64,000 nucleotides of DNA, taken from contig JAOZVV010000046.1 in assembly GCA_025869365.1 (NCBI GenBank), positions 3,176 through 67,175 on the forward strand. Direction: 5' to 3'. A program made the translations under genes and the position numbers. Every line of letters starts with the position of its first letter. The first letter of the stretch is position 1. The notes under the pieces were generated by a model. That model saw only the letters and a program-made list of their open reading frames with translations. It did not search any database and was not told the origin of the DNA. Below are positions 1-64,000 of the stretch, piece by piece. The stretch is from Pseudonocardia sp. GTDB taxonomy: Bacteria > Actinomycetota > Actinomycetes > Mycobacteriales > Pseudonocardiaceae.

Positions 1-55
1 CAGCCGGCCCGCGGACCCCTGCCGGGGGCGTGCGCCGCCGGGTGGTGACGTTGGC

Positions 56-90
56 GTGGCTCGCGCGGGGTTGCGTGGCGCGCGAGCCAC
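56..90. terminator. GC-rich hairpin after the ABC substrate-binding gene
   Basis: A perfect 12-bp stem (56-67 with 79-90, GTGGCTCGCGCG and its complement) closes an 11-nt loop. It lies 34 bp beyond the stop of the minus-strand lipoprotein gene and probably terminates that operon. There is no U-tract, as is usual for actinobacterial hairpin terminators. I see no gene in bases 1-123. Confidence 0.6.
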
Positions 91-123
91 ACAAGCGTCG
101 GGGAGGGAGGCGGGGGAGGCCGT

Positions 124-1305
124 CTACTGCACCGGCAGCCCGATGCTCTGGTCGATGAACTGGTTGGTCACCAGGTCCGCGGCCTTGAGCCCGTCCTTCA
201 CCGGCGTGCCCTGTCCGGCGAAGATCGGGGTGTCGATGTCGATCGTCCTCTGCACCCGGTCCAGGTCGAAGTCGCCGATGTAGGCGTTGGACCCGTTGCT
301 GATGATCCCGAGGTCGCGCTGCGCCTTCACCGAGTAGTCCGCGACGCCCTGGGAGTACACCCAGCCCGTGTCGAACTGCGTGACCAGGTCCAGGATCAGC
401 GAGTTCACCTTCGCCGGGTTCGCCATGTAGTCCACCTGGGCCTTCTGCAGCACCGGCACCAGCTCGGTGAAGCAGGTGGTCAGCTCCGGCAGCGCGGCGG
501 TCCGGGCGGCCAGCACCGACTGGTAGTAGGGGTATCCCGCGTCGTTGACCAGCTGGTACCTGACCGGCTTGCCCCAGGCCGAGACCTCGTTCTGGTAGAT
601 GTAGGGCTCGGCGGTGGCGAAGCCCTGTTGGGCGTCCTTGCCGGCGGCCGCGACGAAGCTCGCCGGGGTGCCGTCGTAGCTGCCGTCGACCTCCGCCTTG
701 TCCAGCACGCCGGCACCGGTGAAGTAGTCCATGTACGCCGAGCCGTCGAAGAAGCGGACCTTCGCGTCCTTGGCCTTCAGCTGCGCGATCGTCGTGACGT
801 CCGGGTAGGTCGCCGGGTCCCACATGATCATGAGCGGGGACTTCTCGAGCGGGGCCATGATCCCCGTGGTCGGCTGGGTCGAGGAGAGGCGCGCGGCCTC
901 GTCCGTCTGCACGTAGCCGAGGGTGATCGAGGGATCCTGGTAGAGCTGCGAGGTCACGGTCTGGAAGCCGATGGCCGGGCCGCCGGAGCGGACCTCCAGG
1001 TTGACGCCGGTGAAGGCGCCGGCCGAGTCGACCAGCGGACCGGAGACACGCTTCTTGCCGGCATCGATCCGCGGGTCGCTGCCGAGCATCTGGTAGAGCC
1101 CGCCGTGCTCGGACTCGGGGTTCCAGTCCGTCTGGATGACGACCGTGTCCGGGCAGCCGGCGGCCTTCAGGTCGGTGGCGCCGATCGCGCCGGTCGCGGT
1201 GGCGCCGGACGACGGGCCACTGTCCGAGCCGCTGCTGCAGCCGGCCACGGCCGCGGCGGCACAGAGCCCGGCGGCGGCGAGGGCGAGGGAACGGGAGGCA
1301 CGCAC
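124..1305 (-). CDS. ABC transporter substrate-binding lipoprotein (NMT1/THI5-SsuA type)
   Basis: A 393-residue extracytoplasmic solute receptor, probably anchored in the membrane by a lipid. The N-terminus is a lipoprotein signal: two Arg, a hydrophobic stretch, then AVAGC with the lipidated Cys at residue 23, followed by a Ser/Gly linker. A segment near residue 60 (QTDWNPESEHGG) is typical of the NMT1/THI5-like periplasmic proteins that bind pyrimidines, sulfonates or aromatic carboxylates. The GTG start follows a good ribosome site (AAGGAG, 1310-1315). It is the last gene of an ATPase-permease-receptor set and lies downstream of an amidohydrolase and an MTHFR-like gene, so the ligand is probably their substrate. 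The ligand itself cannot be named. Confidence 0.85.
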   Translation of the reverse strand: MRASRSLALAAAGLCAAAAVAGCSSGSDSGPSSGATATGAIGATDLKAAGCPDTVVIQTDWNPESEHGGLYQMLGSDPRIDAGKKRVSGPLVDSAGAFTGVNLEVRSGGPAIGFQTVTSQLYQDPSITLGYVQTDEAARLSSTQPTTGIMAPLEKSPLMIMWDPATYPDVTTIAQLKAKDAKVRFFDGSAYMDYFTGAGVLDKAEVDGSYDGTPASFVAAAGKDAQQGFATAEPYIYQNEVSAWGKPVRYQLVNDAGYPYYQSVLAARTAALPELTTCFTELVPVLQKAQVDYMANPAKVNSLILDLVTQFDTGWVYSQGVADYSVKAQRDLGIISNGSNAYIGDFDLDRVQRTIDIDTPIFAGQGTPVKDGLKAADLVTNQFIDQSIGLPVQ

Positions 1306-1381
1306 GTGAGATCTCCTTCGGGGTGGAGCGGAACGCCGCGGGCCCCGTCCCGGGCGGACGGGGTGGTGGAGGGGGAGGGAC

Positions 1382-2248
1382 CTAGCCGGCCTTCGAGGTG
1401 TCGTACCAGCGGCCGACGACGCGGTTGGCCAGCCAGCCGAAGAAGGTGAACACGGCGATGCCGAACAGCGAGGCGATGATGATCGCCAGGAACAGCTCGG
1501 GGGACTGCAGCCGGGCCCGGTAGTTGTCGATCAGGATGCCGAGGCCGGGATCGCCCTGCTTGAAGAACAGGTCGCCGACGATCGCGCCGATGACCGAGAG
1601 CCCCGCCGCGATCCGCAGGCCGGCGAAGATCGCCGGCATCGCCGCCGGGAACTCCAGCTTGCGCAGGGTGGTCCAGCGGCTCGCGCCGTGCAGGGCGAAC
1701 AGGTCCCGTTGCCCCTTGTCCACGGACTGCAGCCCGAACAGCGTGTTCGACACGATCGGGAACAGCGCGATGAGGACGCAGACGATCGTCCGGGACAGGA
1801 AGCCGAAGTCGAACCAGAAGCCGATCAGCGGGACCAGGGCGAGGATCGGGATGCACTGCAGGGCGACGGCGTAGGGGAACAGCGAGCGTTCGACCCACCG
1901 CGCCTGGCTCATCGCCACGGCCCACGCCATGCCGATGACGATGGCGATCGCGAGCCCGACGAATGCCACCCGAGCGGTGCGGCCGAGGGCCACGAGCATC
2001 CGCTCAAGCGTCGTCCGATCGAACAGCGCGTCGGTGACGACCAGGTCCGGGGGCGGCATGAGGAAGCGTCGCTGCTCGTCCAGGACCCCGTAGGTGATGG
2101 CGTACCAGAGCGCGACGAGCGCCACGAACACCAGCAACGGGGGGAGCCAGGACCGGAGCCGGATGCGGCGGCGTGGCCGGGCGGCGGGTGGTCCGGGCGC
2201 GACGATCTCGTCGGGGGCCGCCTCCGCCGGGCTGTCCGTGAGACTCAC
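1382..2248 (-). CDS. ABC transporter permease (SsuC/ThiX type)
   Basis: A 288-residue inner-membrane permease of the BPD_transp_1 family. A Pro/Arg-rich cytoplasmic N-terminus of about 30 residues is followed by about six hydrophobic segments. The EAA-type loop that docks the ATPase is visible around residues 190-215 (HGASRW ... FPAAMPAIFAGLRIA). The start codon overlaps the ATPase stop by 4 nt, so the two are translationally coupled. A 76-nt gap with its own ribosome site separates it from the receptor gene. Length and motif order match SsuC/TauC-like permeases. The substrate is not evident from the sequence. Confidence 0.87.
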   Translation of the reverse strand: MSLTDSPAEAAPDEIVAPGPPAARPRRRIRLRSWLPPLLVFVALVALWYAITYGVLDEQRRFLMPPPDLVVTDALFDRTTLERMLVALGRTARVAFVGLAIAIVIGMAWAVAMSQARWVERSLFPYAVALQCIPILALVPLIGFWFDFGFLSRTIVCVLIALFPIVSNTLFGLQSVDKGQRDLFALHGASRWTTLRKLEFPAAMPAIFAGLRIAAGLSVIGAIVGDLFFKQGDPGLGILIDNYRARLQSPELFLAIIIASLFGIAVFTFFGWLANRVVGRWYDTSKAG

Positions 2249-3006
2249 GAATGTCCCTCCCGCAGCGCACGGGAGACCTCGCCGGACAGCGCGGCGAACT
2301 CCGGGGTGAAGCGCAGGTCGGGGCTGCGCGGGTAGCCGAAGGGCACGTCGAAGGTCTGGACGACGCGGCCCGGCCGTCCGGACATGACGACGACCTCGGT
2401 CGACAGGTACACGGCCTCGCTCACGGAGTGGGTGATGAACAGGGCGCCGAAGCGCTGCGTGCTGAACAACCTGATCAGCTCGTCGTTCAGGCGCTCACGG
2501 GTGATCTCGTCCAGGGCGCCGAACGGCTCGTCGAACAGGAACAGGTCCGGCGCGAGGGTGAGCGAGCGGGCGAGCGAGACCCGCATCCTCATGCCGCCGG
2601 AGAGCTGGCGGGGCAGGTGCTTCTCGAACCCGGTGAGCCCGACGAGGTCGATCGCGTCCTTCGCGGCGGCCTTGCGGTCGTTCTTGGGGCGGCCCGAGAG
2701 CTCCGCGACCAGCTCGACGTTCTGCGCCACCGTGCGCCAGGGCAGCAGGGTCGCGTCCTGGAAGACGTAGCCGAGGTGCCGGGAGTCCACCGTCGAGGTC
2801 CCCGCGGTGTGGGGTTCGAGCCCGGAGGCGATGCGGAGCAGCGTGCTCTTCCCGCACCCGGAGGGGCCGACGACCGTGACGAAGTCCCCGCGGCGGACCT
2901 CCAGGTCCACGTGCTCGAGCGCGGTGGTGCCGTCGGGATAGGTCTTCGCGACGTCGACGAAGCTCAGCACCACCTCGCCCTGCCCCGGCGAGTCGCTGGT
3001 CGCCAT
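2245..3006 (-). CDS. ABC transporter ATP-binding protein (SsuB/TauB type)
   Basis: A 253-residue nucleotide-binding subunit. Walker A (GPSGCGKST), the LSGGM signature, Walker B (LFLFDEP) and a switch His (FITHS) are all present and in order, so it should hydrolyse ATP. I start it at the ATG at 3006, where an AG-rich site precedes MATSDSP; a longer in-frame start 13 codons upstream (3045) is possible. It is the first gene of the three-gene importer. The 166-nt gap upstream probably holds a promoter and contains a partial GTTC...GAA element resembling the azlC operators. Confidence 0.88.
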   Translation of the reverse strand: MATSDSPGQGEVVLSFVDVAKTYPDGTTALEHVDLEVRRGDFVTVVGPSGCGKSTLLRIASGLEPHTAGTSTVDSRHLGYVFQDATLLPWRTVAQNVELVAELSGRPKNDRKAAAKDAIDLVGLTGFEKHLPRQLSGGMRMRVSLARSLTLAPDLFLFDEPFGALDEITRERLNDELIRLFSTQRFGALFITHSVSEAVYLSTEVVVMSGRPGRVVQTFDVPFGYPRSPDLRFTPEFAALSGEVSRALREGHS

Positions 3007-3112
3007 CGTTCCGCTCTCCGCGTGTCCTGCCGTCCGGACCGGCATACGTGCTCACCTCGGGATCGGGGTCGTTGTCAGCGACCACCGTCATTCGCCGACG
3101 TTTCGACGATGT

Positions 3113-3126
3113 GTTCCGTGTGTGAA
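3113..3126. promoter_or_regulatory. possible operator half-matching the azlC-region inverted repeats
   Basis: TGTTCCGTGTGTGAAG at 3112-3127 resembles the middle azlC-region site (TGTTCAGTGTAGGGAAC). It lies in the gap upstream of the importer genes. One copy with an imperfect right arm is weak evidence, but it would extend control by the XRE-cupin regulator to the transporter. Confidence 0.3.
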
Positions 3127-3172
3127 GCCTGGCCGTGCCACGGGCACGGATCGGTCTCGGCCCGGACATATG

Positions 3173-4402
3173 TCACGGAGCGTGCAACTCCGGGAACTCC
3201 TGTGTCACCACCGTCCGGGCGACGACGCGGCCGCGGTGCACCACGACGCGACCGGTCGCCGAACCGGAGACGGCGTCGTCGAACGTCTCCGCACGCAGCG
3301 CCAGGAGCTCGGCCGGAGCGCCCCGGACCAGGGCGGGAGCCGGCAGGCCGAGACAGGCGCGGGCCCCGGTCCCGACCGCGGCCCACGCCTCGGAGCTGCT
3401 CAGGTGCCCGGAGGTGACCATGAGCGACGCGGCCTCGGTCGGGTCCGCACGGCCCATCGGGTTGAAGGGGTCCCGGAGGTTGTCCCCGCCGGCGCCGAGG
3501 GTCGCGCCCGCGTCGAGCAGCGTGCGCGCGGCGGTGAGCCCGCGGGGTGTGGCGACCGGGACGTCCCGGCCCTGCAGGAACAGGTTCGTCTGCGGCAGCG
3601 CGACGACGCCGACGCCCGCCTCCGCGACCGCCTGCGCGGTCTTCCGCGCCACGGACAGCTCCTGCACGCCCAGGCTCACGCAGTGGCTGGCCGTCGCGCC
3701 GAGGTCGAACCCGGTGTCCGACACGCGCCCGGCCAGCGTGGACAGGCCCCGGGACGTCGGGTCCAGGGTCTCGTCGGTGTGCAGGTCCAGCGGCAGGCCG
3801 TGGCGCTGCGCGGCGTCCCACGAGAAGTCGAAGCCGGCGTCGCGGTCCGCCCACATGTGCGGAGCCCCGCCCACCAGGTCCACGCCCAGCTCCACCGCCT
3901 CGGCGAGCAGCCGCTGCAGCCGCCCGGTCTCCTCCGGCGTCGCGGGCCGCCCGCACAGGGCGACGACCTGCACGTCCATCCGCCCACGCAGCGCGTCGCG
4001 CACCTCCACCAGGGCCCGGACGTGCCGGACGCCGGCGTGCTCGCCCAGGTCCGCGTGCGTGCGGACGGCCGTGGCCCCGGCGGCGAGGTAGCGCAGTGCC
4101 GCGCGGGTGGCCCGGTCCACGAGGTCCGCGTGGGTGAACTCCGCGGCGATGCGCTGGATCACCGTGACGGCACCGGCGAGGTCACCGGTGGGGTTGACGG
4201 CCCGGTCCGACGTCAGGGACTTGTCCAGGTGGGCGTGCGGCTCGGCCGGGGCGGGCAGCAGCAGGAACCCGGTGAGGTCCTCCACGGCCTCGCCCGGTCC
4301 CGCCGCCAGCTCCGGGGCGACGTCGGCGACGAGCCCGGATCCCGGGTCGACCCGGACGTCCACCCGGGCGCCGCCCTCGTCCAGCGCGCCGTGCAGCAGC
4401 AT
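3173..4402 (-). CDS. amidohydrolase, cytosine-deaminase-like
   Basis: A 409-residue metal-dependent hydrolase of the amidohydrolase superfamily. It shows the metal and catalytic motifs of the cytosine deaminase branch in order: HAHLDK near residue 60, HTDE, SHC, and GGDN with the late Asp. The family deaminates or hydrolyses N-heterocycles such as cytosine, isoguanine, creatinine or hydantoin-like rings. The start is the ATG in TGATG, overlapping the upstream MTHFR-like stop by one base behind a strong GGAGGAGG site. Coupling to the MTHFR-like gene, and the importer downstream, suggest degradation of an imported nitrogen ring compound, perhaps an N-methylated one. That last step is inference. 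Confidence 0.82.
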   Translation of the reverse strand: MLLHGALDEGGARVDVRVDPGSGLVADVAPELAAGPGEAVEDLTGFLLLPAPAEPHAHLDKSLTSDRAVNPTGDLAGAVTVIQRIAAEFTHADLVDRATRAALRYLAAGATAVRTHADLGEHAGVRHVRALVEVRDALRGRMDVQVVALCGRPATPEETGRLQRLLAEAVELGVDLVGGAPHMWADRDAGFDFSWDAAQRHGLPLDLHTDETLDPTSRGLSTLAGRVSDTGFDLGATASHCVSLGVQELSVARKTAQAVAEAGVGVVALPQTNLFLQGRDVPVATPRGLTAARTLLDAGATLGAGGDNLRDPFNPMGRADPTEAASLMVTSGHLSSSEAWAAVGTGARACLGLPAPALVRGAPAELLALRAETFDDAVSGSATGRVVVHRGRVVARTVVTQEFPELHAP

Positions 4403-5415
4403 CAGGTTCCTCCTCCGAGCTCGCGGCCGATCGTCGCGAGTGCGCGGGCCGTCGTGAGTTCCTCGCCCGGGACGGGCACGCCGGACAGGTCGACGCCGCG
4501 CACCCCCGGGAGGTGCAGCAGGGCGCTGCCGAGCGAGACGGCCGCGGCGACCCCCGCGGCGGCCGGGTCCCGGGCGTCCACGATGTCCTGCAGGTAGCCG
4601 GGCGGCGCCGCGAACCCGCTGAACGCCGAGATCAGCTCGGCGGAGCGCCGGTCCAGCACCACCGGGAGGCAGGCGACGAACGGGACGTCCGGGAGACCGG
4701 CGGCCCGCAGCAGCTCGCGGGTCTCGGCCACGAAGTCCGCGACGGGGCCGGCGCCGCCGCAGTGGTCCACGACGGCGACGTCCGCCCCGGCGCGCACCTT
4801 CTCCACCAGCCGCGCGGGCCGGCGCTCCCGGGGCGGCCCGGCGGGCGCCTCGGCGACCGAGACCGGGACACCCGTGGCCCGGGCCAGCGCGGCGAGCCGC
4901 GTCGAGTCCAGGTCGAAGACCGGCGCGGCGTCCGGCCGGTCCCCGAGGGCGGTGTGGTCCCCGGTGACGCAGTGGACGGCGGCGACGCCCACGTCCGCCA
5001 GGGCGGCGAGCTCGCCCTCCAGCGCGACGCGGTTGCGGTCCCGGCAGTTCAGGCCCACGCAGGGGGCGAGCCCGGCGTCGCGCAGGAGCAGTGCGCGGTA
5101 CGCCGGCGGGAACTGGACGCGCGCGCCGCCGTGGTCCCCGGTGAGTCCGGCGTCGACGGACCCCGCGAGCAGGGAGGCGATGTGCCGCAACGCCTCCCGG
5201 TCCATCGGGGGCGCCGGCACGTCCGCGATCACGGCGCCGCCGCGGGCGAGGGGCGCGGGGATGCGCAGCCGCGGGTCGACGGGGCCGGACCAGGCGACGG
5301 GCGCGGCGGTGACCCACGGGCACGGGAGCGGCCCGACCTCGCACCCGCCGTCCGACCGCACCCCGCCGCACGGCCCGTTGACCATGTGCTTGGGGCACGC
5401 CCCGCCGGGATCCAT
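4402..5415 (-). CDS. methylenetetrahydrofolate reductase-like protein with N-terminal MTHFR_C Cys motif
   Basis: 337 residues. The first 34 hold four Cys (7, 16, 25, 32) in CPKHMVNGPCGG...CEV...CPW, the signature of the MTHFR C-terminal (MetV-like) domain, which normally sits at the other end or in a separate subunit. The rest is a MetF-like TIM barrel with the hallmark NCRDRNR ... VTGDH (about residues 120-155). MTHFR interconverts methylene- and methyl-tetrahydrofolate. Here a dedicated one-carbon role beside an amidohydrolase and importer is more likely than methionine synthesis. It overlaps the downstream amidohydrolase by one base and follows the XRE-cupin gene by 42 nt. It could also be a catabolic demethylation partner; the reaction is not proven. 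Confidence 0.75.
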   Translation of the reverse strand: MDPGGACPKHMVNGPCGGVRSDGGCEVGPLPCPWVTAAPVAWSGPVDPRLRIPAPLARGGAVIADVPAPPMDREALRHIASLLAGSVDAGLTGDHGGARVQFPPAYRALLLRDAGLAPCVGLNCRDRNRVALEGELAALADVGVAAVHCVTGDHTALGDRPDAAPVFDLDSTRLAALARATGVPVSVAEAPAGPPRERRPARLVEKVRAGADVAVVDHCGGAGPVADFVAETRELLRAAGLPDVPFVACLPVVLDRRSAELISAFSGFAAPPGYLQDIVDARDPAAAGVAAAVSLGSALLHLPGVRGVDLSGVPVPGEELTTARALATIGRELGGGT

Positions 5416-5457
5416 GGCGCCATCCTCACCGGCCGGTGTTGCCGTCGTGTGTCGCGG

Positions 5458-6012
5458 CTACCGGTACTCCATCAGCAGGACCGCGGTGGTGCCCGGCTCG
5501 AGGGCGCGGTAGCTGTGGGACCGGTCGCCGGGGAAGTACGCGTAGTCCCCGGGCCCGAGCTCGACCTCCTCACCCGTCGGCCCGCAGAGCCAGCGCCCGG
5601 CGGTGACGAGCAGGTGCTCGCCCGTGCCGGGGATGTGCGGCTCCGCGGTCCGGGCGGGTCCGGGCTCGGCGGTGATCACGTGCAGGTCCCGGCGGACGCC
5701 GGGCGGGCTCGCGGCCAGCAGCGTGCCGGTGAAGGGGGAGTGCTCGGACGGGATGGCGACGTGCTCGGCCGCCCGGACGACCCGCACCCCGTCGTCCGGG
5801 GGGTCGACGAGCCGGCTGAACGGCACGTCCAGCACCACCGCGATCGCCCACAGCGTCTCGACGCTCGGGTTGCCGGCCCCGGCCTCCAGCTGCGACAGCG
5901 TGGACTTGGCGATGCCGGCGCGGCGCGCGAGCTCGCCGAGGGACAGGCTCATCCGCTCCCGTTCGCGGCGCACGGCGGCGGCGATGATCGCCAGGGGTTT
6001 CGTTCGGTCCAT
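5458..6012 (-). CDS. XRE-family regulator with C-terminal cupin
   Basis: 184 residues. An N-terminal helix-turn-helix of Cro/CI type (LGELARRAGIAKSTLSQLEAG, about residues 25-45) is followed by a cupin-2 sensor domain (about 95-184, with EVELGPGDYAYFPG and SHSYRAL). Such proteins sense a small metabolite in the cupin barrel. It is the promoter-proximal gene of the minus-strand catabolic unit and diverges from azlCD. Three GTTC/GAAC inverted repeats in the shared intergenic region are its likely operators, allowing it to control itself, the catabolic genes and the exporter. Confidence 0.85.
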   Translation of the reverse strand: MDRTKPLAIIAAAVRRERERMSLSLGELARRAGIAKSTLSQLEAGAGNPSVETLWAIAVVLDVPFSRLVDPPDDGVRVVRAAEHVAIPSEHSPFTGTLLAASPPGVRRDLHVITAEPGPARTAEPHIPGTGEHLLVTAGRWLCGPTGEEVELGPGDYAYFPGDRSHSYRALEPGTTAVLLMEYR

Positions 6013-6021
6013 CGGTCCTCG

Positions 6022-6087
6022 TGTTCGGCTTGACGAACGGCGTCGATGTGTTCAGTGTAGGGAACCATGTGTTCGGTACAGCGAACG
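6022..6087. promoter_or_regulatory. three inverted repeats between the XRE-cupin gene and azlC
   Basis: GTTCG-N6-CGAAC occurs at 6023-6038 and again at 6071-6086; a looser GTTC-N8-GAAC lies between them at 6050-6065. The outer two share TGTTCGG...CGAACG. The centres are 27 and 21 bp apart, close to whole helical turns. The third copy covers the first codons of the proposed azlC start. The position between divergent genes points to binding sites for the XRE-cupin protein. Confidence 0.65.
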
Positions 6088-6753
6088 ATACGGTCCCTCG
6101 ATCGCGGCGACCTGCGGGACGCGCTGGCCCTCGCTGCGGCGATCACCGTCGTGGGGATGTCGTTCGGGGCCCTGGCGGCTGCGGCCGGGGTGCCGTTCGG
6201 ACTCGCGGTCGCGATGTCGGTGCTGGTGTTCGCGGGCGGCTCGCAGTTCCTGGCCGTCGCGGTCGTCGCGGCGGGCGGCGCCCCGCTGGCGGCCGTGGCG
6301 GCCGGCCTGCTGCTCAACGTCCGGCACCTGCCGTTCGGCCTGGCGGTCGGCGAGAACGCGGGGCGGTCCTGGCCGGCGCGGTTGCTGGGCGCCCACATCA
6401 TGATCGACGAGGTCGTCGCCTTCTCCCGGGCGCGGCCACCGGAACGCGCGGGTCTCGCCTACCGGCTGTGCGGGATCCTGCTCTTCACGGGCTGGAACGT
6501 CGGTACCGTCGTCGGGCTCGTCGCGGGGGCGGCGGTCCCGGACCCGGACGCGTTCGGCGTCGACGCGGCGTTCCCGGCGGCACTCCTGGCGCTGCTCCTG
6601 CCGTCGCTGCGGGGGGCCGACGCCAAGCGGGTCGGCCTGGCCGCCGCGGTGCTCGCGCTCGCGGCCACCCCGTTCCTGCCACCGGGGCTGCCCGTCCTCG
6701 TCGCGCTCGGCGGCCTCGTGCTCGCCGGCCGTCCCGCCCGCGGATCGGGGTGA
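6067..6753 (+). CDS. azlC: AzlC family branched-chain amino acid exporter, large subunit
   Basis: A 228-residue membrane protein of the AzlC family, which with AzlD exports branched-chain amino acids or related compounds. It has the AzlC N-terminal core (GMSFGALAAAAGVPF ... FAGGSQF) and about five to six hydrophobic segments. azlD follows 7 nt later. The ATG at 6067 is chosen because later in-frame starts would remove the first membrane segment; AGGGA lies only 3 nt upstream, so initiation is not textbook. The operator overlapping the first codons implies repression from the divergent regulator. Why an exporter pairs with an N-heterocycle catabolic unit is unclear. Confidence 0.82.
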   Translation: MCSVQRTIRSLDRGDLRDALALAAAITVVGMSFGALAAAAGVPFGLAVAMSVLVFAGGSQFLAVAVVAAGGAPLAAVAAGLLLNVRHLPFGLAVGENAGRSWPARLLGAHIMIDEVVAFSRARPPERAGLAYRLCGILLFTGWNVGTVVGLVAGAAVPDPDAFGVDAAFPAALLALLLPSLRGADAKRVGLAAAVLALAATPFLPPGLPVLVALGGLVLAGRPARGSG

Positions 6754-6760
6754 GCGGGCG

Positions 6761-7069
6761 ATGACCTGGACCGCCGTCCTCGTGCTCGCGGGCGGGACCT
6801 ATCTCCTGCGTCTCACCGGGATCCTGCTCCGGGGCCGGGTGACGATGCCGGAACGTCTCGAGCGCCTCGTCGACCTCGGCGCCACCGCACTGCTGGTCGG
6901 CCTGGTCGCCGCCGCGGCGCTCACCGAGGCGGGCGGATTCTCGGGCTGGGCGCGTCCGGCCGGGGTGCTCGTCGGGGGGCTGGCGGCGTGGCGGAAGGTG
7001 TCGTTCGTGCTGGTCGTGGTCCTGGCCGCGGGCACCACCGCCCTCCTCCGCCTCGCCGGGATCCCCTGA
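6761..7069 (+). CDS. azlD: AzlD domain protein, small exporter subunit
   Basis: 102 residues, nearly all hydrophobic, with the AzlD pattern of an N-terminal helix (VLVLAGGTYLLRLTGIL), a short loop with an RLERLVDLG segment, and two or three further helices. AzlD is the obligatory partner of AzlC in the inner membrane. The ATG lies 7 nt after the azlC stop, so the two are co-transcribed and probably coupled. Length matches the family. There is no clear terminator before the repeat array that begins 70 nt downstream. Confidence 0.82.
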   Translation: MTWTAVLVLAGGTYLLRLTGILLRGRVTMPERLERLVDLGATALLVGLVAAAALTEAGGFSGWARPAGVLVGGLAAWRKVSFVLVVVLAAGTTALLRLAGIP

Positions 7070-7139
7070 CCTCCCACTCGCTCCGGCTCCCGCAGCCGGT
7101 GCACCGCGCCCCTCCCCGGGCGCCGCCCCGCCCCCCGGC

Positions 7140-7336
7140 GAGTCGCGCTTTGGGGCCGGGCGAGTCGCGTTCTGGGGCCGGGCGAGTCGCGCTTTGGGAC
7201 CGGGCGAGTCGCCCTCTCACTCCCCGCGAGTCGTGCTCTCAGGCCCGGAGAGTCGTGCTCTCAGGCCCCGCGAGTCGTGCTCTCAGGCCCCGCGAGTCGT
7301 GCTCTCAGGCCCGGCGAGTCGTGCTCTGGGGCCGGA
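7140..7336 (+). repeat. array of nine 22-bp GAGTCG repeats
   Basis: Nine units begin with GAGTC at 7140, 7162, 7184, 7206, 7228, 7250, 7272, 7294 and 7316: an exact 22-bp period. The consensus is GAGTCGYGCTYTSRGGCC plus four GC-rich bases. A degenerate tenth unit starts at 7337. Period 22 is not a multiple of three, so the array is not a coding repeat, and no unique spacers separate the units, so it is not CRISPR. Neighbouring units differ at one to several positions. Confidence 0.9.
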
Positions 7337-7661
7337 GAGTCCGAGTCCGGTCCTGCGAGTCAGGGTCCGTGCGAGTCGGTCTTGCCCGTAAGCGTGTCGG
7401 GGCGTCCGAGCCGCGCACGTCGGATGGTCGGATTCGGAACGTTCCGGAGCAGGCGCCCGACCTCGGTGGTGCGGCCGTCCCGACCGGCCCCGCGATCATG
7501 ATCGCTCCGAGCGCGTCGCCAGTGCTCCCGGGCCCGCGTCCCGGCGCCTGCCGGACGATCATCGAGCTGGTGATCCACACAAGGGAACCTGCTGGTCGTC
7601 GCGAGTGCGCAGGTCGCGCTCGAAGCGATCAACTCGAGGACGTCCTGACGCCGACCACGGC
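7337..7661. other. unique spacer between two opposing repeat arrays
   Basis: These 325 bp separate the two 22-bp arrays. Open frames exist on both strands but have no recognisable protein, no convincing ribosome site and no consistent third-position pattern. I regard the stretch as non-coding. Its only notable feature is its position between opposing arrays. Confidence 0.6.
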
Positions 7662-7798
7662 GACTCGCATGGCTCCAGATCCCGACTCGCATGGCTCCAG
7701 AGCGCGACTCGCGGGGTCCCAGAGCGCGACTCGCGGGGTCCCAGAGCGCGACTCGCGGGGGCTGAGAGCGCGACTCGCCCGGACCCGGAGCGCGACTC
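7662..7798 (-). repeat. array of seven 22-bp GAGTCG repeats, opposite orientation
   Basis: The complement (GACTC) begins at 7662, 7684, 7706, 7728, 7750, 7772 and 7794, again exactly 22 bp apart. Read on the minus strand, units match the consensus of the left array (for example GAGTCGCGCTCCGGGTCC at 7798-7781). The array ends about 36 bp before the likely promoter element of the following gene. Confidence 0.9.
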
Positions 7799-7846
7799 GC
7801 GGTGGCTCGGCGGGCGGGGGCGGGCCGGGTGGGCCACGATCGGCTC

Positions 7847-9313
7847 GTGCGCGTTCTGGTGATCGGCGGGACCGGCTATGTCGGTGCCCGGCTCGTGCCG
7901 CGCCTCCTCGCGGACGGCCGCACGGTCCGCTGCCTGGTCCGCGACCCCGCGAAGCTGGCGCGCGAGTCGTGGGCGGGGCGGGTCGAGGCCACGGTCGGGG
8001 ACGTCGCCGACCCCGCGGTGGGCGCCGAGGCCTGCCGGGACGTCGACGCCGTCGTCTACCTCGTGCACTCGATGGACGGGCCGGACTTCGCCGAGCGGGA
8101 CGCCCTCGCCGCGACCGCCCTCGCAACCGCGGCGCGGGACGCGGACGTGCAGCGCATCGTCTACCTCGGCGGCCTGCAGCCGAGCGGCGGCAACGGCACC
8201 TCCGAGCACCTCGGCTCCCGGGACGAGGTGGGGCGGATCCTGCTGGGCTCGGGCGTCCCGACGGCGGTGCTGCGCGCCGGGATCGTGGTCGGCCGCGGGT
8301 CGGCGAGCTTCGAGATGATCCGCCACCTGACCGAGACCGTGATGGGCGGCCTCCCGGTGCTCACCGTGCCCGACCAGGCATGGAACCGGGTGCAACCCGT
8401 CGCCATCGACGACGTCGTGCACTGGCTCGCGGGCGCCCTCACGCTGCCCGCCGAGGTCTCCCGGGCCTTCGACGTCGGCGGCCCGGACGTCGTGCGCTAC
8501 CTCGACCTCATGAACGACTACGCCCGCGAGGCCGGCCTCGCCCGCGCGTTCGTGGTCCCCCTCCCCGTCTCGGCGCCGCGGCTCGCGGCGCGGGTCGTCG
8601 GCCGGCTGACGCCCGTCGACCGCCGCCTCGCCGCGCCGCTGCTGGAGTCCATGGCACACGAGCTGGTGATGCGGGACGACGATCTCGCGGGCCTGGTCGG
8701 CGAGCCGCCGGGGGGCCGGACGTCGTACCGCGCCGCGGTGCGCCGCGCCCTCGCCGAGGACGGCCCTGCGGGCGGGTCGCCGAACGACCCGACCGGGTCC
8801 GGACCCGCGGTCCTGGTGACCGAGGACGTCGAGGAGGTCGCCGCGCCCGCCGACGTCCTGTGGTCCGTGATCGCGGGGCTCGGCGGCGACGAGGGCTGGT
8901 ACACCGTCCCGGGCGTGTGGCGGCTCCGCGCGCTGCTCGACGGGCTGCTGGGGGGACCGGGGGTCCGCAGGTCCCGGCCGGCCACGCTCGTCGCCGGTGC
9001 GGCGCTGGACTGGTGGCGGGTGGAGGAGGTCGATCCGGGGCGGTCGATCCTGCTGCGCGCCGAGATGCGGCTGCCCGGCACCGCGCGCCTGGAGATGCGG
9101 GCCGAACCCGCGGGGGAGGGCCGCAGCCGCTACGTCCAGCGGGTGACGTTCGCCCCCCGCGGGCTGGCCGGGCGCCTCTACTGGTTCGCCCAGCGCCCCG
9201 CGCACGACCTCGTCTTCGGGGTCATGGCCCGGACCGTCGCCGGGGTCGCGGGCGGGCGACGGCGCCGCCCGCGGCTCACGACACCTCGGACCAGCTCGAC
9301 GGGCGGCGGCTGA
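7847..9313 (+). CDS. NAD(P)-binding SDR-like protein with DUF2867 C-terminus
   Basis: 488 residues. An atypical short-chain dehydrogenase/NmrA-like domain begins at once with VRVLVIGGTGYVG, the dinucleotide-binding Gly motif, and runs to about residue 290. The C-terminal part (about 325-480) resembles the DUF2867 domain often fused to such proteins. The usual catalytic Tyr-x-x-x-Lys is not obvious, so a redox activity is not certain. I start at the GTG at 7847: CACGAT at 7835-7840 is a plausible -10 with the transcript starting at the GTG itself. The 3' end overlaps the convergent EF-G2 gene by 38 nt. Its role is unknown. Confidence 0.75.
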   Translation: MRVLVIGGTGYVGARLVPRLLADGRTVRCLVRDPAKLARESWAGRVEATVGDVADPAVGAEACRDVDAVVYLVHSMDGPDFAERDALAATALATAARDADVQRIVYLGGLQPSGGNGTSEHLGSRDEVGRILLGSGVPTAVLRAGIVVGRGSASFEMIRHLTETVMGGLPVLTVPDQAWNRVQPVAIDDVVHWLAGALTLPAEVSRAFDVGGPDVVRYLDLMNDYAREAGLARAFVVPLPVSAPRLAARVVGRLTPVDRRLAAPLLESMAHELVMRDDDLAGLVGEPPGGRTSYRAAVRRALAEDGPAGGSPNDPTGSGPAVLVTEDVEEVAAPADVLWSVIAGLGGDEGWYTVPGVWRLRALLDGLLGGPGVRRSRPATLVAGAALDWWRVEEVDPGRSILLRAEMRLPGTARLEMRAEPAGEGRSRYVQRVTFAPRGLAGRLYWFAQRPAHDLVFGVMARTVAGVAGGRRRRPRLTTPRTSSTGGG

Positions 9314-11429
9314 GCCTGGCCGTCCCGGACGTCAGGGCCCGCAGCTCCGTCGGGTAGCGCAGCAGCTCCGCGCAGGGCACGTCCGCGCGGACGACCGTGT
9401 GCCCCGGCGTGTCCACGTCCGTGCCGAGCACCCGTGCCCGCCGGCCGGCGAGGTCGCCGAGCACCGCCCCCAGGTGGGAGTCCAGGATCCGGACGGACAC
9501 CTCGTCGACGGGCTCCAGCAGGACGGTCCCGCAGGTCGCGGCCGCCTCCCTCAGCGCGAGGGCGCCGGCCGTCCGGAACGCGGCGTCGGAGGAGTCGACG
9601 CTGTGCGCCTTGCCGTCCACCAGCCGGGCACGCACGTCGACCACGGGGTACACGGGCCCGTCCGGGCCCGCGGGGAGCCCCCGTTCGAGCTGGGCGCGGA
9701 TGCCCTTCTCCACACTCGGCACGAACTGGGTGGGCACGGAACCGCCGACGACGGCGGACCGGAACTCGAACCCGGCCCCGCGCGGCAGCGGTTCGAACTC
9801 GACGTGGCAGATGGCGTACTGGCCGTGCCCGCCGGACTGCTTGACGTGCCGGCCCGTGGCGCGGCCCGCGCGGCCGAGCGTGACCCGCATCGGGATCCGG
9901 ACGTCCTCGGTGTCGACGGCCGCGCCCGCGGCCCGCAGCCGGGACAGCACGACGTCCGCGTGGGCGTCGCCCATGCACCACAGCACGGTCTGGTGGGTCT
10001 CCGCGACGCGTTCGAGGCGCAGCGCCGGATCGGCCGCGACGATCTTCGCGAGGATCCGGACGAGGGTGTCCTCGTCCCCGCGGTTGTGGGGGACGATGCC
10101 GACCGGGAGCAGCGGTTCGGGCAGGTCCCAGGGGCGCAGCAGCAGCGGGTGCTCCACCGCGGACACGGTGTCCCCGGTCTCGGCCGCGGTGAGCCGCGTG
10201 AGCGCGCACAGGTCCCCGGCCACGCACGCGTCGATCTCGCGGAGCGTGCCGCCGAGTGCGGTGTAGAGGTGCGCGACGCGCTCGTCGGCGTCGTGCCCGT
10301 CGTCCCCGGCGCCCGCCTCGCTGCCGGGGGCCGGTGGCTCCGACCGGTTCTCCGGGCTGGACCGCGGCGCCGGGACGTGCCCGCTGACGTGCACGGGGTG
10401 ATCCGGCCGCAGGGTCCCGGAGAACACGCGGACCAGCGAGACCCGCCCGACGTAGGGATCGGTCGAGGTGTGCACCACCTCACCGGCGAGGGGCCCGCCC
10501 GGGTCCGCGGCGAGGGGCGGGTGCGCGGTCCCGTCGATCCCGCTGACCTCGGGCACCCCGTGCTCCCGCGGCGAGGGGAAGGCGCCGACCAGCAGGTCCA
10601 GCAGCGCGTCGAGTCCCGTGCCGCTCGCGGCGCAGACGGGCACGACCGGGTGGAGCGTGCCGCGCAGGACGGCGGTCCGGAGGTCGCCGACCAGGGCGGC
10701 GGTGTCCAGCTCGTCGCCGCCGAGGTAGCGCTCCAGGAGCATCTCGTCCTCGGACTGTTCGATGATCCCCTCGATCAGGGCCGCCCGGGCGTCCTCGCCG
10801 CCGTCCGGGACGGCGCCGTCCCCGGGGGCCTCGGTCAGCAGCCCGTAGAGCCCGCGCAGGCCGCCGTCCTCGCCGGGGACCGGCAGGTAGAGGGGCGCGA
10901 CGCCGGTGCCGAAGGCCTCCCGGCAGGCCTGCACGGTGGCGTCGACGTCCGCCTGGGCCTGGTCGCACCGGGCGACGACGACCGCCCGCGGCATCCCCAC
11001 GTCCCGGCACTCCTCCCAGAGGCCGACGGTCGCCGGGTCCACGGCGCCCTCGCGGCCCTCCACGGCCGGGACGACGAAGAGCGCGGCGTCCGCGGCGCGC
11101 AGGCCCGCCCGCAGCTCGCCGACGAAGTCCCCGTACCCCGGCGTGTCGATCAGGTTGATCTTGGTGTTGCCGTGTCGCAGCGGCGCGACCGCGAGCGCGA
11201 CCGACCGCTGTTGCGCGACCGCGGCGGGATCGTGGTCGCACACCGTGGTCCCCGAGGTGACGCCACCCTGCCGGGCGATGACACCGGTGTGCGCCAGCAG
11301 CGCCTCCACCAGGGTCGTCTTGCCGGAACCGGACGGCCCGACCAGCACCACGTTGCGGATCCGGGCCGGGTCCGCGACGGCGCCGGCCACGCCCTCGTCG
11401 ACCCCGGCGGCGGCTGGACCGACGGCCAT
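9276..11429 (-). CDS. fusA2: elongation factor G-like GTPase (EF-G2 type)
   Basis: 717 residues with EF-G architecture: G domain (P-loop GPSGSGKTT near residue 30, DTPGYGDF), domain II, then EF-G III/IV/V-like domains. It is the actinobacterial EF-G2 type, not the housekeeping EF-G, and its role is poorly defined. Where NKxD (the guanine-specificity motif) is expected I read VVARCDQ, a clear departure. I prefer the ATG at 11429, with GGAGG 8-9 nt upstream; a GTG at 11438 would overlap that site. It converges on the SDR gene, sharing 38 nt. No other translation gene is nearby. Confidence 0.85.
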   Translation of the reverse strand: MAVGPAAAGVDEGVAGAVADPARIRNVVLVGPSGSGKTTLVEALLAHTGVIARQGGVTSGTTVCDHDPAAVAQQRSVALAVAPLRHGNTKINLIDTPGYGDFVGELRAGLRAADAALFVVPAVEGREGAVDPATVGLWEECRDVGMPRAVVVARCDQAQADVDATVQACREAFGTGVAPLYLPVPGEDGGLRGLYGLLTEAPGDGAVPDGGEDARAALIEGIIEQSEDEMLLERYLGGDELDTAALVGDLRTAVLRGTLHPVVPVCAASGTGLDALLDLLVGAFPSPREHGVPEVSGIDGTAHPPLAADPGGPLAGEVVHTSTDPYVGRVSLVRVFSGTLRPDHPVHVSGHVPAPRSSPENRSEPPAPGSEAGAGDDGHDADERVAHLYTALGGTLREIDACVAGDLCALTRLTAAETGDTVSAVEHPLLLRPWDLPEPLLPVGIVPHNRGDEDTLVRILAKIVAADPALRLERVAETHQTVLWCMGDAHADVVLSRLRAAGAAVDTEDVRIPMRVTLGRAGRATGRHVKQSGGHGQYAICHVEFEPLPRGAGFEFRSAVVGGSVPTQFVPSVEKGIRAQLERGLPAGPDGPVYPVVDVRARLVDGKAHSVDSSDAAFRTAGALALREAAATCGTVLLEPVDEVSVRILDSHLGAVLGDLAGRRARVLGTDVDTPGHTVVRADVPCAELLRYPTELRALTSGTARLSRRPSSWSEVS

Positions 11430-11590
11430 GGGGACCACCTCCGCGAGCGCTCCCGCGGCACGCCGGTGTGGCGCGGGTCACCTGCGATCGAACCCCGTGA
11501 CCCCGCCCGGCACAACCCCCGAGGGGACTTCTCGCTCAAGAGCCGCTCAAGCCCGTCCGGCCGTCGGCGGGGCCCGCGGAGCCGCGCGAG

Positions 11591-11596
11591 TAGGGT
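11591..11596 (+). promoter_or_regulatory. -10 element for a leaderless malic enzyme transcript
   Basis: TAGGGT ends 6 nt before the GTG at 11603 and no ribosome site is present. This is the spacing expected if transcription starts on the start codon. Confidence 0.6.
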
Positions 11597-11602
11597 TCCC
11601 GG

Positions 11603-13012
<1,410 letters not shown>

Positions 13013-13021
13013 CGCCGACCC

Positions 13022-13068
13022 CGCGAGTCGCGGTATCGGCGTCACCGAGTCGCGCGATATCCGTGCGC
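13022..13068 (+). repeat. pair of GAGTCG repeats, 22-bp spacing
   Basis: GAGTCGCGGTATCGGCGTCACC starting at 13025 is too long to match the array unit in full, but its first six bases and the 22-bp step to the next GAGTCG (13047) are the same. The pair and the bases after it (ATCCGTGCG) closely match the left arm of the large palindrome at 50970-51004. It lies between the malic enzyme gene and pdxT. Confidence 0.75.
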
Positions 13069-13093
13069 CACCTGGGTGAACGGCGTCACGGAC

Positions 13094-13099
13094 TATCCT
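13094..13099 (+). promoter_or_regulatory. -10 element for a leaderless pdxT transcript
   Basis: TATCCT ends 7 nt before the GTG start of pdxT at 13107, with no ribosome site between. Confidence 0.6.
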
Positions 13100-13106
13100 G
13101 GCGGAC

Positions 13107-13745
13107 GTGATCGAGTCCGGCCCGACCGTCGGTGTCCTCGCCCTGCAGGGCGACGTCCGTGAACATCTCGCCGCGCTGGGGAGCAGCGGCGGGATCCGTG
13201 CCGTCCCCGTGCGCCGCGCGTCGGAGATCGAGTCCGTGGACGGGCTGGTGATCCCGGGCGGGGAGTCCACCACCATGAGTCGGCTGCTCGGCGTGTTCGA
13301 CCTGCTCGAGCCGCTGCGCGCCCGCCTCGCCGGCGGGATGCCGGCCTACGGCTCGTGCGCCGGGATGATCCTGCTGGCGTCGGAGGTGCTCGACGGCCGG
13401 CCGGACCAGCAGCAGCTCGGCGGGCTCGACGTCGTCGTACGGCGCAACGCCTTCGGTCGCCAGGTGGACTCGTTCGAGACGGACCTGGACGTCGCGGGCG
13501 TCGACGGCGGCCCGGTCCGGGCCGTGTTCATCCGGGCCCCGTGGGTGGAGAAGGCCGGCGCGGACGTCGAGGTGCTCGCGACCGTGCCGGCCGTGGGCAG
13601 CGAGGGCCAGGACCCGGGAGCGGCGGCCGGTCGCGCGGTCGCGGTGCGCCAGGGCAACGTCCTCGCGACGGCCTTCCACCCGGAGCTCACCGGGGACGGC
13701 CGGGTGCACGCGCTCTTCGCGGGTATCGTCCGCGCGGTGGCCTGA
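13107..13745 (+). CDS. pdxT: pyridoxal 5'-phosphate synthase glutaminase subunit PdxT
   Basis: A 212-residue class I-type glutaminase that releases ammonia from glutamine for PLP synthesis by PdxS. It shows [13 protein letters not shown] at the N-terminus, the [11 protein letters not shown] loop, the nucleophile Cys in YGSCAGM (about residue 86) and the His-Glu pair in AFHPEL near the C-terminus, so it should be active. The partner pdxS, usually close by in actinobacteria, is not in the window. yebC follows after 269 bp, as in the mycobacterial order. The GTG start is probably leaderless. Confidence 0.95.
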
Positions 13746-13749
13746 CCGC

Positions 13750-13786
13750 CCGTCGGGCACCGGTCCGTCCGTCGGGCACCGGTCCG
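13750..13786 (+). repeat. 18-bp direct repeat downstream of pdxT
   Basis: CCGTCGGGCACCGGTCCG occurs at 13750-13767 and 13769-13786, a 19-bp period. It lies just after the pdxT stop. The rest of the 269-bp gap to yebC holds a possible -10 (TAACAT, 13882-13887) and no gene. Confidence 0.6.
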
Positions 13787-14014
13787 GCGGTCCCGGCAGG
13801 GTCCGGACGTGCGCAGGGACACCGGAGGGCGTCCTCGATCGACAGTTCCCGGGGCGCGGGCCGGACCTGCGCCCACGTCGGTAACATGGACGGGATCTGG
13901 CAGGCCCCCGCGCGATTCTCGGGTAGGCGCCTGCGTGCCCGCCTCGGGCCGCCGGCTTCGACGGCGCTCGCCGGCAGGGCGGTACGGGAACCAGCAGGAG
14001 GGACGGGGCAGCCG

Positions 14015-14767
14015 ATGAGTGGCCACTCCAAATGGGCGACGACGAAGCACAAGAAGGCCGTCATCGACGCCCGGCGCGGCAAGATGTTCGCGAAGCTCAT
14101 CAAGAACATCGAGGTCGCGGCCAGGACCGGCGGCGGTGACCCGGACGGCAACCCGACGCTCTACGACGCCATCCAGAAGGCGAAGAAGACGTCGGTGCCG
14201 AACGACAACATCGACCGCGCGGTCAAGCGCGGCTCGGGCCTGGACGGCGGCGGCGCCAACTACGAGACGATCACCTACGAGGGCTACGGCCCCAACGGCG
14301 TCGCACTGCTCATCGAGTGCCTCACGGACAACCGCAACCGCGCGGCCACCGAGGTCCGCACCGCGATGACGCGCAACGGCGGCGCCATGGCGGACCCGGG
14401 TTCGGTCGCGTACCTCTTCACCCGCAAGGGGGTCGTGGTGCTGCCGAAGGCGGGCCTCAGCGAGGACGACGTGCTGCTCGCGGTGCTCGACGCGGGCGCC
14501 GAGGAGGTCAACGACCTGGGCGAGAGCTTCGAGGTCGTCTCCGAGGCCACGGACCTGGTCGCGGTCCGCACCGCGCTGCAGGAGGCCGGGATCGACTACG
14601 ACTCCGCGGACCCCACCTTCCTGCCGTCGATGCAGATCGAGCTGGACGCCGAGGGTGCGAAGAAGGTCTTCAAGCTGATCGACGCGCTCGAGGACAGCGA
14701 CGAGGTCCAGAACGTCTACTCGAACTTCGACGTGTCCGACGAGGTCCTCGAGGAAGTCAACGCCTGA
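14015..14767 (+). CDS. yebC: YebC/PmpR family protein
   Basis: 250 residues beginning [14 protein letters not shown], the family's diagnostic N-terminus, with the usual three-domain length. Members were described as DNA-binding regulators; some act on ribosomes during translation of difficult sequences such as poly-Pro. The start is the ATG behind GCAGGAGGGACG. A stem-loop lies directly after the stop. It is separated from pdxT by 269 bp and from polA by about 400 bp, so it is probably transcribed alone. Confidence 0.93.
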
Positions 14768-14780
14768 TCCGGGCGGCCTG

Positions 14781-14818
14781 CTGCCGCCTGCCGACCCCCC
14801 ACGGGCGACAGGCGGCAG
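14781..14818 (+). terminator. terminator after yebC
   Basis: A perfect 10-bp stem (14781-14790 with 14809-14818, CTGCCGCCTG and its complement) and an 18-nt loop begin 14 nt after the yebC stop, followed by CTTCTCC. Confidence 0.7.
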
Positions 14819-14849
14819 CGGCCTTCTCCGGGGCTCTCGGCCCCGGCGG

Positions 14850-14963
14850 TCACGGGTCGTCGACGCCCGGGCGGCCGCGCGGCGTGATGACCCGTTCGGC
14901 GAGCAGGACGCAGGCGGCCCCGCACAGGGCTCCGGCGAGGGCGCAGATCAGCAGGATCGTCAT
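14850..14963 (-). CDS. small single-pass membrane protein (37 aa), hypothetical
   Basis: The ATG at 14963 follows an excellent ribosome site (CCGGAGGAGCC) and opens a 37-residue frame: one hydrophobic segment (ILLICALAGALCGAACVLL, residues 3-21) followed by a charged tail (AERVITPRGRPG). It lies alone on the minus strand between the yebC terminator and polA, in about 400 bp that otherwise hold only the polA promoter. I do not recognise the family. The strong ribosome site and membrane pattern are the only evidence. Confidence 0.5.
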   Translation of the reverse strand: MTILLICALAGALCGAACVLLAERVITPRGRPGVDDP

Positions 14964-15147
14964 CGTGGCTCCTCCGGACGGGCGTCGTCGTGCTGGCCGA
15001 AACGCTGCCAGCGGGAGCGGTCCCGCGGAATGGGGAACGCCCCCGTGGTGCGGGGGGAACACCCCGCCCGAGCTGGGGAAGCCCCTACCACGGGCGCCGC
15101 GCGGCGCGGGAGGGATCGCCCGGCCGGGAATTGTCGGGGGTCGGTCC

Positions 15148-15153
15148 TAGACT
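15148..15153 (+). promoter_or_regulatory. -10 element for a leaderless polA transcript
   Basis: TAGACT ends 8 nt before the ATG of polA at 15162; no ribosome site is visible. Confidence 0.55.
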
Positions 15154-15161
15154 CGCCCCCG

Positions 15162-18032
15162 ATGAGCCCCACGACGGAAACCCCAGTGACCGAGACGCCA
15201 GCTGCGGAGACTCCGGCGGCGTCGCCGGCCGCGAAGGCGCCTGCCAGGAAGGCGCCGGCGAGGAAGCCGGCCGCCAAGGCCGCGGCGAAGCCCGCCGCCC
15301 CGCCGCCCGGCAAGCGCCTGCTGCTGCTCGACGGCCATTCGCTGGCCTACCGGGCGTTCTTCGCGCTGCCCGCGGAGAACTTCCGCACGGGCACGGGGCA
15401 GACCACGAACGCGGTCTACGGCTTCACCTCGATGCTCATCAACCTGCTCCGGGACGAGCAGCCGACGCACCTCGCGGTGGCGTTCGACGTCTCCCGCAAG
15501 ACCTTCCGGTCGGAGCGGTTCAGCGAGTACAAGGCGAACCGATCGTCGACCCCCGATGATTTCCGAGGCCAGGTGGACCTCATCAAGGAGGTCCTCACGG
15601 CGCTGTCCATCCCGTTCTTCGCGGTGGACAACTACGAGGCGGACGACGTGATCGCCACCCTCGCCACACAGGCGGAGGCGGCCGGCTTCCACACGCTCAT
15701 CACCACCGGGGACCGGGACGCGTTCCAGCTGGTCACGGACAACATCACGGTGCTGTACCCGAAGCGCGGGGTGTCGGACCTGGGCCGGATCGACCCGGCG
15801 GAGGTGGACACCCGCTACGGGCTCACCCCGGCCCAGTACCCGGACTTCGCGGCGCTGCGCGGGGACCCCAGCGACAACCTGCCCAGCATCCCCGGGGTCG
15901 GGGAGAAGACCGCGGCGAAGTGGGTCCGCGAGTTCGGCTCGCTCGCGGAGCTCACGGACCGGGTGGACGAGGTCAAGGGCAAGGCGGGGGACGCGCTGCG
16001 CGCCAACCTGGCGAACGTGCTGCTGAACCGGCAGCTCACCGAGCTGGTCCGGGACGTCCCGCTGCACTCGGTGCCGGACGAGCTCGAGGTCCGGCCCTGG
16101 GACCGCGACGCCGTCCACCGCCTGTTCGACGAGCTGGAGTTCCGCGTCCTGCGCGAGCGCCTGTTCGCCACGCTGCAGAGCGCCGAGCCCGAGGCGGACG
16201 AGGGCTTCACGGTGCAGGGCGCGACGATCGCGCCCGGGGGCCTGCGGGCCTGGCTGGACGGGAACGCGCGGGACGGCCGCAGGGTCGGGCTGGTCCTGTC
16301 GGGGCTCACCGGCGGCATCACCGAGCGGGACATCAGCGGCATCGCGTTCGCGGCCGGCGAGCCGAGCCTGGAGGCGCGCGCCGGCGGTGCCGAGGCCGGG
16401 GTGCCGCAGGCGGGCTACGTCGCCGTGCAGGACCTGCTGCCGGACGACGAGGCGGCGCTGGGGGAGTGGCTCGCGGACCCGTCGGTGCCCAAGGCGGTGC
16501 ACGACGTCAAGGCGTCGCTGCACGCCCTGCGCGCCCGTGGCTGGACGCTCGCAGGGCTGACCAGCGACACCGCCCTGGCCGCCTACCTGGCCCGGCCCGG
16601 TCAGCGCAGCTTCGACCTGGCCGATCTCGCACTGCGCTACCTGCGCCGCGAGCTGCGCCAGGAGGGCGAGGCCCCGGACGGGCAGCTGTCCCTGCTCGGC
16701 GGCGAGGAGGAGGCGGACGCGGAGTTCGCGGAGGGGCAGATGGTGGCCGCGTCGGCCGTCGTCGAGCTCGCGGACGCGCTGGACACCGAGCTGGCCGAGC
16801 GCCACGGCACGGAGCTGCTCGCCGGGTTGGAGCTCCCCCTCGCGTTCGTGCTGGCCGATCTGGAGACGGCGGGCATCGCCGTGGACCGGGACCTCCTGGA
16901 GTCCCAGGAGAGCGAGTTTGCCGCGCAGGTGAAGCAGGCGGCGCAGGACGCCTACTCGGTGATCGGCAAGGAGATCAACCTCGGCTCGCCGAAACAGCTG
17001 CAGGTGGTCCTGTTCGACGAGCTGAACATGCCGAAGACGAAACGCACCAAGACCGGCTACACCACGGACGCGGACTCGCTGCAGAGCCTGTTCGAGCAGA
17101 CGGAGCACCCGTTCCTGCAGCATTTGCTGCAGCACCGGGACGCCACGCGGCTCAAGGTCACGGTGGACGGGCTGCTGAAGTCGATCGCCCCGGACGGCCG
17201 GATCCACACCACCTACAGCCAGACGATCGCGGCCACGGGCCGGCTCTCCAGCACGGACCCGAACCTGCAGAACGTGCCGATCCGCACCGCGGCCGGCCGC
17301 CGGATCCGCGAGACGTTCATCGTCGGCGCCGGGTACGGGCAGCTGATGACCGCGGACTACAGCCAGATCGAGATGCGGATCATGGCGCACCTGTCCGAGG
17401 ACGCGGCGCTGATCGAGGCGTTCAACTCCCAGCGGGACTTCCACTCGGAGACGGCCTCACGGGTCTTCGGCGTCGACGCCGCCGCGGTCACCCCGGAGCA
17501 GCGCGCCAAGATCAAGGCGATGAACTACGGCCTGGCCTACGGGCTGTCGGCCTTCGGCCTGTCCGGGCAGCTGCGCATCTCCACCGAGGAGGCCAAGGGC
17601 CTCATGGACGACTACTTCGAGACCTTCGGCGGCGTCCGGGACTACCTCCGCTCGATCGTCGAGATCGCGCGCAAGGAGGGCTACACCGAGACGATGCTCG
17701 GGCGTCGGCGCTACCTGCCGGACCTCACCAGCGACAACCGCCAGCGCCGCGAGATGGCCGAGCGGATGGCGCTCAACGCCCCGATCCAGGGCAGCGCCGC
17801 GGACATCATCAAGGTCGCGATGCTGAACGTGCACCGGGCCCTCGCCGGCGAGGGGCTCCGCAGCCGGATCCTGCTGCAGGTCCACGACGAGCTGGTGCTC
17901 GAGGTGGCGGACGGGGAGCAGGAGACGGTGGAGACCCTCGTGCGCCGGGAGATGGGCGCCGCGCACGAGATGTCCGTGCCGCTCGAGGTGTCCGTGGGCT
18001 ACGGGCGCAGCTGGGACGACGCCGCGCACTGA
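15162..18032 (+). CDS. polA: DNA polymerase I
   Basis: 956 residues. A Lys/Ala/Pro-rich tail of about 48 residues precedes the 5'-3' nuclease domain (LLLLDGHSLAYRAFF ... NYEADDVIATLA ... TGDRDAFQLV). The middle domain lacks the acidic residues of a proofreading exonuclease: at the ExoII position I read HDVKASLHALR. The polymerase domain is intact, with motif A (DYSQIEMRI), motif B (KAMNYGLAYGLSAFG) and motif C (QVHDELVLEV). It fills gaps and removes RNA primers. It stands alone with a probable leaderless start. Its last 34 nt overlap a convergent MOSC gene. Confidence 0.96.
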   Translation: MSPTTETPVTETPAAETPAASPAAKAPARKAPARKPAAKAAAKPAAPPPGKRLLLLDGHSLAYRAFFALPAENFRTGTGQTTNAVYGFTSMLINLLRDEQPTHLAVAFDVSRKTFRSERFSEYKANRSSTPDDFRGQVDLIKEVLTALSIPFFAVDNYEADDVIATLATQAEAAGFHTLITTGDRDAFQLVTDNITVLYPKRGVSDLGRIDPAEVDTRYGLTPAQYPDFAALRGDPSDNLPSIPGVGEKTAAKWVREFGSLAELTDRVDEVKGKAGDALRANLANVLLNRQLTELVRDVPLHSVPDELEVRPWDRDAVHRLFDELEFRVLRERLFATLQSAEPEADEGFTVQGATIAPGGLRAWLDGNARDGRRVGLVLSGLTGGITERDISGIAFAAGEPSLEARAGGAEAGVPQAGYVAVQDLLPDDEAALGEWLADPSVPKAVHDVKASLHALRARGWTLAGLTSDTALAAYLARPGQRSFDLADLALRYLRRELRQEGEAPDGQLSLLGGEEEADAEFAEGQMVAASAVVELADALDTELAERHGTELLAGLELPLAFVLADLETAGIAVDRDLLESQESEFAAQVKQAAQDAYSVIGKEINLGSPKQLQVVLFDELNMPKTKRTKTGYTTDADSLQSLFEQTEHPFLQHLLQHRDATRLKVTVDGLLKSIAPDGRIHTTYSQTIAATGRLSSTDPNLQNVPIRTAAGRRIRETFIVGAGYGQLMTADYSQIEMRIMAHLSEDAALIEAFNSQRDFHSETASRVFGVDAAAVTPEQRAKIKAMNYGLAYGLSAFGLSGQLRISTEEAKGLMDDYFETFGGVRDYLRSIVEIARKEGYTETMLGRRRYLPDLTSDNRQRREMAERMALNAPIQGSAADIIKVAMLNVHRALAGEGLRSRILLQVHDELVLEVADGEQETVETLVRREMGAAHEMSVPLEVSVGYGRSWDDAAH

Positions 18033-18562
18033 TCCGGCAGCCCCGGCCCGAGGAGTTCCAGGACCGCCCGGCCGGGGCGCAGGACGCCGTCGGAGAGCGG
18101 CTCGCACCGGACACCGCCGCGCCCCCGGAGTGCCGCGAAGGCACCCGGGGCGAGGACGACGTCCATCCACCGGCACGGGGTCGCGGGCCGGTGGGCGCGG
18201 AAGCGGACGGGCCCGTCCCCACTGTCGAGCGTGAACTCGGCGCCTGTTCCGCCGCGCGGCGCGGCCAGCTCGTCGACCGGGAAACCCCTGGTCACGATCG
18301 TGCGCCGGGCGAGGACCGGATCGAGCGCGGGGATGCCGAGCTCCGTCGCGACGGCGTCGAGGGACTCGGCGGCCAGCAGCGTCACCGACGCCCGCCGGTG
18401 CGCGGCGTGCCCGAAGTACCGGTCCCCGACGACCCCGAGTCCGGCCCGCACCTCGATCCGCGGGCGGGAGGGGTCCCCGGGATCGGGCCGGGGCCCGTCC
18501 GCGGGCCGGCCCTCGAACGCGTGCACGGGCGACGCCGCCAGCGCGACGATCTCGATCTCCAC
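17999..18562 (-). CDS. MOSC domain protein
   Basis: About 187 residues. The sequence from VEIEIVALAASPVH through GDRYFGHAAHRR, VTLLAAESLDAV and ARRTIVTRGFPVDEL to ATPCRWMD follows the MOSC beta-barrel fold, which binds a sulfur carrier or molybdopterin-type ligand. The conserved Cys of the family is present (TPCRWM). I start at the GTG at 18562; CATCAT at 18569-18574 could be its -10, giving a leaderless transcript. It converges on polA with a 34-nt overlap. The substrate is unknown. Confidence 0.75.
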   Translation of the reverse strand: MEIEIVALAASPVHAFEGRPADGPRPDPGDPSRPRIEVRAGLGVVGDRYFGHAAHRRASVTLLAAESLDAVATELGIPALDPVLARRTIVTRGFPVDELAAPRGGTGAEFTLDSGDGPVRFRAHRPATPCRWMDVVLAPGAFAALRGRGGVRCEPLSDGVLRPGRAVLELLGPGLPDQCAASSQLRP

Positions 18563-18731
18563 GCCCTCATGATGCGCGCCCGGCGCGACCGGGATCCACG
18601 AGCGGGCCGCTCGGGGCGTCACCCGCCCCGAAAGTGCCGTTCGTGCTGCGTGGCGGGGCGGGGGAGCCCGCGGGCGGGCGGTAGCGTCGGCGTGGGCGCT
18701 CCCGGAGGAGACGCCAGGCGACTGCGGGGAG

Positions 18732-19349
18732 ATGCTGGTGCGGGTGCTCGGAGTCGACCCGGGGCTCACCCGGTGCGGGCTCGGCGTCGTCGACGGAGGC
18801 GTCGGCAAGGCCGTGACCTGCGTCGACGTCGGGGTGGCCCGCACCGGTACCGAGCTGTCGATCGACCAGCGGCTCCTGGGCGTCGCGGACGAGGTGGAGC
18901 GCTGGATCACCCGGCACCGCCCGGACGTGGTCGCGATCGAGCGGGTGTTCAGCCAGCACAACGTCCGCACCGTGATGGGCACGGCGCAGGCCAGCGGCGT
19001 CGTCGCGCTCGTCGCGGCCCGCGCGGGGCTGCCGGTCGCGTTCCACACCCCCAGCGAGGTCAAGGCCGCGGTGACGGGCGAGGGCCGGGCGGACAAGAAC
19101 CAGGTCACCGCCATGGTCACGCGGCTGCTGCGGCTCACCGAGGCCCCGAAGCCGGCGGACGCCGCGGACGCCCTCGCCCTCGCGATCTGCCACTGCTGGC
19201 GGGCGCCGATGATGAGCCGGATGGCCGAGGCGGAGGCGCGGGCCGCCGAGTTCGCCAAGGCCCACAAGGCCCGGCTCGCGGCGGCGCAGAAGGCCCGGCT
19301 CGCGGAGGCGCAGAAGGCCCGGCTCGCGGAGGTTCGCGCACGCCGCTGA
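18732..19349 (+). CDS. ruvC: Holliday junction resolvase RuvC
   Basis: 205 residues. The catalytic acids are visible: Asp in [11 protein letters not shown], Glu in AIERVF, and Asp residues in [13 protein letters not shown]. It cleaves Holliday junctions with RuvAB. The C-terminal 35 residues carry three near-copies of QKARLAEA, a Lys/Ala/Arg-rich extension beyond the standard fold. The ATG follows GGGGAG. It heads the ruvC-ruvA-ruvB order, but a 154-bp gap with its own promoter and SOS box separates it from ruvA. Confidence 0.94.
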
Positions 19350-19457
19350 CGCGGCGCCACCGGGTTCCGCGTGCCGGGGCGCCCCTGTGACGGTGGCGTG
19401 GCAGTGGTGGTGGCGTGGTGGTGGCGTGGCGGCTGCGGGGGTGTCGGACCCGACCGG

Positions 19458-19485
19458 TAGCCTCCGGCCTCGAACGACTGTTCGT
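19458..19485 (+). promoter_or_regulatory. ruvAB promoter with LexA (SOS) box
   Basis: TAGCCT at 19458-19463 is a likely -10. TCGAACGACTGTTCGT at 19470-19485 matches the actinobacterial SOS box TCGAAC-N4-GTTCGA at 11 of 12 fixed positions and would cover the transcription start. ruvA begins at 19504. Confidence 0.7.
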
Positions 19486-19503
19486 AGCAGAGGGGAACCA
19501 GAG

Positions 19504-20106
19504 TTGATCGCGTCCGTACGGGGTCCCGTCCTGGAGATCGGGCTGGACCACGCGGTGGTGGAGGTCGGCGGGGTCGGCCTGGCGGTGCACGCCACGCCGA
19601 GCACGCTCGCCGGCCTGCGCCGCGGCGTCGAGTCCCGGCTGGCCACCACGCTGATCGTGCGCGAGGACTCGCTGACCCTCTTCGGCTTCGCGGACGCGGA
19701 CGAGCGGGAGCTGTTCCTGCTGGTCCAGACGGTGAGCGGGATCGGCCCCCGGCTGGCCCTGGCCACCATCGCCGTCCTGGAACCGGACACGCTGCGCCGG
19801 GCCCTCGCCGAGGGGGACCTCACCACGCTGCAGCGCATCCCGGGCGTCGGGAAGAAGAGCGCGGAGCGGCTCGTCGTCGAACTGCGGGACAAGGTGGCGG
19901 TCCCGACAGCGGTCCCGGCCGGTGCCGCGGCCGCGCCGGTGGCCGCCGGCGGCATCCGCGAGCAGGTGGTGGAGGCCCTCGTCGGGCTGGGGTTCACCCC
20001 GCGCCCGGCGGAGCAGGCCGTGGACGCCGTGCTGGCGCAGTCCCCGGACGCCGCGGCCGCCGAGCTCCTGAGGTCCGCCCTGTCCGGCCTGGGCCGGTCC
20101 CGATGA
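19504..20106 (+). CDS. ruvA: Holliday junction DNA helicase subunit RuvA
   Basis: 200 residues starting at a TTG ([12 protein letters not shown] is the family's N-terminus) behind AGGGGAACC. The OB-fold domain is followed by helix-hairpin-helix motifs ([14 protein letters not shown] and [15 protein letters not shown]) and a C-terminal three-helix domain ([19 protein letters not shown]) that contacts RuvB. It binds four-way junctions and loads RuvB. An SOS box lies just upstream. ruvB follows within 10 nt. Confidence 0.95.
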
Positions 20107-20113
20107 CGGAGGC

Positions 20114-21157
20114 GTGTTGACGGTGGAGGACGACGGCTCCCGGGACGTCTCCCCGGACGTCATCGAGGAGGACCTGGAGGTCGAGAACTCGCTGCGCCCG
20201 CGCCGGCTGTCGGAGTTCATCGGCCAGCCCCGGGTCCGGGAGCAGCTGGAGCTCGTCCTCGAGGGCGCCCGCCGCCGGGGGGACCCGCCGGACCACATCC
20301 TGCTCTCGGGCCCGCCCGGGCTGGGCAAGACCAGCCTGTCGCTGATCATCGCCGCGGAGCTGGGCGCGGCGATCCGGCTGACCTCGGGCCCCGCCCTGGA
20401 GCGGGCCGGGGATCTCGCGGCGATGCTGTCGAACCTGCTCCCGGGGGACGTGCTGTTCATCGACGAGATCCACCGCATCGCCCGGCCGGCCGAGGAGATG
20501 CTGTACCTCGCGATGGAGGACTTCCGGGTGGACGTCGTCGTCGGGAAGGGGCCCGGCGCCACGTCGATCCCGCTGGACGTCGCGCCGTTCACGCTGGTCG
20601 GAGCCACGACGCGGTCCGGTTCGCTCACCGGCCCGCTGCGGGACCGCTTCGGCTTCACCGCGCACATGGAGTTCTACGAGCCGGACGAGCTGGAGCTGGT
20701 CCTCAAGCGGGCCGCGACGATCCTGGACGTGGACCTGCACCCGGAGGGCGGCAGCGAGATCGCCCGCCGCTCCCGCGGCACGCCCCGGATCGCGAACCGG
20801 CTGCTGCGCCGGGTCCGGGACTTCGCGGAGGTCCGCGCGGACGGCGTCGTCACCCGTCAGGTGGCCCGGGACGCCCTCGCCGTCTACGACGTGGACGAGC
20901 TCGGCCTGGACCGGCTGGACCGCGCGGTGCTCAGCGCCCTGGTCCGCTCCTTCGGCGGCGGTCCGGTGGGCGTGTCGACGCTCGCGGTCGCGGTCGGGGA
21001 GGAACCCGGTACCGTCGAGGAGGTCTGCGAGCCCTACCTCGTGCGGGCCGGGATGCTGGCCCGCACGCCGCGGGGCCGCGTCGCGACGCCGGCGGCCTGG
21101 ACACACCTCGGTGTGACACCGCCGCCGGAGATCCCCGGGATCTCGCCGCTGTTCTGA
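20114..21157 (+). CDS. ruvB: Holliday junction branch migration ATPase RuvB
   Basis: About 347 residues. Walker A (GPPGLGKTS), Walker B/DEIHR, sensor 1 (GATTRSG) and the C-terminal winged helix (ISPLF at the end) are in place. It drives branch migration with RuvA. The start is ambiguous: GTG at 20114, TTG at 20117 or GTG at 20123 are in frame, and GGAGG (20108-20112) fits the last one best. It is co-transcribed with ruvA (7-nt gap), as expected for LexA control of both. Confidence 0.95.
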
Positions 21158-21303
21158 TCCCGGAGGGGTTCCGGGCACGGGCGGGTCGGCACGAACAGGG
21201 CCGGGGCCTGCGGTGATACCGGTGGACGCGCCTGAGGCGTCGCGGAACCGGACTGGCACACTCGATACCTCACGCGCGTCATGAAACGGAGAAAACGGAC
21301 ACG

Positions 21304-21723
21304 ATGGACATCAGCTTGCTCTTCCCCGTCCTGATCCTCCTGCTCTTCATCCCGATCTTCCTGTCGGGCCGGAAGCAGAAGCGCGCCCTGGCGCAGACCC
21401 AGGAGATGCAGTCGGCCCTGGACACCGGGGACGTCGTCGTGACGACCTCCGGCCTGCGGGCGACGGTCGTCGACGCCTCCTACGAGGAGACGATCGACCT
21501 GGAGATCGCCGACGGCGTCGTCACCACCTGGCTGCGCGCCGCGGTGCGCGAGAAGGTCGACCCCACGCCGGAGGACTTCAGCACCCCGGGCGAGCTCGCC
21601 GGGTCGGACGACCTCTCGAAGGACGTCACGGACACCACCGCCGGCCCGGACACCACGGACACGACCCCCACGGACAGTTCGGACACTCCGGGCGCCGACG
21701 GCCGGTCGAACGGCCGGAGCTGA
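21304..21723 (+). CDS. yajC: preprotein translocase subunit YajC
   Basis: 139 residues: one N-terminal membrane helix (LLFPVLILLLFIPIFL), then the YajC core (RKQKRALAQTQEMQSALDTGDVV with VTTSGL). A long Asp/Thr/Ser-rich acidic tail (from about residue 95) follows. It joins SecDF in the accessory complex of the Sec translocon. The ATG follows GGAGAAAAC. The 192-bp gap to secD holds no gene. Confidence 0.9.
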   Translation: MDISLLFPVLILLLFIPIFLSGRKQKRALAQTQEMQSALDTGDVVVTTSGLRATVVDASYEETIDLEIADGVVTTWLRAAVREKVDPTPEDFSTPGELAGSDDLSKDVTDTTAGPDTTDTTPTDSSDTPGADGRSNGRS

Positions 21724-21915
21724 CACACCGCACCCGTCCGGTGACGGGGGCGCCCGACGACGCCCCTCGGACGTGCGGCAGCATGCAGGACTGCAGCGGC
21801 CGTCACCGGCGCCCTGACGCGCGTCCCTCCGGGGCCGCGCCCGGCGGCACCGGCCGGGCCGCGGCGAGGTAGTAGGACCAGGCCGCCCCCGGGTGCGAGA
21901 CGGGGCCGCGCCGCA

Positions 21916-23664
21916 ATGCCGGGAGTGAAGAAGAGAGTGGCAACGACCCCGGGGCGCATCAGCCCCTGGCGGTACCTGACGGCGTTCGCCGGCATCATCG
22001 TCGTCCTGTACGCCCTGGTGTTCTTCACCGGCGGCGGGAAGCCCACGCCCAAGCTCGGCATCGACCTGCAGGGCGGCACACGGGTCACGCTGTCCGCCCG
22101 CACCGAGTCCGGGGAGGTCCCGCCGCGGGACCAGCTGGTCCAGGCGCAGCAGATCATCGAGCAACGCGTCAACGGGCTCGGCGTCGGTGGCACCGAGGTG
22201 GTGCTGGACGGCAGCAACATCACGATCACGGTCCCGGGCGACGGCGGGGACCAGGCCCGCTCGCTGGGCCAGACCGCCCAGCTCCGCTTCCGCCCGGTCA
22301 TCGGCGGCCCGGTCGGGGCCACCCCGGCCGCGGGCCAGGACACCGGCCAGACCGGTACGGGGGCGGGCACGCCCACGACGGACCCGGCGGCGCCCCCGGC
22401 CGCCCCCGCGGGACAGCCCCAGGGACTCTCCGGGGACGTGAGCGACCAGGCGGTGCAGCCGGTCTCCTACTCGTCGCCGTTGCAGCAGCCCACCCCGACG
22501 CCGGAGCCCGGCCCCGCGCCCGCCCCGGACGCCGGGAACCCGGTGCCCGCGGACCCGGAGCTCGCGGCGGCCATCGCGGCGGCCAAGGCGCTGCGGCAGA
22601 GCGACGACCCCGCGACCCAGCAGGAGGCGCTCCAGCTCCTGGACTGCAACGCCGCGGACCCGCTGCAGGGCTACGACGACCCGGCCAAGCCACTGGTCGC
22701 CTGCACCCAGGACAAGACGGCCAAGTACGTCCTCGGCCCGACGATCCTCGAGGGCACCCAGATCGCGAGCGCGACGGCGACGGCGGACCCGCAGGGTGCC
22801 GGCTACGTCGTCAACCTGGACTTCAAGTCCGCGGGCTCACAGATCTGGGGTGACTTCACCGCCGCGAACATCGGCAAGCAGTCCGCGTTCGTGCTCGACG
22901 GCGAGGTCGTCTCCGCCCCCACGATCCAGGCCGCGCTCTACGGCCAGACGACGGTCAGCGGCAACTTCTCCCAGACCGAGGCACAGAACCTGGCCAGCGC
23001 CCTGCGCTACGGGTCGCTGCCGCTCTCGTTCGAGTCCTCGCAGGCCGAGACGGTGTCCGCCACCCTCGGCCTCGCGTCGCTGGAGGCCGGCCTGATCGCC
23101 GGCGTCGTCGGCCTGGCGCTGGTGTTCGTGTACTGCCTGTTCTACTACCGGGTGCTCGGCATCCTGACGATCCTGTCGCTCGTGCTGTCCGGCGCGGTCG
23201 TCTACGCGGTGCTGGTGCTCCTCGGGCGCTGGATCGGCTTCACCCTGGACCTCGCGGGCATCGCCGGGTTCATCGTCGCCATCGGCATCACGGCGGACTC
23301 GTTCGTCATCTTCTTCGAACGGCTGAAGGACGAGGTCCGGGAGGGCCGGTCGTTCCGGTCGGCGGTGCCTCGCGGATGGGTCCGGGCCCGGCGCACGATC
23401 CTGTCCGCGGACGCGGTCAGCTTCCTGGCGGCCGCGGTGCTCTACATCCTCGCCGTCGGCCAGGTGAAGGGCTTCGCGTTCACCCTGGGCATGTCGACGG
23501 TCCTGGACCTCGTCGTCGTCTTCCTGGTGACCCACCCGCTCGTCGCGCTGGCGTCGAACTCGCGCGTGTTCGGCAGCCCGGCGCTGTCCGGGCTCGGTGA
23601 GGTCGCGCGGATCGGCGCGGAACGCAGGAAGGCTGCCACGGCCGCCGGAACGAAGGGCGCCTGA
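21916..23664 (+). CDS. secD: protein translocase subunit SecD
   Basis: 582 residues. One N-terminal helix, the motif LGIDLQGGTRVTL, a large periplasmic domain, then a block of five helices (from GLASLEAGLIAGVVGLALVF). Residues about 135-200 are a Pro/Ala/Thr/Gly-rich insert inside the P1 region, much longer than in the minimal family. SecDF uses the proton gradient to pull exported proteins outwards. It sits 2 nt before secF. The first ATG is used; a start a few codons later is possible. Confidence 0.94.
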   Translation: MPGVKKRVATTPGRISPWRYLTAFAGIIVVLYALVFFTGGGKPTPKLGIDLQGGTRVTLSARTESGEVPPRDQLVQAQQIIEQRVNGLGVGGTEVVLDGSNITITVPGDGGDQARSLGQTAQLRFRPVIGGPVGATPAAGQDTGQTGTGAGTPTTDPAAPPAAPAGQPQGLSGDVSDQAVQPVSYSSPLQQPTPTPEPGPAPAPDAGNPVPADPELAAAIAAAKALRQSDDPATQQEALQLLDCNAADPLQGYDDPAKPLVACTQDKTAKYVLGPTILEGTQIASATATADPQGAGYVVNLDFKSAGSQIWGDFTAANIGKQSAFVLDGEVVSAPTIQAALYGQTTVSGNFSQTEAQNLASALRYGSLPLSFESSQAETVSATLGLASLEAGLIAGVVGLALVFVYCLFYYRVLGILTILSLVLSGAVVYAVLVLLGRWIGFTLDLAGIAGFIVAIGITADSFVIFFERLKDEVREGRSFRSAVPRGWVRARRTILSADAVSFLAAAVLYILAVGQVKGFAFTLGMSTVLDLVVVFLVTHPLVALASNSRVFGSPALSGLGEVARIGAERRKAATAAGTKGA

Positions 23665-23666
23665 TC

Positions 23667-24911
23667 ATGAGCACCGCCACCCCGGCCTCCCCGGCGCCCC
23701 CCAAGCGCGGCGTGCTGTCCCGGCTGTACACGGGCACCGGCGCGTTCGACATCGTCGGCCGGCGCAAGGTCTGGTACATCAGCTTCGGGCTGATCGTGCT
23801 GGTCTGCATCCTCTCGATCGCGCTGCGCGGCTTCAACCTCGGCATCGACTTCACCGGCGGCTCCCAGATCCAGCTGCCGGCGGCGGGTCCGAACGGGGCC
23901 ATCACCACCACCGAGCAGGTGGGCGAGGTGTACGAGCGGTCCGTCGGGACGGAGGCCGCCTCGATCCAGTCCGCCGGCACCGGTGCGGCGGCGTCGATCA
24001 TCATCCGGTCCGAGGCCCTCACCGACGCCCAGGTCATCGGCCTGAAGCAGGCGTTGTTCGACGCGTTCCAGCCCCTCGGCCCGAACGGTCAGCCGTCCGA
24101 GCAGGTCATCAGCGACTCCGCGGTCAGCGGTACCTGGGGCGGGGAGATCACCCGGCAGGCGCTGATCGCGCTCGCCGTGTTCCTGGTGCTGGTGACGGCG
24201 TTCCTGGCCTTCTACTTCGAGCGGTCGATGGCGCTCGCGGCGCTCATCGCGCTGATCCACGACGTCGTCGTCACCGCCGGCGTGTACTCGATCGTCGGGT
24301 TCGAGGTCACCCCCTCCACGGTCATCGGCCTGCTGACGATCCTGGGCTTCTCGCTCTACGACACGGTCGTGGTGTTCGACAAGGTCAAGGAGAACGCCCG
24401 CGGCGTCCTCGGCCTGACCAGGCGGAACTATGCCGAGGTCGCGAACCTCGCGGTGAACCAGACGCTCATGCGCTCGATCAACACCTCGCTGATCGCGGTG
24501 CTGCCGGTCGTCGGCCTGATGGTCGTCGGCGTCGGGCTGCTGGGGGTCGGGACGCTCGCGGACCTCGCCCTCGTCCAGATGGTCGGCATCGTCGCCGGAT
24601 CGCTGTCCTCGCTGCTGCTCGCCACGCCGCTGCTCGTGGACCTCAAGATGCGGGACCCGCGTTACCAGCAGCAGGCCAGGCGGGTCGAGGCGCGGCGGGC
24701 GAAGCAGGCCAGGGCCCAGGGGCTCGACCCCGACGACCGCCAGGGCGACGGGCAGGAGTCCACGGACGACGAGTCGATCGCCCAGGACCTGCGCCGGGAG
24801 AAGGCGATGTCCGCGGCGGCGAGCACGCCGGCCCGGGCGCAGCGGGGGAGACCCCAGGGCAAGTCGGCCCAGGGCAAGGCCGGGCGGCCCACCGGGAAGC
24901 GGAACCGGTGA
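23667..24911 (+). CDS. secF: protein translocase subunit SecF
   Basis: 414 residues. An N-terminal helix leads to FNLGIDFTGGSQIQL, the SecF signature, then a short periplasmic domain and five helices including ALIHDVVVTAGVYSIVG and LLTILGFSLYDTVVVFDKVKEN. The cytoplasmic tail (about 325-414) is highly basic with KSAQGK/GRPTGK repeats, perhaps contacting rRNA or lipids. It begins 2 nt after secD and overlaps apt by 4 nt (GTGA). Confidence 0.94.
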   Translation: MSTATPASPAPPKRGVLSRLYTGTGAFDIVGRRKVWYISFGLIVLVCILSIALRGFNLGIDFTGGSQIQLPAAGPNGAITTTEQVGEVYERSVGTEAASIQSAGTGAAASIIIRSEALTDAQVIGLKQALFDAFQPLGPNGQPSEQVISDSAVSGTWGGEITRQALIALAVFLVLVTAFLAFYFERSMALAALIALIHDVVVTAGVYSIVGFEVTPSTVIGLLTILGFSLYDTVVVFDKVKENARGVLGLTRRNYAEVANLAVNQTLMRSINTSLIAVLPVVGLMVVGVGLLGVGTLADLALVQMVGIVAGSLSSLLLATPLLVDLKMRDPRYQQQARRVEARRAKQARAQGLDPDDRQGDGQESTDDESIAQDLRREKAMSAAASTPARAQRGRPQGKSAQGKAGRPTGKRNR

Positions 24912-25456
24912 GTGCGGGCGCCGTCGACGACGAGTTCGACCCGGGTCTCGAGCGCGTCCGCTCGCTCGTCCGGGACGTCCCGGACCACCCCGAGCCGGGC
25001 ATCCTCTTCCGGGACCTCACCCCGGTGCTCGCGGACGCGGAGGCCTTCGCCACGATCGCGACCGAGCTCGCGGCGCGGGTCGGGCTCGCGGACGTCGTCG
25101 TCGGGATCGAGGCGCGCGGGTTCCTGATCGGCGCGGCCGTGGCGCTCGTCGCCGGGACCGGCGTGGTGCCGGTGCGCAAGGCGGGGAAGCTCCCGGTCGT
25201 CGCCGCCTCCCGCACCTACGACCTCGAGTACGGCACCGCCACCCTCGAGCTCGCCGCGGACACCCTCGCGCCGGGCAGCAAGGCGTTCGTCGTCGACGAC
25301 GTGCTCGCCACCGGCGGCACGGGCGAGGCCACCTGCGCGCTGCTGGCCGAGGTGGGCGTGGAGGTCGTCGGGTTCGGCACCGTGCTGGAGCTGGCCGCCC
25401 TCGGCGGCCGGGCGCGGCTCGCCGGGATCGACGTGCACGCGCTGTTCAGCCTCTGA
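24908..25456 (+). CDS. apt: adenine phosphoribosyltransferase
   Basis: 182 residues. It carries VRDVPDHPEPGILFRDLTPVL, typical of Apt, the hood-region ARGFLIGAAVA, RKAGKLP, and the PRPP loop VVDDVLATGGTG. It converts adenine and PRPP to AMP in purine salvage. The GTG start overlaps the secF stop as GTGA, so translation is coupled. The apt-relA neighbourhood is conserved in actinobacteria and joins purine salvage to (p)ppGpp metabolism. Confidence 0.93.
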   Translation: MSAGAVDDEFDPGLERVRSLVRDVPDHPEPGILFRDLTPVLADAEAFATIATELAARVGLADVVVGIEARGFLIGAAVALVAGTGVVPVRKAGKLPVVAASRTYDLEYGTATLELAADTLAPGSKAFVVDDVLATGGTGEATCALLAEVGVEVVGFGTVLELAALGGRARLAGIDVHALFSL

Positions 25457-25506
25457 TCACCCTGACGTACGCGCCCCGCGGCCGGTGTGACATCCGGGTC
25501 CGGGGC

Positions 25507-25512
25507 TATCCT
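25507..25512 (+). promoter_or_regulatory. -10 element upstream of the relA leader frame
   Basis: TATCCT ends 7 nt before a GTG at 25520, the start of a 17-codon frame. The relA start itself is 58 nt downstream of the hexamer. Confidence 0.5.
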
Positions 25513-25519
25513 CTGAGGG

Positions 25520-25573
25520 GTGGACGGCACCGTGATTGTTGACCGACGCACCCTCGTGGGGGCGGGCCGGTGA
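25520..25573 (+). CDS. 17-codon upstream reading frame overlapping relA
   Basis: A GTG 7 nt behind TATCCT opens [17 protein letters not shown], then TGA at 25571-25573. The stop overlaps the relA GTG (25570-25572) as GTGA. Position relative to the -10 predicts leaderless translation, and the overlap predicts coupling to relA. The peptide has no recognised similarity. It could be a chance frame, but promoter spacing, start and overlap all coincide, and mltG shows the same arrangement. Confidence 0.45.
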
Positions 25574-27906
25574 CGGACGTCCAGCCCGGTGCTCCTCCCG
25601 TCGAGGTGGACCTCGTCGACGACCCGGCGAAGCCCTCGGCGACCCGGCGGGTCCGCGCGCGGATCGCCCGCCGGATGACCCCGCAGCGCGTCGCGATCGT
25701 GAAGCCCGTCCTGGAGCCGCTCGCCAGCGTGCACCGGACGCTGCACCCGAAGGCGGACCTGGTCCTGCTGCAGCGGGCCTACGACGTCGCCGAGGACAAG
25801 CACCAGCACCAGAAGCGCAAGTCCGGGGACCCGTACATCACCCACCCGCTCGCCGTGGCCACGATCCTGGCGGAGCTGGGCATGGACACGACGACGCTGG
25901 TCGCGGCCCTGCTGCACGACACGGTGGAGGACACGGACTACTCGCTGGACCGCCTGCGCCGGGACTTCGGCGAGGAGGTCGCGCACCTCGTCGACGGCGT
26001 GACCAAGCTGGACAAGGTCGAGTTCGGCACCGCCGCCGAGGCCGAGACGATCCGCAAGATGGTCGTCGCGATGGCCCGGGACCCGCGGGTGCTGGTGATC
26101 AAGCTGTCGGACCGGCTGCACAACATGCGGACCATGCGCTTCCTCCCGCCGGAGAAGCAGGCGAAGAAGGCGCGCGAGACCCTCGAGGTGATGGCCCCGC
26201 TGGCCCACCGCCTCGGGATGGCGACGGTGAAGTGGGAGCTGGAGGACCTGTCCTTCGCGATCCTGCACCCGAAGAAGTACGACGAGATCGTCCGGCTGGT
26301 CGCGAACCGGGCGCCGTCCCGGGACACGTACCTCAAGCAGGTCATCGACGAGGTGATGCAGCAGCTCGACGCCGCCCGCGTCGCCGCGAAGGTCGAGGGC
26401 CGGCCGAAGCACTACTACTCGATCTACCGCAAGATGATCGTCAAGGGCCGGGACTTCGACGACATCCACGACCTGGTGGGTGTGCGCGTGCTCGTCGACG
26501 AGGTGCGGGACTGCTACGCGGCGATGGGGATGGTCCACGCCCTGTGGCAGCCGATGCCCGGGCGGTTCAAGGACTACATCGCCCAGCCCCGCTACGGCGT
26601 CTACCAGTCCCTGCACACCACGGTGATCGGGCCGGACGGCAAGCCGCTGGAGGTGCAGATCCGCACCCACGAGATGCACCGCACGGCCGAGTACGGCATC
26701 GCGGCGCACTGGCGCTACAAGGAGACCCGCGGGCACAACGGCGCGGCCACGGGGACGGCCAGCACCGTCGAGGTCGACGAGATGTCCTGGATGCGGCAGC
26801 TGCTGGACTGGCAGCGGGAGGCCGCGGACCCCGGGGACTTCCTGGAGTCCCTGCGCTACGACCTCGCGGCCAAGGAGATCTTCGTCTTCACCCCGAAGGG
26901 CGACGTGATCACGCTGCCGATGGGGTCGACGCCGGTGGACTTCGCGTACGCGGTGCACACCGAGGTCGGGAACAGGTGTATCGGCTCCCGGGTCAACGGC
27001 CGGCTCGTCGCGCTGGAGCGCACGCTGGACTCCGGGGACGTCGTGGAGATCTTCACCTCCAAGGCCGAGGGTGCCGGGCCGTCCCGGGACTGGCTGGCCT
27101 TCGCCGCCTCCCCGCGGGCCAAGAACAAGATCAAGCAGTGGTTCGCGAAGGAGCGCCGCGAGGAGGCGATCGAGGAGGGCAAGGAGGCCATCACCCGCGA
27201 GGCGCGCCGCACCGGCATGCCGCTGCAGCGCCTGGTCTCCGCGGACTCGATGGCCGCCCTGGCCCGCGAGCTGCACTACCCGGACCTCTCCGGGCTCTAC
27301 GCCGCGATCGGCGAGGGCCAGGCCAGTGCCCGCCACGTCGTGCAACGGCTGGTGGCGCTGCTCGGCGGGGTGGAGGACGCGGAGGAGGAGCTCGCCGAGC
27401 GGGCCACACCGTCCACCGTCCGGGTCCGGCGCGCGACCGGGGACGCCGGCGTCGTCGTCAAGGCGGGTGCCGAGGACATGGGGGACCTGTACACCAAGCT
27501 CGCCCGCTGCTGCACGCCCGTGCCCGGGGACGAGATCATGGGCTTCGTGACGCGCGGCGGCTCGGTCAGCGTGCACCGTACGGACTGCACGAACGCCTCG
27601 GACCTGAAGAACCGCGCCGAACGGCTGGTCGACGTCGCGTGGTCGGTCTCGGAGTCCTCGGTGTTCCTGGTGGCGATCCAGGTCGAGGCGCTGGACCGGC
27701 ACCGGCTGCTCTCGGACGTGACGAAGGTGCTGGCGGACGAGAAGGTCAACATCCTCTCCGCGTCGGTCACCACCTCCCGGGACCGGGTCGCGGTCTCCCG
27801 CTTCTCCTTCGAGATGGGGGCCCCGAAGCACCTGGGGCACGTCCTGCAGGCGGTGCGGAACGTCGAGGGCGTCTACGACGTCTACCGGGTGACCTCCGCC
27901 AGCTGA
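25570..27906 (+). CDS. relA: bifunctional (p)ppGpp synthetase/hydrolase (RelA/SpoT, Rsh)
   Basis: 778 residues. The hydrolase HD domain is intact ([12 protein letters not shown] near residue 117). The synthetase domain has [13 protein letters not shown] and the YQSLHTTV ... [10 protein letters not shown] block. TGS (about 435-500), a Cys-rich zinc-finger-like segment ([12 protein letters not shown]) and a C-terminal ACT domain follow. It makes and degrades the alarmone at the ribosome. It is the long bifunctional Rsh normal for actinobacteria. The GTG start lies in a GTGA overlap with a short upstream frame. A perfect hairpin follows the stop. Confidence 0.95.
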
Positions 27907-27917
27907 CCCCTCCGAAG

Positions 27918-27970
27918 TTCAGGAAAGCCACATTCATGTAAATCCCTTACATGAATGTGGCTTTCCTGAA
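27918..27970. terminator. perfect 24-bp hairpin between relA and the cyclophilin gene
   Basis: Arms 27918-27941 and 27947-27970 are perfectly complementary with a 5-nt loop. The stem begins TTCAGGAAAGCCACATTCAT and is unusually AT-rich for this chromosome. It lies between two convergent genes and should terminate both. Confidence 0.85.
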
Positions 27971-27987
27971 ACTGGCGAGGGAGGGGG

Positions 27988-28797
27988 TCAGGCGACCTTC
28001 GCGGTCTGGATCGTGACCGGGGTGACCGGCTTGCCGTCGCCCTGCCCGTTGGAGTTGTCCGTACCGCCCGCGGCCACCTTGTCGATGGTGGCCAGGCCGG
28101 CATCGTCGATCGTGCCGAAGACCGTGTAGTCCGGGGGCAGGGTCGAGTCCGCGTAGACGAGGAAGAACTGGCTGCCGCCGGAGTTCGGCGCGGAGGTCTT
28201 GGCCATCGCCAGCGTCCCGCGCGGGTAGGTCACGGTGCCCTGGCCGGCGGCCGCGGGGGCGAGGCCGGTGGGCGGCTCGTCGGTGATCGTGTAACCGGGG
28301 CCGCCGGTGCCCTGGGCGGTCGGGTCCCCGCACTGCAGGACCTTGAGACCCTCACCCGTGGTCAGCCGGTGGCACTGGGTGTCGTCGAAGTAGCCCTGAC
28401 CGGCCAGCGAGAGGAAGCTGTTGACGGTGCAGGGCGCCTTCGCCCGGTCCAGCGTCAGGGTGATCGGCCCGGCCGTGGTGGCGAGCGCGACGTCCGCGGT
28501 GCCGACGTTCGAGACACCGTCGGTCTGGGGCGGGGTGTTGGGCTTGGCCGGGCTGCCGTCGGACGGGTACTGGCAGGTGACGGTGCCCGGCGCCCCGGCC
28601 GCCTGAGCGGCGGGAGCGGGGTCGTCGGAGCCCTTCGGCAGGCTGAGCAGCACGACCGCCACGACGACCACGACGACGACCGCGGCCGCGACGATCGCCG
28701 CGGTGCGCTTGCGCTTGCGCGCAGCCTCGATCCGCCGTTGCTGCTGGTTGGCGAGCTTGCGTTTGGCCGCTTCGCGCCGCATCTGGTTCGTCGCCAC
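27988..28797 (-). CDS. membrane-anchored cyclophilin-type peptidyl-prolyl isomerase
   Basis: 269 residues. A basic cytoplasmic N-terminus (residues 1-30, rich in Arg/Lys/Gln) is followed by one Val-rich membrane helix (about 33-53), a linker and a cyclophilin domain (from about 100: TTAGPITLTLDRAKAPCTVNSFLSL ... FYDTQ-like FDDTQCHRL ... FGTIDDAGLATIDKVAAG). It folds exported proteins outside the membrane. The GTG start has GGGAGG upstream. The same gene sits between relA and the MBL hydrolase in mycobacteria. It is convergent with relA. Confidence 0.9.
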   Translation of the reverse strand: MATNQMRREAAKRKLANQQQRRIEAARKRKRTAAIVAAAVVVVVVVAVVLLSLPKGSDDPAPAAQAAGAPGTVTCQYPSDGSPAKPNTPPQTDGVSNVGTADVALATTAGPITLTLDRAKAPCTVNSFLSLAGQGYFDDTQCHRLTTGEGLKVLQCGDPTAQGTGGPGYTITDEPPTGLAPAAAGQGTVTYPRGTLAMAKTSAPNSGGSQFFLVYADSTLPPDYTVFGTIDDAGLATIDKVAAGGTDNSNGQGDGKPVTPVTIQTAKVA

Positions 28798-28874
28798 GAT
28801 GTGGGGTCCTCCCGGGTCCGGTGATCGCGTCGGAGGGTAGCGACCGTTCCTGAGAGGGCGATGTGCAGGGCGTC

Positions 28875-28880
28875 TAGGCT
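28875..28880 (+). promoter_or_regulatory. -10 element for a leaderless MBL-hisS transcript
   Basis: TAGGCT ends 6 nt before the GTG at 28887. Confidence 0.6.
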
Positions 28881-28886
28881 GGTCCG

Positions 28887-29579
28887 GTGCTCGTCGCAGG
28901 ATTCCCGGCAGGATCGTTCCAGACCAACTGTTACGTCGTCGCCCAGGCCGCGGGGGAGGCGTGCGTCGTCGTCGATCCCGGGCAGGACGCCGTCGAACCG
29001 CTCGAGGCCCTGCTGAAGGAGCATCGGCTGACGCCGGTCGCGGTCCTGCTCACGCACGGCCACTTCGACCACACCTTCAGCGTCACCCCCGTCTGCGACG
29101 GCCACGACGTCCCGGCCTGGATCCACCCGGGAGACCGGGAGATGCTCGCGGACCCGATGAAGGGGATGTCCGCGCAGTCGACGGCGCTGTTCGGCGGCCG
29201 CCTGGAGTACCGCGCGCCGTCGGAGGTCCGGGTGCTGGAGGACCGCTCGTCCCTGGAGCTGGCGGGGATGCGGCTGCAGGTGGACCACACCCCGGGGCAC
29301 ACCCCGGGCTCGGTCGTCTTCACCACCGAGACGGAGGAAGGGGTCGAGGTGATCCTCGCGGGGGACACGCTGTTCGCGGGCTCGGTCGGGCGGACGGACC
29401 TGCCCGGCGGGTCGCACCGGCAGCTGCTGGACAGCGTGCGGGACCGGTTGCTCGTCCGGGACGACTCGGGCGTCGTGCTGCCGGGGCACGGGCCCACCAC
29501 CACGATCGGCCGGGAGCGGGCGTCGAACCCCTTCCTGGCGGACCTCGAGATCGCGACGCCCGGGCGGGGCACGCTGTGA
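28887..29579 (+). CDS. MBL-fold metallohydrolase (glyoxalase II-like)
   Basis: 230 residues with the metallo-beta-lactamase metal motif THGHFDH (about residues 55-61), a second His in HTPGHTPGS, the Asp in LAGDTLF, and a late His in LPGHGP. The fold suits thioester or phosphoester hydrolysis, as in hydroxyacylglutathione hydrolase-like enzymes. The hisS start overlaps its stop by 4 nt, and this pairing is conserved in actinobacteria. A link to histidyl-tRNA charging is not established. Confidence 0.9.
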
Positions 29580-30859
29580 GCGCCGTCCAGGACCGTCAGC
29601 AGGCCTTCGCCGCGCCCAAGGGCATCCCCGAGTACACCCCGCCGGACTCCGCGGGCTTCGTGCACGTGCGGGACACGCTGATCGCGGCCGCGGACCGCGC
29701 CGGGTACGGGCACATCGAGCTGCCCGTCTTCGAGGACACAGGGCTCTACGCGCGGGGCGTCGGCGAGTCCACGGACGTCGTCAGCAAGGAGATGTACACC
29801 TTCGCCGACCGCGGAGAGCGGTCGGTGACGCTGCGCCCGGAGGGCACCGCCGGCGTGGTGCGGTCCGTGATCGAGCACGGCCTGGACCGGGCCGGGCTGC
29901 CCGTCAAGCTGCGCTACGCGGGTCCGTTCTTCCGCTACGAGCGGCCGCAGGCGGGCCGGTACCGGCAGCTGCAGCAGGTGGGCGTCGAGGCGATCGGGGC
30001 GGACGACCCGGCGCTGGACGCCGAGGTCATCGCCGTCGCGGACGAGGGGTTCAAGGCCCTGGGCCTGCGCGGTTACCGGCTCGAGCTCACCTCGCTCGGG
30101 GACGCCGAGTGCCGCCCGGCCTACCGCGAGCTCCTGCAGGAGTTCCTCGCCGGGCTGCCGCTGGACGAGCCCACCCGCGAACGCGCGCGCATCAACCCGC
30201 TGCGCGTGCTGGACGACAAGCGGCCCGAGGTCCGGGCACTGATGGCGGACGCCCCACTGCTGCTCGACCACCTCTCGCCCGCGTCGGCCGAGCACCACGC
30301 GGCGGTCCTCGCGCACCTGGACGACCTGGGCGTCGCCCACGAGGTCAACCCGCGGATGGTGCGCGGGCTGGACTACTACACCAAGACCACGTTCGAGTTC
30401 GTGCACGACGGCCTGGGCGCCCAGTCCGGGATCGGCGGCGGCGGGCGCTACGACGGCCTGATGGAGACCCTGGGCGGCCAGGCGCTGTCCGGTGTCGGCT
30501 TCGGCATCGGGGTGGACCGCACGCTGCTGGCCTGCGGCGTCGAGGGCGTGCAGCCCTGGTCGACGGCGCGCGCGGAGGTGTTCGGGGTCCCGCTCGGGGA
30601 CGACGCGAAGCGCCGCCTCGTCGTCCTGGCCGGGGAGCTGCGCAGGCTCGGCGTCCGGGTCGACCTCTCCTACGGCGGGCGCGGGCTCAAGGGCGCGATG
30701 AAGTCCGCGGACCGCTCCGGGGCCCGGTACGCGCTGGTGCTGGGGGAACGGGACATCGAGGCCGGCACGATCGGCGTCAAGGACCTCGCCTCCGGTGAGC
30801 AGCGGGCCGTCGCGCTCGACGCGGTGGTCGCCGAGGTCGCGGCGCTGCTCGAGGCGTGA
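29576..30859 (+). CDS. hisS: histidyl-tRNA synthetase
   Basis: 427 residues. Class II motif 2 ([16 protein letters not shown]), the HisA/HisB signatures ([15 protein letters not shown] and the GGGGRYDGL loop) and a C-terminal anticodon-binding domain (EVFGVPLG ... [29 protein letters not shown]) are complete. It charges tRNA-His. The GTG start overlaps the MBL gene (GTGA), and its stop overlaps the next gene in the same way, so all three genes are coupled. Confidence 0.95.
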
Positions 30860-31422
30860 GCGCCACCGACCGGGAGCGCTGGGACGCCCGCCACGCGGCG
30901 GTCGGCGCGGCCGTCCCGATGCCACCGGACGCCCTGCGGGGCCGGGAGGACCTGCTCCCGGCCGGCGGGCGCGCGGTGGACGTCGCGTGCGGCCGCGGCA
31001 GCGTCGCCGTGTGGCTGGCGCAGCGGGGCTTCGCGGTGGACGCCGTCGACGTGTCCGGCGCGGGCCTGTCGTCCGCCCGGGCCCTGGCGGCCTCGGTGCG
31101 GGTCGATGTCCGGTTCGTCGAGGCGGACCTGGACGAGGGCCTCCCGCCCGGCGGGCCGTACGACGTGGTCGTCTGCCAGCGCTTCCGCGATCCGGCGCTC
31201 TACCCGGCACTCGCCGCGGCCGTGGCGCCGGGCGGGCTGCTGGTGGTCACCGTGCTCTCCGAGGTCGACGACGAGCCCGGCCCGTTCCGCGCGGCGCCGC
31301 GGGAGCTGCTCACGGCGTTCGCGCAGCTGGACGTGCTCGCCCACGGCGAAGGCGACGGCGCAGCGCATCTGCTCGCGCGGGCGCCCGGGACCACGCACCC
31401 CGGAGCCACAACGCGCTCCTGA
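30856..31422 (+). CDS. class I SAM-dependent methyltransferase
   Basis: 188 residues. The SAM-binding motif I is clear ([19 protein letters not shown], about residues 39-57), followed by [11 protein letters not shown] and YDVVVCQRF. The substrate is unknown. It starts at a GTG overlapping the hisS stop (GTGA). The last ten codons run into a copy of the intergenic repeat AGCCACAACGCGCTCCTG, so the C-terminal end may have been built from repeat DNA. Confidence 0.82.
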
Positions 31423-31492
31423 GCCCCGGCAATCCGCGTTGTGGAGCCACAACGCGCTCCTGGGGCCTGGGACTCGTTTCAGCGTTGTGGCT
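31404..31492. repeat. inverted/direct repeats between methyltransferase and yibE/F genes
   Basis: AGCCACAACGCGCTCCTG occurs at 31404-31421 and 31445-31462; its core in reverse (AGCGTTGTGGCT) is at 31481-31492. GCGTTGTG and CACAACGC (31436-31443, 31448-31455) also form a compact hairpin. The element covers the stop codons of both convergent genes and probably terminates both. Confidence 0.75.
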
Positions 31493-33245
31493 TCACCTCC
31501 TCGCGGGCGGCCACCAGGGCGGCGAGGGCGGTGGTGACCGGCACGGACGCGACCAGGCCGATGCTCCCGACGAGGGTCCGGACGATCTCGGTCGCGACGT
31601 CCTGGGTGGTCAGCACCTGGCCGAGGCTGTTGGCGGACACCGTGAACAGCAGCATGAGCGGGAGCGACGCGCCCGCGTAGGCCAGGACCAGCGTGTTGAC
31701 CGCGGACGACACGTGGTCCCGCCCGATGCGCATCCCGGCGGTGAACAGGGCGCGGGCACCCAGGGCGGGGTTGGCCCTGCGCAGCTCCCACACCGCGCTG
31801 GTCTGGGTGACCGTGACGTCGTCGAGGACACCCAGGGCGCCGATGAGGAAGCCGGCCAGCAGCAGCCCCCGGGCGTCGACCGGCGAGCCGAGCGTCGCGA
31901 TCAGGCTGGCCGTCGTGTCGTCGAGACCGGTCAGCCGGGCGAGCACGGAGAACACCGCGCTCAGGGCCGCGATCAGGGCGAGGGAGACGAGCGTGCCGAG
32001 CACGGCCGTGGACGTCCGGGCGGAGAAGCCGTGCGTCAGGTACAGCACCAGGAACATGATCAGGCACGAGCCGACCACCGCCACGGCCAGCGGGTTCGAG
32101 CCCGCGAGCACCGCCGGCAGGACGAACAGGGCCAGCACGACGAAGCTCAGCCCGAGTGCGACCAGCGCTGCGAGCCCGCGCCACCTGCCCAGCACGAGCA
32201 CCGCCAGCGCGAACGCGACGGCCAGCCAGATCAGCGGTCCGGACCGCTGGAAGTCCACGACCTGGTAGGACCCGGCGTCGAGCGGATCCGCGCCGGACCA
32301 GGCCAGGACGATCCGGTCGCCCACCGCGAACCGCGGCGTCGACGGCTCGACGGGGACGAGCTGGACGAGGTCCCGGCCCGCGACGGGGCCGTCCGCGAGG
32401 CGCAGGGTCAGCCCGCTGCAGCCGCCGCTCCCGGAGCCGGGGGTGCAGTCCGCCGCGACCGCGGCCGTGACCTCCGCGTGGAGGAGCTGCTGCGGGGGCT
32501 GAGTGGTGGTGGGCGCCGGGCCGCTGGGCCAGAGCAGCACCAGGCCGGCCAGCGTGGCGAGGGCGCACGGGATCAGCAGCGCGGCGATCAGGACGCGGAC
32601 GCGACGGCCGGCGGGCGGCGCCGGGGTGTGCCCGTGCCCGTGTCCGTGCGGGAGACCACCCGGCCCGGTGGGGACGGGCCGGTCGGGACCGGAGTGCTCG
32701 AGGCCGGGTTGATCAGACCGGGGCTGATCGGACCGGGGCTGATCGGACCGGGGCTGATCGGGCCGGGGCCGGTCGGCGGGCCGCTCGCGACCGGGGCGCG
32801 GCCGGGGGCGAAGAGCGGGCCGGCCGGCGGTGCTCCCGCCGCCTGCTCCCGCCGGGACCGGCACCGGGACCTGCGGGTCGCCCTGCGGATCAGTGTCGAG
32901 GGCCGGCCTGCCGGAGGCGCTCCGGGACCAGGGTGGCGGTGGGACGTGCTCGGGCCGGGCGGGCGCCCCGGCCCCCGGCCCACCGCGGCGGGACCCGGCC
33001 TGCAGGGGCTCCGGGTCGGACCGCGGCGCTGGTGGCGGGCTCAACAGGTCGTCCACCAGGTCGCCGACGGTCCGCGGTTCGGGTGGCGGGACGTGCCTGA
33101 TCAGGGGCTGTCCGCGGCCGGGTGTCGGCGGGTCGTCGCGGCGGCGCCGGTGCCGCCCCGTGTCGGACACGTTCCGAGGGTCCTCCGGGCGTCCCGGCAC
33201 TCGCGGCTGCACCCCGCCATCCTGCACACCGGGCCGCGGGGGCAT
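31479..33245 (-). CDS. YibE/F-like membrane protein
   Basis: 588 residues. The first ~190 are a disordered, Pro/Arg/Asp-rich cytoplasmic region with tandem RSDQP units (encoded by a 15-bp repeat near 32715-32760). A membrane helix and an extracytoplasmic beta-like segment follow, then about seven helices (from WLAVAFALAVLVLGRWRGL). The helical part fits the YibE/F family, with conserved LDDVTVTQTSAVWEL and GRDHVSSAVNTLVLAYAGASLP. The family's function is unknown; transport has been proposed. It lies 42 nt downstream of gluconokinase. The start could lie further in, given the low-complexity N-terminus. Confidence 0.8.
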   Translation of the reverse strand: MPPRPGVQDGGVQPRVPGRPEDPRNVSDTGRHRRRRDDPPTPGRGQPLIRHVPPPEPRTVGDLVDDLLSPPPAPRSDPEPLQAGSRRGGPGAGAPARPEHVPPPPWSRSASGRPALDTDPQGDPQVPVPVPAGAGGGSTAGRPALRPRPRPGRERPADRPRPDQPRSDQPRSDQPRSDQPGLEHSGPDRPVPTGPGGLPHGHGHGHTPAPPAGRRVRVLIAALLIPCALATLAGLVLLWPSGPAPTTTQPPQQLLHAEVTAAVAADCTPGSGSGGCSGLTLRLADGPVAGRDLVQLVPVEPSTPRFAVGDRIVLAWSGADPLDAGSYQVVDFQRSGPLIWLAVAFALAVLVLGRWRGLAALVALGLSFVVLALFVLPAVLAGSNPLAVAVVGSCLIMFLVLYLTHGFSARTSTAVLGTLVSLALIAALSAVFSVLARLTGLDDTTASLIATLGSPVDARGLLLAGFLIGALGVLDDVTVTQTSAVWELRRANPALGARALFTAGMRIGRDHVSSAVNTLVLAYAGASLPLMLLFTVSANSLGQVLTTQDVATEIVRTLVGSIGLVASVPVTTALAALVAAREEVKPQR

Positions 33246-33287
33246 GGCACCGCTTCACCCGGTCGTGTCACGTCGGGGCCGGGACGA

Positions 33288-33902
33288 TCACCGAGAGCAG
33301 TCGCCGCGTGATCGGTCCCGAACCCCCGGGACGACGACGCCGACCCTGGCGAGCTGCCCGGCGGCGGCATCCACCACGGCCGCCACGTCGTGCTCCGCGC
33401 GGACCTCGACGCCGGGCTCACCGGGCTCCAGCGGTTCCAGGGTGGCGAGCTGGCTGTCCAGCAGCGACGACGGCATGTAGTGGCCCGTGCGGTGCTCGAG
33501 GCGGTCCCGCAGCGAGCCGGGCGAGACCAGGAGATGGACGAACCGGACCGACGGATGACCTTCGCGCAGGACGTCCCGGTAGCGGCGGCGCAGCGACGAA
33601 CAGGTCAGCACGGCGTCGCGGCCCGCGGCCTCCTGTTCGCCGATCCAGTCCGCGATCAGGCGCAGCCACGGCCACCGGTCCTCGTCCGTGAGTGGCTGCC
33701 CGGCTGCCATCTTCCGCCGGTTGGCCTCGGGGTGGAGGTCGTCGCCCTCGGCGAACGCCCAGCCGGTGCGGCGCACCAGCTCGTCGGCGACGGTGGACTT
33801 CCCGACCCCGGAGACCCCCATGACGATCAGGGTCGTCGTGCCCGGGCTCGTCGTGCCCGGGGATCCGCTCGGCGCTGCGCTCATGGGTGCAGCTTCGGAC
33901 AT
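33288..33902 (-). CDS. gntK: gluconokinase
   Basis: 204 residues, or 198 if the second Met (33884) is used. It has the P-loop GVSGVGKST, the GntK segments GDDLHPEANRRKMAAGQPLTDEDRWPWL, and CSSLRRRYRDVLR. It phosphorylates gluconate to 6-phosphogluconate for the pentose phosphate pathway. The gene diverges from the intein-containing radical SAM gene, and the SOS box at 33952-33967 lies 50 nt upstream of its start. No gluconate permease or regulator is adjacent. Confidence 0.88.
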   Translation of the reverse strand: MSEAAPMSAAPSGSPGTTSPGTTTLIVMGVSGVGKSTVADELVRRTGWAFAEGDDLHPEANRRKMAAGQPLTDEDRWPWLRLIADWIGEQEAAGRDAVLTCSSLRRRYRDVLREGHPSVRFVHLLVSPGSLRDRLEHRTGHYMPSSLLDSQLATLEPLEPGEPGVEVRAEHDVAAVVDAAAGQLARVGVVVPGVRDRSRGDCSR

Positions 33903-33951
33903 CGGCTGCCGGAACGCTCGTCCGCCCGGCGAATCACCCTTGGCAGCCCGA

Positions 33952-33967
33952 TCGAATGTATGTTCGA
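33952..33967. promoter_or_regulatory. LexA (SOS) box upstream of the radical SAM gene
   Basis: TCGAATGTATGTTCGA matches the actinobacterial SOS box TCGAAC-N4-GTTCGA at 11 of 12 fixed positions. It ends 8 nt before the GTG at 33976, so bound LexA would cover the start of transcription. Confidence 0.75.
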
Positions 33968-33975
33968 ATAGCGGG

Positions 33976-36045
33976 GTGAGATGGAGCGGTCAGCAGGTAC
34001 TGGACGACGGGATCGGCGAGGAGACGGCGCTGCCGGGCCTGCGCGGCCTGCTGCGCTCGGTCCGCACACCCGAGTTCGCGGGCACGGTGTTCCACGAGGT
34101 GGAGGCCAAGTCCGTGCTCAACCGTGTGCCGAGTGCGTCGCCGATGCCGTTCTCGTGGACCGTGAACCCGTACCGCGGCTGCTCGCACGCGTGCGTCTAC
34201 TGCCTCAGCGGCGACACCCGGATCCTGCTCGCGGACGGTCGTACCCGGCCGATCGCGGAGCTCCGGGAGGGGGACGCGGTGCTGGGCACCCGGCCAGTCG
34301 GCCCGGACGGGCGGCGCGTCTACGTGCGGACCAGCGTGCTCGCCCACTGGTCCACCCGGCGCCCCGCGTACCGCGTCACCCTCGCGGACGGGACGCGGCT
34401 GGTCACCAGCGGGGAGCACCGGTTCCTCACGGACAGGGGCTGGCGGCACGTCGCCCCGGGCTGGTGCCGCAGCGGCCGCCGCCCGTACCTGAAGGAGGGC
34501 AGCGTGCTGCGCGGGCCGGGCGCCGCCGCGTTCGCGGCGGGGACGCACGGTCCCGGGGGCGTGCCCGCGTCGAGGGGGTCCGGTTCGAGGGGGTCCGGGC
34601 CGAGGGGGTCCGGGCGCCGGGAGGACGGCCCGTACCGGGAGGGCTACCTCTGCGGGGTGATCCGTGCGGACGGTGCCCCCGGCCGGACCGCGCCGGGGGA
34701 GTCGTTCCCGTCGGAGTGGTTGGAGCTCGAGGCACTCGGCCGGGCGCATCACCTGCTCGCCGGGCTGCGGGCCCACGCCGCCCTCGCGGTCGGGGCGCCG
34801 GGGGAGCGGCCGGCGCTCGCCGGGGTGGTCGGCTGGCCGGAGCAGCCGTCCGCGGCGTGGTCGGAGGGGTTCGTCGCCGGGGTGCTCGACGCGGCGGGCG
34901 AGGTCTCCGGCGGTGCGCTGCGGATCGTGACGTCGGACGAGGCGCTGATGCGGCGTGCCGCGGACGCGCTGCGCCGCCTGGGCTTCCGCGTCGGGGTGGA
35001 CGCCGGCCCGGTGCGCGGCGGGCGGTCCCTGCGGTTGCTCGGCGGGGCGGCGGAACACCTGCGGCTGGTCCGCGCGGTGGATCCGGCGGTGGCGCGGCTG
35101 CGCGATCTCGACGGCGCGCTGCTGGAGCCGCCGCCCGCGGGCGGGCTGGAGGTCCTCACCGTGGAGGCGCTGGGCACCGAGATCCCGATGTTCGACATCA
35201 CGACCGGCACCGGGGACTTCGTCGCCGAGGGCGTGATCAGCCACAACTGCTTCGCCCGTAACACCCACACCTACCTGGACCTGGACGCGGGCAAGGACTT
35301 CGACGGCCAGATCATCGTGAAGGTCAACGTCGCCCGGGTGCTGGAACGGGAGCTGGCCGCGCCGCGGTGGAACCGGGAGCCGGTCGCGATGGGCACCAAC
35401 ACCGATCCCTACCAGCGGGCCGAGGGCCGCTACCGGCTGATGCCCGGGATCATCCGGGCGCTGGCCCGTTCCGGGACGCCGTTCTCCGTGCTCACCAAGG
35501 GGACGGTCCTCGGCCGGGACCTGCCGGACCTCACCGCCGCCGCGGCGGACGTGCCCGTCGGGCTCGGGGTGTCGATCGCCCTGCTGGACCGGGGCCTGCA
35601 GGCCCATCTGGAGCCCGGCACACCGTCGCCCGGGGCCAGGCTGGACCTCGTCCGCCGGATCACCGACGCCGGGCTGGGCTGCGGGGTCATGGTGGCCCCC
35701 GTGCTGCCGCACCTCACGGACTCGTCCGAGGCCCTGGACGCGCTGCTCGGCCGGATCGCGGCCGCGGGGGCCACCGGCGCGAGCGTGCTGGCGCTGCACC
35801 TGCGCCCGGGCACCCGGGAGTGGTTCATGGCGTGGCTCGCCCGGGAGTACCCCCCGCTGGTCCCGCGGTACGAGCAGCTCTACCGCAGGGGTGCCTACGT
35901 GGACCCGGGCTACCGGAGGGCGCTGGGCGCCCGGGTCGTGCCCCTGCTGCGCCGGCACGGCCTCACCGGGGCGGTGACCCCGGCCCTCCGCGGGGTGCCG
36001 GAGCAGGCGCCGGATCCGGGGCCGGAACAGCTGAGCCTGCTGTGA
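33976..36045 (+). CDS. Rv2578c-family radical SAM protein interrupted by an intein
   Basis: 689 codons. After VRWSGQQVLDDG and NRVPSASPMPFSWTVNPYRG the radical SAM motif CSHACVYC is reached. The last Cys is residue 76, the first residue of a 349-residue intein (34201-35247), which ends in SHN before C-F-A-R-N. Splicing would restore CSHACVYC in a protein of 340 residues, the normal family length. The C-extein continues with the family's GTNTDPYQRAEGRYRLM and LTKGTVLGRDLPDL. The family resembles spore photoproduct lyase and DNA-repair-related radical SAM enzymes. The GTG start is supported by the conserved RW after it and by the SOS box upstream. Confidence 0.93.
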   Translation: MRWSGQQVLDDGIGEETALPGLRGLLRSVRTPEFAGTVFHEVEAKSVLNRVPSASPMPFSWTVNPYRGCSHACVYCLSGDTRILLADGRTRPIAELREGDAVLGTRPVGPDGRRVYVRTSVLAHWSTRRPAYRVTLADGTRLVTSGEHRFLTDRGWRHVAPGWCRSGRRPYLKEGSVLRGPGAAAFAAGTHGPGGVPASRGSGSRGSGPRGSGRREDGPYREGYLCGVIRADGAPGRTAPGESFPSEWLELEALGRAHHLLAGLRAHAALAVGAPGERPALAGVVGWPEQPSAAWSEGFVAGVLDAAGEVSGGALRIVTSDEALMRRAADALRRLGFRVGVDAGPVRGGRSLRLLGGAAEHLRLVRAVDPAVARLRDLDGALLEPPPAGGLEVLTVEALGTEIPMFDITTGTGDFVAEGVISHNCFARNTHTYLDLDAGKDFDGQIIVKVNVARVLERELAAPRWNREPVAMGTNTDPYQRAEGRYRLMPGIIRALARSGTPFSVLTKGTVLGRDLPDLTAAAADVPVGLGVSIALLDRGLQAHLEPGTPSPGARLDLVRRITDAGLGCGVMVAPVLPHLTDSSEALDALLGRIAAAGATGASVLALHLRPGTREWFMAWLAREYPPLVPRYEQLYRRGAYVDPGYRRALGARVVPLLRRHGLTGAVTPALRGVPEQAPDPGPEQLSLL
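34201..35247 (+). other. intein (349 aa) with degenerate LAGLIDADG endonuclease
   Basis: Splicing residues are complete: Cys1 (block A, CLSGDTRILLADGRTRPI), a block B TSGEH, block F (MFDITTGTGDFVAEG), the terminal His-Asn, and Cys as the +1 residue. Two LAGLIDADG-like helices are present: LCGVIRADG keeps the last Asp, but VAGVLDAAG has Ala there. With one of two catalytic acids lost, homing is probably dead while splicing should work. A 15-bp tandem repeat (about 34573-34617) encodes RGSGSRGSGPRGSG before the endonuclease part. Confidence 0.92.
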
Positions 36046-36091
36046 CGGGGCGGGAGCGAAACCTGCTGCCGGGTCCCGGACGGTGCCCGGA

Positions 36092-36097
36092 TAGCCT
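36092..36097 (+). promoter_or_regulatory. -10 element for a leaderless aspS transcript
   Basis: TAGCCT ends 8 nt before the GTG at 36106 (which is followed at once by ATG). No ribosome site is present. Confidence 0.6.
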
Positions 36098-36105
36098 CTT
36101 GTCTC

Positions 36106-37941
36106 GTGATGCGTTCCCACCCCGTCGGCACCCTGCGTGCCGAACATGCCGGCCAGACCGTGACCCTCGCCGGATGGGTGGCCCGTCGTCGCGATCACGG
36201 CGGCGTCATCTTCATCGACCTGCGGGACACCTCCGGTTCCGCCCAGGTCGTCTTCCGCGAGGGCGAGATGGCGGAGCGGGCCCACCGGCTCCGCTCCGAG
36301 TTCTGTGTGCAGGTCACCGGCGAGGTCGTCCTGCGGCCCGAGGGCAACGACAACCCGGAGCTCGCCACCGGCGCCATCGAGGTCACGGTCACGGACCTGG
36401 TCGTGCTGTCCGAGTCCGCGCCGCTGCCGTTCCCCGTCGAGGGTGACGCCGGTGTCGGCGAGGAGATCCGGCTCAAGCACCGCTACCTGGACCTGCGCCG
36501 GTCCGGCCCGGCCTCGGCGATCAAGCTGCGCAGCGCCGTGAACCGCGCCGCGCGCTCGGTGCTGGACGCCCAGGACTTCGTCGAGATCGAGACCCCCACG
36601 CTCACCCGCTCGACGCCCGAGGGTGCCCGGGACTTCCTGGTCCCCGCCCGGCTCCGGCCCGGCTCCTGGTACGCGCTGCCGCAGAGCCCGCAGCTGTTCA
36701 AGCAGCTGCTGATGGTCGGTGGCCTGGAGCGGTACTACCAGATCGCCCGCTGCTACCGCGACGAGGACTTCCGCGCGGACCGCCAGCCGGAGTTCACGCA
36801 GCTGGACATCGAGATGAGCTTCGTCGAGCAGGACGACGTGCTGCGCCTCGCCGAGGAGATCCTGGCCGAGCTGTGGCAGCTCGTGGACCACGAGATCCCG
36901 CGCCCGATCCGGCGGATCAGCTACGCCGAGGCGATGGACCGCTTCGGCTCGGACAAGCCGGACCTGCGGTTCGACATCGAGCTCACGGACCTCACCGCGT
37001 ACTTCGCGAACACCGGCTTCCGGGTCTTCCAGAACCCCTACGTCGGCGCCGTCGTCATGCCGGGCGGGGCGAGCCAGCCCCGCAAGCAGCTCGACGCGTG
37101 GCAGGAGTGGGCCAAGCAGCGCGGCGCCCGCGGCCTCGCCTACGTGCTCGTCGACGAGGACGGGACCGTGTCCGAGAAGGGCCCGGTCACCAAGAACCTC
37201 TCCGAGGACGAGCGGGCCGGCCTGCCCGCCGCCGTCGGCGCGAAGCCGGGGGACTGCATCTTCTTCGCCGCGGGGCGGCCGAACGAGGCCCGCCCGCTGC
37301 TCGGCGCCGCGCGCGGGGAGATCGCCCGCCGGACCGGGGCGATCGACGAGAACGCCTGGTCCTTCGTGTGGGTCGTGGACTTCCCGCTGTTCGAGTCCGC
37401 GGACGAGAGCGACGACGTCGCCGTCGGCCACGGTCGCTGGACCGCGCTGCACCACGCGTTCACCTCGCCCACCCCGGACTGGATCGACAAGTTCGAGTCG
37501 GACCCGGGCAACGCGCTGGCCTACGCCTACGACATCGTCTGCAACGGCAACGAGATCGGCGGCGGGTCCATCCGTATCCACCGCGCGGACGTGCAGAAGC
37601 GGGTCTTCGAGATCATGGGCCTCGGCGAGGAGGAGGCGCAGGAGAAGTTCGGCTTCCTGCTCGACGCCTTCGCCTACGGCCCGCCCCCGCACGGCGGCAT
37701 CGCGTTCGGCTGGGACCGCATCACCGCGCTCCTGGCCGGGGTGGACTCGATCCGCGAGGTCATCGCCTTCCCGAAGACCGGTGGCGGGTTCGACCCGCTG
37801 ACCGCGGCGCCCGCCCCGATCACGCCGGAGCAGCGCAAGGAGGCGGGCGTGGACTTCGTCGCGCCGAAGCCGGTCGCGGCCGGGGGCGCGAAGGCGGACA
37901 CCGCGGTCGCCGAGGCGGACACCGCGGGCGGCGGAGCCTGA
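36106..37941 (+). CDS. aspS: aspartyl-tRNA synthetase
   Basis: 611 residues of the bacterial AspRS type. It has an N-terminal anticodon-binding OB fold ([23 protein letters not shown]), class II motif 2 ([21 protein letters not shown]), the inserted GAD domain, and motif 3 ([13 protein letters not shown]). An Ala-rich tail of about 25 residues ends the protein. The start is GTG 36106 or the adjacent ATG 36109. Whether it is discriminating or charges tRNA-Asn as well cannot be read off here. Confidence 0.96.
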
Positions 37942-37983
37942 GGTGACCTTCGGGAGGCGGCGCCTGCCGGTGTCTCCTCCGGG

Positions 37984-37989
37984 TAAGGT
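37984..37989 (+). promoter_or_regulatory. -10 element for a leaderless kinase-fold gene
   Basis: TAAGGT ends 8 nt before the ATG at 37998; no ribosome site is visible. Confidence 0.55.
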
Positions 37990-37997
37990 TCCCTACG

Positions 37998-39191
37998 ATG
38001 TCTGGTGACCTGTCCGGCTTCCCCAGGCCTGTGCTCGCTGCGCTGGCCGCGGCGGAGCGGCTTCTGACGCGACGAGCCGGAGCCACCGTGGTCCTCGCGG
38101 ATCCCGAGGACCTCGGCGGCAGCGAGCGTTCGGTCGTCGCCCGGGCCCGGGTGGCCCGCAACCCGTTCTCGCTGCCGCGCACCCTCGTCGTCAAGCACTA
38201 CGTGGCGGAGCCGGACCCGGACCGCCCGGACCCGTTCCACTTCGAGGTCGCCAGCTGCCAGCTCTTCACCGCGCTGCCGGCGGACGTCCGGCCCAGCCCG
38301 GTGATCATCGCCCACGATCCGGCGGCGCGGCTGCTGGTGCTGGAGGACCTGGGCCGCAGCTCCACCCTGGCGGACAAGCTCTTCGCCCCCGACGCGGCGA
38401 CGGCGCAGCGCTGCCTGCTGAGCTGGGCCCGGGCCGTCGGCCGGATGCAGGCGTCGACGGCGGGCCGCGAGGGGGACTTCGAGGCGCTGCTGCGCCGGCA
38501 GGGGGAACGCAGCCGGCGGGACCCGATCGCGGACGAGGCGGAGAAGGCGTTCACGGGCCTGCCCGGGCTGCTGCGGGACATCCTCGGCGTGGACACCCCG
38601 CTCGCGGCCGAGCAGGAGGTCCAGGAGACGACCCGCCTGCTCGGCGGCACGCGCTACCGCGCGTTCAGCCCGTCGGACACCTGCCCGGACAACAACCTCG
38701 TCACCAGCCGCGGCGTGCGGTTCGTGGACTTCGAGTGGGGATGCTTCCGGGACGTCGCGCTCGACGCCGCCTACTTCCGGGTCCCGTTCCCTGGCTGCGA
38801 CTCCAGCTTCGCGCTGCCCCCGGGCATGGCCGAGGCGATGCTCGAGGCGTGGCGCAACGAGATCGCCGCCGTCTGGCCGGACCTGGACGATCCCGAGGTG
38901 CTCGACGACCGGCTCCGGGACGCCCAGCTGCTCTGGGTGTGGCTGTGCACGTGGTGGCTGCTGCCCCGCATCCGGGAGAAGGACACGTTCGTCGGCACCG
39001 ATCCGAGCCGCTCGCCCCGGATCAGCGCGGCGCTGGCGGAGTACTGGCGCGGTGTCGGCGAGGCCGCCGAGGCCGTCGGCCGGTCCGGCACCGCGAAGCT
39101 CGCCGAGGCCGTGATCACCGCGCTTACCGCCCGGTTCACCGACGTCCCGCCCGAGCTCCCGCTCTATCCGGCCTTCCGCGCCGCCGTCTGA
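37998..39191 (+). CDS. aminoglycoside phosphotransferase-fold protein
   Basis: 397 residues. It has the pattern of a small-molecule kinase of the APH/choline kinase fold: LVVKHYV with the Lys of the ATP lobe, the hinge segment LLVLEDLGRSSTLADKL, a weak catalytic loop around SDTCPDNN, and VDFEWGCFRDVALDAAYFRVPF with the metal-binding Asp. The substrate is unknown; resistance is not implied. The gene stands alone behind aspS with its own probable leaderless promoter. Its stop lies in a hairpin shared with a convergent small gene. Confidence 0.72.
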   Translation: MSGDLSGFPRPVLAALAAAERLLTRRAGATVVLADPEDLGGSERSVVARARVARNPFSLPRTLVVKHYVAEPDPDRPDPFHFEVASCQLFTALPADVRPSPVIIAHDPAARLLVLEDLGRSSTLADKLFAPDAATAQRCLLSWARAVGRMQASTAGREGDFEALLRRQGERSRRDPIADEAEKAFTGLPGLLRDILGVDTPLAAEQEVQETTRLLGGTRYRAFSPSDTCPDNNLVTSRGVRFVDFEWGCFRDVALDAAYFRVPFPGCDSSFALPPGMAEAMLEAWRNEIAAVWPDLDDPEVLDDRLRDAQLLWVWLCTWWLLPRIREKDTFVGTDPSRSPRISAALAEYWRGVGEAAEAVGRSGTAKLAEAVITALTARFTDVPPELPLYPAFRAAV

Positions 39192-39211
39192 CCCCGCGGG
39201 GCGCGGGTCAG
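39188..39211. terminator. short palindrome holding both convergent stop codons
   Basis: CTGACCC (39188-39194) pairs with GGGTCAG (39205-39211) across a GC-rich loop. The TGA of the kinase-fold gene and the TGA of the minus-strand 66-residue gene both lie in the stem. Confidence 0.6.
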
Positions 39212-39408
39212 GCGCTCACGGAGTACGCGGCGCGGATCAGCGCCTGGCCGGTCTCGATCTCGAACACGGAGTCCCGGGTGCAGGGGCCGCACAGCCAGCT
39301 GACCGTGCCCCCCGGGGAGTGGTGGCTGCTCCACTCCAGACCACGCGCGTCGGCGACGGTCCGGATGCGGGCACATGACGGGCAGTACGCGGGTTTCGCG
39401 ATGTCCAT
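39208..39408 (-). CDS. small Cys-pair protein, hypothetical (66 aa)
   Basis: 66 residues with two Cys pairs (CPSC at residues 9-12, CGPC near 40), a likely zinc ribbon, and a Trp/His-rich middle. No family is recognised. The ATG start and clean stop at a bidirectional hairpin, plus the ordered Cys pairs, suggest a real gene. It follows the aminotransferase gene on the same strand by about 100 nt and might be read through from it. Confidence 0.6.
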   Translation of the reverse strand: MDIAKPAYCPSCARIRTVADARGLEWSSHHSPGGTVSWLCGPCTRDSVFEIETGQALIRAAYSVSA

Positions 39409-39510
39409 GCCAGCAGAGGGTGACCGGTCCGCGTTGCCGGACTGTGAACGGGCGGGGCCCGCGTGTTGCGTTCGGGAGAAGTCCGTGCCGTCCCGGCCGG
39501 GTGGTCCCGG

Positions 39511-40665
39511 TCAGAGCGACTGCAGGAAGCGGTCCATCCGGACCAGGGCCTCCTCCAGCTGGGGCAGCGCGGTGGCGTAGGAACAGCGGATGTGTCCCTC
39601 CCCGGACGGGCCGAACACGTTCCCGGGCACGACCGCCACGCTCTCCGCCTTGAGCAGACGTTCCGCGAAGGTCTCCGAATCCAGGCCCGTGCTGCGGATG
39701 GACGGGAACGCGTAGAACGCGCCCCCCGGCTCCGGGCAGTCCAGGCCGATCTCGCGCAGCCCCTTCACGAACACGCGCCGGCGCCGGTCGTAGTCCGCGA
39801 CCATCGCCCGGACGTCCCCGTCCGCCGAGGTCAGGGCCTCGACCGCGGCGATCTGCGAGACGTGCGGCGCGCACAGCATCGTGTACTGGTGCACCCGCAC
39901 GCACAGCTCCGCGACGGGGGCGGGCGCGCAGATCCAGCCCACCCGCCAGCCCGTCATGGCCTGGGCCTTGGAGAATCCGCCCAGCACGACCGTCCGCTCC
40001 CGCGCCCCGGGCACCGCGCCCAGGCAGGTGTGCACGCCGTCGTAGGTCAGCCGGTCGTAGATCTCGTCCGAGATCAGGTAGAGATCGTGCTTCTCGGCCA
40101 GCCGGACCAGGGCCGTCAGCGCGGCCACCGGCTGCACCGCGCCGGTCGGGTTGGCGGGGGAGCCGATCAGGATCGCCTTCGTCCGCGGGGTGATCGCCGC
40201 CTCGACCGCGGCCGCGTCGATCGCGAACCCGTCCTCGGCGCGCGTCGCCACCCGCACCGGGGTCCCGCCGGCGAACGCGACGCACGGCTCGTACGCCACG
40301 TAGCAGGGTTCCGGGACGATCACCTCGTCACCCGGGTTGAGCAGCACCCGCAGTGCCAGGTCCAGGCCCTCCGAGACGCCGGTGGTGATCAGGCACTCGG
40401 TGTCCCACGCGTAGTGGGCGTCGTAGCGGGTCTCCAGCTCGGCGCAGATGAGCCTGCGCAGCTCGGCGAGGCCCGCGTTGGACGTGTAGGTGGTGTACCC
40501 GTGTTCCAGCGCGTAGATCCCGGCCTCACGGATGCGCCACGGGGTGACGAAGTCCGGTTCGCCGACGCCGAGGGAGATGACGTCGTCCATCTCGGCGGCG
40601 ATGTCGAAGAAGCGCCGGATGCCCGACGGGGGGCAGGCGGCGATGACGTCGTTGAGCGGCTTCAC
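39511..40665 (-). CDS. class I/II PLP-dependent aminotransferase
   Basis: 384 residues. Fold type I aminotransferase with DDVISLGVGEPDFVTP at the N-terminus, the NPTGA loop, ISDEIYDRLTY, and the PLP Lys in GGFSKAQAMTGWRVGW. It belongs to the aspartate aminotransferase-like subgroup; the amino-acid substrate is not clear. The GTG start has GAGGGA upstream. It lies 19 nt behind an Lrp-type regulator on the same strand, so the two form an operon in which the regulator probably responds to the amino acid concerned. Confidence 0.87.
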   Translation of the reverse strand: MKPLNDVIAACPPSGIRRFFDIAAEMDDVISLGVGEPDFVTPWRIREAGIYALEHGYTTYTSNAGLAELRRLICAELETRYDAHYAWDTECLITTGVSEGLDLALRVLLNPGDEVIVPEPCYVAYEPCVAFAGGTPVRVATRAEDGFAIDAAAVEAAITPRTKAILIGSPANPTGAVQPVAALTALVRLAEKHDLYLISDEIYDRLTYDGVHTCLGAVPGARERTVVLGGFSKAQAMTGWRVGWICAPAPVAELCVRVHQYTMLCAPHVSQIAAVEALTSADGDVRAMVADYDRRRRVFVKGLREIGLDCPEPGGAFYAFPSIRSTGLDSETFAERLLKAESVAVVPGNVFGPSGEGHIRCSYATALPQLEEALVRMDRFLQSL

Positions 40666-40684
40666 GTGGCTGCGTCCCTCGTCG

Positions 40685-41173
40685 TCAGGGCGTGATCGGG
40701 AGGCGGTGGTCCGTCTCCGGCTCGGCGAAGTTGTCCCCGTCCTGCTTGTGCGTGGCGAGGACGAAGTGGGTGGAGGTGGCCTGCACCCGGTCGATCGTGG
40801 AGAGCTTGCGGCTGACGAAGTCGCTGACCGCGCGGATGTTCGACCCGACGACGGTGCAGCGCAGGTCGTGCCCGCCGGAGACCAGGTAGACACTGCGCAC
40901 CTCGTCGAACCGCGAGATCCGCTGGGCGACGTCGTCGAAACCGACCCCGCGGGCCGGGGTCACCGCCACGTCGATGAAGGCCATCACCTCACCGGCGTCC
41001 GCGCCCTCGACCTTCTCCCAGTCCACGACCGCCTTGTACCGGCGGATCACGCCCGCGGCCTCCCAGGCCCGGACCTGCGCCGTGACGTCCGCGACGGCGA
41101 GGCCGGTCATGGTCGCGATGGTGTCGTGGCTCAACGTCGAGTCTCGTTCGAGCAGTTCCAGGATCTCGCGCAC
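40685..41173 (-). CDS. Lrp/AsnC family regulator
   Basis: 162 residues. An N-terminal winged helix (LSHDTIATMTGLAVADVTAQVRAWEAAGVI) is followed by an AsnC-type ligand-binding (RAM) domain (VMAFIDVAVTPARGVGFDDVAQRI ... VYLVSGGHDLRCTVVG). It lacks the first few residues of typical Lrp proteins and begins directly at the helix-turn-helix. The GTG start is 8 nt behind TAGGGT (41182-41187, minus strand), so it is probably leaderless. It lies between two aminotransferase genes on the same strand. Confidence 0.87.
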   Translation of the reverse strand: MREILELLERDSTLSHDTIATMTGLAVADVTAQVRAWEAAGVIRRYKAVVDWEKVEGADAGEVMAFIDVAVTPARGVGFDDVAQRISRFDEVRSVYLVSGGHDLRCTVVGSNIRAVSDFVSRKLSTIDRVQATSTHFVLATHKQDGDNFAEPETDHRLPITP

Positions 41174-41181
41174 GAGGGCCG

Positions 41182-41187
41182 ACCCTA
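41182..41187 (-). promoter_or_regulatory. -10 element for a leaderless Lrp-aminotransferase transcript
   Basis: TAGGGT on the minus strand ends 8 nt before the GTG at 41173, within the 21-nt gap after the upstream aminotransferase gene. Confidence 0.55.
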
Positions 41188-41194
41188 CGTCCCG

Positions 41195-42391
41195 TCAGAC
41201 CGCCACCGATCGGGTGGCCCGCTCCAGCCGCGCGACGGCCTCGGCCAGGACCGGTCCGGGATAGGAGGCGAAGCAGACGCGGGCGGCGTGGCTGAGGTCC
41301 TCGCCGTCGGCCGATCCGAGGGCGAAGGCGCTGCCGGGCACGAAGCCGACGCCGTGCCCGAGGGCCCGCGGCAGCAGCGCGGTGGTGTCCGTGCCGTCGG
41401 TGAAGTCCAGCCAGCAGAACATCCCGCCGGTGGGCGTCGAGCGCACGACACGGTCCCCGAGGACGTCGTCGACGGCGGCGGTGAGCGCGACGGCCCGGGC
41501 CCGGTTCGCGGCGCGGACGGTGCGCAGGTGCGCGGCGAACCAGGCCTCGTCGGCGAGGAGCTCGGCGGCGATCGCCTGGGTGAGCGAGGAGCCGCAGAGG
41601 TCCGTGCTCTGCTTCAGCAGCTCGACCCCGGCCGTCAGCGCGGGCGGTCCGACGAGCCACCCGACGCGCAACGCGGGGGCGATCACCTTCGACGCGCTCC
41701 CGAGCCGGACGACCCGGTCGGAGCGCGCCGCCAGCGGGCGCGGCGGCTCGCCGGCGAAGGAGAGCAGCCCGTACGGGTCGTCCTCGACGACGAGGAACCC
41801 GTACCGGTCCGCCAGCGCGGCCAGCGCCCGGCGGCGGTCCTGGGTCAGCGTCACCCCGCGCGGGTTGTGGAAGCTGCTGACGGTGTGCACCAGGCGCGGC
41901 CGGAACCCCGCGGCCAGCCGGTCGGCCAGGAGGTCGACCCGCATTCCGTCCCCGTCGAGCGGCACGGCCCGGACGTCCGCCCCGGCCGCCTGGAACACCT
42001 GCAGCGCCCCGACGTAGCAGGGATCCTCGACGACGACCGGGTCCCCGGGGTCGAGCAGGGCGCGGGCGAGCAGGTCCAGGGCCTGCTGGGACCCGCTGGT
42101 CACGACGACGTCGGACGCGGCGACCGGACGCCCGGTCCGGCCGGACTCGTGCGCCGCCACGACCTCGCGCAGCGGGGCGAGGCCCGCGGTCTCCCCGTAC
42201 TGGACCGACGCCGGGGACGCCAGCGCCCGGGCCGCGGCGGCGGCGATCCGCTCCCGGGGGAGCAGATCGGCGGCGGGGAGGCCGCCGGCCAGGGACAGCA
42301 CGTCGTCCCGGGCGGTGAGGGTGAGCAGGTCCCGGATCGCCGAGCCGCGGACGTCGCGGAGGCGGGCGGAGAGGGTGGGGACGGGGGTCAT
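41195..42391 (-). CDS. PLP-dependent aminotransferase (2-aminoadipate/LysN type)
   Basis: 398 residues. This is the aminotransferase fold found in MocR proteins but without a DNA-binding domain, as in the LysN/aminoadipate group: SLAGGLPAADLLP at the start, VQYGETAGLAPLR, VTSGSQQALDL, VVEDDPYGLL, and the PLP Lys in GSASKVIAPALRVGW. The substrate is unknown; 2-aminoadipate, valine or aromatic amino acids are all possible. The ATG at 42391 (MTPVPTLSARL) is chosen over longer frames without homology. The 294-bp upstream gap contains AT-rich bases around 42515-42545 likely to include its promoter. Confidence 0.83.
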   Translation of the reverse strand: MTPVPTLSARLRDVRGSAIRDLLTLTARDDVLSLAGGLPAADLLPRERIAAAAARALASPASVQYGETAGLAPLREVVAAHESGRTGRPVAASDVVVTSGSQQALDLLARALLDPGDPVVVEDPCYVGALQVFQAAGADVRAVPLDGDGMRVDLLADRLAAGFRPRLVHTVSSFHNPRGVTLTQDRRRALAALADRYGFLVVEDDPYGLLSFAGEPPRPLAARSDRVVRLGSASKVIAPALRVGWLVGPPALTAGVELLKQSTDLCGSSLTQAIAAELLADEAWFAAHLRTVRAANRARAVALTAAVDDVLGDRVVRSTPTGGMFCWLDFTDGTDTTALLPRALGHGVGFVPGSAFALGSADGEDLSHAARVCFASYPGPVLAEAVARLERATRSVAV

Positions 42392-42685
42392 GGTGGTCCG
42401 ATCCGATGACGGGTGCGGGAGGGGCCGCCCGGCGGACCACGGACCGCGGGTCTGCGGTGTCGGGACCGGGCGTGCCCGGCGGATCCGCCGGACCCCGCCA
42501 TCGTCGCGCTCATTCCTAGTATCCGGTACCGGTTTCTCAGGATATGGACGTAAGGGGAGCAGTCCGGATCGCCCACCCGGGTCATCGCCTGTCACCACTG
42601 GGTATCGACTTCGTCCGGGGCCCGTCCGACGGGGGCCCCGGCGGCTACGCTCGCGCTCTTTCCGAAGAGTTGATCAGGGGGAACG

Positions 42686-43168
42686 ATGAGCTACGACCCG
42701 TCATCCGGTGAGGGTGGACAAGGCTGGCAGGGGGGACAGCAGCCTCCGCCCTACCCGGGCGGCTACGGGCAGCAGCCGCAGCAGGGATGGGGCCCGGGTG
42801 GTCCGGGAGGTCCCGGGGGTCCCGGAGGCCCCGGAGGGCCGGGTTACCCGCCACCCGCGGGCGGCTTCGGTGACGGCCCGTCCGGCAGCAGCACCAGCCT
42901 GTTCGGCGCGCTGTTCGACTTCCGGTTCGACTCCTTCGCCACCCCCAGCGTCATCAAGGTCCTCTACATCCTGGGCATGGTGCTGATCGGCATCGCCTAC
43001 CTCGGCGCCCTGTTCGCCGGCTTCTCCCAGGGGGTGGGCACCGGGATCGCCGCGCTGATCGTCGGCGCGCTCGTGGGGCTGATCTACCTGATCTTCCTGC
43101 GGGTCGTCCTGGAGTTCTACTTCGCGGTCGTGCGGATGTCGGAGGACATCCACAACGGGCGGCGCTGA
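42686..43168 (+). CDS. DUF4282 membrane protein
   Basis: 160 residues. The first 60 are Gly/Pro/Gln-rich with PGGPGG repeats; residues about 70-155 match DUF4282, with two membrane helices (VIKVLYILGMVLIGIAYLGAL and GIAALIVGALVGLIYLIFL) and the family ending RVVLEFYFAVVRMSEDI. Function unknown. The ATG follows GGGGAACG, and TACGCT near 42644 is a possible -10 about 40 nt upstream. A strong hairpin follows the stop. Confidence 0.85.
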   Translation: MSYDPSSGEGGQGWQGGQQPPPYPGGYGQQPQQGWGPGGPGGPGGPGGPGGPGYPPPAGGFGDGPSGSSTSLFGALFDFRFDSFATPSVIKVLYILGMVLIGIAYLGALFAGFSQGVGTGIAALIVGALVGLIYLIFLRVVLEFYFAVVRMSEDIHNGRR

Positions 43169-43184
43169 CGCCTGCCGGTGACCG

Positions 43185-43218
43185 GGCCCCGGCGCATCGC
43201 CGCGATGCGCGCGGGGCC
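43185..43218 (+). terminator. terminator after the DUF4282 gene
   Basis: Arms 43185-43199 and 43203-43218 pair along about 15 bp with a single bulge and a 3-nt loop, starting 16 nt after the stop. The remainder of the 160-bp gap holds the next gene's promoter. Confidence 0.7.
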
Positions 43219-43315
43219 GCGGACCGGACCGGCCCGGCCGGGGATCCGGTCCCGCCGGTAGGTCTCGAACCGGTCACGAGAGCCGAATTCCCTGTAGGCA
43301 GCCGTCGTCGCGCCC

Positions 43316-43321
43316 TACGGT
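43316..43321 (+). promoter_or_regulatory. -10 element for a leaderless membrane-protein gene
   Basis: TACGGT ends 7 nt before the ATG at 43329. Confidence 0.55.
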
Positions 43322-43328
43322 CGGTCCC

Positions 43329-44246
43329 ATGTCGACCCAGCCGCCGCCCGGTGAGGACGGTCCGCACCCCGGATCCGGCGAGCCCGCGCCGGACCACGGT
43401 CACGATCCCGGGTACGGCCGGAGCGCGCCCTACGGGCCGCCGGGGCAGGGCTATCCGCCGCCGGCCGGCTATCCGCAGCCCGGCGGGTACGAGACCGCGC
43501 CGGTCCTCGACGACCCGCTCGTCGCCACCTCCTTCGGGGACTGGTGGGCGAAGGTGCTCGGGGTGCTGGCGCGGAGCTGGAAGGCGCTGCTGATCATCCA
43601 GCTCGCCACGGTCGTTCCCGCGCTCGTCGTGGGTGCGCTGATCAGCCTGCTGGCCGGGACCGGCTCGAACCTCGGCTTGATCGTCTTCGTCGGTGCGCTG
43701 TCCGCGGTCGTCGTCATCGCGGTCTCGCTGCTCGCCCAGGGCGCGTCGGTGTTCATGGCGGTGCGGGAGGCGACGGACCGGCCGACGAGCGCGAGCGAGG
43801 CCCTCTCGTTCGCCGCGGGCCGGGCGTTGCCGCTGCTCGGCTGGGGTGTCCTCGCCGGGATCCTCGTCGCCATCGGGTTCGTCCTGCTGGTCCTGCCGGG
43901 CCTCTACCTGCTCACGGTGTTCGGGGCCGCGCTCACCGGCGTGATCATGTTCGAGCGGGCCGGCATCGGCCGGACGTTCGAGCTGGTGAACCGCCGGTTC
44001 TGGCCCACGTTCGGCCGGCTGATCACCTTCGTGATCGCCGCCGCGATCTACTCGGGGATCATCGGGGCCATCCTGGGGTCGTTCCTGGACTACGACGGGT
44101 TCGCCTACTCGCTGCTGCACAACCTGCTGACGCTGCCGGTGACCATCGCGTCCGTCGGCGTGGCGATCGTGACCTACGCCGAGCTGCGCAACCACGAGAA
44201 CCCCGCGGTGACGTCGCCGGTGCTGGCGGGCGAGCTCCGCCCCTGA
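43329..44246 (+). CDS. multi-pass membrane protein, glycerophosphodiester-phosphodiesterase-membrane-domain-like
   Basis: 305 residues. A Pro/Gly/Tyr-rich cytoplasmic N-terminus of about 60 residues precedes [23 protein letters not shown] and about six membrane helices, including [25 protein letters not shown] and [25 protein letters not shown]. The pattern matches actinobacterial proteins with the membrane domain seen in glycerophosphodiester phosphodiesterases, without the enzymatic domain. Function unknown. It shares its Pro/Gly-rich N-terminal style with the DUF4282 neighbour, so the two may act together in the envelope. Confidence 0.7.
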
Positions 44247-44323
44247 CCCGCCCCCCTGCCCCGACCCGCCCGCCCCCTGCCCTGATCCGCTGGTCGGGGC
44301 GCCGGGGTGGCAGGCTGGAGCCG

Positions 44324-45733
44324 ATGAGCAACGACGGCCTGTTCGACCTCGAACCCGCGTCCGACCCGGACCCGACCGAGGCCGGATCGAGCGCGGATGC
44401 CGGACCGAGCGCCGGCGCCCCGCTCGCCGTGCGGATGCGGCCGCGGAGCCTGGACGAGGTGGTCGGGCAGCAGCACCTGCTCAAGCCGGGCGCCCCGCTG
44501 CGCCGCCTGCTGGAGGGCGGCGCCCCGGCGTCGGTGCTGCTCTACGGTCCGCCCGGGACCGGCAAGACCACCCTCGCCCGGCTGATGGCCCGGGCCGGGG
44601 ACGGCAGTGCGACGACCGCTCCGGGCAGGCACTTCGTGGCCCTGTCCGCGCTGTCCGCCGGGGTCAAGGAGCTGCGCGCCGTCATCGAGGACGCGCGGCG
44701 CAGGCTGGACCGCAGCGGCCAGCGCACGGTCCTGTTCATCGACGAGGTGCACCGCTTCTCCAAGACCCAGCAGGACGCGCTGCTCGGCGCGGTCGAGGAC
44801 CGGCTCGTCCTGCTCGTGGCCGCCACCACGGAGAACCCGTCGTTCTCCGTGGTCTCGCCGCTGCTGTCGCGCTCGCTGATCCTGCAGCTGCAGTCCCTGG
44901 AGGAGGACGAGCTGCGGACCCTGCTGGCCAGGGCGGTCTTCGACCCGCGCGGGCTGAACGGCGCGGTCACCCTCGCCGACGACGGCGAGGCCGCGCTGGT
45001 CCGGCTGGCCGCCGGGGACGCCCGGCGGGCCCTGACCGCGTTGGAGGCCGCCGCGGACGGCGTGCAGGCGGACGGCACCGCCGTGATCGACCTGGCGGCC
45101 GTCGAACGGGCCGTCACCGAGGTCGCCGTGCGCTACGACCGCGCGGGGGACCAGCACTACGACGTGATCAGCGCGTTCATCAAGTCCATCCGCGGCTCGG
45201 ACCCGGACGCCGCGCTGCACTACCTGGCCCGCATGCTCGTCGCGGGGGAGGACGCCCGCTTCATCGCCCGGCGGCTGATGATCCACGCCAGCGAGGACGT
45301 CGGCCTGGCGGACCCCACGGCGCTGCAGGCCGCGACGGCGGCGGCGCAGGTCGTGCAGCTCGTCGGGATGCCGGAGGCCCGGCTCGCGCTCGCCCAGGCC
45401 ACGCTGCACCTCGCGACCGCACCCAAGTCCGGGGCGGTGGTGGCCGCGATCGGCGAGGCGATGGCGGACGTGCGCGCGGGCGCCGTCGGCTCCGTGCCGC
45501 CCCACCTGCGGGACGGGCACTACGCCGGCGCGGAGAAGCTGGGCAACGCCGTCGGCTACCGGTACCCGCACAGCTCCCCGGACGGCGTGCTCACCCAGCA
45601 GTACCCGCCGGACGAGCTGGTGGGCAAGGACTACTACGTGCCCACCACCCACGGCGCGGAGCGGGTGCTCGCCGAGCGGTTGCCCAAGCTCCGCCGCGCC
45701 GTGCGGGGGACGGGCGCGGGGGAGAAGGGCTGA
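44324..45733 (+). CDS. rarA: replication-associated recombination protein RarA (MgsA)
   Basis: 469 residues. An AAA+ clamp-loader-like ATPase: [15 protein letters not shown], Walker A (GPPGTGKTT), Walker B ([17 protein letters not shown]), sensor 1 ([12 protein letters not shown]). The C-terminal MgsA tetramerisation domain has [23 protein letters not shown] and ends with YPHSSPDGV ... [10 protein letters not shown]. It acts at stalled forks. A variable acidic N-terminus of about 35 residues precedes the core. CAGGCT at 44311-44316, 7 nt before the ATG, may be a leaderless -10. Confidence 0.94.
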
Positions 45734-45769
45734 CGCCGGTCCGGTGTCCGGTGTCCGGTGCCCGGTGGC

Positions 45770-46870
45770 TCAGGCGGTGTCCAGGGTGAGCCCGAAGGCC
45801 CGCAGTGCGGCGCCGACCGGGGTGAAGTAGCTGGCGCAGCCCGCGTCGTCGTCGCCCCCGCCGCTGTGGATGCCCTGCGCCTGTCCTGCCGCGGTGATGT
45901 AGGGGCCGCCCGAGTCGCCCTGCCGGGAGCACAACGCGGCCACACCCATGCCGTTCTGCATCTGCCCGTCGAAGCTGACGCTGCGGTTGCGTCCGGTGAT
46001 CTCGCCGCAGACCCGGCCGCTGGTGGCGCCGGTCAGGCAGACCGTGGAGCCGACCGGCGCCTCCCGGCTGCCGCGCACGGTCGTCGCGCCGACCGTCGGC
46101 CGCGGGGTCCAGCTGGGCTCGGTCACCGGGATCGCACCGGCGTCGAGGTCGGCGGGGGCGCTCTTCGCGCCGGAGCCGATCGCCACCCCGTCCTCGGAGC
46201 GCCAGTCGGGGTTGCCCCGGGTGCAGTGCCCGGCGGTGAGGATCCAGTCCTGCCGGCCCGCGCGGGCGGTGAAACCCAGGGTGCACTTCTCGTAGCCGCT
46301 CATGATCGTGTCGCCGCCGGACATGTCCGCGTGGTGTCGCGGTGCCGCCGCCCCCGTGCGGACCTGCAGGCCCGCCGGGTCCAGCCCGGCCAGGAACGCG
46401 TCGACGGCCGGCGTGCGCGGCCCCGAGAGGGCGACGTCCAGGCGCTGGGTGGCCTCGTCGACGCCGTAGTCCGCGATCTCCGGGGGGAGCCCGGCGGCCG
46501 CCCGCTGGTCGAGCGTGCGCTGCAGGCCGGCGGGATCGAGCCGCGGCCCGGTGCGGAGCAGCGGCGTGGCGCCGAGGGCGGTGATCGCATCGACGGTCGC
46601 GGCGTCCCAGGTGCCGACCATCAGCCGGGACGTGCCCGGGTCGAACCACGTGCCGGCGAGCGCCGGACCCGCGGCCGCCTCGGCGGCGGGCAGGAGAGCG
46701 GCGGCAGCGGCCTCGGTCAGCGTGGATCCGGTCGGCGCAGGTCCGGTCGCGGGTGCGGCGGTCGCGGGTGCGGTGCCGAGCAGTCCGGCGCCCACCACCC
46801 CGGCCCCGACGAGCACGGCGCCGGTCAGTCCCGTGAGCGCGCGGCGGCAACGAGCGGTGATGGTCGGCAC
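45770..46870 (-). CDS. secreted S1-family serine protease (streptogrisin/alpha-lytic type)
   Basis: About 366 residues. A signal peptide (RCRR then a hydrophobic run to ATAAPA) and a pro-region of about 140 residues precede a chymotrypsin-fold domain with the triad visible: His in LTAGHCTRG, Asp in PADLDAGAI, Ser in QGDSGGPY. Cys pairs suit disulfides. The pro-region resembles the alpha-lytic protease prosegment, a folding chaperone. I prefer the GTG at 46870 because it puts the basic signal-peptide start at residue 7; an upstream start at 46939 is possible. It converges on rarA with a 36-bp gap. Confidence 0.85.
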   Translation of the reverse strand: MPTITARCRRALTGLTGAVLVGAGVVGAGLLGTAPATAAPATGPAPTGSTLTEAAAAALLPAAEAAAGPALAGTWFDPGTSRLMVGTWDAATVDAITALGATPLLRTGPRLDPAGLQRTLDQRAAAGLPPEIADYGVDEATQRLDVALSGPRTPAVDAFLAGLDPAGLQVRTGAAAPRHHADMSGGDTIMSGYEKCTLGFTARAGRQDWILTAGHCTRGNPDWRSEDGVAIGSGAKSAPADLDAGAIPVTEPSWTPRPTVGATTVRGSREAPVGSTVCLTGATSGRVCGEITGRNRSVSFDGQMQNGMGVAALCSRQGDSGGPYITAAGQAQGIHSGGGDDDAGCASYFTPVGAALRAFGLTLDTA

Positions 46871-46970
46871 ATCCGGGCCAACGAGCCGCTCCCGCGCCGG
46901 CCCCGGTCGAGGCGCGGGATACGCCCGAACGTGTGGCAACCGCGGGCGCCGCGGTGCGTCCGCGCGTCGG

Positions 46971-48206
46971 CTACCCGGCGTCGCGCTGCACCGGGCAGCT
47001 CATGCACCGCGGCCCGCCGCGGCCCCGGCCGAGCTCGCCGCCGGGCACCTCCAGGACCTCGATGCCGTTGCGGCGCAGGAACGTGTTGGTCGTGACGTTG
47101 CGCTCGTAGGCCACCACGACACCCGGCGCGACCGCGAGGACGTTGCAGCCGTCGTCCCACTGCTCACGCTCGGCGGCGTGCACGTCCTGCTCCGCGGTGA
47201 GGACCCGGATCGAGTCCAGCCCCAGCGCCGAGGCGATGGCCGTGTGCATCTGCTCGGGGGAGTGGTCGACCATGACCATCTCCTTCTCGGAGTCCCCGGG
47301 CGTCACCGTGTAGGAGGGCAGCATCCCGAGCCCGGCGTACTTCACGAAGGTCTGCGGGTCCGCCATGGTCATCACGGTGTCCAGGTGCATGAGCGCGCGG
47401 GTCTGCGGCATCTTCAGCGCCACGATCCTGCTGACCTCGCCGCCGGCGAACAGCGCCGTCGCGAGCCGCTCGACGCCCTGGGGCCGGGTCCGCTCGCTCA
47501 TCCCGACCAGCACCGTGCCGTTGCCGATCACCAGCAGGTCCCCGCCCTCGACGGTGGCGGGCCCGTTGACCGAACCGGCGGACCAGACGTCGAACCCGCC
47601 CCTGGCGAACAGCGGGTGCCAGCGGTAGACGGCCTCGTAGTGCACCGTCTCCCGCCTCCGCGCGATCTTGCGCATGCTGTTGATCGCCACGCCGCCGTGG
47701 ATCCAGGCGCTGGTGTCGCGGGTGTAGAGGTGGTTGGGCAGCGGTTCGAGGACGAAGTCGTCGAGGTCCAGGACGTGGAAGGCGACCGAGCGCGGCTCCG
47801 GGATCCGGTCCAGCACCTCGCGTTTGGTGATCCCGCCGATCATGTGGTCGGTCAGGGCGTCGGTGTCCATCGCGTCGAAGCAGTTCCGCAGCGCGTCGAC
47901 GGCCAGCGGCCCGTAGATGCGGTCGTCGAAGATCCGGTCGAGGGTGTAGGCGTGGGCCTCGGGGAGCTCGAGCGTGGCGCGCAGCAGGTCCCGGAAGAGA
48001 TGGACGACGACGCCGCGCTCTCGCAGCACGCCGGCGAAACGGTCGTGCTCGTCCTGGGCCCGGTGGACCCACAGCACGTCGTCGAACAGCAGCCGGTCCT
48101 TGTTGCCGGGGGTGAGCCGCTTGAGCTCGAGGCCCGGCCGGTGCAGCAGGACCTGGCGCAGGGTGCCCACCTCGGAGTACACCCCGAACGAACCACCGTC
48201 AGTCAT
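46971..48206 (-). CDS. arcA: arginine deiminase
   Basis: 411 residues. It shows the deiminase order: [26 protein letters not shown] at the start, the Asp and His regions ([19 protein letters not shown]), and the nucleophile Cys in [11 protein letters not shown] near the end. It hydrolyses arginine to citrulline and ammonia. The ATG at 48206 overlaps the opposite-strand region where the Lrp gene begins. arcB, arcC and an arginine antiporter are absent, so a role in nitrogen catabolism is likelier than fermentation. Confidence 0.92.
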
Positions 48207-48234
48207 GCGGCACATCGTGGCGGATGATGTCCGG

Positions 48235-48684
48235 ATGCGGCTGGACCGGACCGACGAGCGGATCGTCACGTTGCTGGTGGACGACGGGCGCCGTAGCTAC
48301 GCCGAGCTGGGCGCCGAGGTCGGGCTGTCCGCGTCGGCGGTGAAGCGGCGGGTCGACCGGCTCCGCCAGGACGGCGTGATCACCCGGTTCAGTGTGCGGC
48401 TGGACCCCGGCGCGCTGGGCTGGACCGTCGAGGGCTACGTCGAGCTGTTCTGCCGGCCGAGCACGCCGCCGGATGCCATCCGGGCCGCCTGTGCGGGGCT
48501 GCCGGAGGTGGTGGACGCGAGCACCGTCTCCGGCGAGGCGGACGCCCTGGTGCGCATCCTCGCGTCGGACATGCGCCACTTCGAGCGGGTGCTCGAGCAG
48601 ATCGGCGCGGAGCCGTTCGTGGAGCGGACGAAGTCCGTCCTGGTGCTCTCGCCGCTGATCAGGCGGAACCCGGGAGTCTCCTGA
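48235..48684 (+). CDS. Lrp/AsnC family regulator of the arginine cluster
   Basis: 149 residues from the ATG at 48235 ([18 protein letters not shown]); an ATG at 48205 is also in frame. The winged helix ([28 protein letters not shown]) is followed by an AsnC ligand domain ([44 protein letters not shown]). It diverges from arginine deiminase and leads into the ddaH-rocD pair after 153 bp containing repeated CGCAACGATCGG elements, its likely binding sites. The effector is presumably arginine or ornithine. Confidence 0.87.
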
Positions 48685-48757
48685 CGCAACGATCGGCCGT
48701 CGGATCCGGCATCTGCGCAACGATCGGGCGCAGATCGACAACGGATCGTGATTGTCG
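48685..48757. promoter_or_regulatory. repeated operator-like elements before ddaH-rocD
   Basis: CGCAACGATCGG occurs at 48685-48696 and 48716-48727, 31 bp apart (three helical turns). A third related element, CGACAA-N10-TTGTCG (48736-48757), is an inverted repeat with CAACGGATCG inside. TACGCT at 48776-48781 is the likely -10. This is the arrangement expected for an Lrp-type regulator wrapping several sites. Confidence 0.6.
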
Positions 48758-48837
48758 CGGGTACGGAGCGCTATCTACGCTGGTCGAGGACAGGGTCCCG
48801 ACGGCGTGACCGCCGCCGTCGCCCAGAAGGAGTGCCC

Positions 48838-49683
48838 GTGACCAGCGTCCTTCCCGTACCCGCGTCGACCGTCCCGGACCGCACCCCCACGCGCCGGCGC
48901 TACGTGATGTGCCCGCCGACGCACTTCGCCGTCGAGTACGCGATCAACCCCTGGATGACGGTCGGGACCCCCGTCGACCTCGATCTCGCGTTCGTCCAGT
49001 GGGACACCCTGCGCCGCACCTACCTCGAACTCGGACACGAGGTGACCGTCGTCGAGCCCGTGCCCGGGCTGCCGGACATGGTCTACGCGGCCAACGGCGC
49101 CACGATCGTCGGCGGGACGGTCTACGGCGCCCGGTTCCGGTACGGCGAGCGGGTGCCCGAGGCGCCGGCCTACCGGGACGCGCTCGCCGCGGCGGGGCTG
49201 ACCCGCTTCGCCGAGCCGAGCTTCGTCAACGAGGGGGAGGGGGACCTGCTCGTCGCGGGCGACGTCGTCCTGGCGGGGAGCGGGTTCCGGACCGACCCAC
49301 GGGCGCACGCGGAGGCGGCGCGGGTGCTGCACCGGCCGGTGATCGGGCTCGAGCTCGTCGATCCGCGGTTCTACCACCTGGACACGGCGGTGACCGTCCT
49401 GTCGGGCACCGAGATCGCCTACCTGCCGGAGGCGTTCGCACCGCGGTCCCGGGGGGTGCTGGCCGGGCGGTACCCCACCGCGGTGATCGCCTCGGCCGCC
49501 GACGCGGCGGTCCTCGGTCTCAACGCGGTGAGCGACGGGCGGCACGTCGTCCTCCCGCGCGGGGCGGCCGGGCTGGCCGCGCAGTACGCCGAGCGAGGCT
49601 ACGAACCGATCGGCGTCGACCTGTCCGAGCTGCTCAAGGGCGGTGGCGGACCGAAGTGCTGCACGCTGGAGGTCCGGACATGA
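48838..49683 (+). CDS. ddaH: dimethylargininase-like amidinotransferase-fold hydrolase
   Basis: 281 residues. Guanidino-modifying fold: YVMCPPTHFAVEYAINPWM at the start, MVYAANGA, SFVNEGEGDLLVAGD, FYHLDTAVTVL with the catalytic His, and the nucleophile Cys in GGGGPKCCTLEVRT. The family hydrolyses N-methylated arginines to citrulline and methylamines; some actinobacterial members may use arginine or ornithine-related compounds instead. The GTG start has AGAAGGAG 6 nt upstream. The rocD start overlaps its stop by 4 nt, giving one coupled unit. Confidence 0.87.
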   Translation: MTSVLPVPASTVPDRTPTRRRYVMCPPTHFAVEYAINPWMTVGTPVDLDLAFVQWDTLRRTYLELGHEVTVVEPVPGLPDMVYAANGATIVGGTVYGARFRYGERVPEAPAYRDALAAAGLTRFAEPSFVNEGEGDLLVAGDVVLAGSGFRTDPRAHAEAARVLHRPVIGLELVDPRFYHLDTAVTVLSGTEIAYLPEAFAPRSRGVLAGRYPTAVIASAADAAVLGLNAVSDGRHVVLPRGAAGLAAQYAERGYEPIGVDLSELLKGGGGPKCCTLEVRT

Positions 49684-50939
49684 CCGTTCTCGCCGACTCG
49701 CAGGCCGGTGGTGCGCAGGCCGCCGGGGCACGGACCGCCGCCCACGCGCGCCTGATGGCCGAGCACTCGGCGCACAACTACCACCCCCTGCCCGTGGTGA
49801 TAGCCGGCGGGCAGGGGGCCTGGGTCACCGACGTCGAGGGGCGCCGGTACCTGGACTTCCTCGCGGGCTACTCCGCCCTGAACTTCGGCCACCGCCACCC
49901 CGCGCTGACGGCCGCCGCGCACCGCCAGCTGGACCGCGTCACCCTCACCAGCCGGGCCTTCGGCAACGACCAGCTCGGCCCGTTCTGCACCGAGCTCGCC
50001 GCCCTGGTGGGCAAGCAGATGGTGCTGCCGATGAACACCGGCGCCGAGGCCGTCGAGAGCGGGCTGAAGGTCGCCCGCAAATGGGGCTACGACGTCAAGG
50101 GCGTCCCGGCGGACCGGGCGCGGGTCGTCGTCGCCGCGGAGGCGTTCCACGGGCGGACGATCAGCGTCGTCTCCTTCTCCACGGACCCGGAGGCACGGGG
50201 CGGGTTCGGCCCGTTCACCCCCGGTTTCGACGTCGTGCCCTACGGGGACGCGCCCGCGCTCCGGGCGGCGATCACGCCGGAGACCGTGGCCGTGCTGCTC
50301 GAGCCGATCCAGGGCGAGGCAGGGGTGATCGTGCCGCCCGCCGGCTACCTGGCGGAGGTCCGCGAGATCTGTACGGCCTCGAACGCCCTCTACGTGTCGG
50401 ACGAGGTGCAGGCGGGGCTCGGCCGCACCGGGCACGTCCTCGCGACGCGCGCGGCCGGGGTGGACGCCGACGTCTACCTCCTCGGGAAGGCGCTCGGCGG
50501 CGGGATCATGCCGGTCTCGGCCGTGGTGGCGGACGCCGACGTGCTCGGCGTGCTCAAGCCCGGCCAGCACGGCTCGACGTTCGGCGGGAACCCGCTGGCC
50601 TGTGCGGTCGGCCGGGCCGTCGTCGAGCTGCTGGAGGAGGGGAGCCTGCTCGAGCACACCCGCGCGATGGGCGAGATCCTGCACGAGGGGTTGCGGGAGC
50701 TCGTCGGGCACGGGGCCACCGCGGTCCGGGGGACGGGGTTGTGGGCAGGGGTGGACGTGGACCCGGCGATCGGCACCGGCCGGGAGATCTGCGAACGCCT
50801 GGCCCGCGGCGTCGACGCGGCGGTGGGCGTTCTGGCGAAGGACACCCACGGCCCCACGGTCCGCCTCTCCCCGCCGCTGGTGATCACCGAGGCGGAGATC
50901 CGCGCCGGGCTGGCCGCCCTGCGCACGGCCCTGCGCTGA
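49680..50939 (+). CDS. rocD: ornithine aminotransferase
   Basis: 419 residues. Class III aminotransferase with MAEHSAHNYHPLPVVI, MNTGAEAVESGLKVARKWGY, VVAAEAFHGRTISVVS, LLEPIQGEAGV, SDEVQAGLGRTG, the PLP Lys in LLGKALGGG, and STFGGNPLACAVGRAV. It converts ornithine to glutamate semialdehyde. The ATG overlaps the ddaH stop. With arginine deiminase, a carbamoyltransferase or other step is still needed to reach ornithine and is not in the window. A long palindrome follows the stop. Confidence 0.93.
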   Translation: MTVLADSQAGGAQAAGARTAAHARLMAEHSAHNYHPLPVVIAGGQGAWVTDVEGRRYLDFLAGYSALNFGHRHPALTAAAHRQLDRVTLTSRAFGNDQLGPFCTELAALVGKQMVLPMNTGAEAVESGLKVARKWGYDVKGVPADRARVVVAAEAFHGRTISVVSFSTDPEARGGFGPFTPGFDVVPYGDAPALRAAITPETVAVLLEPIQGEAGVIVPPAGYLAEVREICTASNALYVSDEVQAGLGRTGHVLATRAAGVDADVYLLGKALGGGIMPVSAVVADADVLGVLKPGQHGSTFGGNPLACAVGRAVVELLEEGSLLEHTRAMGEILHEGLRELVGHGATAVRGTGLWAGVDVDPAIGTGREICERLARGVDAAVGVLAKDTHGPTVRLSPPLVITEAEIRAGLAALRTALR

Positions 50940-50969
50940 CCCCGACCCCGCACTACCCCCGCGCCGACC

Positions 50970-51057
50970 CCGCGAGTCGGGGTATTCCCGTCACCGAGTC
51001 GCGGCGGATCCGTGCGGGAATCCCGCGACTCGGTGACGGGAACACCCCGACTCGCGG
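50970..51057. terminator. 35-bp-arm palindrome built from the 22-bp GAGTCG repeat
   Basis: Arms 50970-51004 and 51023-51057 pair with one mismatch over 35 bp, closed by an 18-nt loop. Each arm contains two GAGTCG elements exactly 22 bp apart (50974/50996; complements at 51027/51049). The left arm closely matches the element downstream of the malic enzyme gene (13022-13068). It lies between convergent genes and should terminate both. Confidence 0.85.
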
Positions 51058-51058
51058 G

Positions 51059-52198
51059 TCAGGGGAGGGTGACGGTGAGGCGGGGGACGTTCGGGCTCTC
51101 CGACGAGTCGAAGCGCTTCCAGGAGAGCGGGTCCGTCTCGTCGGTCGCGCGGAGCGCCATCGTGCCCACGCCGGCGCCGGCCGCGGCCCACTCCCGCACC
51201 AGGGGCGTCACGTCGACGCTCGTCCAGCCGGGGGCGCAGCTCGCGCTGTTGCCGCGGGTGTCCGTGCTGGTGGCCCGCACGGCGTCCGCGGCAGGCTGGT
51301 TCGCCCAGCGCACCGCGGGCCCGACCGGTGCCGCGCCGGGGTTCAGCGAGCGCACCTCCCAGCCCCGGGCCCGGCACGACGCGGACCAGCTCTGGAAGAC
51401 CTCGAGCGTCGCGGTGCCGACCGGCTTCCCGGCGAGCTGGGCCACGTCCCAGGTGAGGAAGCTGCGTGCGGCCGCGACGCCGTCGTAGCTACCGAGGCGC
51501 AGCTCGGGCTCACCGGAGGTGTCGGTGTTGCGGATCGTCGTCTGCACGGTCGTGTCGAAGGGGACGGGCGCGGCGCCGGCGGGCTTCTCGGCGGCGACCA
51601 CCCGGCTGACCGCGGACTCGGCCTCGGTCATCGACCTCGCCGCCGCCGCATCCGGAACCGCCTCGGCGTTGCCCTTCAGCACGAGGGCGGGGGCCGGGCC
51701 GGCCGGGGTGCCGTCCTTGCGGACCGACGCGACGAACCCCACGCGCGTCGCCTCGACCTCCAGGTCCCAGCCGGGGGAGACCTGGGGGTAGACGGCGCGG
51801 TTGCCGTCGAGCCGGGGCGCGGGCAGCGCGGTGGGCCAGACGACGGCCGCCGATCCGCCCGAGGCGTAGCGCACGGACGGTCCGGTCGGGGTGAGGGTGA
51901 GGTCCTGCGGGCCCGCGACCGGGCGCACGACGCCGTCGGGGCCGGCGCGGAGCGTGAGATCGACCGGTGTCCACTCGGTGCCGCCCGACGCGGCGGGGCG
52001 CTGCATCCGGACCGGGCCCGAGTAGAGGGTGACGACGCGGGCGCCGTCGGCCCGGACCCCGGAGTCGCTGGAGGCGGTCGTGACGTCCTCGGTGAGCGGG
52101 GCGGGCGCGGCGGCGGCGGTGCCGGGCGCGAGCCCGACGAGCCCGAGGAGCGAGGTGGTGAGTACTGCGGTCGTGGCGGTCGCCGCGCGTCGTGACAT
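51059..52198 (-). CDS. secreted DNRLRE-domain protein, hypothetical
   Basis: 379 residues. A signal peptide (SRRAATATTAVLTTSLLGLVGLAPGTAAAA) is followed by a beta-rich segment (VTLYSGPVRMQRP ... EWTPVDLTLRAGPDG) of the type found N-terminal in large secreted repeat proteins. A C-terminal DNRLRE-like domain (about 250-379: LRLGSYDGVAAARSFLTWDVAQLAGKPVGTATLEVFQSWSASCRARGWEVRSL) completes it. A stalk or carbohydrate-binding role is possible. The ATG at 52198 is chosen for the signal peptide. No ribosome site is clear. Confidence 0.75.
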   Translation of the reverse strand: MSRRAATATTAVLTTSLLGLVGLAPGTAAAAPAPLTEDVTTASSDSGVRADGARVVTLYSGPVRMQRPAASGGTEWTPVDLTLRAGPDGVVRPVAGPQDLTLTPTGPSVRYASGGSAAVVWPTALPAPRLDGNRAVYPQVSPGWDLEVEATRVGFVASVRKDGTPAGPAPALVLKGNAEAVPDAAAARSMTEAESAVSRVVAAEKPAGAAPVPFDTTVQTTIRNTDTSGEPELRLGSYDGVAAARSFLTWDVAQLAGKPVGTATLEVFQSWSASCRARGWEVRSLNPGAAPVGPAVRWANQPAADAVRATSTDTRGNSASCAPGWTSVDVTPLVREWAAAGAGVGTMALRATDETDPLSWKRFDSSESPNVPRLTVTLP

Positions 52199-52341
52199 GG
52201 TCGAACAACTACGGGTGGACGCCACACGGGGCAAGATCATCCGTACCGGTTGACCCGCGTCGGGGGAACGGCGCCACCCGTCCGGGGAACCGTTCGTGGC
52301 CGACCGCTGACCACTCGTAGTCGGGCGACGAAGATCGACTG

Positions 52342-53034
52342 TCAGTCGTCGCCCGAGAACGGCCGTCCGTCGACTCGGTCACTCATCAGGAATTCGGGCT
52401 TGACCGCGCCGAACATTACTGTGAGCAACATCTCGGCCGTCTGGTCCGCGGTCTCGTGCGGCCGGTTCAGGCTGCGGATCATGAGCAGGTTGACCACCAT
52501 CCCGCTGATCTCGACGGCGGGCGGGAAGGAGCGGAGCTCACCGGAGCGCTGCCCGTCCTCGATCAGTCCCTGGATCGTCGAGGTCATCGGGGCGAGGTTG
52601 CGCGGGTCCGATTCGTCCCCCGGGAGGGGTGGCGCCGACGTGCGCGCGGTGTAGTCCAGCATCGCCAGGGTGAGGGCCGCGGTGAGCGTCCGGTGTCGTG
52701 CACTCGTCCGGCTCAGTGCCCTGACCTGGTCGCTCAGCGCGTCGACGACCGAACGCCCGGCCGCGCGGTCCGCCTCGGCCGAGAGCAGCAGCGGACGAAG
52801 TAGTGGTGCGTAGACGGTGCCGATGAGAGAATGCTTGGTCGGGAAGTGGTTGTAGGCCGTCGCGGGACTGACCCCGGCGGCCGCGGCGACGTCCTCGACG
52901 CGGGTCTGGTTCCAGCCACGGGTGCCGAACAGGGCGTCCGCGGACTCGATCAGGGCGCGGCGCGTGCGCTCACGCTTCGTCCGTGCCGCACGGGTCCGCG
53001 GATCTTCCGGGGGGTCCGTCTCGTCTCGGGGCAT
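52342..53034 (-). CDS. TetR family regulator
   Basis: About 230 residues. The N-terminal helix-turn-helix is typical (RRALIESADALFGTRGWNQTRVEDVAAAAGVSPATAYNHFPTKHSLI). The ligand-binding domain is not matched to a known subgroup. The ATG at 53034 has no ribosome site; GAGGAAACG lies 5 nt before an in-frame GTG at 53049, so the true start may be that GTG (235 residues). A -10-like TATGGT is visible upstream on the minus strand. The target genes may include the DNRLRE protein or the sigma factor alongside. Confidence 0.85.
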   Translation of the reverse strand: MPRDETDPPEDPRTRAARTKRERTRRALIESADALFGTRGWNQTRVEDVAAAAGVSPATAYNHFPTKHSLIGTVYAPLLRPLLLSAEADRAAGRSVVDALSDQVRALSRTSARHRTLTAALTLAMLDYTARTSAPPLPGDESDPRNLAPMTSTIQGLIEDGQRSGELRSFPPAVEISGMVVNLLMIRSLNRPHETADQTAEMLLTVMFGAVKPEFLMSDRVDGRPFSGDD

Positions 53035-53049
53035 CACACTCACCGTCAC

Positions 53050-53510
53050 CGTTTCCTCGCCCAACCATACTTGACTCCAGTTCGGGATTTCACCACACTG
53101 GGCGCGCACTACTTGAAATTTGGAACAACGGTCCCCGGTCGCCGCAGGGCACGGCGGCGGCCGGGGCCGGTACAGGGAGATTCGTCCGCCGAGGACCGCA
53201 GGGGTGTGGTCCGGACGAGGTCCCCGCGCCGGGCGGAACACCGCACCACGGCGGCACGTCCCGAAGGGCACATCGGGGCGCGCGGCCGAGTCCACGTACG
53301 CCGGGGATCGGCAGGTCCTCGGCGCAGGGAGGGGAACCCGTCGATGCGCAACTCTGTCCGTTCGTCGTTGTCCGGACCGGGCCGGTGACGGCCGCCTTCG
53401 AGCGGGTCGACCCGGCCGCCGAGCCCGTCGACCTCGTCGATGCCGTCGTACCGCTCTCACTCGTCCCTGTCCTCGAGCCGGTCCTCGAGCCGGAGCCCCC
53501 CACGGAGGGG
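53050..53510. other. intergenic region between TetR and sigma factor genes
   Basis: About 460 bp. Bases 53060-53130 are AT-rich for this genome and contain the tetR promoter. An in-frame extension of the sigma gene from GTG 53385 would occupy the last 126 bp. I see no further gene; open frames here lack family similarity. Confidence 0.5.
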
Positions 53511-54167
53511 ATGGGACCGTCCGGCCGCCCGCTCCCCGAGCCCTCCGCGCTCGAGCAGTACGTCGCGGACGCCGTCGCCGGGGACACCCGGGCCCGGGAC
53601 CACCTGCTCGCCGAGATCCGCCCGCTGGTCCTGCGGTACTGCCGTGGCCGCCTCGGCCGCCAGGAGACCGTGATCGGCTCGGCCGAGGACGTCGCCCAGG
53701 ACGTGTGCCTGGCCGTCGTCAACGCGCTGCCCACCTACACGGTCAAGGGACTGTCGTTCCGTGCGTTCGTCTACGGCATCGCGGCGCACAAGGTCACCGA
53801 CGCGTTCCGGGCGATCGGGCGCAACCGGTCCGAGCCCGTCGCGGAGGTGCCGGACACCGCGGTCAGCCACGACGGGCCCGAGCACCGGGTCCTCGCCGTC
53901 GAGCTCAACCACCGCGTCGGTGGCCTGCTGAACACGCTCACCGAGCGCCAGCGGGAGGTCCTCGTGCTGCGGCTCGCCGTGGGGCTCAGCGCCGAGGAGA
54001 CGGCGAGGACCGTCGGCTCGACGCCGGGCGCCGTCCGGGTCACCCAGCACCGCGCGCTCGGCCGGCTCCGCCAGCTCGTCGCCGAGACCGGCCTCGCGAT
54101 CCCCGGGCTCACCGTGCCGCCCGCTCCGGCCGACGGCATCCCGGCGGACGACGGGGACACGGCGTAG
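53511..54167 (+). CDS. sigma-70 family factor, SigD/ShbA type
   Basis: 218 residues from the ATG at 53511; a GTG at 53385 would give 260 with an acidic, Pro/Val-rich N-terminus. Region 2 is clear (VLRYCRGRLGRQETVIGSAEDVAQDVCLAVVNALPTY ... FRAFVYGIAAHKVTDAFR), and region 4 ends with GAVRVTQHRALGRLRQL. It resembles M. tuberculosis SigD and Streptomyces ShbA. No anti-sigma gene is adjacent. The ATG sits only 2 nt from GGAGGGG, so the start is uncertain. The regulon cannot be inferred. Confidence 0.82.
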   Translation: MGPSGRPLPEPSALEQYVADAVAGDTRARDHLLAEIRPLVLRYCRGRLGRQETVIGSAEDVAQDVCLAVVNALPTYTVKGLSFRAFVYGIAAHKVTDAFRAIGRNRSEPVAEVPDTAVSHDGPEHRVLAVELNHRVGGLLNTLTERQREVLVLRLAVGLSAEETARTVGSTPGAVRVTQHRALGRLRQLVAETGLAIPGLTVPPAPADGIPADDGDTA

Positions 54168-54272
54168 GCGTGACGACCCGTCGTCGATGATCGGCGGTCA
54201 GGGGTAGTAGCCTGGCCGCCGATCACCGCCGCAGGTGGCGGTCACCCCAATCCATGATCGCGGGAGGGCTTT

Positions 54273-54686
54273 GTGTCGGCTGGTCAGATCGCTGCGCTGA
54301 TCGCCGCGGGGGCTTTCGTGGTGCTCGTGGTGCTGCTGGCGATCCCGCTGCTCAAGCTGGGTCGCACGCTCGACGAGGCGACCGTGGCCATCCGCAAGGC
54401 CCACGAGGGAAGCGCGCCGTTGCTCACGGACGCGCACGCCACGCTCAACTCGGTGAACACCCAGCTGGAACGGGTCGACGGGATCACCTCGAGCGCGCGG
54501 CAGGTGAGCAGCAACGTCTCCGTCCTCACCTCGCTGTTCACCGCTACCCTGGGTGGTCCGCTGGTACGGGCCGCGGCGTTCTCCTACGGGCTGAACAAGG
54601 CCGTCAAGGCCCGCAAGGCGGGCAAGGACGCCGGTGCGCACTCGCTGCGGACCGGGGGTCGCGGTCGGCGTAAGGGGAAGAAGTAG
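54273..54686 (+). CDS. DUF948 membrane protein
   Basis: 137 residues. One N-terminal helix (AALIAAGAFVVLVVLLAIPLL), then a predicted coiled-coil/amphipathic region (LDEATVAIRKAHEGSAPLLTDAHATLNSVNTQLERVDGI), as in DUF948, and a basic C-terminus (GRGRRKGKK). The GTG follows GGGAGGG. TAGCCT at 54208-54213 is the likely -10. The next small gene begins in its stop codon. DUF948 and the following protein stand directly before alaS in many actinobacteria. Function unknown. Confidence 0.87.
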   Translation: MSAGQIAALIAAGAFVVLVVLLAIPLLKLGRTLDEATVAIRKAHEGSAPLLTDAHATLNSVNTQLERVDGITSSARQVSSNVSVLTSLFTATLGGPLVRAAAFSYGLNKAVKARKAGKDAGAHSLRTGGRGRRKGKK

Positions 54687-54991
54687 TGAAGCGCCTGTTC
54701 TGGCTGGGTGTCGGTGCCGCCGCGGGCGTCTACGTCTCCCGCCGGGTCACCGAGACCAAGCAGCGGCTCACCCCGCAGAGCCTCGGCGCGGACCTCGCGG
54801 ACGGGCTCCGTGAGCTCGGCGCCGGTCTCGGTGCGTTCGGTGCCGAGGTGCGCGCCGGGATGACCGCGCGCGAGCAGGAGCTGACGGACCTGGTGGAGCG
54901 CCGCACCGGCGCCGTGCTCCCCACCTACTCCGAGGCCGTCTCGGACGTCCCTGCGAACTCCGACGCGCGAGCGCGCCGGGCAGGAGCCTGA
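54686..54991 (+). CDS. DUF6167-like small protein
   Basis: 101 residues. It opens with KRLFWLGVGAAAGVYVSRRVTE, a short hydrophobic segment with a basic edge, then a mostly helical stretch (DLADGLRELGAGLGAFGAEVRAGMTAREQELTDLVE). It matches the small family that usually accompanies DUF948. The GTG overlaps the DUF948 TAG by one base, so both are coupled. A role in envelope or division has been suggested for neither with certainty. Confidence 0.8.
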   Translation: MKRLFWLGVGAAAGVYVSRRVTETKQRLTPQSLGADLADGLRELGAGLGAFGAEVRAGMTAREQELTDLVERRTGAVLPTYSEAVSDVPANSDARARRAGA

Positions 54992-55046
54992 CCGGCGTCC
55001 TGCCCGCCCCCGCGCCCTCTTCTCCTGATCCGAAAGAGATCATCCC

Positions 55047-57710
55047 GTGCAGACCCATGAGATCGTCCGCCGTTTCACCGAGCACTTCGTCGCGGCGGGC
55101 CACACCCGTGTGCCCAGCGCGTCGCTGATCCTCGACGACCCGAACCTGTTGTTCGTCAACGCGGGCATGGTGCAGTTCAAGCCCTACTTCCTGGGTGACG
55201 TCCCGGCGCCGTACCCGCGCGCCACGTCGATCCAGAAGTGCGTGCGCACGGGGGACATCGACGAGGTCGGCCGCACCACCCGGCACAACACCTTCTTCCA
55301 GATGGCCGGGAACTTCTCCTTCGGGGACTACTTCAAGGCCGGCGCGATCGAGCACGCCTGGAACCTCGTCACCGGGGACCTCGCGTCCGGCGGCTTCGGC
55401 TTCGACCCCGACCGCATCTGGGTCACCGTCTACGAGACGGACGACGAGGCGATCGCCCTCTGGAAGTCCATCGCCGGGCTGCCCGACGAGCGGATCCAGC
55501 GTCGCGACGGCAAGGACAACTACTGGGACATGGGCGTTCCCGGTCCCGGAGGGCCCTGTTCGGAGATCTACTACGACCGCGGCCCCGAGTTCGGCAAGGA
55601 CGGCGGTCCCGTCGTCGACGAGGACCGCTACCTCGAGATCTGGAACCTCGTCTTCATGCAGGACGAGCGCGGCGAGCTCTCGCCGAAGGTCGGCCACCCG
55701 CCGATCGGCACGCTGCCGTCGAAGAACATCGACACGGGGATGGGCGTCGAGCGCGTCGCGTACCTGCTGCAGGGCGTCGCGAACGTCTACGAGACGGACC
55801 TGGTCCGCCCGGTGATCTCCCGCGCGGAGGCGTTCTCCGGCAAGCGCTACGGCGCGGACCAGGAGGACGACACGAGGTTCCGGGTGATCGCGGACCACGC
55901 CCGTTCCGGCGTGATGATCATCGGTGACGGGGTGACGCCGTCGAACGAGGGCCGCGGGTACGTCCTGCGCCGGCTGCTGCGCCGCATCGTCCGCTCCGCG
56001 CGCCTGCTCGGCGTGCAGGAGCCGGTGCTGCGCGCGTTCGCCGAGGTCGTTCGGGACGAGATGGCTCCCACCTACCCCGAGCTGCAGACGGACTTCGAGC
56101 GCATCTCCGCGGTCGTCGAGGCGGAGGAGGAGGCGTTCCTCTCCACGCTCACCGCCGGCTCGCGGATCTTCGACACGGCCGTCGCCGCCACGAAGAAGGC
56201 GGGCGCGCTCGTCCTCCCCGGGGACCAGGCGTTCCAGCTCCACGACACCTACGGCTTCCCGATCGACCTCACGCTGGAGATGGCCGCCGAGCAGGGCCTC
56301 GAGGTGGACCAGGACCGGTTCACCGCGCTCATGCAGGAGCAGCGGACCCGCGCGAAGGCGGACGCCGCCGGCCGCAAGATCGGGTTCGTGGACGCGTCGG
56401 TGTACCGCGCGGTGCTGGACACCCACGGTTCGACGAGCTTCCTCGGCTACACCGAGCTGGCCGCCGAGGGCACCGTCGTCGGGCTGCTGAAGGACGGGCA
56501 GCCCGTCCCGGCCGCGGCCGAGGGCTCGGCGGTGGAGATCGTGCTGGACCGCACGCCGTTCTACGCCGAGGCCGGCGGCCAGCAGGCGGACAGCGGTGAG
56601 CTGCGGTCGGACTCGTTCACCGTGCGCGTCGACGACGTGCAGTCGCCCGTCGCGGGCCTGCGGGTGCACCGCGGTGTCGTCACGGCCGGCACCGTCACCG
56701 TCGACTCGCCGGTGGTCGCCGAGGTCGACGTGGCCCGCCGCGCCGCGATCTCCCGCGCCCACACCGGCACGCACCTCGTGCACGCCGGGGTCCGCGGGGC
56801 GCTCGGCACCTCCGCCGCGCAGGCCGGTTCGCTCAACGCGCCCGGACGGCTGCGGTTCGACTTCACCTCGCCGTCCGGGGCCGTCTCGCCCACGGCGCTG
56901 GCGGAGATCGAGTCCGAGGTCAACACGGTGCTCCAGCAGAACCGGGAGATCGAGACCTACGAGACGTCGATGGACGAGGCGCGCCGGCTCGGCGCGATGA
57001 TGCTCTTCGGCGAGAAGTACGGGGACCGCGTCCGCGTCGTGGACATGGGGGACTACTCCCGTGAGCTCTGCGGTGGCACGCACGTCGGCCGGACCGGCGA
57101 GATCGGCCTGGTCAAGGTGCTCTCCGAGGGCTCCATCGGCTCCGGGGTACGGCGGGTCGAGGCACTCGTCGGGCTCGACGCGTTCGACTACATGTCCAAG
57201 GAGCACCTGCTCGTCAGCCAGCTCGCCGAGCAGCTCAAGGCCCGTCCGGAGGACCTCCCGGAGCGGGTGAACGGGCTGGTCGAGAAGCTCCGCGACGCCG
57301 AGCGGGAGATCGAGAAGCACCGCGCCGAGGCCGTGCTGTCCTCCGCGGGGAACCTCGCGGACGCCGCCGAGGACCTGGACGGCACCGCGCTCGTCGCCGT
57401 CGCGGCCCCGGCCGGCCTGGGCGGGAACGACCTGCGCTCGCTCGCCGCGGACGTCCGCGGCAAGCTCGGCACCAAGGCGGGCGTGGTCGCGCTGTTCTCG
57501 GCGGACGACGCGGGCAAGGTCGCGTTCGTCGTCGCCACCACGGCCGCGGCCCGGGACAAGGGCCTGGCCGCGGGCAAGCTCATCCCCACGTTCGCGGCGG
57601 CCGTCGGGGGGCGGGGCGGTGGCAAGCCGGACCTGGCCCAGGGCGGCGGCACGGAGCCCGCAGGCATTCCTGCGGCGATCCAGGCCCTCCGCGAGGCGCT
57701 CCGCGCGTGA
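55047..57710 (+). CDS. alaS: alanyl-tRNA synthetase
   Basis: 887 residues. The class II catalytic domain has [15 protein letters not shown] and [13 protein letters not shown]. The editing domain has HTGTHLVH and [10 protein letters not shown], the zinc/editing residues, and a C-terminal DHHA1-like domain ([20 protein letters not shown] ... [15 protein letters not shown]) is complete. It charges tRNA-Ala and clears mischarged Ser/Gly. The GTG start lies 56 nt after the small membrane gene. A stem-loop and ruvX follow. Confidence 0.96.
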
Positions 57711-57725
57711 GGTCGTCCGCCGCTC

Positions 57726-57764
57726 GAGTGGCTCAAGCGTCGCTCACCGCCGCTCGAGCCACTC
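57726..57764 (+). other. stem-loop between alaS and ruvX
   Basis: GAGTGGCTC (57726-57734) pairs with GAGCCACTC (57756-57764). The sequence also contains a direct repeat (CGCTCGAG at 57721 and 57751; GCGTCGC after each). It ends 10 nt before the ruvX GTG and could weaken translation of ruvX or attenuate read-through. Confidence 0.55.
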
Positions 57765-57774
57765 ACGCGTCGCC

Positions 57775-58209
57775 GTGAGCCTCTCGCGGGGCCGCCGGCT
57801 CGGTGTCGATGTCGGTGCGGTGCGGGTCGGCGTCGCCCTCTGTGACCCGGACGGAATCATCGCCACCCCGCTGGTCACCCTCGCCCGAGACGTCGCCGGC
57901 GGTGCGGACCTGAGGGCCCTGGCCTCGCTGGTCGCCGAGCACGAGGCCGTCGAGGTCGTCGTCGGGCTGCCGCGCACGCTGGCCGGCCGCGAGGGGCCGG
58001 CGGCGCAGCTCGCGCTGGAGTTCGCCGAGGCGATCCGCGGGGTCGTCGACGTGCCGGTCGTGCTGCACGACGAGCGGTTGACGACCGTCGTCGCCACCCA
58101 GCAGCTCAGGGCCCGCGGGGTGAAGGGCCGCAAGCAGCGAGCCGTCATCGACCAGGCCGCCGCGGTCGGCATCCTGCAGGGCTATCTCGACGGCGCCCGC
58201 AGCCGCTGA
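57775..58209 (+). CDS. ruvX: Holliday junction resolvase-like RuvX (YqgF)
   Basis: 144 residues from the GTG at 57775. The RNase H-like fold has [17 protein letters not shown] with the first Asp, [33 protein letters not shown] with the Glu, and [15 protein letters not shown] with the last Asp. It acts in 16S rRNA processing and possibly recombination. It sits between alaS and mltG, the conserved actinobacterial order. No strong ribosome site is visible; the stem-loop directly upstream may matter. Confidence 0.9.
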
Positions 58210-58259
58210 CCCGCGTGGCCCCGTCAGGGGTACATGACATCTTCCTCACGTGGGCTGGC

Positions 58260-58265
58260 TACTCT
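58260..58265 (+). promoter_or_regulatory. -10 element for the mltG leader frame
   Basis: TACTCT ends 7 nt before a GTG at 58273, the spacing seen at the leaderless genes of this window. Confidence 0.55.
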
Positions 58266-58272
58266 CGGAGAC

Positions 58273-58398
58273 GTGAACGGTCGTGACGCGTACCCGTTGT
58301 CCCGATCGTGGATGTCCCTGAGGTGCACGTCACCGCGGTGCGTGTCACCGCGGTGCGTGTCACCGCGGTGCGTGTCGCGGCGGTGGACGTCGCGGTGA
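58273..58398 (+). CDS. 41-codon Cys-containing upstream frame overlapping mltG
   Basis: From the GTG at 58273 a frame reads MNGRDAYPLSRSWMSLR and then RCTSPRCVSPRCVSPRCVS, with Cys at residues 18, 23, 28 and 33, ending in TGA at 58396-58398. The stop overlaps an in-frame mltG GTG at 58395 (GTGA). The PRCVS units come from a 15-bp tandem repeat. This is the layout of a leaderless, Cys-rich regulatory uORF coupled to the gene behind it. The alternative is that the repeat belongs to a longer mltG frame starting at 58308 (VDVPEVHVTAVRV). Confidence 0.45.
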   Translation: MNGRDAYPLSRSWMSLRCTSPRCVSPRCVSPRCVSRRWTSR

Positions 58399-59594
58399 CG
58401 GACGGTTCGGGGCTGCGCACCACCCGCCGTGAGGAGCTCTCGGCCCGCCGGGCCGAGCTGCGTGCGCGTGCCCGCCGCCGTCGTCGTCGGGGGATGTTCA
58501 TCCTGCTGGCGATCCTGGTCCTGCTGGGCGCGGTGTTCGGCGGCGGTGCCTACTTCCTCGGGTCCTACTTCTTCACCGACGACTTCGACGGGCCGGGTGA
58601 GGGCGACGCCGTCGTCCGCGTGCTGGACGGGGACTCCACCCGGCAGATCGCGACGATGCTGGCCCGGCGGGGGGTCGTCGCGAGCCCGGAGGCCTTCACC
58701 GAGGCCGCCGCGGAGAACGACCGGATCCGCTCGGTCCAGCCCGGCTACTACCAGGTGAAGCTCAAGATGTCCGGCGAGGAGGCCGTCGGTGCGATCCTCG
58801 ATCCCGCGTCCCGGGTCGGCCGTCTGGAGGTCCGCGGCGGCGTCCAGCTGGACGACACCCGCTCACCGGACGGCACCGTCACCCCGGGCGTCATCAGCCT
58901 GATCTCCTCGGCCACCTGCGCACAGCTCGACGGGGCCCGGCGCTGCGTGAGCACCGAGGACCTGCGCACCACGATGGCGACGGCCGACCCGGCGTCCCTC
59001 GGGGTGCCGCAGTGGGCGGCGGAGGACGTGGGCCGCGCGGAGCCGAACCGCCGCTTCGAGGGCCTGATCACCCCCGGTCTCTACGACGTCGCCCCCGGGA
59101 CACCCGCGGCCGAGGTCTGGAAGTCCGTGCTGGGGGTCTCGGTCGCCCGGCTGGCGGCGAACGGCCTGGGCGGGGACGAGAACCGCAACGGCCTGACGTC
59201 CTACCAGCTGCTCGTGCTCTCCTCGCTGGCCGAGAAGGAGGGCATCACCCCGGACATGCCCAAGGTGACCCGCGCGATCGTCAACCGGCTCGCGGGGGAC
59301 CGGCGCCTGGAGCTCGACTCCACGGTCAACTACCCGCTGGATCTGCAGGCGCTGCGCACCACTGCCGAGGCGCGCGGCACGGCGGGCCCGTACAACAGCT
59401 ACCAGAACACCGGCCTGCCGCCGACGCCGATCGCCGCGCCCGGCAAGGCCGCCATCGCCGCCGCGCTCGATCCCGAGTCGGGCCCGTGGGAGTACTTCGT
59501 GCGCTGCCAGAAGGACGGCACGTCCTGCTTCGCGACGACGCTGCCGGAGCACCAGGAGAACGTGCGGAAGGCGATCGCGAACGGGGCCTTCTGA
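58395..59594 (+). CDS. mltG: endolytic murein transglycosylase MltG
   Basis: 399 residues from the GTG at 58395; a GTG at 58308 would add 29 residues of TAVRV repeats. A basic N-terminus ([10 protein letters not shown]) and one helix (MFILLAILVLLGAVFGGGAYFLG) are followed by the extracytoplasmic YceG domain. It includes RRFEGLITPGLYDVAPGT, the catalytic region LSSLAEKEGI with the Glu, DSTVNYPL, and PYNSYQNTGLPPTPIAAPG. It cuts nascent glycan strands and limits their length. aroE, which normally follows, is not present; a minus-strand methyltransferase-fold gene lies 7 nt beyond. Confidence 0.92.
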   Translation: MTDGSGLRTTRREELSARRAELRARARRRRRRGMFILLAILVLLGAVFGGGAYFLGSYFFTDDFDGPGEGDAVVRVLDGDSTRQIATMLARRGVVASPEAFTEAAAENDRIRSVQPGYYQVKLKMSGEEAVGAILDPASRVGRLEVRGGVQLDDTRSPDGTVTPGVISLISSATCAQLDGARRCVSTEDLRTTMATADPASLGVPQWAAEDVGRAEPNRRFEGLITPGLYDVAPGTPAAEVWKSVLGVSVARLAANGLGGDENRNGLTSYQLLVLSSLAEKEGITPDMPKVTRAIVNRLAGDRRLELDSTVNYPLDLQALRTTAEARGTAGPYNSYQNTGLPPTPIAAPGKAAIAAALDPESGPWEYFVRCQKDGTSCFATTLPEHQENVRKAIANGAF

Positions 59595-59601
59595 GCCCTG
59601 C

Positions 59602-60474
59602 TCAGCGCCCGAAGAACCCCGCCGGCGGATCGGGGGAGGGGGTGGCGGTCCGGTCCGTGCGCGGCGCCGCCCTCCCGGCGAACCGGCGGGTCCCGGCGTC
59701 GCCGAGGACGGTGGCGCGGAACGGGTCGCCCGCGGCCCTGCGGGTCAGCTCGGCGACGGGGAGCGGCTGGTCCGAGGCGACCAGCACGAGGTTGCCGAAG
59801 CGCCGGCCGGTGAACAGGTCGGGCACCGCCATCAGGGCGAGCTCGGCGAAGACCGCCGCGGCCGTCGCGACCTGGCTGCGGGCGAAGTCGAGCCCGCCTC
59901 CGTCGGCCACGTTCGCCACGTAGGTCCCGCCGGGGGCCAGGACGCGGTGGACGTCGCGGACGAACTCGATCGACGTCAGGTGCGCCGGGGTCCGGGCCCC
60001 GGCGAACACGTCGAGCACGAGGAGGTCGGCCTGACCTGCGCCGATGCCGGTGAGCCGGGCCCGCGCGTCGCCGCTGTGCACCTCGATCCCGGGGTCGTCG
60101 ACGGGCAGCCGGGTGCGGACGAGCTCGATCAGCGCCCGGTCCAGGTCGACGACCCGCTGCGTCGAGCCGGGCCGGGTCGCCGCGACGTAGCGGGGCAGCG
60201 TCCAGGCGCCGCCGCCCAGGTGCACCGCGCTGACGGGCAGGTACGGGTCCGCCATCGTGTCCACGACGTGCGCCATCCGCCGGACGTACTCGAACTCCAG
60301 GTGCAGCGGGTCGTCGAGGTCCACGTGGGACTGCGCGGTGCCGTCGAGCAGGAGCGTCCAGGCCTGGGACCGGTCCGGGTCCCCGACCAGCTCGGCGAGG
60401 CCGTGGTCGACCTCGGCGCGGATCACCGCGGAGGCGGTCCGCTCGGGGCGCGAGGACGAGGACACCTCCGCCAT
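59602..60474 (-). CDS. spermidine-synthase-fold protein
   Basis: 290 residues. The fold is seen in VSAVHLGGGAWTLPRYVAATRPGSTQRVVDLDRALIELVR (nucleotide-binding start and acidic end of strand 2), ARARLTGIGAGQADLLVLDVFAGARTPAHLTSIEFVRDVHRVLAPGG. It belongs to the spermidine-synthase-like group; the aminopropyl-transfer residues are not clear and no speD is present, so polyamine synthesis is not assured. It could be a plain methyltransferase. It converges on mltG (7-nt gap) and occupies the place where aroE is usually found. Confidence 0.75.
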   Translation of the reverse strand: MAEVSSSSRPERTASAVIRAEVDHGLAELVGDPDRSQAWTLLLDGTAQSHVDLDDPLHLEFEYVRRMAHVVDTMADPYLPVSAVHLGGGAWTLPRYVAATRPGSTQRVVDLDRALIELVRTRLPVDDPGIEVHSGDARARLTGIGAGQADLLVLDVFAGARTPAHLTSIEFVRDVHRVLAPGGTYVANVADGGGLDFARSQVATAAAVFAELALMAVPDLFTGRRFGNLVLVASDQPLPVAELTRRAAGDPFRATVLGDAGTRRFAGRAAPRTDRTATPSPDPPAGFFGR

Positions 60475-60607
60475 CCTGCCCGCTGCGCCCTACCACGGGG
60501 GACCGACTGCGTCACGCGCTCGCGGCTCGCGACGCCCGAGTTGTCCCCACCGCCCCGCACGTGTCCACAGCCGGGGCGATCGTCGGTCCGTCCGCCCGCC
60601 GCGGGCC

Positions 60608-60613
60608 CAGGAT
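60608..60613 (+). promoter_or_regulatory. weak -10 for a leaderless prepilin peptidase gene
   Basis: CAGGAT ends 6 nt before the ATG at 60620. The first base departs from TAnnnT. Confidence 0.4.
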
Positions 60614-60619
60614 CGGGGC

Positions 60620-61297
60620 ATGAACCCCGCAACGACCGTCCTGATCGTGGCCCTCGCGACGGTCGACGGCGCCGTGGCCGGCCGCGGTGCACGGCTGCTG
60701 CTCGGCCGGCTGCGCCGCGGCGCCCGGGTGCCGCCGCCGTGGTGCGAGCTCGCCGTCGCGGCGGTGTGGGGGCTGGGCACCGCCGCGGTCCTGCTCGGTG
60801 GGGCGGACGTGGGGTGGCTGCCGCTCGTGCTCGGGACCGGCTGGCTGCTGGTCGCCTGTGGGGCGGTCGACGTGGTGCACCGCCGGCTGCCGGACGCGCT
60901 CACCGTGCCGGCCGCTCCGGCGGTCCTGCTCCTGCTGGTGCCCCTCGGGCCCGGCACCGTGCTGCGGGCCGCGTGCGGGGCGGCGGTGCTGCTGGGTGCC
61001 CACGCCGCGGTGCACCTGCTCGCGCCGCGGTCCCTCGGGGCCGGGGACGTCAAGCTCGCCGCGCCCGTCGGGGCGGTGCTCGCCGCGGTCTCCTGGCCGG
61101 CGGTGCTGCTCGGCACCGTGCTCGCCGCGCTCACCAGCGCGGCGCTGGCGCTGATCCTGGGGCGGCGGCCGGATCACCGCGGGGTGGATCCTCGCGGCCC
61201 GGACGGTCGCCGGGGAGCCGTGCCGCACGGGCCGTCGATGCTCGGCGCGTCGTGGGCGGTGCTCGCCCTGGCGGCGGGGTCGGCCGGTGCGGGGTGA
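60620..61297 (+). CDS. prepilin peptidase, A24 family (peptidase domain only)
   Basis: 225 residues, nearly all membrane helices. The two catalytic Asp motifs are present: [10 protein letters not shown] after the third helix and LGAGDVKL later. The N-terminal methyltransferase domain of full-length PilD is absent, as in archaeal-type and many actinobacterial enzymes. It would process type IV/Tad pilins, none of which is encoded here. It stands in the usual place between mltG and aroC. Confidence 0.87.
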
Positions 61298-61313
61298 GGA
61301 TGGCGTGGGGTGC

Positions 61314-61319
61314 GAGAAT
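61314..61319 (+). promoter_or_regulatory. weak -10 for a leaderless aroC transcript
   Basis: GAGAAT ends 6 nt before the GTG at 61326. Confidence 0.4.
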
Positions 61320-61325
61320 CGGGAC

Positions 61326-62513
61326 GTGCTGCGTTGGATCACCGCCGGGGAGTCCCACGGCCCTGCGCTGGTCGCCGTGCTCGAGGGCATGGTCGCCGGT
61401 GTCGAGGTCACCACCAAGGAGCTGCAGGCCGAGCTGGCCCGCCGCAAGCTCGGCCACGGCCGCAGCCCGCGGATGGCGTTCGAGGCGGACGAGCTCGAGG
61501 TGATCGGCGGGATCCGGCACGGCGTCACCCAGGGCGGCCCCGTGGCGGTGCGGATCGGCAACACCGAATGGCCCAAGTGGGAGACGGTGATGGCCGCCGA
61601 TCCGGTGGACCCGGAGCTGATCGCCAACCGGGCGCGCAACGCCCCGCTCACCCGGCCCCGGCCGGGTCACGCGGACCTCGCCGGCATGACCAAGTACGGC
61701 TTCGACGACGCCCGGCCCGTCCTGGAACGGGCCAGCGCGCGGGAGACGGCGTCGCGGGTCGTGCTGGGGACGGTCGCCAAGGCGTTCCTGAAGCAGGCGT
61801 TCGGCGTGGACGTCGTGTCCCACGTCGTCGCGATCGGGGCCGTCGACGCCCCGGAGGACCAGCCCGTACCCGGCCCGGACGACCTGGACCGGGTGGACGC
61901 GAGCCCGGTCCGCGCCTTCTCCGAGGAGGCCACCGCGGCGATGATCGCCGAGATCGACGCCGCGCACGACGACGGGGACACCCTCGGCGGCGTCATCGAG
62001 GTGATCGCCTACGGCCTGCCCGTCGGGATCGGCTCCTACGTGCAGGCGGACCGCCGGCTCGACGCCCGGCTCGCCGGCGCCCTGATGGGCGTGCAGGCGA
62101 TGAAGGGCGTCGAGATCGGTGACGGCTTCCGCACCGCGCACCGCCGCGGCAGCGCCGCCCACGACGAGATGATCCCCGGGGACCCGGTGAAGCGGCTGTC
62201 CAACCGGGCAGGGGGCATCGAGGGCGGCATGACCAACGGCGAGCCCGTCCGGGTCCGCGTCGCGATGAAGCCGATCTCCACGGTGCCGCGGGCGCTGCGG
62301 ACGATCGACGTCGCCACGGGCGAGGAGGCCACCGGCATCCACCAGCGCTCGGACGCCTGCGCGGTGCCGCGCGCCGGGGTCGTCGTCGAGTCGATGGTGG
62401 CGCTCGTGCTGGCGGACGCGGCGCTGGAGAAGTTCGGTGGGGACTCGATCGCCGAGACCCGGCGCAACCTGGCGTCCTACCGCGAGAACGCGGGCCCGCT
62501 CCCGCACGCCTGA
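61326..62513 (+). CDS. aroC: chorismate synthase
   Basis: 395 residues from the GTG ([21 protein letters not shown]). The family blocks follow: [47 protein letters not shown], and [15 protein letters not shown] near the end. It converts EPSP to chorismate with reduced FMN. It is followed by aroK after 49 bp and aroB after that, with a separate -10-like element before each, so the cluster may not be a single transcript. Confidence 0.96.
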
Positions 62514-62549
62514 GCAGCCGTCCCCGCCGGACCCGCCCACCTGCCTGAC

Positions 62550-62555
62550 TAGGAT
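62550..62555 (+). promoter_or_regulatory. -10 element for a leaderless aroK transcript
   Basis: TAGGAT ends 7 nt before the ATG at 62563; no ribosome site. Confidence 0.6.
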
Positions 62556-62562
62556 CGCATCG

Positions 62563-63192
62563 ATGAACGCCGAGGTCCGCCCCACGCTCGTGCTCGTCGG
62601 CCCGCCCGGGTCGGGGAAGAGCACGGTCGGCAAGGTCCTGAGCAAGCGCCTCGGCGTCGGGTTCACCGACGTCGACGCCGAGATCGAAGCGCGGATCGGC
62701 AAGACGATCGCGGACATGTTCCTCCAGGACGGCGAGGACGCGTTCCGCGCGCTCGAACGCGAGGTCGTCGCCGAGCTGCTGGCGCGGGACTGCGGCGTGC
62801 TGGCCCTCGGTGGCGGGTCGGTACTGGCCGAGGCCACCCGGGTGAGGCTGCGCGGGCACCGGGTCGTCTCGCTCACCGTCGGGCTCGCGGACGGCCTGCG
62901 GCGCACGGGCATGTCCACCGCGCGCCCGCTGCTCGCCGGGGTCAACCCCCGCGCCACGTTCCGGGCCCTGCTCGACGCCCGCGCCCCGCTCTACCGGGAG
63001 GTCGCGACCGTCGAGGTGGACACGGTGCGGCGCAGCGCGAACCAGGTGGCCGCGGCCGTTCTCGCCGCGTTGGGGGAGGGGCCCGAGGAGCTGCCGGAGG
63101 CCGCGGCGGACGCGGCGGACCCGCACGACCGGCCGACACCGCACGAGGGCTCCCCGCTCCCGGACCCGGTGCTGGGCCGCCCGCAGGGCTGA
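62563..63192 (+). CDS. aroK: shikimate kinase
   Basis: 209 residues. P-loop GPPGSGKST, the shikimate-binding DVDAEIEARIGKTIADMF, ALGGGSV, and the lid Arg region (RPLLAG). A C-terminal extension of about 35 residues, acidic and Pro-rich, follows the kinase core of about 170. It phosphorylates shikimate at O3. The ATG is probably leaderless. Confidence 0.95.
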   Translation: MNAEVRPTLVLVGPPGSGKSTVGKVLSKRLGVGFTDVDAEIEARIGKTIADMFLQDGEDAFRALEREVVAELLARDCGVLALGGGSVLAEATRVRLRGHRVVSLTVGLADGLRRTGMSTARPLLAGVNPRATFRALLDARAPLYREVATVEVDTVRRSANQVAAAVLAALGEGPEELPEAAADAADPHDRPTPHEGSPLPDPVLGRPQG

Positions 63193-63218
63193 CGGATCTC
63201 CCCCGGAGGGCCGCCGGT

Positions 63219-63224
63219 TAGGGT
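63219..63224 (+). promoter_or_regulatory. -10 element for a leaderless aroB transcript
   Basis: TAGGGT ends 7 nt before the ATG at 63232; no ribosome site. Confidence 0.6.
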
Positions 63225-63228
63225 CTGA

Positions 63229-64000
<772 letters not shown>

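Follow-up and report, generated by a model that had tools for sequence, protein, structure and literature searches.

A putative homing intein at the third cluster cysteine of Rv2578c-family radical SAM genes in Pseudonocardia and its relatives

An intein that begins where a radical SAM enzyme should have the third cysteine of its cluster motif raises the question of whether it serves its host, as a switch on the maturation of the enzyme, or is mainly a selfish element at a convenient address. The gene concerned lies in a stretch of 64,000 nucleotides, here called the window, from a soil actinomycete whose nearest named records are Pseudonocardia. The first-pass annotation had placed the intein at 33976..36045; these coordinates hold for the whole gene, and the intein itself takes up 34201-35247 only. 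The features discussed below are, in window positions:

33976..36045, forward strand: gene for the intein-containing precursor of an Rv2578c-family radical SAM protein (689 aa, GTG start, TGA stop), read directly.
33976..34200, forward strand: N-extein of 75 aa, ending in NPYRGCSHACVY and holding cluster Cys 1 and 2; C-7, C-3 and Y-1 occur in 162/162 intein-containing loci.
34201..35247, forward strand: intein of 349 aa, from Cys1 to His-Asn (CLSGDTRILLADG...FDITTGTGDFVAEGVISHN), by profile and alignment; the precursor model matches intein and LAGLIDADG structures.
34408..34419, forward strand: block B, S-G-E-H, its His invariant in an alignment of 34 inteins.
34642..34671, forward strand: LAGLIDADG motif 1, GYLCGVIRAD, with the catalytic Asp position (34669-34671) kept in the profile alignment to GDG of I-DmoI.
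34858..34899, forward strand: LAGLIDADG motif 2, WSEGFVAGVLDAAG, with Ala for the catalytic acid (34894-34896) in the profile alignment to AEG of I-DmoI.
35194..35196, forward strand: block F Asp, invariant in the 34-intein alignment.
35242..35247, forward strand: the His-Asn pair that closes the intein, in 162/162 loci.
35248..36042, forward strand: C-extein, starting CFARNTHTYLDL, with Cys+1 at 35248-35250; the model matches spore photoproduct lyase.
33952..33967, forward strand: LexA/SOS-type box TCGAATGTATGTTCGA, ending 8 bases 5' of the start codon.
33288-33902, reverse strand: neighbouring P-loop (AAA_33) protein.
31479-33245, reverse strand: neighbouring YibE/F protein.
36106-37941, forward strand: neighbouring class II tRNA synthetase, D/K/N type.

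Cys1 (34201) occupies the expected third-Cys place of GCSHACVY-C. At its other end the intein closes with VISHN, the next residue is Cys (35248), followed by FARNTH, and the CSHACVY of the N-extein together with Cys+1 gives the C-x3-C-x2-C of a radical SAM enzyme in the mature protein. Direct reading and alignment find the residues of a class 1 intein (Cys1, Ser-Gly-Glu-His in block B, Asp in block F, the penultimate His, the terminal Asn, and Cys+1), in agreement with the first-pass annotation, which gave all splicing residues as present; block B is S-x-x-H here, as against the usual T-x-x-H. The protein scores 797.8 bits against the NCBIfam profile NF038136 (rSAM_Rv_intein; cut-off 700) and is a member of that family, so NCBI does already name intein-containing members, as the first-pass annotation stated. 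NF038135 is likewise over its cut-off (512 bits), the intein_Nterm profile TIGR01445 gives 37.4 bits (cut-off 24.5), and Pfam Radical_SAM (PF04055) 33.9 bits (cut-off 29.5). Pfam Intein_splicing, Hom_end, and LAGLIDADG_3 stay under their cut-offs in the window protein, and the genome of the window (5.27 Mb, 90% complete) holds no second TIGR01445 match at E <= 0.01. Foldseek matches to the structural model of the precursor (mean pLDDT 81.4, pTM 0.60) include inteins, I-DmoI, and spore photoproduct lyase. An ordinary domain insertion is ruled out by the intein profiles and the splice-site residues, and the sequence comparisons confirm 34201-35247 as a class-1 intein before the third Cys of the radical SAM motif C-x3-C-x2-C.

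Relatives carry the insertion at the same site. Our comparison covers 130 loci from the window's genome and its order (L051 was left out of parsing) and 80 further named loci, the best 80 of 583 confirmed relatives, of which 77 were parsed. Among the 130 loci, 85 contain the intein, 36 lack it, five were parsed as partial (one of these, L116, reads CYAR and is in fact intein-less), and four were missed by the parser, which demanded the C-x3-C-x2 motif followed by C, S or T and would miss an intein elsewhere in the protein. The pooled set comprises 162 intein-containing loci (144 distinct in DNA) and 36 intein-less ones (35 distinct). Cys1, the terminal His-Asn, Cys+1, Cys-3, Cys-7, and Tyr-1 are present in all of the former, and the third Cys is kept in all of the latter; since these read C-x3-C-x2-C in 36/36 cases, it is Cys+1 that serves as cluster Cys in the mature protein. 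This alignment with intein-less homologues bears out the claim that the intein splits the cluster motif at its third Cys and that Cys+1 completes it. Arg at position -2 occurs in 4/162 loci with the intein and 7/36 without, counts in which relatedness and repeats are uncontrolled. The family described by NF038136 agrees with the window in its hosts, in the site of insertion, and in the intein itself, and nothing essential differs. The same intein also occurs under the NF038136 cut-off, at the same cluster Cys in PA0069-family hosts from other phyla: four of seven precursors tested (L181, L182, L197, and L204) pass the cut-off of NF033668 with hosts not over that of NF038136, and L173 falls just under the former (353 vs 360); the record titles of these five are Rubrobacter, Steroidobacteraceae, Omnitrophota, Myxococcales, and Omnitrophica. 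Our literature search, whose coverage of subscription journals is poor, found no publication on the present intein.

The presence of the intein is patchy, its family cut-off being exceeded in 89 of the 397 sampled genomes of the window's order. Within the window's genus (its own genome and 35 others) 23 genomes carry it, 19 complete and four broken or split over contigs, while eight lack it, one has a fragment only, and four give no match. In an extein tree of 53 chosen loci the label 'no intein' takes 11 changes, at least ten of them forced by well-supported branches, and the intein-less loci sit at several places among the Pseudonocardia carriers. Intein and extein distances are correlated (r 0.35 over 85 loci, and 0.58 over the 19 of the window's genus), with 0/999 permutations as high in either comparison; its outliers L090 and L019 are, from their sequences, candidates for transfer or fast change. 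L019 and L038 are sister exteins in Pseudonocardia, one of them with a 149-aa mini-intein unlike the inteins of its congeners and the other without an intein. Two further loci, L031 (G002) and L129 (G338), show a frame change inside the intein and are either broken genes or sequencing errors. Presence and absence among such close relatives provide a ready natural experiment.

The reading we favour, at a probability of roughly 0.7, is that of a class-1 LAGLIDADG intein at a fixed, shared site which is mainly selfish and decaying, with no dedicated switch needed in Pseudonocardia. One widely shared insertion site in radical SAM enzymes of the Rv2578c and PA0069 types would be its address. Splicing, predicted from the complete residues, would remove Cys1 and move Cys+1 of the C-extein, placed as the anatomy shows, to the third position, and the authentic cluster site would exist after splicing only. 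An intein requires Cys, Ser or Thr at +1. Inteins are mostly found at functional sites that are conserved (PMC7765530, in the part available), and both considerations together make an invariant Cys the expected address; the site would be used because it is invariant and is the source of the Cys+1 nucleophile. Distribution and tree suggest that the element spread by homing and by descent and was then lost again. At the level of sequence, the profile match, the identical site and splicing residues, the patchy presence, the PA0069 hosts, the homology to I-DmoI, the endonuclease states, the tree, the distance correlation, and a constraint in Pseudonocardia that is weaker on the endonuclease region than on the splicing part (both given below) argue for this reading of a predicted splicing element; against it counts the Ser of block B where Thr is usual. 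In sum the window's intein is an already catalogued one at a chemically interesting address.

Like I-DmoI and other LAGLIDADG endonucleases, the window's intein has two motifs (profile E 1.7e-6; Foldseek match). The I-DmoI profile alignment at this E-value places acids, which we take to be the catalytic ones of I-DmoI, at the ends of both motifs, and an I-DmoI E117A mutant is named in the title of a structure. I-DmoI keeps the acid of motif 2, whereas the window has Asp at the end of GYLCGVIRAD and Ala in GFVAGVLDAAG, and so has just one of the two motif-end acids that mark an active LAGLIDADG endonuclease. Short of one catalytic acid, the window's endonuclease probably no longer homes, and it would be kept because the intein splices. 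Endonuclease states were assigned by regular expressions, by which odd motifs may be misassigned, and inteins under 200 aa were taken as mini-inteins: both acids are found in 75 of the 162 loci, one in 49, none in 25, and 13 are mini-inteins (66, 41, 24, and 13, respectively, of the 144 distinct inteins). Only one of 19 parsed Pseudonocardia inteins keeps both acids. The endonuclease region of the window also contains a Gly/Ser/Arg-rich in-frame repeat (34550-34630) that is absent from the nearest relative, L014; far bigger low-complexity expansions occur in L032 (519 aa) and L033 (458 aa).

Constraint was estimated as pN/pS from Nei-Gojobori counts, given here in the order splicing part, endonuclease region, and C-extein. 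Pseudonocardia yields 0.26, 0.49, and 0.19 with 22 gap runs (seven pairs, six of them informative since L011 and L138 are identical), and the window's nearest pair, L001/L014, 0.29, 0.30, and 0.15. For comparison, the values are 0.23/0.37/0.19 and 0.21/0.41/0.29 in two sets whose inteins retain both acids, and 0.17/0.47/0.09 in a third that has one acid or none; inteins that have lost acids are thus only a little less constrained. Because the 0.49 of Pseudonocardia is little above the 0.37 and 0.41 of both-acid inteins, free decay of its endonuclease region has become a weaker reading. The same values weigh somewhat against a mainly selfish intein, since a dead passenger should approach a pN/pS of 1, which neither 0.49 nor the 0.30 of L001/L014 does, the latter being equal to that pair's value for the splicing part. 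Taken together, the endonuclease states, the tree, and the distances fit the course that homing elements usually take, from arrival through decay to loss. It is most improbable that the interrupted gene is simply dead, either a pseudogene or blocked by a non-splicing intein: the frame changes in the inteins of two relatives and the seeming dispensability of the gene in Streptomyces (PMC12924846, in part) would agree with this, but the window's frame is open, its splicing residues are complete, and its C-extein has a pN/pS of 0.15 against the nearest relative.

The gene had further been described as one of DNA-damage type. Its box, TCGAATGTATGTTCGA, is one mismatch away from TCGAAC-N4-GTTCGA. 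With up to three mismatches the window alone has 64 matches where 27 are expected, and two other sites are also at one mismatch, so that the box in the window by itself would prove little. In the relatives, the best match to TCGAAC-N4-GTTCGA was sought in the stretch from 600 to 120 bases 5' of the third Cys codon. A box with at most two mismatches stands there in 152/159 intein-containing and 34/36 intein-less loci or, with repeats removed and loci with short flanks dropped, in 135/142 distinct intein genes and 33/35 distinct intein-less ones. An equal-length stretch of the C-extein has it in 2/202; this control is coding sequence, whereas the tested stretch is partly non-coding. In most Pseudonocardia loci, the window included, the box starts 249 bases 5' of the third Cys codon. 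Its place in the relatives rules out a chance match, which the window alone could not do, and the conserved promoter box that marks a member of the LexA regulon is present. The box is equally common whether or not a gene carries the intein, which ties the SOS link to the enzyme; we infer from these sequences that the host enzyme is LexA-regulated in either case, and to that extent the DNA-damage label stands. That the damage link instead serves the element, the endonuclease being made when recombinational repair is induced, appears unlikely to us: the box in 135/142 distinct intein genes and both catalytic acids in 66/144 distinct inteins would suit such timed homing, but the box is as common in genes without the intein (33/35 distinct), and the window's endonuclease is minus one acid.

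Published work on Streptomyces, of which we draw on parts, gives the LexA consensus as tCGAAC-N4-GNNCGa, and tabulates among the LexA regulon members of S. venezuelae a radical SAM gene, vnz_31145, whose RNA-seq fold change after mitomycin C is 19.97 (PMC9380542). The box given there for this gene, TCGACCGTTCGCTC at -61, differs from the window-type box; the gene is a candidate Rv2578c orthologue. A Streptomyces radical SAM gene of the Rv2578c family contains the attB site of phage Samy; the report on it calls the link of the family to DNA repair speculative and describes inactivation in Streptomyces without clear cost (PMC12924846). Two kinds of mobile element, the intein and the phage Samy, hence use genes of this family. 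The host enzyme probably takes part in the response to damage, yet is dispensable in Streptomyces.

MoaA is a radical SAM host that uses C-x3-C-x2-C, and its intein in Pyrococcus abyssi is said to have been studied by Callahan et al. in 2011. By analogy, this intein presumably lies at the third cluster Cys as well. According to two reviews it has Cys at -3 and Cys1, like that of the window, and its native Cys-3/Cys1 disulfide blocks splicing when oxidised (PMC10663303; PMC3922620). Its host, an archaeal molybdenum-cofactor enzyme, is unlike that of the window. The mycobacterial DnaB inteins are actinobacterial, as is the window's, which has a weak sequence match to one of them (PDB 6bs8, E 0.00034); control by oxidative stress or zinc has been claimed for them, but host protein and site are other ones, and the M. 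smegmatis intein is, by its title, of class 3.

Redox control of splicing is plausible by analogy with P. abyssi MoaA and, in view of that precedent, not new in kind. Sensitivity of the present intein to redox state in the test tube is likely on the same grounds, from which a use in the cell does not follow. A trap with a role, in which a Cys-3/Cys1 disulfide would stop the first splicing step and so hold back the maturation of an oxygen-sensitive enzyme while conditions in the cell are not yet reducing, seems to us possible though doubtful. The arrangement of Cys-3 and Cys1 is found in all 162 intein-containing loci and has the P. abyssi disulfide as its model, but since the enzyme needs Cys-3 in any case, the conservation of this residue carries no weight as evidence; we dropped the position of these cysteines as evidence for control for this reason. 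Moreover, relatives that have a box of this kind but no intein manage without one, even in the same genus, and a dedicated switch of any sort is disfavoured by the invariant Cys being an expected address and by the missing catalytic acid of the window's endonuclease. Under the mainly selfish reading, oxidation or metal at Cys1 or Cys-3 probably can still bring splicing to a halt, as a side effect of the chemistry there. The first-pass annotation had the enzyme 'activated by redox state', which as regards oxidation is probably the wrong way round: oxidised Cys1 or Cys-3 would block splicing, and reduction would allow it.

The precursor might also bind iron or a [4Fe-4S] cluster, with C-7, C-3, and Cys1 as the ligands; this would mask the nucleophile and couple splicing to iron-sulfur status. 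Three thiols in the right linear order are there in the precursor, but we consider such gating quite improbable, since inhibition by zinc or copper would look alike and since the precursor model falls below pLDDT 50 at residues 68-71 (around the first cluster Cys) and 427-429 (after Cys+1), so that no formed cluster loop is predicted. If the chemistry of Cys1 does gate maturation, this would be the second radical SAM family, besides P. abyssi MoaA, with a possibly redox-sensing intein, and if true it would place an intein beside cluster cysteines in culturable actinomycetes, probably within the DNA-damage response.

A new lead comes from a sister genus in our sample, g26, taken to be Amycolatopsis from one match: the inteins of G482 and L180 (Amycolatopsis sp. 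RYN_118) are each 293 aa long and share their motifs. Of the 80 g26 genomes 76 have the intein (75 over the cut-off, and G434, where it seems split over two contigs) and four do not. From this genus 50 loci (L212-L261; the 30 best-scoring and 20 chosen) were taken, of which 49 were parsed, all distinct. Exactly 292 aa is the length of 42 of these 49 inteins, and all 42 have ...RSG and DLA, DIA or DLS in place of both acids; the other seven are mixed, L212 having both acids. In 20 disjoint pairs of 292-aa inteins pN/pS is 0.142 in the splicing part, 0.137 in the dead endonuclease region, and 0.114 in the C-extein; the pairs were chosen for equal length, and the lack of indels is shown just by the 42/49 that share it. 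Neutral simulation of three pairs (transition bias 3, GC 0.74, 300 runs) gave mean pN/pS values of 1.14-1.16, as against 0.11, 0.08, and 0.38 observed, and the smallest simulated values for these pairs were 0.45, 0.44, and 0.65. Pairs over deeper splits (with L071 or L101) range from 0.32 to 0.50, so it is within clades that the constraint shows most clearly.

A preserved dead endonuclease of this kind was unexpected, and the purely selfish account does not predict inteins that are near-fixed and constrained though endonuclease-dead. It suggests domestication or a role in folding: either this intein needs the domain in order to fold and splice, or the domain does something else. In g26 there are also mini-inteins (L109, parsed at 148 aa, and three more judged from the spacing of matches), and their sequences indicate that splicing without the endonuclease domain should be possible in principle. 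An endonuclease dead in most copies, near-constant length, near-fixation, and a constraint about as strong as that of the enzyme, all in Amycolatopsis, are what a host-serving maturation switch would draw on. From its place on a cluster ligand, such an intein would keep the SOS-induced enzyme from working before the cytoplasm is reducing and a cluster can be assembled, its former endonuclease domain, perhaps still DNA-binding, would tune splicing, and the Pseudonocardia version would be weaker or decaying; we regard this as improbable. The constrained, endonuclease-dead Amycolatopsis inteins nevertheless make the usefulness of inteins to their hosts directly testable. At least nine g26 genomes (G481, G316, G436, G447, G485, G464, G455, G454, and G465) have a second Rv2578c-like gene, intein-less and lower-scoring (308-319 bits), beside the intein-containing one.
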